Assembly: GCA_016744575.1 (NCBI GenBank)
Contig: JADGEC010000023.1
Span: forward strand, 1-35,636
DNA from: Sulfurimonadaceae bacterium
Lineage (GTDB): Bacteria > Campylobacterota > Campylobacteria > Campylobacterales > Sulfurimonadaceae
DNA: 35,636 bases
Direction: 5' to 3'
Shown here: positions 1 to 35,636 of the stretch, piece by piece
How positions within the stretch are numbered: the stretch's first letter is position 1
Layout: each line of letters opens with the position of its first letter
Translations under genes and position numbers: made by a program
Notes under the pieces: model-generated
What the model was told of the DNA's origin: nothing
The model's input: the letters and a program-made list of their open reading frames with translations, nothing else
Databases searched by the model: none

Positions 1-2
1 CT

Positions 3-1109
3 ATCACAGCAGTTCTCGCTGTGACAGACGGTGCAGAATTGATGGATTATGATGCGATTGATAACGCACCTGAAGAGCGCGAGCGTGGAATTACGATCGC
101 AACTTCTCACGTAGAGTATGAGACGGACATCCGTCACTATGCACACGTTGACTGTCCAGGTCACGCCGACTACGTCAAAAACATGATCACCGGTGCTGCG
201 CAGATGGACGGTGCTATTCTTGTTGTATCTGCAGCGGATGGCCCAATGCCACAGACTCGTGAGCATATCCTTCTTTCTAAGCAGGTAGGTGTTCCTTATA
301 TCGTCGTCTTTATGAACAAAGAGGACATGGTCGATGATGAGGAACTTCTTGAGCTAGTCGAGATGGAGATCCGTGAACTTCTTGACCAATACGAGTTCCC
401 AGGTGATGATACACCTATCGTAGCTGGTTCAGCGCTTAAAGCACTTGAAGAAGCTAAGACTGGTGCTCTTGGTGAGTGGTCTGAGAAGATCCAAAAGCTT
501 ATGGCAGAAGTAGATGCATACATCCCTGAGCCAGAGCGCGAGACAGATAAAGAGTTCTTGATGCCTGTTGAGGATGTCTTCTCTATCTCTGGTCGTGGTA
601 CAGTCGTTACTGGTCGTATCGAGCGTGGTCAGGTCTGTATTAGTGAGTCGATCGAGATCGTCGGTATCAAAGACACTCAGACTACTACAGTCACTGGTGT
701 CGAGATGTTCCGTAAAGAGATGGACTGTGGTGTCGCTGGCGACAACTGTGGTGTCCTTCTCCGTGGTATCGATAAAGAGGCTGTTGAACGTGGTCAAGTC
801 CTTTGTAAGCCGGGCTCTATCACTCCTCACACTAAGTTCACTGCTGAGGTCTATATCCTTTCTAAAGAAGAGGGTGGTCGTCATACTCCATTCTTTAATG
901 GTTATCGCCCACAGTTCTATGTCCGTACAACAGACGTTACTGGCGCTATCACTCTACCAGAAGGTACTGAGATGGTCATGCCAGGAGACAACGTCTCTGT
1001 TACAGCTGAACTTATCGCTCCGATCGCAATGGAAGAAGGTACTCGTTTCGCAATCCGCGAAGGTGGACGTACAGTTGGCGCCGGCGTCGTTGCTAAGATC
1101 CTAGCGTAA
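3..1109 (+). CDS. tuf: Elongation factor Tu, 5' end missing
   Basis: EF-Tu delivers aminoacyl-tRNA to the ribosomal A site as a GTP complex. The reading frame is open from base 3 and enters the window inside the G domain, so the start codon and the P-loop lie to the left. Visible motifs are the switch I RGITI, the G3 motif DCPGHADY, the G4 motif NKED and the G5 region GSAL. The two beta-barrel domains follow and the protein ends [10 protein letters not shown], a complete EF-Tu C-terminus. The TAA stop lies inside a hairpin (1104-1126). rpmG follows after 36 nt. Codon use is strongly biased (GGT, CGT, ATC), as expected for a very highly expressed gene. Confidence 0.98.
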
Positions 1110-1126
1110 TCGGTTCTCCGATTCGC
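1104..1126 (+). promoter_or_regulatory. Hairpin overlapping the tuf stop codon
   Basis: AATCGG (1108-1113) pairs with CCGATT (1118-1123) around a TTCT loop. The stem extends through GCG/CGC with one bulged T. It covers the tuf TAA and has no clear U-tract, so a processing or mRNA-stabilising hairpin is more likely than a full terminator. The pairing is seen directly; the role is inferred. Confidence 0.4.
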
Positions 1127-1145
1127 TTCTAAAGTAGGTTGAAAA

Positions 1146-1298
1146 ATGCGTGAGAATATTCATTTGGCTTGTGAGAAGTGTACTAGACGTAACTATCACA
1201 CGACCAAAAATAAAAAGACACACACTGGGAAGTTCTCAGTGAGTAAGTACTGTAAGTTCTGTCGTGAGCACACTGTTCACAAAGAGGCAAAACTGTAG
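1146..1298 (+). CDS. rpmG: Large-subunit ribosomal protein L33 (zinc-binding form)
   Basis: This 50-residue ORF begins MRENIHLACEKC and ends HKEAKL. It carries two CxxC pairs (Cys9/Cys12 and Cys36/Cys39), the zinc-ribbon type of L33, a small component of the 50S subunit. Length and basic composition match the family. Its place between tuf and tRNA(Trp)-secE-nusG is the classic arrangement in Campylobacterota and many other bacteria. The start is the only ATG in a suitable place, just after an A-rich stretch. The four intact cysteines mean this is the zinc-containing paralogue type, not the cysteine-free type used under zinc starvation. Confidence 0.95.
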   Translation: MRENIHLACEKCTRRNYHTTKNKKTHTGKFSVSKYCKFCREHTVHKEAKL

Positions 1299-1301
1299 TA
1301 A

Positions 1302-1353
1302 GACACGCTTGCGTGTCAAGAGAGCTTATTAGTGAAAGCAGTTGCTGCTTTTT
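1302..1353 (+). terminator. Tandem hairpins between rpmG and tRNA(Trp)
   Basis: The first hairpin is GACACGC-TT-GCGTGTC (1302-1317). The second, AAAGCAG-TTG-CTGCTTT (1335-1351), runs into further T residues and looks like a weak intrinsic terminator or attenuator. Because tRNA(Trp) and secE lie downstream on the same strand, partial termination or RNA processing that frees the tRNA are both plausible. Strength cannot be judged from sequence alone. Confidence 0.5.
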
Positions 1354-1394
1354 CTGATCACAGCTTCTTTTTCTTTCTTGGAAACAAGATGTTT

Positions 1395-1470
1395 AGGCGA
1401 GTAGCTCCAATGGTAGAGCGCCGGATTCCAAATCCGATGGTTGTGGGTTCGAATCCCTCCTCGCCTGCCA
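1395..1470 (+). tRNA. trnW: tRNA-Trp (anticodon CCA)
   Basis: This is a 76-nt cloverleaf with CCA encoded. The acceptor stem AGGCGAG/CTCGCCT is seven perfect pairs. The D arm is GCTC/GAGC with a CAATGGTA loop, the anticodon loop is TTCCAAA (anticodon CCA), the T loop is TTCGAAT, and the discriminator base is G. Two arm positions look mismatched (C27-A43 and T50-T64). Location between rpmG and secE matches the conserved bacterial order, which supports identity and function. Confidence 0.96.
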
Positions 1471-1551
1471 CCACATTCACTATCAATGCGGCTTTAGAGC
1501 AATATTGACAGCAAATGTATACGCTTTTAGCGTCATAGAGGATAATCGATT

Positions 1552-1737
1552 ATGAAAAATGATGTAACGTCTTATTTTAGAAACTCAAAGTCTGAGCTGG
1601 CTAAGGTCATCTTCCCAACAAAACCTCAGGTCAAGCAGGCATTCTTTGCTGTTTTTCTTGTCGTGACATTCATCTCGATCTTCCTGGCACTGGTAGACCT
1701 TATCATGTCCGCATCGCTTTCTGCGATATTAGGTTAG
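1552..1737 (+). CDS. secE: Preprotein translocase subunit SecE
   Basis: SecE is the small essential clamp of the SecYEG channel in the inner membrane. The 61-residue protein has an amphipathic N-terminal part containing SELAKVIFPTKPQV, the conserved SecE segment that lies on the membrane surface before the helix. One hydrophobic transmembrane helix follows (about residues 29-55). It is the single-helix form found in most bacteria. The gene starts 81 nt after tRNA(Trp) and ends 10 nt before nusG, so the two are almost certainly co-transcribed. A small hairpin (ACGCT-TTT-AGCGT, 1521-1533) lies in its leader. Confidence 0.96.
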   Translation: MKNDVTSYFRNSKSELAKVIFPTKPQVKQAFFAVFLVVTFISIFLALVDLIMSASLSAILG

Positions 1738-1747
1738 GGGGAGAGAT

Positions 1748-2278
1748 ATGGCACATCAATGGTACTCTATTCAGACCTATGCAGGAAGTGAACGCAGCGT
1801 AAAAGTCGCTATTGAGAACATCATCGAAGAGAACAGCCTGCAGGAGATGATCGAAGAGATCATCGTACCTACAGAAGATGTCATCGAAGTCAAGAACGGT
1901 AAGAAGAAAGTCACTGAACGCTCTTTATATTCTGGTTATGTCTTCATCAATGTGGACCTTACAACAGAAGTCCAGCACATGATCCAATCAATACCTCGAG
2001 TATCTGGTTTTATCGGTGAGGCAAATCATCCGACACCATTGAGTGAGAACGATATCAATGTCATCCTTGATCGTGTACATAATAGAGCGGCACCTAAACC
2101 AAAAGTCTTTTTTGATAATGGTGAGATGGTACGTATCATCGACGGTCCGTTCGCAAACTTTACCGGTACGGTAGATGAATATGATCTCGAGCATGGTACT
2201 TTGAAACTCAATGTCTCTATCTTCGGACGTGCGACTCCTGTAGACATCGCATATACGCAAGTAGAAAAAATAATTTAA
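1748..2278 (+). CDS. nusG: Transcription termination/antitermination protein NusG
   Basis: NusG binds RNA polymerase and links it to Rho or to the leading ribosome. The 176-residue protein has the N-terminal NGN domain starting [13 protein letters not shown], with [11 protein letters not shown] near residues 62-72. The C-terminal KOW domain is at about residues 124-174 ([18 protein letters not shown]). Length and both domains are normal. It follows secE by 10 nt and precedes rplK by 19 nt with a clear AAGGA ribosome site upstream of rplK, giving a secE-nusG-rplK transcript. Confidence 0.97.
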
Positions 2279-2297
2279 TCCAAAAAAAGGAAGCACA

Positions 2298-2723
2298 ATG
2301 GCAAAAAAAGTCATGGATTATATCAAGCTTCAGATCGAAGCTGGTAAAGCAAACCCGGCACCGCCGGTAGGCCCTGCATTAGGACAACGTGGTGTTAACA
2401 TCATGGAATTCACTAAGGCATTCAATGAGAAGACAAAAGACAAGATGGGATTCAAGATCCCTGTTGTCATCACAGTCTATGCAGACAGAAGTTTTACTTT
2501 TGTTACTAAACAACCACCTGCGTCAGCGCTTCTTATGAAAGCTGCCGGTCTTAAAAAGGGTACTGATAACCCTCTTAAGAACAAAGTAGGAAAGATCACT
2601 AAAGCTCAGCTTATGGAAGTGGTCAAGTCTAAAATAGAAGACCTTAATACAGATGATGAGGAAGCAGCAGCAAACACTATTGCTGGTTCAGCACGTTCTA
2701 TGGGTATTGAGATAGTCGACTAA
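2298..2723 (+). CDS. rplK: Large-subunit ribosomal protein L11
   Basis: L11 forms the stalk base and GTPase-associated centre of the 50S subunit. The 141-residue protein carries the N-terminal signature with the proline-rich [20 protein letters not shown] and ends with the rRNA-binding domain containing [16 protein letters not shown]. Length is typical. An AAGGAAG ribosome site lies 8 nt before the ATG. rplA follows after 66 nt. That spacer contains CCGCA/TGCGG and CATCG/CGATG complementary pairs that could form alternative small hairpins. Confidence 0.97.
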
Positions 2724-2789
2724 GACATCCAACATTATCATCGACCGCAGTGATCAAAACGATGCGGCAGATTTAACAGGAGAAATCAA

Positions 2790-3485
2790 ATGGCAAGTAA
2801 ACGCTATAAACAATTAAGCGAAAAGATCGAAATTGGTAAAGGTTATACTATCTCCGAAGCAGCTGCTTTCATCAAAGAGATGAAGTCAGCAAAGTTCGAC
2901 GAGACTATCGAGATCGCAATGAATCTGAACGTTGACCCTCGTCACGCTGATCAGATGGTTCGTGGTGCGGTTGTGCTTCCACACGGTACAGGTAAGACTG
3001 TTCGTGTCGCGGTATTCGCAAAAGGGGCAAAAGCTGATGAAGCTAGAGCTGCTGGCGCTGATATCGTTGGTACTGACGAACTTGTAGAGCAGATCAAAGA
3101 GGGTATCTTCAACTTCGATGTTGTCGTTGCCGCTCCAGATTGTATGGGTGTCGTAGGTAAGATCGGTCGTATTCTAGGGCCAAAAGGTCTTATGCCTAAC
3201 CCTAAGACCGGTACAGTCACACCGGATGTAGCTACTGCTGTCAACAATGTAAAAGGCGGCCAGGTCGCTTTCCGTGTTGACAAAAAAGGTAACATCCATG
3301 CTGGTATTGGTAAAGTAAGTTTTGAAAGCGAGAAGATCCTTGAGAACATCACGGCATTTATCGTAGCTATCAACAAGCAGAAGCCAGCTTCTGCAAAAGG
3401 TCGTTATATCAAGAACGCTGCACTTTCACTCACTATGAGTCCTGCAGTAAGATTCGATCTTAACGAACTGGCAGATATCAAGTAG
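2790..3485 (+). CDS. rplA: Large-subunit ribosomal protein L1
   Basis: L1 binds 23S rRNA at the mobile L1 stalk, and in several bacteria it also represses translation of the L11-L1 mRNA. The 231-residue protein contains the L1 signature around [18 protein letters not shown] (residues 130-147), and ends [19 protein letters not shown], a usual bacterial C-terminus. The ATG follows an AGGAG ribosome site. Two strong hairpins come directly after the stop, before rplJ. Confidence 0.97.
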
Positions 3486-3500
3486 AGACTTTTTAAGTCT

Positions 3501-3569
3501 GCTGGGAGCCACAGCTCTCCAGCACGCTTGAAACTTTTTATTTTAAGTTCACGGAACTTAAAGTAAAGA
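3501..3569 (+). terminator. Double hairpin after rplA (attenuator or processing site)
   Basis: The first stem is GCTGG-GAGC / GCTC-T-CCAGC (3501-3523) with a CACA loop and one bulged T. The second is a long stem centred on TTTAAGTTC-ACG-GAACTTAAA (3542-3562). With a few wobbles it extends to about 3535-3569 and runs into TTTTC. The pair sits between the L11-L1 and L10-L7/L12 halves of the cluster, where partial termination or RNase cleavage would allow L7/L12 to be made in excess. The pairing is seen directly; function is inferred. Confidence 0.5.
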
Positions 3570-3735
3570 TTTTCATACGAGGATCTGTATCACTTAGACT
3601 GAAGAGAGATGGGGGTTTCTACCGAGTAGGTAGTAAGCTTAATCGGCCTTTCACTGCACTATTGTGCAGTTGTGTGTTCTGTTTACGCAGTAATACATAC
3701 CCGCCCCGCTTGAAGTCAAGTCTGGAAAGGAGAAA
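3570..3735 (+). promoter_or_regulatory. Structured 5' leader of rplJ (candidate L10 leader)
   Basis: The leader before rplJ holds CTACC-GAGTA-GGTAG (3619-3633) and ACTGCAC-TATT-GTGCAGT (3653-3670). A G-rich run (3610-3615) could pair with the C-rich run just upstream of the ribosome site. In many bacteria the L10-L7/L12 complex binds such a leader and blocks its own translation. Position and size fit that role. I cannot confirm the kink-turn core of the known L10-leader family by eye. Confidence 0.4.
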
Positions 3736-3737
3736 TT

Positions 3738-4223
3738 ATGTTAAAAAGTAAAAAAGCTGAAGTGATCGAGCAACTACGTGTTGCATTCGAGAACACTACA
3801 GCGGTCGTGATCTGTGATTACAAAGGCCTTACAGTAAGTGAACTTGAAGAACTTCGTAAAGCTGCGAAAGCTAAAGGTGCTTCTGTTCAGGTAGTAAAGA
3901 ACACATTGGCGACTATCGCATTGAAAAATGCTGGTATGAGCGGTGTCGAGATCAAAGACACTAACCTTTTCGTCTGGTCAGATGATGTCATCTCTGCTGC
4001 TAAGACTGCCTCAGAGTTTGCAAAGACAAATGAGAAGTTCGTTATTAAAGCGGGTTACCTTGATGGTGACGCAGCTGATATCGCTAAGATCGAAGCGTTT
4101 GCTAAACTACCTGGCCGCGAAGAGCTGTTGGGAATGCTTGCAGCGACTTGGATGGCACCGGTACAGAACTTTACTATCGGCCTGAATGCGCTTAAAGAGA
4201 AGAACGAAGCGGAAGCTTCGTAA
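3738..4223 (+). CDS. rplJ: Large-subunit ribosomal protein L10
   Basis: L10 anchors L7/L12 dimers to the ribosomal stalk. The 161-residue protein has the N-terminal rRNA-binding domain (residues about 1-130, with VVICDYKGLTVSELEELRKA and VVKNTLATIALK). It ends in a shorter helical tail containing GMLAATWMAPVQNFTIGLNALKEK, the L7/L12 docking helix. An AAGGAG ribosome site lies 6 nt before the ATG. rplL follows after 28 nt, so the two are co-transcribed and are probably regulated together from the long upstream leader. Confidence 0.97.
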   Translation: MLKSKKAEVIEQLRVAFENTTAVVICDYKGLTVSELEELRKAAKAKGASVQVVKNTLATIALKNAGMSGVEIKDTNLFVWSDDVISAAKTASEFAKTNEKFVIKAGYLDGDAADIAKIEAFAKLPGREELLGMLAATWMAPVQNFTIGLNALKEKNEAEAS

Positions 4224-4251
4224 ATAATAATTATTAATACAGGAGACCATT

Positions 4252-4623
4252 ATGGCTGTAACTAAAGAAGATGTACTAGAATATATCGCTAACCTATCTG
4301 TCCTCGAGCTTTCTGAGCTTGTAAAAGAATTCGAAGAGAAATTCGGCGTATCTGCACAGCCGGTTGCTGTTGCTGGTGCTGCTGGTGGCGAAGCTGCTGC
4401 TGCTGAAGAGAAGACTGAGTTTGATGTTGTCATCACTGAAGTCGGACCTAAGAAGATCAACGTCATCAAAGCTATCCGTGCTCTTACAGGTCTTGGCCTT
4501 AAAGAAGCAAAATCTGCAGCTGAAGAACTTCCTTCAACTGTTAAAGAGGGTGTCGATAAAGACGCTGCTGAAGAAGCTAAGAAGACTCTTGAAGAAGCTG
4601 GTGCTACAGTCGAAGTCAAATAA
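4252..4623 (+). CDS. rplL: Large-subunit ribosomal protein L7/L12
   Basis: L7/L12 is the multicopy stalk protein that recruits translational GTPases. The 123-residue acidic protein has the N-terminal dimerisation domain ([26 protein letters not shown]), an Ala-rich flexible hinge (residues about 38-55), and the globular C-terminal domain. That domain has the GTPase-contact stretch around [20 protein letters not shown] and the usual end [11 protein letters not shown]. An AGGAG ribosome site precedes the start. Two hairpins follow the stop. Confidence 0.98.
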
Positions 4624-4639
4624 GACTGTCTACTTTCTA

Positions 4640-4655
4640 GAAGGCTTCGGCCTTC
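4640..4655 (+). promoter_or_regulatory. UUCG-capped hairpin after rplL
   Basis: GAAGGC-TTCG-GCCTTC forms six perfect pairs closed by the very stable UUCG tetraloop, 17 nt after the rplL stop. It has no U-tract, so it more likely protects the 3' end of the upstream message or stops exonucleases than terminates transcription. Confidence 0.45.
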
Positions 4656-4667
4656 CTCTCCATAAAC

Positions 4668-4712
4668 GGGCACTTTCAGGATACGTACGACGTATCGTGA
4701 AAGTGCCCTTTT
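4668..4712 (+). terminator. Long hairpin with T-tract between rplL and rpoB
   Basis: GGGCACTTTCA (4668-4678) pairs with TGAAAGTGCCC (4698-4708). After a single G-G mismatch, GATACGT pairs with ACGTATC around an ACG loop. The 18-pair stem is followed by TTTT. In enteric bacteria the same spacer carries an attenuator and an RNase III site that set the ratio of ribosomal protein to RNA polymerase. This hairpin fits either role. It must be leaky if rpoB has no promoter of its own further down. Confidence 0.65.
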
Positions 4713-4836
4713 GTCGTAAAAATCCACTAACATTCATTACTTGTGGCTCTGTTCAGGAGTGTCTGGACCATTGACCCTTTAGATCCAACGCAGTTATGGA
4801 TCACTCATCAACTAATTAATTTACTTACCGAGGTAG

Positions 4837-13495
<8,659 letters not shown>

Positions 13496-13556
13496 TCACT
13501 TCGCTTTTATGAACACTCAGTGGTCTCTACCAAGTCCTGAGTAGTCAACACATTCA

Positions 13557-13593
13557 CTCAAAGAGCATTCAAGCTCTTTGAGAATATTTTATA
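13557..13593 (+). terminator. Intrinsic terminator after rpoC
   Basis: CTCAAAGAGC (13557-13566) and GCTCTTTGAG (13573-13582) form ten perfect pairs around a six-base loop, followed by AATATTTTAT. A weaker hairpin, ACTCAG/CTGAGT, lies just upstream at about 13515-13541. This is the best terminator candidate in the ribosomal block, and it separates the rpl-rpo unit from rpsL-rpsG-fusA. Confidence 0.75.
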
Positions 13594-13653
13594 CCTTCTC
13601 CCATATTACCTCATATATTTCTTAAAATCAGCTTCACTTAAAATATTTTTCAG

Positions 13654-13694
13654 TATAATCACGCGTTCATAATCCCTGTAATAAAGCGGGTTAT
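13654..13694 (+). promoter_or_regulatory. rpsL promoter (-10 box) and leader hairpin
   Basis: TATAAT at 13654-13659 lies 70 nt before the rpsL start, downstream of the rpoC terminator and after an A/T-rich stretch. The -35 region is poor (TTCACT-like), which is normal for the main sigma factor of Campylobacterota. Downstream, ATAATCCC and GGGTTAT (13669-13694) can pair with one bulge in the predicted leader. Confidence 0.6.
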
Positions 13695-13728
13695 ATTCTA
13701 CTGGAACATTAATTTAGAAAGGAATTGT

Positions 13729-14103
13729 ATGCCTACAATCAACCAATTGATTCGTAAAGAGCGCAAGCAAGTGGTCAAAAAATCAAAATCACCTGCGCTC
13801 GTAAGCTGTCCGCAGCGTCGCGGCGTTTGTACTCGTGTATATACGACAACACCAAAGAAACCAAACTCGGCACTTCGTAAAGTAGCCAAGGTACGTCTGA
13901 CTTCAGGATTTGAGGTCATTAGTTATATCGGTGGTGAGGGTCACAACCTTCAAGAGCACTCTATCGTTCTTGTCCGTGGTGGTCGTATTAAAGATCTACC
14001 TGGTGTTAAGTATCACATCGTCCGTGGTGCACTTGATACAGCTGGTGTCGCAAATCGTACAGTCGCACGTTCTAAATACGGTACTAAAAAACCTAAGAAA
14101 TAG
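13729..14103 (+). CDS. rpsL: Small-subunit ribosomal protein S12
   Basis: S12 sits in the 30S decoding centre. The 124-residue protein contains the signature [19 protein letters not shown] and [19 protein letters not shown]. Both lysines that mutate to give streptomycin resistance in other bacteria (equivalents of Lys43 and Lys88) are wild type. It ends [12 protein letters not shown]. An AAAGGAA ribosome site precedes the ATG. It is the first gene after the TATAAT box at 13654, so it probably heads an rpsL-rpsG-fusA transcript. Confidence 0.98.
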
Positions 14104-14747
<644 letters not shown>

Positions 14748-14780
14748 TCACTCTAGTATTCACGCAAGGAAGTGATCCTT

Positions 14781-14945
14781 TCGCATATGAAAGTGTGAGT
14801 CCTTACCACCGCTATTAAGCGGTAAGGTGTGCTGTTCGCAGTGGACTCATACTGACAGCTCATATGTGATCGATCTGTAGTACCGACATGGGTACTTTAT
14901 CTGGCCTCTTTTCTATTTCTATCGACGGTAGGAAAAGCAAAGAGG
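14781..14945 (+). promoter_or_regulatory. Large folded leader between rpsG and fusA
   Basis: Nested complements suggest a branched RNA. CATATGA (14784-14790) pairs with TCATATG (14860-14866), and GTGTGAGT (14793-14800) with ACTCATAC (14845-14852). These enclose an inner hairpin CCTTA..CCGCT-ATTA-AGCGG-TAAGG (14801-14827) and a small CTG-TTCG-CAG hairpin (about 14832-14841). Two more hairpins follow: AGTACC-GACATG-GGTACT (14879-14896) and a CCTCTTT/AAAGAGG stem (14905-14945). It matches no riboswitch or r-protein leader that I recognise. Confidence 0.5.
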
Positions 14946-14982
14946 TTCAACACTCAAACTCATTACTCAAGGTAATATAAAA

Positions 14983-17073
14983 ATGGCAAGATCTCATAAA
15001 CTAGAAGATGTAAGAAATATTGGTATTGCTGCACACATCGATGCGGGCAAGACAACAGCGACTGAGCGTATCCTGTTCTATACAGGTGTCGAGCATAAGA
15101 TCGGTGAGGTCCATGACGGTGCAGCTACTATGGACTGGATGGAGCAGGAGCAAGAACGTGGTATCACTATTACTTCCGCTGCGACTACTTGTGAGTGGGA
15201 TGGTAAGCAGATCAATATCATCGATACTCCGGGCCACGTCGACTTCACGATCGAAGTCGAGCGTTCTATGCGTGTACTTGATGGTGCTGTATCTGTCTTT
15301 TGTGCAGTCGGTGGTGTCCAGCCTCAATCAGAGACTGTATGGCGTCAGCGTAACCGTTACGGGGTACCATCTATCGTATTCGTAAACAAGATGGACCGTA
15401 CTGGTGCAGATTTCTATGAAGTCGAGACTCAGATCCGTGAGCGTCTAAAAGGTAATCCTGTGCCTATTCAGCTGCCTATTGGTGCAGAAGAAGGTTTTCA
15501 GGGTGTCGTTGACCTTGTCAAGATGAAAGCTATTGTCTGGGACCAGGATGCGGCTATGGGTTCAAACTACCATGTCGAAGAGATCCCTGCAGATATGGTC
15601 GAGCGTGCTCAACAGTATCGTGAGCACATGATCGAGAAGATCTCTGAAGCAGAGATCAATGAAGCTTTGATGGAGAAGTTCCTAGAAGCTGAAGAGATCT
15701 CAGATGAAGAGATCGTCCAGGGTATCAAAGATGCTACTATCAGCATGGCCATCGTCCCGATGACTTGTGGTACTGCGTTTAAGAACAAAGGTATCCAGAC
15801 ACTGCTTGACGCTGTTGTCGCTTATATGCCTGCTCCGACTGAGGTCGCTGAGATCAAAGGTACGTTGATGGACGATCCTGATGAAGAGGTCACTGTCGCA
15901 TCATCTAATGAAGGTGCCTTCGCTTCTTTGGCATTCAAGATCATGACTGACCCATTTGTCGGACAGCTGACATTCATCCGTGTCTATCGTGGTAGTCTTG
16001 ATTCAGGTTCTTACGTACATAACTCGACTAAAGACAAGAAAGAGCGTATTGGCCGTATCATGAAGATGCACGCTGTCAAACGTGAGGAGATCAAGACTAT
16101 CTACGCCGGTGAGATCGGTGCAGTCGTCGGTCTTAAGTACTCTACTACGGGTGATACACTTTGTGCTCCAGAAGACAAAGTAGTCCTTGAGCGGATGGAC
16201 TTCCCGGATCCCGTCATCTCTGTAGCTGTCGAGCCTAAGACAAAAGCAGACCAGGAAAAGATGGGTATCGCACTTAGTAAACTTGCTGCAGAAGATCCAT
16301 CGTTCCGTGTTCACACAGACGAAGAGACTGGTCAGACTATTATCTCAGGTATGGGTGAGCTTCACCTTGAGATCCTTGTCGACCGTATGTTCCGTGAGTT
16401 CAAAGTCGACGCAGAAGTCGGTGCTCCTCAGGTATCTTACCGTGAGACTATCAAGAAAGAGGTCGAGCAGGAGTACAAATACGCGAAACAGTCAGGTGGT
16501 CGTGGTCAGTTTGGTCATGTCTATCTTCGTGTCAAGCCGGGCGACGCTGGTACAGGTTATGTCTTCCATAACAAGATCAAAGGTGGGTCGATCCCGAAAG
16601 AGTTCATCCCTGCTGTTGAAAAAGGTTGTGGTGAGTCTATGGCTAACGGTGTCCTCGCTGGTTATCCTATCGAAGATGTCGATGTCACACTATATGACGG
16701 TTCATTTCACGATGTCGACTCCTCTGAGATGGCGTTTAAACTGGCAGCATCTATGGGCTTCAAGGCAGCTGCAAGAAATGCAGATCCTGCTATTCTTGAG
16801 CCACTGATGAAAGTCGAAGTCGAAGTCCCTGAAGATTACATGGGAGATGTCATCGGTGACCTTAACCGTCGCCGTGGACAGATCGATGGTATGGGTGACC
16901 GTTCAGGACACAAGATCATCGATGCTTTCGTACCACTTGCTGAGATGTTCGGATACTCGACTGACCTACGTTCAGCTACACAAGGTCGTGCGACTTACTC
17001 TATGGAGTTTGACCATTATGCGGAAGTACCTCGTAATGTCGCTGAAGAGATCATCAAAAAGCGTAACGGCTAG
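14983..17073 (+). CDS. fusA: Elongation factor G
   Basis: EF-G is the GTPase that moves tRNAs and mRNA through the ribosome after each peptide bond. The 696-residue protein has the P-loop AHIDAGKT (residues 17-24), RGITIT switch I, DTPGHVDF (81-88) and NKMD (135-138). Domains II-V follow, including [15 protein letters not shown] and the domain IV stretch around [15 protein letters not shown]. It ends [18 protein letters not shown]. Length is normal. It is the last gene of the ribosomal block, and its start lies after a long, highly folded leader. Confidence 0.98.
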
Positions 17074-17085
17074 ATCTTCTTCTCT

Positions 17086-17101
17086 CCTCCCTTCGGGGAG
17101 G
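17086..17101 (+). terminator. Hairpin after fusA
   Basis: CCTCCC-TTCG-GGGAGG is a six-pair GC-rich stem with a UUCG-type loop, 13 nt after the fusA stop. The downstream sequence is pyrimidine-rich but lacks a continuous T-run. It is the likely end of the rpsL-rpsG-fusA message. The remaining spacer to 17214 is T-rich with no other clear structure. Confidence 0.6.
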
Positions 17102-17214
17102 TCACTTTCACCTTCTACCTCCATTTTACTCTTTACTCTTGCACATCTCTTTAGTCATTTTCAAATTATCCGATATCTTTCTAAATAGGTTCATACGAAT
17201 ATATTGGAGACATC

Positions 17215-17889
17215 ATGTTAAGACTTTTGTTAATAATCACTGTTTCGATCTCCATCTGGGCTGACACGCCAAAACTATATTCGAGTCTGGGTGATCTGAT
17301 ATATGATAATATGGAGAGCATCTCCCGACTTGCTGATATCAAGGTGATGTCTAAGCATGATGAATCCATAGCGAGATATATTGGTAACTGTAAGATGGCG
17401 CATAAGCATGGTCTTGCTTTGAATATTGATGATCCAGATGCAAAAGCAGTCAAGAACTATCTTGAGGAGTTGCGGGCTTTGGATAAAGAGAGAATAGCAT
17501 TTATTCAAATATCTGATAGACTGCTCTCAAAGTCGATAGAAGAAGATGACTTGGAGAGTTATAGTGAACTGATAAAGAGTGGAGTGACAGATATAGAGAG
17601 AGATAGTGATAGGATCATAGATTACTACCTGCGTTATCGTAATGAGAACTATCTAGTAGAGGTGGAAGAGCTGATGTTATATAAGGATGAACTAAAAGAT
17701 CGTGAGGATCAGGAAGAGGTAGATCGTCAGTCTCTTTATAAGCGTTACCATCAAGGCCGTATCGATCAGATACATAAGCGGCAGCTGGAGAAGAAAGCGG
17801 CGATGAGAATAGCGATAGATGCTGAACGTGAGAGTGCCAAACGTGAGTTAAATAGAGAACTGGACGAGGAGTTACTCTCTACTCAGTAG
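17215..17889 (+). CDS. Exported helical protein of unknown function, paralogue of the gene at 21033
   Basis: I do not recognise a named family. The 224-residue product starts with a hydrophobic signal sequence (residues 1-16, MLRLLLIITVSISIWA). The rest is almost entirely charged and probably helical, with a Lys/Arg/Glu-rich coiled-coil-like tail from about residue 150. Residues 18-140 align without large gaps to the N-terminal part of the glutaredoxin-domain protein at 21033: PKLYSSLG versus PRLFSRLG, then LEELRALDKE versus LRELQKKHDK. This copy lacks the glutaredoxin domain and has one cysteine. Its 3' end overlaps the convergent bpt gene by 18 nt. A GGAG ribosome site precedes the ATG. Periplasmic location is inferred. 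Confidence 0.75.
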   Translation: MLRLLLIITVSISIWADTPKLYSSLGDLIYDNMESISRLADIKVMSKHDESIARYIGNCKMAHKHGLALNIDDPDAKAVKNYLEELRALDKERIAFIQISDRLLSKSIEEDDLESYSELIKSGVTDIERDSDRIIDYYLRYRNENYLVEVEELMLYKDELKDREDQEEVDRQSLYKRYHQGRIDQIHKRQLEKKAAMRIAIDAERESAKRELNRELDEELLSTQ

Positions 17890-18603
17890 GTTCCATCTTG
17901 GTTCCATCGTCTCTTCCGGCCGAGATTCGAGTATATGAAGTGGATCATAGTCCTTTTTGTAGGCCAGACTCTGACAACCCTCCACATAGTAACCCAGATA
18001 TATCCACTCAAGCCCCTTCTCTCGAGCATACTCGATCTGTCTATAGAGAGAGTAGTGCCCAAGTGAATAGCTGGCGTAATCGGGATCATAATAGAAGTAG
18101 ATAGAGGATATACCATCAGGCAGGATGTCGATGAGATCGACAGCGATAAGTTTGTCATCATCAAAATAGAGTACTTCATATCCGAAGTCACTATGTCCAT
18201 GGACAAAGGACATATAGTAGTTTCTGGCATTGATAGTCTGAGCATCCCAGTCACGCTTAGACTGCATATGATCATGATACCTCTGAAAAAGTTCGAGATG
18301 ATCACGCGTCAATGTCGGATGTTGAACGAGGGTATCAAACTTCCTGCCCTTCTTTAGCACACGTCGGGCAGACTTCGAGAAGTGATAACCGGTAACATCG
18401 ATCTTGACACTTTCACAGGCACTGCACCCACGGCATACTGGACGAAAGAACATATTGCCGAAACGTCGCCACCCTCGTATGACAAGTGAGTGGTAGTACT
18501 TTGTGTCACACTGCTCGAGTATTTTGTAGTGGGTAGTCTGGTCATGGTCATCAAGATAGGAGCACTTCTCATTCAAAGTACACTCTTTTAGCAGCTCATT
18601 CAT
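17872..18603 (-). CDS. bpt: Aspartate/glutamate leucyltransferase (Bpt/Ate family)
   Basis: The enzyme transfers leucine (or arginine) from tRNA to proteins with N-terminal Asp or Glu, marking them for ClpS-ClpAP degradation. The 243-residue protein has the family's N-terminal Cys-containing segment (CSYLDDH), the central FRPVCRGCSACESVKIDV with its Cys cluster (about residues 54-70), and the C-terminal GNAT-like part with SSIYFYYDPDYASYSLGHYSLYRQIEYA and WIYLGYYVEGCQSLAYKKDY. Length is typical. Whether leucine or arginine is used cannot be told by eye; bacterial members are usually the leucyl type. The start is ATG 18601-18603, and the gene is divergent from the cupin gene. Confidence 0.93.
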   Translation of the reverse strand: MNELLKECTLNEKCSYLDDHDQTTHYKILEQCDTKYYHSLVIRGWRRFGNMFFRPVCRGCSACESVKIDVTGYHFSKSARRVLKKGRKFDTLVQHPTLTRDHLELFQRYHDHMQSKRDWDAQTINARNYYMSFVHGHSDFGYEVLYFDDDKLIAVDLIDILPDGISSIYFYYDPDYASYSLGHYSLYRQIEYAREKGLEWIYLGYYVEGCQSLAYKKDYDPLHILESRPEETMEPRWNLLSRE

Positions 18604-18660
18604 GACGCGATTCTAGTGAAAATGCTGTTAATCTGTTATAAAAATAGAGAGATATTTTGT

Positions 18661-18686
18661 TATGATATGATCAATAGAGATAAGGA
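18661..18686 (+). promoter_or_regulatory. Putative promoter and ribosome site of the cupin gene
   Basis: TATGAT occurs at 18661-18666 and again at 18666-18671 within the A/T-rich 89-nt divergent spacer. It is followed by AAGGA (18682-18686) 6 nt before the cupin ATG. The opposite strand has a TATAAC box that could serve bpt. The -35 boxes are unclear on both strands. Confidence 0.4.
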
Positions 18687-18692
18687 CAGGCA

Positions 18693-18998
18693 ATGTTATT
18701 GGCAAATCTACTTGATGATATCAGCTTTGATGATGAAGAGATCGCTATAGCGGAGATAGTTGCCAGCCCCTTTTCAAAAGAGATAAGAATAGCTATGCAA
18801 CGACATCAGGTGATGCGTGACCATGAGAGTAGTCACCCGGTTACGTTTGCTGTCTTGGAAGGGTCGGTGCGGGTCCAGCTTGAGACTGAGGAGAGTGTGA
18901 TGCAAAAAGGAGATATCCTGTTTCTAGAGCGTGATGTGGTCCATCATCTTGAAGCACTTGAAGACACAATACTACGTCTGACTATCTTTATGTGTTGA
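18693..18998 (+). CDS. Small cupin-domain protein
   Basis: A 101-residue single-domain cupin. The first cupin motif is visible as HESSHPVTFAVLEGSV (two His, then Gly) and the second as GDILFLERDVVHHLEAL, with paired His residues, so a metal-binding beta-barrel is likely. There is no signal peptide, so it should be cytoplasmic. Substrate and function cannot be deduced; small cupins serve as sensors, isomerases or dioxygenases. It is convergent with prfB, with only 3 nt between the two stop codons, and divergent from bpt. Confidence 0.8.
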   Translation: MLLANLLDDISFDDEEIAIAEIVASPFSKEIRIAMQRHQVMRDHESSHPVTFAVLEGSVRVQLETEESVMQKGDILFLERDVVHHLEALEDTILRLTIFMC

Positions 18999-19001
18999 CT
19001 A

Positions 19002-20099
19002 TTACCCTCTGTTTTGGGCGATGAGTACCCCTTCGATCATCTTGTCTATATCTCCATCGAGGATGCCGCTGACATTTGAGTAAGCTTCATTAGAGCGATT
19101 GTCCTTGACTTGCTGGTAGGGAGCGAGTACATAAGAGCGGATCTGGTGCCCCCATCCTATATCACTCTTCTCCACACCGTCAAGTTCTGCCTGCTGTCTC
19201 TCCAGTTCCAGTTCGTAAAGACGTGATCGTAGCATCTTCATCGCAGCCGCTTTGTTTTTGTGCTGGGAGCGGTCGTTCTGGCACTGGACGACTACCCCTG
19301 TCTCTATGTGGGTGATGCGGATCGCTGATTCTGTCTTATTGACGTGTTGACCACCGGCACCAGAGGCACGATACGTGTCGATCCGGATATCTTTGTCCTC
19401 TATCTCTATATCGATGTCATCGTCTATCTCTGGTGAGACCATGACGGAAGAGAAAGAGGTGTGGCGTTTTGCGTTGGAGTCAAAGGGTGAGATCCTTACG
19501 AGACGGTGGATACCATTCTCGACTTTAAGATAACCGTAAGCGTTCTCGCCTTTGATGATGATAGTAGCATCTTTGATCCCCGCCTCTTCACCGTTTTGGT
19601 AGTCCATCGTCTCGACAGTGAAGTCGTTACGTTCTGCCCATCGGGTGTACATACGAAGTAGCATGAGTGCCCAATCCTGAGATTCGGTACCACCTGCACC
19701 AGGATGGATGGAGATGATGGCGTTATTACCGTCGTTCTCTCCATTAAGGAGCATCTCGACCTCCATGGTGTTGACCATCTCATCGAGGTCCTCTGCTTCA
19801 CTAAAGAGCATCTCGAGACTCTCATCGTCTTTCTCCTCTTTTGCCATCTCATAAAGATCGGAAGCATCGGTCAGAGTGGTCGCCGCCGAAGAGTATTTTC
19901 CCAGTTTTCGTTCAAGCTGGGTCTTCTCTTTTTGTACGATGGCAGCATGGGCATTATCGTTCCAGAAGTCCTGTGAACTCTCCATGACTTCGATATCATC
20001 TAGGCGTTTTGTGATGACATCAGGTTGTACGACACCGGCGATGTTGTCCATCTTTATCGTCAATGTCTTCAGTAGTTCAGTGTATTCATAATGGTCCAA
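19002..20099 (-). CDS. prfB: Peptide chain release factor 2
   Basis: RF2 recognises UAA and UGA stops and triggers peptide release. The 365-residue protein has the stop-recognition SPF motif (residues 204-206) and the catalytic GGQ (249-251, in [16 protein letters not shown]). The start is a TTG (20097-20099) with GGAG 7 nt upstream. The frame is continuous through the place where E. coli and many other bacteria have the UGA +1 frameshift (near codon 25, around IAGVVQPDV). This copy therefore lacks that autoregulation. It is divergent from panC and convergent with the cupin gene. Confidence 0.97.
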
Positions 20100-20201
20100 A
20101 ACAGGCTCCGTAGTGTATAATTGCGAGAAGAGAACCTCTAAATATGCTTAGATAGTCAGCTTTTGTCAGAGGTGTCATTATATTGTATAGAGGCTTAAAA
20201 G
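20100..20201. promoter_or_regulatory. Divergent prfB/panC promoter region
   Basis: This is a 102-nt divergent spacer. On the minus strand ATTATAC (around 20114-20121) is a -10-like box for prfB, giving a short leader with GGAG before the TTG start. On the plus strand TATATT (20179-20184) is a -10-like box about 18 nt before the panC ATG, with GAGG just upstream of the start. No good -35 boxes are seen. Confidence 0.45.
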
Positions 20202-21023
20202 ATGAAGATCGTCCACACTCCCGATGAACTGAAGATGTTATTAAAAGATGCAAAGGGGAGTGTCGGTTTCGTACCGACCATGGGTGCACTGCACAGCGGC
20301 CATCAGACACTGATATCTGAGGCCAGAAAAGCCAATGATATCGTAGTCGTCTCGATCTTTGTCAACCCTACACAGTTTTTGGAAGGTGAGGATTTAAGTA
20401 GCTATCCAAGACGGGCTGATGCAGATGAGAAGGTGTGCGAACTAAGCGGGGTGGATTACCTCTTTTATCCGGAGGCCAGTTCTATCTATGGGCGTGATGA
20501 AGTGAGCCTTAAAGCACCTGATGTCCGAGGTTATATCCTTGAAGGGACCTCTCGACCGGGACATTTTGACGGTGTCTTGACCGTTGTGATGAAACTGTTG
20601 AACATCGTACGGGCAGATAGAGCCTATTTCGGTCAGAAAGATGCCCAGCAGTTGATGTTGATCCAGGAGATGGTCAGACAGCTGTTCATGGATGTGGATA
20701 TCGTGCCGGTCCAGACGGTACGTGAAGTCGATGGTCTGGCTTTGAGCTCACGTAATGTCTATCTAAGTGCACCTGAGCGTGAAGAGGCACTTAAGATCGC
20801 CAGGTCACTCAAACGTGCCGGTAAACTGGTGATGCAGGATATCCTAAGTGTCGATCGTATCAAGGTGGAGATGCTTGCTGTATTGGAGCCTCTTGAGGTG
20901 GAACATGTCGCTATCGTCGATCGTGCCTTTAACCCACTTGAGACGATCGAGATAGACAACACGATCATCTTAGTCGAAGCTATGGTAGGTAATACGCGGC
21001 TTCTTGACAATATCTGGATATAA
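20202..21023 (+). CDS. panC: Pantothenate synthetase
   Basis: This enzyme condenses pantoate and beta-alanine with ATP to make pantothenate (vitamin B5), the precursor of coenzyme A. The 273-residue protein has PTMGALHSGH (residues 25-34, the HIGH-type nucleotide motif), FVNPTQF (53-59), RPGHFDGVLTVVMKLLNI, FGQKDAQQL and the KMSKS-like LSSRNVYL. Length is typical. It is the first gene after the divergent prfB promoter region. The next gene begins 9 nt downstream and may be co-transcribed, with no obvious functional link. Confidence 0.97.
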   Translation: MKIVHTPDELKMLLKDAKGSVGFVPTMGALHSGHQTLISEARKANDIVVVSIFVNPTQFLEGEDLSSYPRRADADEKVCELSGVDYLFYPEASSIYGRDEVSLKAPDVRGYILEGTSRPGHFDGVLTVVMKLLNIVRADRAYFGQKDAQQLMLIQEMVRQLFMDVDIVPVQTVREVDGLALSSRNVYLSAPEREEALKIARSLKRAGKLVMQDILSVDRIKVEMLAVLEPLEVEHVAIVDRAFNPLETIEIDNTIILVEAMVGNTRLLDNIWI

Positions 21024-21032
21024 AGGGCTTTG

Positions 21033-21782
21033 ATGTTTAGATCACTATTTACGTTATTACTTGCTGTCGTCTTTCTCGGTGCAGCAGAACACCCTCGTCT
21101 CTTCTCCCGACTGGGAACACCCCTGTATGAAGCTGATAAGGCATTTTTGAAGATCGCAAAAGAGGTATCGCTTCAGACAGAGATAGAAGCTTATCATCAA
21201 TACTCAGAGAAGAGTCGATCGGCAGGTCTGGAGATAGAGAGTTCTGAGCTGCCCGAGATCGATGCGATAGAGGCTTATCACAGCTCTCTTAGGGAGCTTC
21301 AAAAAAAACATGATAAGGTCATCGCTTCACTGCAGACAAGATTGCTTCAGGCCATGGATGGTGGGGACTATACTACTTTTCTACTGATGGTAGAGAGCCG
21401 TCTGGACCCTCTTTTTGAAGATGAGATCATGAAAGAACGTAGTGTGCTCTTTTATAGGGAGCATGCCTCATCGCAAGAGAACAGCTATATGCAAAAGATG
21501 GAGGCTGCTCTTCATGAGATGCAGGAGACCCCTGAGAAGAGTAGCATAGCGGCTGACACCTTAGTACTGCTGACAGCATCATGGTGCCGGGCCTGTAAGC
21601 GGGCGAAAGCTTATTTGAATGCGAACCATATTGCTTTTACGGAGTACGATATTGAGACGAGTGGCAAAGGCATGCAGTTATATAAAAAGTATAAGGGTCA
21701 TGCTATCCCGATGATGATAATCGGTGATGAGCACCATACCGGATTTGATCCTGCCTGGATCAAGGAGCGATCGGCTCACTGA
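21033..21782 (+). CDS. Exported protein with C-terminal glutaredoxin-like domain
   Basis: This is a 249-residue protein with a signal sequence (residues 1-18, ending LGAA) and a helical N-terminal domain (about 20-145) homologous to the protein at 17215. The C-terminal glutaredoxin/thioredoxin fold is at about 175-245. The redox motif is C185-R-A-C188 in TASWCRACKRAK, and the cis-proline is P226 in AIPMMIIG. The fold and the export signal suggest a periplasmic thiol-disulfide role, but the partner is unknown. I chose ATG 21033 over the TTG at 21030 because the ribosome site AAAGGG (21022-21027) overlaps the panC stop. The 3' end overlaps the convergent ftsI by 7 nt. Confidence 0.85.
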   Translation: MFRSLFTLLLAVVFLGAAEHPRLFSRLGTPLYEADKAFLKIAKEVSLQTEIEAYHQYSEKSRSAGLEIESSELPEIDAIEAYHSSLRELQKKHDKVIASLQTRLLQAMDGGDYTTFLLMVESRLDPLFEDEIMKERSVLFYREHASSQENSYMQKMEAALHEMQETPEKSSIAADTLVLLTASWCRACKRAKAYLNANHIAFTEYDIETSGKGMQLYKKYKGHAIPMMIIGDEHHTGFDPAWIKERSAH

Positions 21783-23563
21783 TCACCGGTACTTAATGGG
21801 CTGAGATAGCCTTCCTCGGCCATCATATCTACGATGGCTTTAAAGACAGGTACTGCGGTCAGTGAAGCGAAGTGGTTGGCTCTGGGCTGGACTACCGTTA
21901 TGCCAAGCGTATAACGTGCCTGAGGATGTTTGGAAGAGCCTTTAAAGTCGTTGGCGAAACCCATGAACGAGGTGTTGTATTTGTTGACATAACGTCCACG
22001 TTCGACGATATGTGCTGTACCTGTCTTACCACCGACCTGAAGTCCGGGAGTCTTTGCTTTTACACCGGTACCTTTGTTGACCGTCTTTATCAAGATCTGT
22101 TGCATCCGTCGCGCGGTAGCTGATGATATGATCTGAACGGAACTGCTCTTCTCTACAGGTATCTCTCTGCCGAACTCATCTATTAGGGCTGTTGTGATGT
22201 AGGGTGTCTGGATGCGGCCATTGTTATTGAATACGTTATAGGCTTTTAGCAGCTGGAGAAGGTTAGCTCGAATACCATAACCATAGGAGCTCGTTGCCTT
22301 ATATATCTCATCACGCAGTTCACTGATAGAAGGCATAGAGCCAGACCTCTCATAGGGGAGGTCTATACCGCTGCGTTGGGTGAACCCAAAGTCCATAAGT
22401 CCCTGATGGTAGTCGACAGCGTCAAGTTTTTGTGCAAGCTGTGCGATCCCTATATTTGAGGAGTGGACGATGACGTTCTCAGCACTGAGCCAGTCGAACT
22501 TATGCTCATCTGTGATGACCTTTCGTCCAAGCTTATAACGTCCGTTATAGGCGTAGACCAGATCATAAGGGTTTATCAGTTTTCCTTCAAGCAGCAGGGC
22601 GAATATAATGGGTTTTAGGACTGAACCAGGCTCAAAACTGTACTCTATTGCGTTAGCGTTGAGTGCAGGGTAGTCCCTCTTACGGATATGTGTAGGGTCA
22701 AAACGGTTGGAGCTTGCAAGACTGAGTATCTTTCCATCACGTGAGTCCATGACGACGGCCATGATCTCATTAGCTCGAAGATCAGCCTTATACTGGTCAA
22801 GGATCCTCTCGACTTTTATCTGCAGGGTGACAGGGATGCTGATCTTGACTGATAGACCATCGATCGCGTTCTTGGTAAAGCTCTTCTTGTTTAGGATCAG
22901 ATAGTTGTTCACATCCCTTGGAGCAGACTGTTTACCATTTTGACGGGCACTTAACTCTTCATCATAATATTTCTCAAGACCTTTGATACCGGTAGTCTTG
23001 GTATAGCCATCGTCATCATCGGTCTTTCTGGGGTAACCTACAACGGGTGTCAACAGGTCGCTATAGGGGTATTCTCTGGCTTCGCCACTCTCAAGGACTG
23101 AGAGGCCATGCAGGTAACTGCGACCACTCTTATCGGTAAATTCGATAAAGACTCCCATCCTACGAAGTTCAAAGGCGAGGGTCTTAAGATACTGTGCTGA
23201 TTTTGGTCCGATATGATAGCTGAGTACTACTGAGCCATCACCTGCTTTGAGTCGTTTACGGATCTCTTTTGCCTCTATACCACTATAGATACTAAAGAGT
23301 TGGATGAAAAGATCGCGTTTTTTTGGATCGATACTGTGGGTATTGACGACAGCCTTATAGAGTTTCTGTGTGGACGCGATATGAAATCCATCAGCACTGA
23401 TGATACTCCCACGTTTTGCTTTGATACTCTCAGAGGTATAGAGTGAAGGAATATGGCGCTGTTTTACGGCAGTCATCAGCATGACACTTAAGAATATGAT
23501 AAAACCCAACACCAGTAGGGCGAAGAGCAGAAATATCTTTTTGGATTTATTTTGGTTGGTCAT
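21776..23563 (-). CDS. ftsI: Class B penicillin-binding protein, FtsI/PBP3-like transpeptidase
   Basis: This is a septal peptidoglycan transpeptidase. The 595-residue protein has an N-terminal membrane anchor (about residues 10-32), the PBP dimerisation domain (AKRGSIISADGFHIA at 49-63), and a transpeptidase domain with the active-site S314-VLK, SSN (368-370) and KTG (513-515, in GGKTGTAHI). I start it at ATG 23563 because AAAGAG lies just upstream; the 15 extra upstream codons look non-native. A class B PBP next to flgBC-fliE is known in Campylobacter, and ftsW-murG lie nearby. Here a plus-strand gene separates it from fliE, so it needs its own promoter. FtsI rather than PBP2 is the more likely assignment. 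Confidence 0.9.
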   Translation of the reverse strand: MTNQNKSKKIFLLFALLVLGFIIFLSVMLMTAVKQRHIPSLYTSESIKAKRGSIISADGFHIASTQKLYKAVVNTHSIDPKKRDLFIQLFSIYSGIEAKEIRKRLKAGDGSVVLSYHIGPKSAQYLKTLAFELRRMGVFIEFTDKSGRSYLHGLSVLESGEAREYPYSDLLTPVVGYPRKTDDDDGYTKTTGIKGLEKYYDEELSARQNGKQSAPRDVNNYLILNKKSFTKNAIDGLSVKISIPVTLQIKVERILDQYKADLRANEIMAVVMDSRDGKILSLASSNRFDPTHIRKRDYPALNANAIEYSFEPGSVLKPIIFALLLEGKLINPYDLVYAYNGRYKLGRKVITDEHKFDWLSAENVIVHSSNIGIAQLAQKLDAVDYHQGLMDFGFTQRSGIDLPYERSGSMPSISELRDEIYKATSSYGYGIRANLLQLLKAYNVFNNNGRIQTPYITTALIDEFGREIPVEKSSSVQIISSATARRMQQILIKTVNKGTGVKAKTPGLQVGGKTGTAHIVERGRYVNKYNTSFMGFANDFKGSSKHPQARYTLGITVVQPRANHFASLTAVPVFKAIVDMMAEEGYLSPLSTGDQ

Positions 23564-23598
23564 AGTCTCTTTACGTAGATAACAAAATATTGTTGCTA

Positions 23599-23604
23599 AT
23601 AATA
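23599..23604 (-). promoter_or_regulatory. Outward -10-like box at left end of the element, toward ftsI
   Basis: On the minus strand the element edge reads TATTAT, 36 nt before the ftsI ATG. That gives a plausible leader with the AAAGAG ribosome site. No clear -35 is seen. A matching box, TATAAT (23863-23868), points outward at the other end. Confidence 0.35.
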
Positions 23605-23865
23605 CCAATCCTCATTAAGGGGTGCTACTTTAAACGACCATAGTGTGTTAGAGTGTGAGGCAGGAGTCGGCAGGAGCTACTGGTAGCTTCAAGGACTTCT
23701 AACGAAGCAATATGACACACTATGGTCGCCCTTCGGGTAAAAGATAAGCCATCATCTACTTCGTTAGGCCTTATTGGATTAACCAGTTAGTCCTGCAAAG
23801 ACCTGCCTTGTAGCTAATAGCTTATCTCTTAATTTAAAGCAGTACTCCTTAACGGGGGTTGGTAT
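23602..23865. mobile_element. MITE-like palindromic element with terminal inverted repeats
   Basis: The left end (ATACCAATCCTCATTAAGG...) and the reverse complement of the right end (ATACCAACCCCCGTTAAGG...) match over about 33 bp with seven differences. AATA occurs directly outside both ends (23598-23601 and 23866-23869), a possible 4-bp target duplication. Inside, CGACCATAGTGTGT (23635-23648) is perfectly complementary to ACACACTATGGTCG (23715-23728), CTAACGAAG pairs with CTTCGTTAG, and AGATAAGC pairs with GCTTATCT. It has no ORF of note and no transposase, so it would be non-autonomous. A structured non-coding RNA is the alternative. It fills most of the 392-nt spacer between ftsI and the next gene. 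Confidence 0.65.
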
Positions 23866-23930
23866 AATACCTTCTGTTGATTGTCAGAAGTGTAACGCTT
23901 ATTGCATTAGAGGGTGGTAAATGGTATAGT
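23863..23930 (+). promoter_or_regulatory. Candidate -10 boxes upstream of the exported-protein gene
   Basis: TATAAT spans the right edge of the palindromic element (23863-23868). A second -10-like box, TATAGT, lies at 23925-23930, about 26 nt before the ATG at 23956. Either could drive the downstream gene. The closer one gives the shorter, more usual leader. Confidence 0.4.
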
Positions 23931-23955
23931 ATTTTAAAACTTTTGGAGTACGCTT

Positions 23956-24786
23956 ATGAAGCGATCACTGCAGCTCTTCTTACTCTTGGTAACGGTCACG
24001 CTTTTTGCTGTCGAACTCGAGCGCGGTCATACCTATAGTGGACCGTTGAAACTGACGGCAAAGTCACTGGGTGTCGGACTGGGATTACCAAATGGATGGC
24101 ATGCAGAACTACCTACAGGTGGAGGGATGCGATTGAGCAGGGAAGACAGTGCAATACGTATGGATATCCATGCACAGGAGTTCGAACCTCATGATGCTAT
24201 AAAGTACCTCTCCCTGCCGGTTCAGTTTCGGTCGACACTGATGCTTTTCCCTGAAAAACGTATTGTACGACTCTCTACGACAAAGTATCGTAGAAGTTAC
24301 AATGTGCAGGGAGGCAAAGAGAGTGCACTGCTCTATATCGTGTTGGGACCGCAGGGACGGGCTGCAGTCTTGACCGGTGTGGCTCCTCCAGAAGAGTTGA
24401 CGGCGATGCGAAATAGTATGCTCTCTATCGCTAATACGATCACTTTCACGCAGATAAAACCTCCGGCTGAGATGGCTGGTACCCTTAGAAAAAAGATAGC
24501 TGGAGGACACTACATCTATTATGAGACTCTCGATGGACATAATGAAAAAAGAGAGATCTGGCTTTGCAGTGAAGGAAAGTTTGTCTTAAAAGAAGCACGG
24601 GCTATCGCTTCAAACACATCGACGATATCGATGACATATCAGGGAATATGGCATGTCAAGAAAGAGGAATTGATACTTCAGTTTGTCGATGGATCGCAAA
24701 AGAGCATGACACTGCATCAGGTGGACAACGTGCTCTTCTTTGGCGAACAGCGTACATACCCTATGAGAAATGGGGTGTGCCGATAG
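23956..24786 (+). CDS. Exported protein of unknown function
   Basis: I do not recognise a named family. The 276-residue product has a signal sequence (about residues 1-18, LFLLLVTVTLFA) and then a globular part that looks beta-rich. A first half (to about residue 165) contains GLPNGWHAELPTGGGMRL and NSMLSIANTITF. A second half contains REIWLCSEGKFVLKEA, SMTYQGIWHVKKEELILQFVDG and FFGEQRTYPM, reminiscent of small lipocalin-like stress domains, though this is only an impression. There are two cysteines (WLCSEG and the C-terminal NGVCR). It stands alone on the plus strand, between ftsI and fliE on the minus strand, next to a MITE-like element, which suggests insertion into an older cluster. Confidence 0.75.
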   Translation: MKRSLQLFLLLVTVTLFAVELERGHTYSGPLKLTAKSLGVGLGLPNGWHAELPTGGGMRLSREDSAIRMDIHAQEFEPHDAIKYLSLPVQFRSTLMLFPEKRIVRLSTTKYRRSYNVQGGKESALLYIVLGPQGRAAVLTGVAPPEELTAMRNSMLSIANTITFTQIKPPAEMAGTLRKKIAGGHYIYYETLDGHNEKREIWLCSEGKFVLKEARAIASNTSTISMTYQGIWHVKKEELILQFVDGSQKSMTLHQVDNVLFFGEQRTYPMRNGVCR

Positions 24787-24812
24787 GTACTCAGAGATAG
24801 GTCTGAGTACCT
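24785..24812. terminator. Hairpin between the exported-protein gene and fliE
   Basis: AGGTACTCAGA (24785-24795) and TCTGAGTACCT (24802-24812) form eleven perfect pairs around a six-base loop and overlap the stop codon at 24784-24786. The site lies between convergent genes and could stop transcription from either side. Neither flank has a strong T-run. Confidence 0.6.
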
Positions 24813-24842
24813 GTTCGTCTGGCGTCTTAATAGTAGCTACAT

Positions 24843-25145
24843 CTAGAGTTGTGTACGGGTTATCTCTTTATAGGCCATGAGCGCTTTATTGCGGACTTCA
24901 AGCATCATCTTCATACTGATCTCTGCTTTATCGATGGCAATAGCAGCCTGGTGGAGGTCTTTGACCTGACCGGTCGCGATATCACTCATCGCTTTCTCGC
25001 TTTTGACCTGGTTCTCATTGACATCACCGATGGCCGACTTTAACTGCTGGGCAAAGTCTGTACCGTCTGTTTGAGGCCCCTGGGCACTTTTTTTACTGAG
25101 CAGGTCAGCTGTGGAGAGGGACCCGATCTTATCTATTTCACTCAA
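24843..25145 (-). CDS. fliE: Flagellar hook-basal body complex protein FliE
   Basis: FliE links the MS ring to the proximal rod of the flagellar basal body. The 100-residue protein has the typical FliE C-terminus (QAAIAIDKAEISMKMMLEVRNKALMAYKEITRTQL) and a less ordered N-terminus containing DFAQQLKSAIGDVN. The start is a TTG (25143-25145) preceded by a strong AAAGGAGG ribosome site 6 nt upstream; no ATG fits. It is the last gene of flgB-flgC-fliE, 12 nt after flgC. Export through the flagellar type III apparatus needs no cleaved signal, and none is seen. Confidence 0.95.
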   Translation of the reverse strand: MSEIDKIGSLSTADLLSKKSAQGPQTDGTDFAQQLKSAIGDVNENQVKSEKAMSDIATGQVKDLHQAAIAIDKAEISMKMMLEVRNKALMAYKEITRTQL

Positions 25146-25157
25146 AACCTACCTCCT

Positions 25158-25652
25158 TTATGTCTGCATACTTTGGATGACACTGTTGGCCATATCTTTG
25201 GCGCTTTCAAAGGCTGCTACATTAGCCTGATATGCACGTGTCGCTTCTACTAGATCGGCCATTTCGATCACAGGATTAATATTTGGGTAGGCGACATAGC
25301 CATTCGCATCAGCATCAGGATGTGATGGGTCATGCTTCATCGTCGGCCCTTTATCGTCACGGACGATCTTATCGACTACTACACTCATTATAGCAGGATT
25401 CACTTTTTTGCCCATATCACCTTCACCCAGGGGGTCGCTGTAGCCTAGAGAGGAATCCTGGGCATGTAGGGTCTGTTTCAAGAGCTGATCGAAGTCCATC
25501 GCCTTGAAGACGACTTCACGACGACGGTAGGGACCACCCTCTTCAGTACGTGTTGTCTGGGCATTGGCGATATTGGAACTGATGGTGTTGACACGGACCC
25601 GCTGAGCAGAGAGTCCGTAACCGCTGATATCAAAACTACTGAGATAACTCAT
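25158..25652 (-). CDS. flgC: Flagellar basal-body rod protein FlgC
   Basis: FlgC is a proximal rod component. The 164-residue protein starts SYLSSFDISGYGLSAQRVRVNTISSNIANAQTTRTEEGGPYRRREVVF, the rod-protein signature with the SNIANAxTT motif. It ends VEATRAYQANVAAFESAKDMANSVIQSMQT, the C-terminal heptad region shared by axial flagellar proteins. There are two ATG codons in a row; the second (25652) is better spaced from AAAGGA, and the first (25655) is possible. It lies 8-11 nt after flgB and 12 nt before fliE, clearly one operon. Confidence 0.96.
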   Translation of the reverse strand: MSYLSSFDISGYGLSAQRVRVNTISSNIANAQTTRTEEGGPYRRREVVFKAMDFDQLLKQTLHAQDSSLGYSDPLGEGDMGKKVNPAIMSVVVDKIVRDDKGPTMKHDPSHPDADANGYVAYPNINPVIEMADLVEATRAYQANVAAFESAKDMANSVIQSMQT

Positions 25653-25663
25653 CATCTATCCTT

Positions 25664-26095
25664 TTACTGTGTCTTCGATGAGGCATCGATGACACTTTTA
25701 TAGATCGTGGTGCCTTTTTTCTTGGCAGCAAGTAGTGCGTTGAACATTATCGAGTTTTTGGACATCTCTGTGGTCTCGACATCGATATCCACACTATTGC
25801 CGTCATTTCGCGCGCCATGTCCGTCACGGAAAAAGGTGATAGCGCTGGTGGAACCTTGGCTTTTTTTGCTAGTGAGGTGTCTGTTGTCAGTTTGGGCCAT
25901 CTCCAGCTGTTTTGTACCACTTTCAAATATCTCTGCTTTTCTTTGAGCTAACATACTTTCAAAATGGACATCACGCGGCCTATAGAAGGGTGTATCGGCA
26001 TTGGCGATGTTCGATGCGATCATATCTTGACGTTGTGCACGGTAGTCAAGTGCCTTGTTCATCAGTTCATGGGCGCGAGTAGGTTCGATACTCAT
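25664..26095 (-). CDS. flgB: Flagellar basal-body rod protein FlgB
   Basis: FlgB is a proximal rod protein. The 143-residue product begins MSIEPTRAHELMNKALDYRAQRQDMIASNIANADTPFYRPRDVHFE, the FlgB signature, and ends NALLAAKKKGTTIYKSVIDASSKTQ. The frame is open 44 codons further upstream, but ATG 26095 is preceded by AAAGAGGAG and the sigma-54 promoter lies inside the open stretch, so the longer form is rejected. It heads the flgB-flgC-fliE operon. Confidence 0.95.
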   Translation of the reverse strand: MSIEPTRAHELMNKALDYRAQRQDMIASNIANADTPFYRPRDVHFESMLAQRKAEIFESGTKQLEMAQTDNRHLTSKKSQGSTSAITFFRDGHGARNDGNSVDIDVETTEMSKNSIMFNALLAAKKKGTTIYKSVIDASSKTQ

Positions 26096-26125
26096 CACAG
26101 ACTCCTCTTTAGTATGACTATAGCA

Positions 26126-26142
26126 AGCAATTATCATTCCAG
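26126..26142 (-). promoter_or_regulatory. Sigma-54 (RpoN) promoter of flgB-flgC-fliE
   Basis: The minus strand reads CTGGAATGATAATTGCT, which matches 15 of 17 positions of the consensus YTGGCACGRNNNTTGCW. The -24 GG and -12 GC are separated by exactly 10 nt. The predicted transcript would begin near 26115, giving a leader of about 20 nt with the AAAGAGGAG ribosome site before the flgB ATG. Basal-body genes under RpoN control by the FlgS/FlgR system are known in Campylobacter and Helicobacter. Confidence 0.8.
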
Positions 26143-26330
26143 TAAGTCTTGATATAAACACTTCAAGAAAGAGGATCTTCAGAGCGAAAAAGATAAAATC
26201 CGTTAATAAATATATATTAAATAACAAAAGTGATTTTCCCGTGATTTTTGCCTTGATTGGCAGTCAGAGAGATCATAGAAGGTACTGTGAGTCGATGCAA
26301 ACTATCTCCCTTTTCCGTGCTCATGATACT

Positions 26331-26364
26331 TATACATTTTTTGACTACGACGTAGTCCGGGAGG
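26331..26364 (+). promoter_or_regulatory. ftsW leader: -10-like box, hairpin and ribosome site
   Basis: TATACA (26331-26336) is a -10-like box. A perfect GACTAC-GAC-GTAGTC hairpin (26343-26357) then lies immediately before GGGAGG (26359-26364), the ribosome site for the GTG start of ftsW. The hairpin could influence ribosome access. The rest of the 26143-26330 spacer shows only A/T-rich tracts. Confidence 0.35.
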
Positions 26365-26370
26365 ATCTCG

Positions 26371-27549
26371 GTGCCAGATAAGAAGCTTTTTATACTTACC
26401 GGTGCCTTGATCACCATAGGGATCATACTCTCCTATACACTCTCGTCTTATGTCGTCTTACTTCTGGGTTATGATGATTTTCATTTTGTCCTCAGGCAAA
26501 TGATCTTTGGGGTGCTCTCTATCTTGATCATGTGGTCACTCGCACAGCTAGATCCCGATGTTTGGTTGCATCGTTTGGGGCTACTGCTCTTCTTTGGTGG
26601 GATGCTGTTGATGGTCACCATGCCCTTTATGCCCTCGTATTTGGTCTCGGAGGTGGGTGGTGCGAAACGCTGGATAAAGGTCCTTGGCTTCTCCCTAGCT
26701 CCGGTGGAGTTCTTTAAAGTCGGTTTTGTCTATTTTCTTGCCTGGAGTTTTTCGCGTAAATTGGGGCATCATGGGGATATGGGCGTCTTTGCGGAATTGA
26801 AGCGCTTTCTTCCTTATGCGTTTATCTTCATCCTGGTGATGTTTCTGATAGCTTTTATGCAAAATGACCTGGGACAGGTAGTAGTGCTTGGGCTTACGCT
26901 GGTCTTTATGCTCTTTTTTGCGGGTAGCAGTTTTAAGTTCTTTTTCACACTCTTGTTGACCGCACTGCTCTTTTTTCTCTTTTTCATCATGTCGGCACCG
27001 CACCGTATTGAGCGGATAAAGTCCTGGTGGGCGTCTGCTCAGGGATTTGTACTGACACTCTTTCCAGACTCCATCGCCGAACACCTACGCGTGGAAGTGA
27101 TCGAGGAGCCCTACCAGATAGGTCACTCACTCAATGCCATCCATAATGGTGGCCTGTTTGGGACGGGCTTGGGTAATGGGACGTTTAAGATGGGCTTTCT
27201 TAGTGAGGTCCATACAGACTTCATCCTCTCTGGTCTTGCGGAGGAGTTTGGCTTTTTTGGTCTTTTACTGGTGACGCTGCTCTTTATCTGGACCCTGCAG
27301 CGTATTTTCAAAGTGGCTAATCGGACTCAGGTGAGTGTATACTATCTTTTTAGTATGGGAGTCGGACTGCTTATAGCCTTTGCTTTTATGATCAACGCCT
27401 ATGGTATCAGTGGTCTGACACCGATCAAAGGGATCTCCGTACCGTTTTTAAGTTACGGCGGGTCCGCTCTGCTTGCGACGTCGGTCGGGATCGGCATGGT
27501 GTTGATGATATCGAGGAGTGTCGATATGATCTCAAAGCCTCCGAAGTAG
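26371..27549 (+). CDS. ftsW: Cell division peptidoglycan polymerase FtsW (SEDS family)
   Basis: FtsW polymerises septal peptidoglycan glycan strands from lipid II together with FtsI. The 392-residue protein is highly hydrophobic, with about ten membrane segments. It has the SEDS-conserved stretch GAKRWIKVLGFSLAPVEFFKVGFVYFLAW (the family's S-x-Q-P-x-E-x-x-K region appears here as SLAPVEFFK). The periplasmic loop has EEPYQIGHSLNAIHNGGLFGTGLGNG, and the C-terminal signature is PIKGISVPFLSYGGSAL. The start is GTG 26371 with GGGAGG upstream. murG follows 28 nt downstream. The SLAP in place of the more usual S-x-Q-P is a small departure. Confidence 0.93.
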   Translation: MPDKKLFILTGALITIGIILSYTLSSYVVLLLGYDDFHFVLRQMIFGVLSILIMWSLAQLDPDVWLHRLGLLLFFGGMLLMVTMPFMPSYLVSEVGGAKRWIKVLGFSLAPVEFFKVGFVYFLAWSFSRKLGHHGDMGVFAELKRFLPYAFIFILVMFLIAFMQNDLGQVVVLGLTLVFMLFFAGSSFKFFFTLLLTALLFFLFFIMSAPHRIERIKSWWASAQGFVLTLFPDSIAEHLRVEVIEEPYQIGHSLNAIHNGGLFGTGLGNGTFKMGFLSEVHTDFILSGLAEEFGFFGLLLVTLLFIWTLQRIFKVANRTQVSVYYLFSMGVGLLIAFAFMINAYGISGLTPIKGISVPFLSYGGSALLATSVGIGMVLMISRSVDMISKPPK

Positions 27550-27577
27550 TCATGAGATATTTAGTTAAGGGGTGCAT

Positions 27578-28594
27578 ATGAGGTTTGTCATAACAGGTGG
27601 AGGTACGGGCGGTCATCTAGTCATCGCGGCTGTTTTGGAGAAAGTACTTTCGCAAAGAGGCCATGAGGTGATCTTTATTGGCTCCTCTTCAGGGCAGGAC
27701 CGTATGTGGTTTGAGAAAGGTAGTGGTTTCACACACACCTATTTCCTGCCGACGACCGGGGTGGTCAATCAAAAAGGTCTGGGTAAAGTAGCCGCTTTAT
27801 GGCGTATTGGGAAAGCGTTTATGCGCTCACGAGCACTGTTAAAAGAGTTTGATGCTGTGGGTGTCATCAGTGTAGGAGGGTTCTCGGCAGCACCGGCATC
27901 TTTTGCGGCATTGAGTCGAAGAGTACCGCTTTTCATCCATGAACAAAATGCTGAGACAGGTCGCCTAAATGCGCTTTTGAAGCCTTACGCCAGAGTGTTC
28001 TTCAGCTCCTATGAGCCAACATCGCCGGTGAAGGCTTATCCGGTCAATAAGGTGCTTTTTGAGAAGGCGAGGTTACGTACATCGCTGCAGCGTATCATCT
28101 TCTTAGGTGGTTCACAGGGTGCGACTTATATCAATGATCTCGCCCTCTCTATAGCTCCTTTGTTGCAAAAACGCGGCATAGCGATCATCCATCAGTGCGG
28201 AGAACGTGATCTGGCACGGCTGCAAAGCGCTTATGCAGAGATGGGTATCGAGGTGGAGTTGATGGCATTTAGTAAAAAACTGCCAGACCTGCTAGAACGA
28301 AGTGACTTTGCGATCAGTCGTGCAGGTGCGAGTACACTTTGGGAGCTTTGCGCAAACGGTCTGCCGGCTTTTTTCATCCCTTACCCTTACGCGGCAGCAG
28401 ATCATCAGTACTATAACGCCCAGTTCATCGTACAAAAAGAGCTTGGCTGGAGTGAGCGGCAGGGTGACACACTTAAGCAGAAGCTCATAGCTGTCCTTGA
28501 TGAGGAGCTGAGTTCAAGAAGTAAGAAGCTTATGGACCTTATCGAACCTGAAGGTGCAGAGAAGATCATAGAAGTAATAGAAAGCGAGGTATAG
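27578..28594 (+). CDS. murG: UDP-GlcNAc:lipid I N-acetylglucosaminyltransferase MurG
   Basis: MurG adds GlcNAc to lipid I on the inner face of the membrane, giving lipid II, the substrate of FtsW. The 338-residue GT28 protein has the N-terminal GGGTGGHL loop (residues 7-14), IHEQNAETGRLN, the second glycine-rich loop FLGGSQGATYIN, and the UDP-binding C-terminal RAGASTLWELCANGLPAFFIPYPYAAADHQYYNA. I chose ATG 27578 over the GTG two codons earlier because AAGGGG precedes it and the Rossmann strand begins MRFVITGGG. It lies in an ftsW-murG-dedA unit, with only 1 nt to the next start. Confidence 0.96.
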   Translation: MRFVITGGGTGGHLVIAAVLEKVLSQRGHEVIFIGSSSGQDRMWFEKGSGFTHTYFLPTTGVVNQKGLGKVAALWRIGKAFMRSRALLKEFDAVGVISVGGFSAAPASFAALSRRVPLFIHEQNAETGRLNALLKPYARVFFSSYEPTSPVKAYPVNKVLFEKARLRTSLQRIIFLGGSQGATYINDLALSIAPLLQKRGIAIIHQCGERDLARLQSAYAEMGIEVELMAFSKKLPDLLERSDFAISRAGASTLWELCANGLPAFFIPYPYAAADHQYYNAQFIVQKELGWSERQGDTLKQKLIAVLDEELSSRSKKLMDLIEPEGAEKIIEVIESEV

Positions 28595-28595
28595 T

Positions 28596-29210
28596 ATGTT
28601 AGCAGAGATGGCACAGTGGTTGGTCGATATCATCTTCGATATGGGTTATTGGGGGATCTTCCTTCTGATGGGAATAGAGAGTTCGTTTGTCCCTTTTCCA
28701 AGTGAGATCATCCTTATTCCCGCAGGTTACCTTGCGGCTAAGGGTGATATGAACGTAGTCATGGTGTTTATCGCTTCTTTGGGTGGTTCGTTGACTGGAG
28801 CACTTATCAACTATTATGGTGCGTTATGGATAGGACGTAGTGTCTTGGAGAGTTATGGTAAATACTTCTTCATCAAACCTGCCGCACTGCATAAGATGGA
28901 TGACTTCTTTGAGAAACATGGTCATATCTCGACTTTCACAGGCCGTCTGATCCCTGGTATACGCCAGCTCATCTCGATCCCTGCGGGCTTGACCCGAATG
29001 GACATGAAGACCTTCCTTCTCTATACGTCTTTGGGCGCTGGGATCTGGAGTATCATCTTGATCGCGCTAGGTTACTCCATCGGTGAGAACGAGGAACTGA
29101 TAAAAGAGTATTTACATCAAATAACTTATATAGTCGTTGTCAGTATGCTCTTTTTACTGGCGACGTATTTCTATTTTCATAAAAGAAAGCAACGCAAGAG
29201 TAAAGATTAG
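28596..29210 (+). CDS. DedA family integral membrane protein
   Basis: A 204-residue membrane protein with the DedA/VTT signature: ESSFVPFPSEIILIPAGYLAA near residues 28-48, GSLTGALINYYGALWIGR, and the conserved TFTGRLIPGIRQLISIPAGLTRMD with two arginines. About five hydrophobic segments are visible and the tail is basic (HKRKQRKSKD). Some DedA proteins help recycle the undecaprenyl-phosphate carrier or flip other phospholipids. Placement directly after murG (1 nt gap) would fit a carrier-lipid role, but that is inference. Confidence 0.92.
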   Translation: MLAEMAQWLVDIIFDMGYWGIFLLMGIESSFVPFPSEIILIPAGYLAAKGDMNVVMVFIASLGGSLTGALINYYGALWIGRSVLESYGKYFFIKPAALHKMDDFFEKHGHISTFTGRLIPGIRQLISIPAGLTRMDMKTFLLYTSLGAGIWSIILIALGYSIGENEELIKEYLHQITYIVVVSMLFLLATYFYFHKRKQRKSKD

Positions 29211-29405
29211 GGTACATCTAAAGACCCTTCGAGAGGTCAAATAAGCCGCAAGCTTCCGATTTAAACTCTTTTGAATCACCTACGGAAGCTCCTATAAGAC
29301 TTTAAATGCAAGACCTCACACCTTCTATGACCTCTGATGAGATACAGGATTATTAGAGGTAGCCTTAGTTATAATCGCGACAATTTAACGCGAAGAGTAG
29401 TAACG
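29211..29405 (+). promoter_or_regulatory. alaS upstream region: nested inverted repeats and -10 box
   Basis: AGCTTCCG (29251-29258) is complementary to CGGAAGCT (29283-29290), and GAGGTC (29233-29238) to GACCTC (29312-29317), so the region can fold as one extended stem that might terminate the murG-dedA message. TATAAT at 29370-29375 is a good -10 box for alaS, with a predicted leader of roughly 24 nt containing AAGAG before the ATG. Confidence 0.5.
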
Positions 29406-31961
29406 ATGGACGTCAGAGAAGCCTATTTAACATATTTTGAATCCAAGCAGCATGCCCGTGTAGAGAGCGCACCACTGGTGCCTGACGATGCGACACTGCT
29501 GTTTAACAATGCCGGAATGGTCCCTTTTAAATCGATCTTTACTGGTGAAGTACCGATCCCTCAAAACCCCAGAGCGACCTCATGTCAGACCTGTGTACGT
29601 GCCGGGGGTAAGCATAATGATCTCGAAAACGTCGGTCATACTGCCCGCCACCACACTTTTTTCGAGATGCTTGGTAACTTCAGTTTCGGTGATTACTTCA
29701 AAGAAGAGGCTATTGCAGAAGCATGGGAGTTCATCACTAAAGTCCTAGACCTCGACCAATCCAAACTTTGGGTGACTGTCCATGACAGTGATGATGAGGC
29801 ATTCGAATTCTGGCAGAAGCATATCTCCAAAGACCGTATCAAACGTCTGGGTGATGCAGATAACTTCTGGCAGATGGGTGAGACTGGACCGTGTGGACCA
29901 TGTTCGGAGATCTTTTTCGATCAGGGTGCCGAGCAGTTTAGCGGTGAAGAGGACTATCTTGGTGGTGAGGGCGATCGTTTCTTAGAGATCTGGAACCTTG
30001 TCTTCATGCAGTATGAGCGTGACAAGAAAGGGGAGTTTACCCCGCTTCCAAAACCATCCATCGATACGGGGATGGGTCTTGAACGTGTAGTCGCTATCAA
30101 AGAGGGTGTATCAAGTAATTATGATTCGACACTCTTTATGCCGATCATCGACCTGGTAGCACAGATGACGGGTAAGCCGTACAGCTATGCAGGCGGTGTC
30201 TCATATCGTGTCATCGCAGATCACATCCGTACTGCTCTATTCTTGTTGGCGCAGGGTGTGAACTTCTCCAATGAGGGAAGAGGATACGTGCTTCGTCGTA
30301 TTTTACGTCGCGCAGTACGTCATGGATATCTGCTGGGCCTTACGAAACCGTTTATGTACAAGCTTGTCGATGTGGTCGTCGAGATGATGAAGGGTGCTTA
30401 TCCGTATCTTGCAGAGAAGTCAGCTGCTGTCAAAGAGCAGATAAAGCTCGAGGAGCAGCGCTTCTTCAAGACTATTGCGATGGGGATAGAGCTCTTTAAT
30501 GAAGAGTTGAAGAACACTGATGAGGTCTTTAGTGGTGAAGTGGCCTTCAAACTCTATGATACCTTCGGTTTCCCTCTGGACCTTACAGAAGACATGCTTC
30601 GCGAGAAAGCGTTGAAGCTTGACACAGCAAAGTTCGATGCGTTGATGAAAATACAGCGTGAACGCGCGAAGGCTGCCTGGAAAGGCAGTGGTGATACTCA
30701 TGTAGAAGGGGACTTCAAAGCACTTCTCGAGCAGTTTGGCGAGAACAGTTTTGTGGGTTATGAAGGGATGTCGGCAGAGTCTAAAGTACTGGCACTCCTA
30801 AGTGAGGAGTTCTCGATAGTCGATGCTCTTCACAGTGAACAAAAAGGCTGGGTACTGCTTGATAATACTCCATTTTATGCAGAGAGCGGCGGTCAATCTG
30901 GAGATAGAGGTGGACTTGGCGATCAAGCTGAAGTGACTGAGACTCGGAAGTTTCATGGGCTGAACCTTTCTCACATCCATGTCGAAAATACGATCAGTGT
31001 TGGTGATATGGTGACTTCGTATGTCGACCGTGACCGTCTGGAGATAGAGAAACATCATTCGGCAACGCACCTTTTACATGCGGCCTTGTATGACTTACTG
31101 GGTGATCATATCTCACAGGCTGGCTCTTTTAATGATGCCAGACGCCTGCGTTTTGACTTCTCTCATCCTAAAGCGATGAGTGCGGCAGAGGTCGCTGAGG
31201 TAGAAGAGCAGGTCAATATGATGGTCCTGCGTAATATCTCCAGAGTGACGGCTGAGATGAGTATCGCTGAAGCTAAGAACAGCGGTGCCAAAGCACAGTT
31301 TGGGGAGAAGTACGGTGATAGTGTCCGTGTAGTCAGTTTTGGTGACGCTTCAGTCGAACTCTGTGGCGGTACCCATGTAGATAATAGTGCTTCCATCGGA
31401 ACGTTTGTCATCGTCAAAGAGAGTGGAGTCAGTGCGGGAGTACGTCGGATAGAAGCGGTCTGTGGTAATGCTGCCTATAACTACTTAAAAGCGCAGCGTC
31501 ATGATCTTCGCGCAGCGGAAGAGGCGGTCAAAAACCGTGATATCATCGCTGGAGTCGAACGTCTTAAAGAGCAGATAAAGAGTTTGAAGAGTGAACTACA
31601 TGACGCTCAGAGTGCAGTTAAAGAGGAGCTTGCAGTCGAGGTCATCAATGGCGTGACAGTGATCGTCGAAGAGATCAAGAGCGGTGACGTGAAGACACGG
31701 ATCGATGAGCTGAAAAATGCCCATCCGGCTGTAGCAGCGATGCTGTTTCAGGTCAAAGGCAATAAAGTGATCATAGCTGCAGGTATAAAAGAGGCTTCTG
31801 TCAAAGCTGGTGACTGGATCAAAGCGGTCGCACCGATCTTAGGCGGTGGTGGCGGTGGTCGACCGGATTTCGCGCAGGCGGGCGGTAAAGACCCTTCAAA
31901 GTTACCTGAGGCCAAAGTAGCAGCAGCAGCGTTCATCAAAGCGGGCTTAGAGACATCATGA
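29406..31961 (+). CDS. alaS: Alanyl-tRNA synthetase
   Basis: AlaRS charges tRNA(Ala). The 851-residue protein has the class II catalytic core ([35 protein letters not shown], then [21 protein letters not shown]). Next comes the editing domain with the zinc/catalytic [11 protein letters not shown] and [13 protein letters not shown], then a coiled-coil linker, and the C-terminal C-Ala domain ending [18 protein letters not shown]. Length is typical. I start it at ATG 29406 ([19 protein letters not shown]). The open frame reaches 29337, but that stretch holds the TATAAT box. The TGA overlaps the next gene's ATG by 4 nt (ATGA), suggesting coupling. Confidence 0.97.
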
Positions 31962-32431
31962 CAGCACTATACGAACAGTTCCCACAACTTATACTCTTTT
32001 TACATGTCATCAGTGCAGTCGTCTGGGTCGGTGGTATGATCGCAATGCGTTTTGCAGCGCATCACTCCTTCATGGAGCTGGAACCGCCGTTACGGCTAGC
32101 AAGGACAGCGCATGCGCTGAAACGTCTCTTTGCGATAGTCGCGCCATTTATCATCATCTTGCTCTTTACGGCTTTGGTCATGGCGATCGGTATTGGACTG
32201 CATCAGAGTGAGGATAAGGTGACTGCTTTTGCCAAAGAGGGCATTTGGATGGTCATGGCGATCAACTATCTTCTGATGGTCTTCCGTCGTAATGCGGCGC
32301 AAAGACTTATAGAGGGCGGTGATATGGCATCTGCCAAGTCTAGACTCGCTCCTATTGGAGCCTATATGGTCCCTCTGAACATCGTCTTGGGAATCATCGC
32401 TATCTATCTGGGTGCGACACTGCGTTACTGA
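31958..32431 (+). CDS. Four-helix integral membrane protein, HemJ/CopD-like
   Basis: A 157-residue protein with four hydrophobic segments (about residues 9-30, 57-80, 92-112, 132-154). The first helix carries [22 protein letters not shown], a His-x(6)-Trp-x-Gly-Gly pattern seen in the HemJ (oxygen-independent protoporphyrinogen oxidase) and CopD/DUF2269-like membrane families. A haem- or metal-linked role is possible, but I would not assign HemJ without a profile search. It overlaps alaS by 4 nt, and maf starts 3 nt after its stop, so the three genes form a tight unit. Confidence 0.75.
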
Positions 32432-32434
32432 TCG

Positions 32435-32980
32435 ATGATCCGGCTAGCTTCATCTTCTCAGACTCGTGCCATACTCTTGCAGCAGGCGGGTATAGACTTC
32501 ATACAGGAATCGGCAGAGTTTGATGAAGATGCCATAGTCGCATCTTCGCCTAAAGACTTTGTCTATCAGGCTACACAGGGAAAGTTCGATGCAGCCATGA
32601 GAGCTTTTGGCTGCGAGGACTACCCTCTACTTGTCGCAGATACGGTCGTCACTTCACAAGGGTTGATCCTTCGTAAAGCTCGTTGTGTGGATGATGCCAG
32701 AAATATCTTGATGACACAAAGTGGTAATATAACATCTATTGTGACCTGTTTGATATATAATACTCCACAATTAAGACTCATAGATATCTCATCTACCGAT
32801 TATCTTTTTGATAAGTTTGATATGGATGACCTTGACCGTTACCTGGAATCAGGTCTATGGCGCGGAAAAGCCGGTGCCTGCATGGTCGAGGGTTTCTGCA
32901 AGTCCTATATCAAAGAAGTACGAGGATATGAGAGTACCGCTATGGGACTTAGTATCGAGGTATTTAAACCATATTTATAA
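32435..32980 (+). CDS. maf: Maf-family nucleotide pyrophosphatase
   Basis: Maf proteins hydrolyse non-canonical nucleoside triphosphates (dTTP/UTP or m7GTP types) to monophosphates. The 181-residue protein starts IRLASSSQTRAILLQQAGIDF, the family's N-terminal signature. It has the catalytic Asp in LLVADTVVTSQG (about residues 64-75), and ends near AGACMVEGFCKSYIKEVRGYESTAMGLSIE. The middle arm with GKFDAAMRAFG is a little divergent, so the substrate class is uncertain. Maf near alaS is known in Campylobacter; here a membrane-protein gene lies between them. Confidence 0.9.
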   Translation: MIRLASSSQTRAILLQQAGIDFIQESAEFDEDAIVASSPKDFVYQATQGKFDAAMRAFGCEDYPLLVADTVVTSQGLILRKARCVDDARNILMTQSGNITSIVTCLIYNTPQLRLIDISSTDYLFDKFDMDDLDRYLESGLWRGKAGACMVEGFCKSYIKEVRGYESTAMGLSIEVFKPYL

Positions 32981-32991
32981 AGGAGTTCACG

Positions 32992-33966
32992 ATGCGTGCC
33001 ATAGTCAAAACCATCTTTATCTCCCTGACTATCATCCTTCTTATCTCCTGTGGTGGTGATAGCAATAGTAATGCTCTTTTAGATGGTAACGCCACAGAAG
33101 TGACTGCTCCGGAGATCGGCACTCCGAAAACGAACTTCTCTCCAGAATTTCTAAAGATCGCTGATCTTGATGCTGAACTCGGTGAGATATCAGGCATGAT
33201 CTCGATCGATGGCCGGGTATTTGCTCACAATGACACCAGACACAACACTTACCTTTATGAACTCGATGCGACAAATGGTAATATTCTAAAGATCATCAAT
33301 ATCCATAATGCTACCAATATGGACTGGGAAGATATGACGCAAGATGATGAGTACGTCTATATAGGAGATATTGGGAACAATCGTGGTTACAGGCAAGACC
33401 TTAAGATCTATAAAATCGTAAAATCACAGCTGTTAAACAGCTATGATGCAGAAGCAGAGATCATCTCGTTTGCTTATGCTGATCAGACTGAGTTTCACTA
33501 TGTAGAGAGGACCACTCCTTATGATGCTGAAGGCCTGTTGGCCTTTGAAGATAGACTCTATATCTTCACTAAAGACTGGTCTGACTCTACGAGCTGTATC
33601 TATTCGGTCTCTAAAGTCCCCGGCGACTACCTACTTGAGAAGCGTGTAGAAGATCACAAAAAGCTCGATGTCATGGTGACTGGTGCGACTATCGAGCCGG
33701 AGACCGGAGCTGTAGTGCTTGTAGGGTATAGTAATCCTTACGATATAAGCAGTCTATTCACAACAGAGTTGATGATCCTTCAAGACTACTTTGAGGATCA
33801 CTTCTTTTCCGGTAATATGGATAGTTTTGCATTAAGTAGCGGGTTTATCCCAAGGCAGTATGAGTCTGTCACATTTGATAGCAGGAATGAGCTGCTTATT
33901 GCCAGTGAAGGGCAGACGACTTTGCTTGAGACTCCTGCCAGTCTCTATAGGGGAACGCTACAGTAG
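32992..33966 (+). CDS. Lipoprotein with a probable beta-propeller domain
   Basis: The 324-residue product has a lipoprotein signal (ILLISC, lipobox Cys20) followed by a Ser/Asn/Gly-rich linker. The folded part from about residue 55 contains GEISGMISIDGRVFAHNDTRHNTYLYELDATNGNILKII, NATNMDWEDMTQDDEYVYIGDIGNNRGYR and DAEGLLAFEDRLYIFTKDW. This pattern is familiar from uncharacterised secreted propeller-like proteins, often seen in Bacteroidetes. Asp-rich loops suggest calcium binding. Substrate and role are unknown. An AAGGAG ribosome site lies just after the maf stop. It lies downstream of maf on the same strand without a visible functional link. Confidence 0.8.
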   Translation: MRAIVKTIFISLTIILLISCGGDSNSNALLDGNATEVTAPEIGTPKTNFSPEFLKIADLDAELGEISGMISIDGRVFAHNDTRHNTYLYELDATNGNILKIINIHNATNMDWEDMTQDDEYVYIGDIGNNRGYRQDLKIYKIVKSQLLNSYDAEAEIISFAYADQTEFHYVERTTPYDAEGLLAFEDRLYIFTKDWSDSTSCIYSVSKVPGDYLLEKRVEDHKKLDVMVTGATIEPETGAVVLVGYSNPYDISSLFTTELMILQDYFEDHFFSGNMDSFALSSGFIPRQYESVTFDSRNELLIASEGQTTLLETPASLYRGTLQ

Positions 33967-33981
33967 TCAAGGACTTCTCAG

Positions 33982-34374
33982 ATGTTCCCCTATACCTTTG
34001 CATACCTGATCATGGTGTGGACAGCTGCATTCTTCCTGCTTCAGGATCTCTACTCGAGTGAGCATCACTACTATGCACTCTTTATAGATGCTATTTTGAT
34101 GCTCATCTTCATCGCATTTGCTATCAAGTATTACAAAGTACGTCCAAAGAGTACAAGTGCATCAGCCGCGGCTATCGCTTATGACCTTGCAGTGATCCCT
34201 CTACTGTTAGTGAATCTCATGAGCTTGAAGTGTCTTTTTAAGCCTATGAATGAGATCGGCATGGTCTATCTCCTACCGATGATCTATTTTCCGCCTATTT
34301 TTGTAGTCTCATTCCTTCTGATCCTTTTAGTTAAAAAAGTGATGAGAACGAGATCGACTCCAGATCGCTATTAA
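33982..34374 (+). CDS. Small integral membrane protein of unknown function
   Basis: A 130-residue protein with four hydrophobic stretches (about residues 4-20, 30-49, 64-84, 95-117) and a basic C-terminal tail (KKVMRTRSTPDRY), which suggests a cytoplasmic C-terminus. I do not recognise a family and see no catalytic motif. It follows the lipoprotein gene by 15 nt without a strong ribosome site. Its stop overlaps that of the convergent porin gene by 3 nt inside a shared TTAA. Confidence 0.65.
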   Translation: MFPYTFAYLIMVWTAAFFLLQDLYSSEHHYYALFIDAILMLIFIAFAIKYYKVRPKSTSASAAAIAYDLAVIPLLLVNLMSLKCLFKPMNEIGMVYLLPMIYFPPIFVVSFLLILLVKKVMRTRSTPDRY

Positions 34375-35636
34375 AACTGCAAGTCCATATAGTAACGGAT
34401 ATCCCAAAGGTCACTGGTCACGGTCTCAAAATCAAAGCCGTTGACTGCTTTATAGGCCTCAAAGTCGTAGTCTGTCTTAAAGTCGATATGACCGATACGC
34501 AGCAGGGTACTCAGCCCCTCTATATCTTGAGAAGTGTAGCGAAGGTCAAGGGTGATCTCACTTCTGTCCTGTCTGGCGAAGTAGTCATCGATATCATCGG
34601 GAAGATCGTAGATACCGTACCGTAACTGGATACTGAAGCCATTGAGAAGGTCGTTGTGGGAGAAGTCATAGACCAGGCCCAGCCCATAACTCTTCTCACC
34701 TGCTAGTTCTGCATCATTATAGAGAAAACTGTTAAACATCTGCGGGGAACCCCAGCGCACGAACATAGTCCCGCCATCATAGGAAGCTTCATTGTAGTCG
34801 ACTTCGTTGTAATTGGCAAAGGCCCGAAGCCCACCGCTTACCGCTTGCAGTGAGAGGCCGTAGAACCAGGTGTCGATGTCTCCGGCGACACTGCCTCCGA
34901 CATCGTCTTGTTTAGCAAACTGCGCTTTTCCTGTCACTGTTAGCTCATCGTCGTTTAAGAAGCGATATTCACCATAGAGATAAAAAGTATTGACAAAATC
35001 GTTGACGTAGTAATCCCAGCCTTCTAAGACAATGTCCTCATCTCTATAGGCTACGCTGCCAAGGATCATCTCTTTCGCTTCGCCGACATATCTACCGTCC
35101 TCATCATAATCAGCAGAGTCTATCTCTCCGTTAATAAGGTGTCTTGAACCGGTCTCCATGCAAGTACCATCAGGAGCCAGTTGACCACAGCCCGTTTGGA
35201 CCCGTGAGGCTTCGACCATGTCGATAAACTTTATCTCATTTCTATTTTTTTGTCGCATGACATAGGCGGCTCTGAACGTGGTGTCCTCCAGCGAACGGTT
35301 TTCGAAAACAAGCGATTGATGTGTGATGGGGGTCATACGGATATCGGAGAGTGAGACGAACTTATAGTCAGCCATCTCCTGACGTCCAAATTTGACTAAA
35401 GTGTCTTGATACTCCCATCTTACAAAGGCTTCTCCGAGTACGTTATAGCTGTCCTGACCGCCGTTTTGTTCATAAAGACCACCAAGCCCGGCACGGTCAT
35501 CCGGATTGTGAAAGATAGGATTGGAGCTGTAGAAGGTCGCGCCTACTGAGGTGTTAAAGAGTGCTGCTGTCTCATAACCCAGGTAACCACCCAGTGCAGA
35601 GTACTGCTGCTTCTCATCTCGCGGGCGATCAGAGGC
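34371..35636 (-). CDS. OprD-like outer-membrane porin, N-terminus beyond the window
   Basis: The minus-strand frame is open from the window edge, so at least 421 C-terminal residues are present and the signal peptide is missing. It shows alternating beta-strand patterns typical of a porin, with YVMRQKNRNEIKFIDM and GLGLVYDFSHNDLLNGFSIQLRYGIYD. VKFGRQEM is the OprD-type lxxGRQ strand, and the protein ends DIRYYMDLQF with the C-terminal Phe recognised by the BAM complex. Two cysteines 11 residues apart (GCGQLAPDGTC) could close a loop by a disulfide. OprD-type porins usually take up small acids or amino acids. The substrate here cannot be told. Confidence 0.85.
   Translation of the reverse strand, partial: ASDRPRDEKQQYSALGGYLGYETAALFNTSVGATFYSSNPIFHNPDDRAGLGGLYEQNGGQDSYNVLGEAFVRWEYQDTLVKFGRQEMADYKFVSLSDIRMTPITHQSLVFENRSLEDTTFRAAYVMRQKNRNEIKFIDMVEASRVQTGCGQLAPDGTCMETGSRHLINGEIDSADYDEDGRYVGEAKEMILGSVAYRDEDIVLEGWDYYVNDFVNTFYLYGEYRFLNDDELTVTGKAQFAKQDDVGGSVAGDIDTWFYGLSLQAVSGGLRAFANYNEVDYNEASYDGGTMFVRWGSPQMFNSFLYNDAELAGEKSYGLGLVYDFSHNDLLNGFSIQLRYGIYDLPDDIDDYFARQDRSEITLDLRYTSQDIEGLSTLLRIGHIDFKTDYDFEAYKAVNGFDFETVTSDLWDIRYYMDLQF

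Follow-up and report, generated by a model that had tools for sequence, protein, structure and literature searches.

The block at positions 23603 to 23864 of the window, which is the whole stretch of 35,636 nucleotides from a Sulfurimonadaceae bacterium that we analysed, is a well-supported MITE-type insertion between two genes in one lineage of sulfur-oxidising Campylobacterota. We consider it probable that this element belongs to an order-wide MITE family of the Campylobacterales that is moved in trans, and that the two hairpin arms in its interior are selected as folded single strands, most probably as RNA. The initial annotation had suggested 'a non-autonomous mobile element or a large folded RNA', and we found support for both halves of this proposal.

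Boundaries and genomic setting of the element

The element and its ends were located as follows.

23603..23864, no strand: whole MITE-type element, 262 bp, TACC...GGTA (own-genome copies, relatives, empty site in the same-genus genome G001)
23600..23602, no strand: TAA, left copy of the 3-bp target duplication (direct repeat with 23865-23867)
23865..23867, no strand: TAA, right copy of the 3-bp target duplication (direct repeat with 23600-23602)
23603..23634, + strand: left terminal inverted repeat (sequence comparison)
23833..23864, - strand: right terminal inverted repeat (sequence comparison)

Imperfect terminal inverted repeats of about 33 bp had been claimed before and they are real: the 36-nt inverted arms (23599-23634 and 23833-23868) are 81% complementary, and the terminal repeats measure about 33-36 bp. 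Comparison with relatives placed the boundary one base further in on each side than the originally proposed 23602-23865. The tetranucleotide AATA, which had been named as a possible target duplication, is indeed present on both flanks of 23602-23865, but the family comparison favours a 3-bp TAA duplication that overlaps it. Coding capacity is absent, as had been stated, and the ORF list of the window contains no ORF of at least 80 aa confined to the block. Folding of the 272-nt strand yielded -116 kcal/mol versus a mean of -69 for shuffled sequences (z -9.7; 0 of 200 shuffles).

The element sits between divergent genes, upstream of a penicillin-binding-protein gene. The latter lies on its left and is read leftwards (PF00905 and PF03717 in the profile search), and the right neighbour, which starts at 23956 and is read rightwards, is without a Pfam match. 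One gene further right, flagellar genes and then division-type genes follow, as assigned by reading the translations, and thus the cell-division/flagellar setting had been described correctly. Elsewhere in the window, the predicted proteins of 17215-17889 and 21030-21782 have similar N-terminal regions, and the latter ends in a glutaredoxin domain.

Two putative promoter motifs, both read from the sequence only, face outwards from the ends.

23860..23868, + strand: TGGTATAAT, extended -10-like motif facing the gene at 23956
23599..23607, - strand: TGGTATTAT, weaker -10-like motif at the left end, facing the penicillin-binding-protein gene

The first of them is made of the right element end plus its TAA target duplication and resembles TGGTATAGT at 23922-23930. 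A two-hexamer promoter scan did not flag it, and an outward -10-like function of TGGTATAAT toward the gene at 23956 is given here as a suggestion.

Copies, empty sites and target duplications

Dispersed copies and empty alleles, which the initial annotation had named as evidence for a MITE, were both found. In the genome of origin, a draft assembly of 228 contigs on which these counts rest, there is one copy with 85% identity, one with 80%, one partial copy with 77% and several end fragments, and the end pattern occurs at 23 sites versus 2 for the reversed control. Matches in relatives were obtained in 11 of the 60 genomes searched, and near-identical copies (98%) occur within one genome. When 228 genomes of the family were searched for the empty site, G001 gave a continuous match with 90% identity across both joined flanks, and thus the orthologous site of this same-genus genome lacks the element. 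About 13 nt beside the element are also absent there; this extra 13-nt gap in the right flank of the element counts against our best explanation. The initial annotation had listed a single copy, a conserved position and covariation as the pattern that would speak for a conserved RNA rather than an insertion. Only the covariation was observed, which is strong in the interior, and the element is mobile.

Empty sites were also found for relatives: L335 carries a single TTA at the site of L112, L333 a single TAA at that of L107, and both L332 and L336 a single TA at that of L061. For L102 (AGTACC type) the empty site in L331 is ambiguous by one base. In the TACC end type, equal TWA triplets flank 9 distinct elements or remnants and unequal ones flank 3; a further row, which repeats L085, is not counted. 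Two elements of this type have empty alleles with a single target copy. Elements of the GGGC type have 4-base AT-rich duplications (TTAA, ATAA, TAAA) in three of the four copies listed, and further copies read by eye gave TTTA and ATAT. The AGTGCC type carries TA on both sides and, since TA is its own complement, the duplication is demonstrated in this type only by the empty site.

Several sites deserve separate mention. The elements L102 (Sulfurimonas indica) and L109 (a metagenome genome) are 96.6% identical and occupy exactly the same site upstream of a NadD-like gene, with flanks only 74-83% identical; G030, with flanks 96% identical to those of S. indica, lacks the element there. Independent insertion at the one site and retention under selection with losses would explain this equally well. 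L085 and L115, which have different end types, lie in what is apparently the same intergenic region of two genomes, and with about 45 elements this may be compatible with chance. End-only palindromes of about 30-62 bp (L202, L208, L296, L297, L300) are located between genes, some with intact target duplications, and represent either internal deletions or a minimal mobile form.

Architecture of the interior

Between the terminal repeats there are two homologous hairpin domains in opposite orientation.

23638..23725, + strand: arm A, hairpin domain of P1, AAGGC/AACGnAG internal loop, P2, GCA/AA loop and P3 (R1, 85.6 bits)
23728..23738, no strand: central motif GCCCTTCGGGT between the arms (CCCNNNGGG, with CC/GG in some relatives; recurrence in relatives)
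23741..23828, - strand: arm B, homologous hairpin domain in opposite orientation (R1, 65.9 bits, E 2e-14)

R1 is a covariance model built from the arm alignment, and arm B was outside its training set. The layout of terminal repeats, arm A, CCCNNNGGG centre, arm B and terminal repeats extends over about 262-275 bp, and the central motif, whose middle bases vary, separates the paired arms of 49 elements. All three internal inverted repeats that had been reported are visible in the sequence, namely the 14-bp pair CGACCATAGTGTGT/ACACACTATGGTCG, the 9-bp pair CTAACGAAG/CTTCGTTAG and the 8-bp pair AGATAAGC/GCTTATCT. However, the 9-bp pair is not a separate helix: an AACGnAG loop is common to the two arms, which face opposite ways, and this produces the pair. 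An attC-like recombination site, to which this pair had pointed, was rejected for the same reason.

The arm motif GCAGGAGCTACNNGTAGCTTCAAG retrieved 92 stretches from GTDB genomes, with records from Sulfurimonas, Helicobacteraceae, Sulfurimonadaceae, Campylobacterales, Campylobacteraceae, Arcobacter and Nitratifractor. The arm model matched 52 of 299 genomes of Campylobacterales and, in a phylum-wide draw, all of the matches listed fell into this order. In phages, plasmids and viral contigs the element was absent. Besides two-arm bodies there are single-arm and end-only versions. L312 is a 160-bp version with one arm within 40-bp ends, and 14 arm matches were reported for its host genome G420, a hint that a single arm may suffice for spreading. 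In L002, L003 and L029, which come from the genus of the window, arm B has an extra hairpin of about 32 nt (GCACCCCAGGAGCACTTTGTCGCTTCGCTTGGGCGC) beside the apical loop.

Evidence for selection on the folded arms

To characterize the arms, we aligned 27 arm sequences of one fixed length. Compensatory changes, that is changes on both sides, were seen in 21 of the 34 arm pairs, and 92% of the cells were paired. The covariation amounted to 0.570 versus 0.213 in shuffles (0 of 500), and slid versions reached at most 0.152. Seven P3 pairs are invariant because the search motif was used to collect the set, and these pairs count for nothing in the covariation. Among 37 arms without the search motif, the stems vary and hardly any change is seen at the loop bases A-G-G-C, A-A and A-A-C-G.

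The wobble pairs distinguish the two strands, since G-U read on the opposite strand is A-C and an excess of one over the other singles out one strand. In the P1 and P2 stems of 71 non-redundant arms we counted 175 G-U pairs versus 7 A-C mismatches; these counts pool arms of related elements, so that their p values overstate independence and are indicative only. The end stems of 44 non-redundant elements served as built-in control and gave 29 G-U versus 21 A-C. In the set that had been picked by a plain pattern, with no use of the model, the counts were 86 G-U versus 14 A-C. The orientation of the arms was fixed by the loops and is independent of the wobble pairs, and in both arms, which lie on opposite strands, it is the arm's own forward strand that is favoured. 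At one P3 position G-U is kept in 53 of the 71 arms, with the search motif fixing it in 34 of these. Because of the covariation and the G-U excess in the arms and the near-equal counts in the ends, the arms look to be selected as single strands and the ends do not, and the most likely form of these strands is RNA. Wobble pairs make up almost 10% of P1, and their frequency in P1 and P2 favours RNA over DNA without proving it; G-T pairs in single-stranded DNA could yield the same asymmetry.

End types and candidate transposases

The same body of about 262-275 bp recurs within ends of about ten kinds, and the target duplications that go with them measure 2, 3 or 4 bp. These ends include TACCAAYCC, TACCATCGG, GGGCACCTC, TTGAGACCTC, AAGTGCCTG, AAGTACCTA, AAGTAAGAG, TATTGCCATCC and others. 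The median identity of the cores was 79% within an end type and 66% between types; L079 and L110, which have different end types, share 88% of the core versus 64% of the end. Single pairs of this kind need care, since simple patterns were used to define the end classes and at least L129 was put in the wrong one. Close cores with different ends suggest a quicker turnover in the ends than in the core.

The initial annotation had proposed to search for a transposase gene with the same ends. For the TACC ends of the element itself, no such transposase was found when the end pattern was searched in 151 genomes and the loci of three DDE families were examined, but two sibling end types match IS5-family insertion sequences. 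In these insertion sequences the ends read GGGCACCTCTAAAAAC and GAACCCTCTGAACAAA, and the duplications of 4 bp are TTAA and AATT. At the PF01609 loci, insertion sequences with GGGCAYCTCTAAAAAC ends were found in G152 and G076 and those with GAACCCTCTGAACAA ends in G175 and G130, in each case matching relatives of the element, and the duplication is present on both sides in G152 (TTAA) and G175 (AATT). The transposases that they encode exceed the cut-off of the IS5-family model NF033581 (NCBIfam), and the copy in G152 is interrupted by a stop codon. The similarity between the ends of these insertion sequences and those of the relatives ceases after about 16 bases, and the covariance model detected no arms in them. 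Searches with PF01609, PF13586 and PF13359 gave no match in the element's own genome. For the window copy itself, an IS5 derivation is not supported: none of these three families had a match in its genome, and among the loci examined there was no TACC-ended insertion sequence.

Gene context

Using simple longest-ORF gene calls, we found 22 of 45 elements between divergent genes; among 110 background gaps, 27 were of this kind (p 0.004). Where the neighbouring genes are in tandem, arm A points along them in 16 cases and against them in 5 (p 0.027). The upstream bias could result solely from the choice of AT-rich targets of 2-4 bp. Half of the elements, this one included, lie between divergent genes, where transcription across the element is not guaranteed.

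Proposed mechanism and alternative explanations

In the scenario that we favour, the element inserted into the divergent intergenic region upstream of the penicillin-binding-protein gene, duplicating TAA. Because of its ends and target duplications, it would most likely be mobilised by a DDE transposase that acts on the ends in trans, and the likely enzymes for the two sibling end types (GGGC, GAACCC) would be IS5-family transposases. In transcripts crossing the element, the arms would fold as RNA hairpins and, with one arm per orientation, a transcript in either direction would carry one correctly folded arm. The arms might serve as a 5'-leader structure that is bound or processed by a host factor, so that insertions upstream of genes would be less costly. 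Turnover would be faster in the end repeats than in the arms. Both the RNA function and the independence of orientation are predicted from the sequence comparisons. We put forward more tentatively the wider proposal that mobile elements of Campylobacterales carry, with the arms and in both orientations, a new class of structured RNA or of functional single-stranded nucleic acid. The arms would then be what is conserved and functional in the element, and the ends would be exchanged so that different transposases move the same core.

An ordinary MITE would have a functionless self-complementary interior, and its conserved arms would reflect recent descent from few source copies. All of its mobility features are present, the nearest elements are often 86-98% identical, so that part of the family is young, and the many truncated and end-only remnants look like decay after insertion. 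However, cores across end types have a median identity of 66% and yet keep a fixed geometry, invariant loops and compensatory changes; neutral decay predicts equal numbers of G-U and A-C, as in the end stems and not as in the arms (175 versus 7), and the end-matching IS5 elements contain no arms. We therefore regard this explanation as unlikely.

Selection might also act on the arms as single-stranded DNA hairpins, for instance for a hairpin-recognising enzyme or in replication, comparable in principle to REPIN or attC. Two homologous inverted hairpins resemble the REPIN layout, and the wobble asymmetry demands a single strand but not specifically RNA. Ends with 2-4 bp duplications, on the other hand, fit cut-and-paste of double-stranded DNA, and the conserved P3 G-U and the wobble share of P1 suit RNA better, which leaves the DNA variant quite unlikely. 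A vertically inherited, immobile regulatory RNA of the penicillin-binding-protein gene would agree with the strong fold, the covariation and the location upstream of a conserved gene. It is contradicted by the orthologous same-genus site without the element and by the further copies, which in the same genome lie at other positions and in relatives adjoin many different genes, and we consider it highly improbable. A MITE with arms selected as folded single strands, probably RNA, remains our preferred reading.

Comparison with known systems

Bacterial MITEs, which include NEMIS/Correia, ERIC, RUP and Nezha, are 70-300 bp long, non-coding, intergenic and mobilised in trans (PMC3733652). The element has in common with them the size range, the lack of coding capacity, the inverted ends, target duplication, dispersal, intergenic site and strong secondary structure. 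In contrast to them, what is conserved in its interior is a pair of homologous hairpin domains in inverted arrangement, and the ends differ between its relatives, with duplications of different length. With IS5-family insertion sequences (NCBIfam NF033581, transpos_IS5_4), the GGGC- and GAACCC-type relatives have about 16 terminal bases in common, as well as the 4-bp duplication. These insertion sequences encode a transposase of 326-343 aa and hold no arm, and none was found with TACC ends.

REP/REPIN elements are GTAG-tagged palindromes moved by tyrosine transposases (PMC3733652). In both REPINs and the element, two inverted hairpin units form one mobile unit; however, the arms of the element measure about 88 nt, have conserved internal loops and lie inside 30-bp ends. 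Identity with REPINs, short GTAG/CGTC-tagged palindromes without direct duplication, was rejected in view of the ends of about 30 bp and the direct target duplication.

Compensatory changes and conserved loops, by which structured RNAs are recognised, are both present in the arms, and in their covarying stems and conserved loops the arms are like Rfam families. Unlike these families, they have no gathering-score match: no Rfam family reached this score in the window element or six relatives, and the known RNA families matched only far below their curated scores. A small literature search, with subscription journals outside its scope, found no published description of the element.

The usual view of MITEs is that of truncated transposons whose ends alone matter. 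Here the conservation is reversed, since the interior hairpins are kept and the end sequences and the length of the duplication vary. If confirmed, the element would be a parasitic DNA element selected through folded RNA, and thus a directly testable case, and its arms would form a new structured family across an order of environmentally important bacteria.
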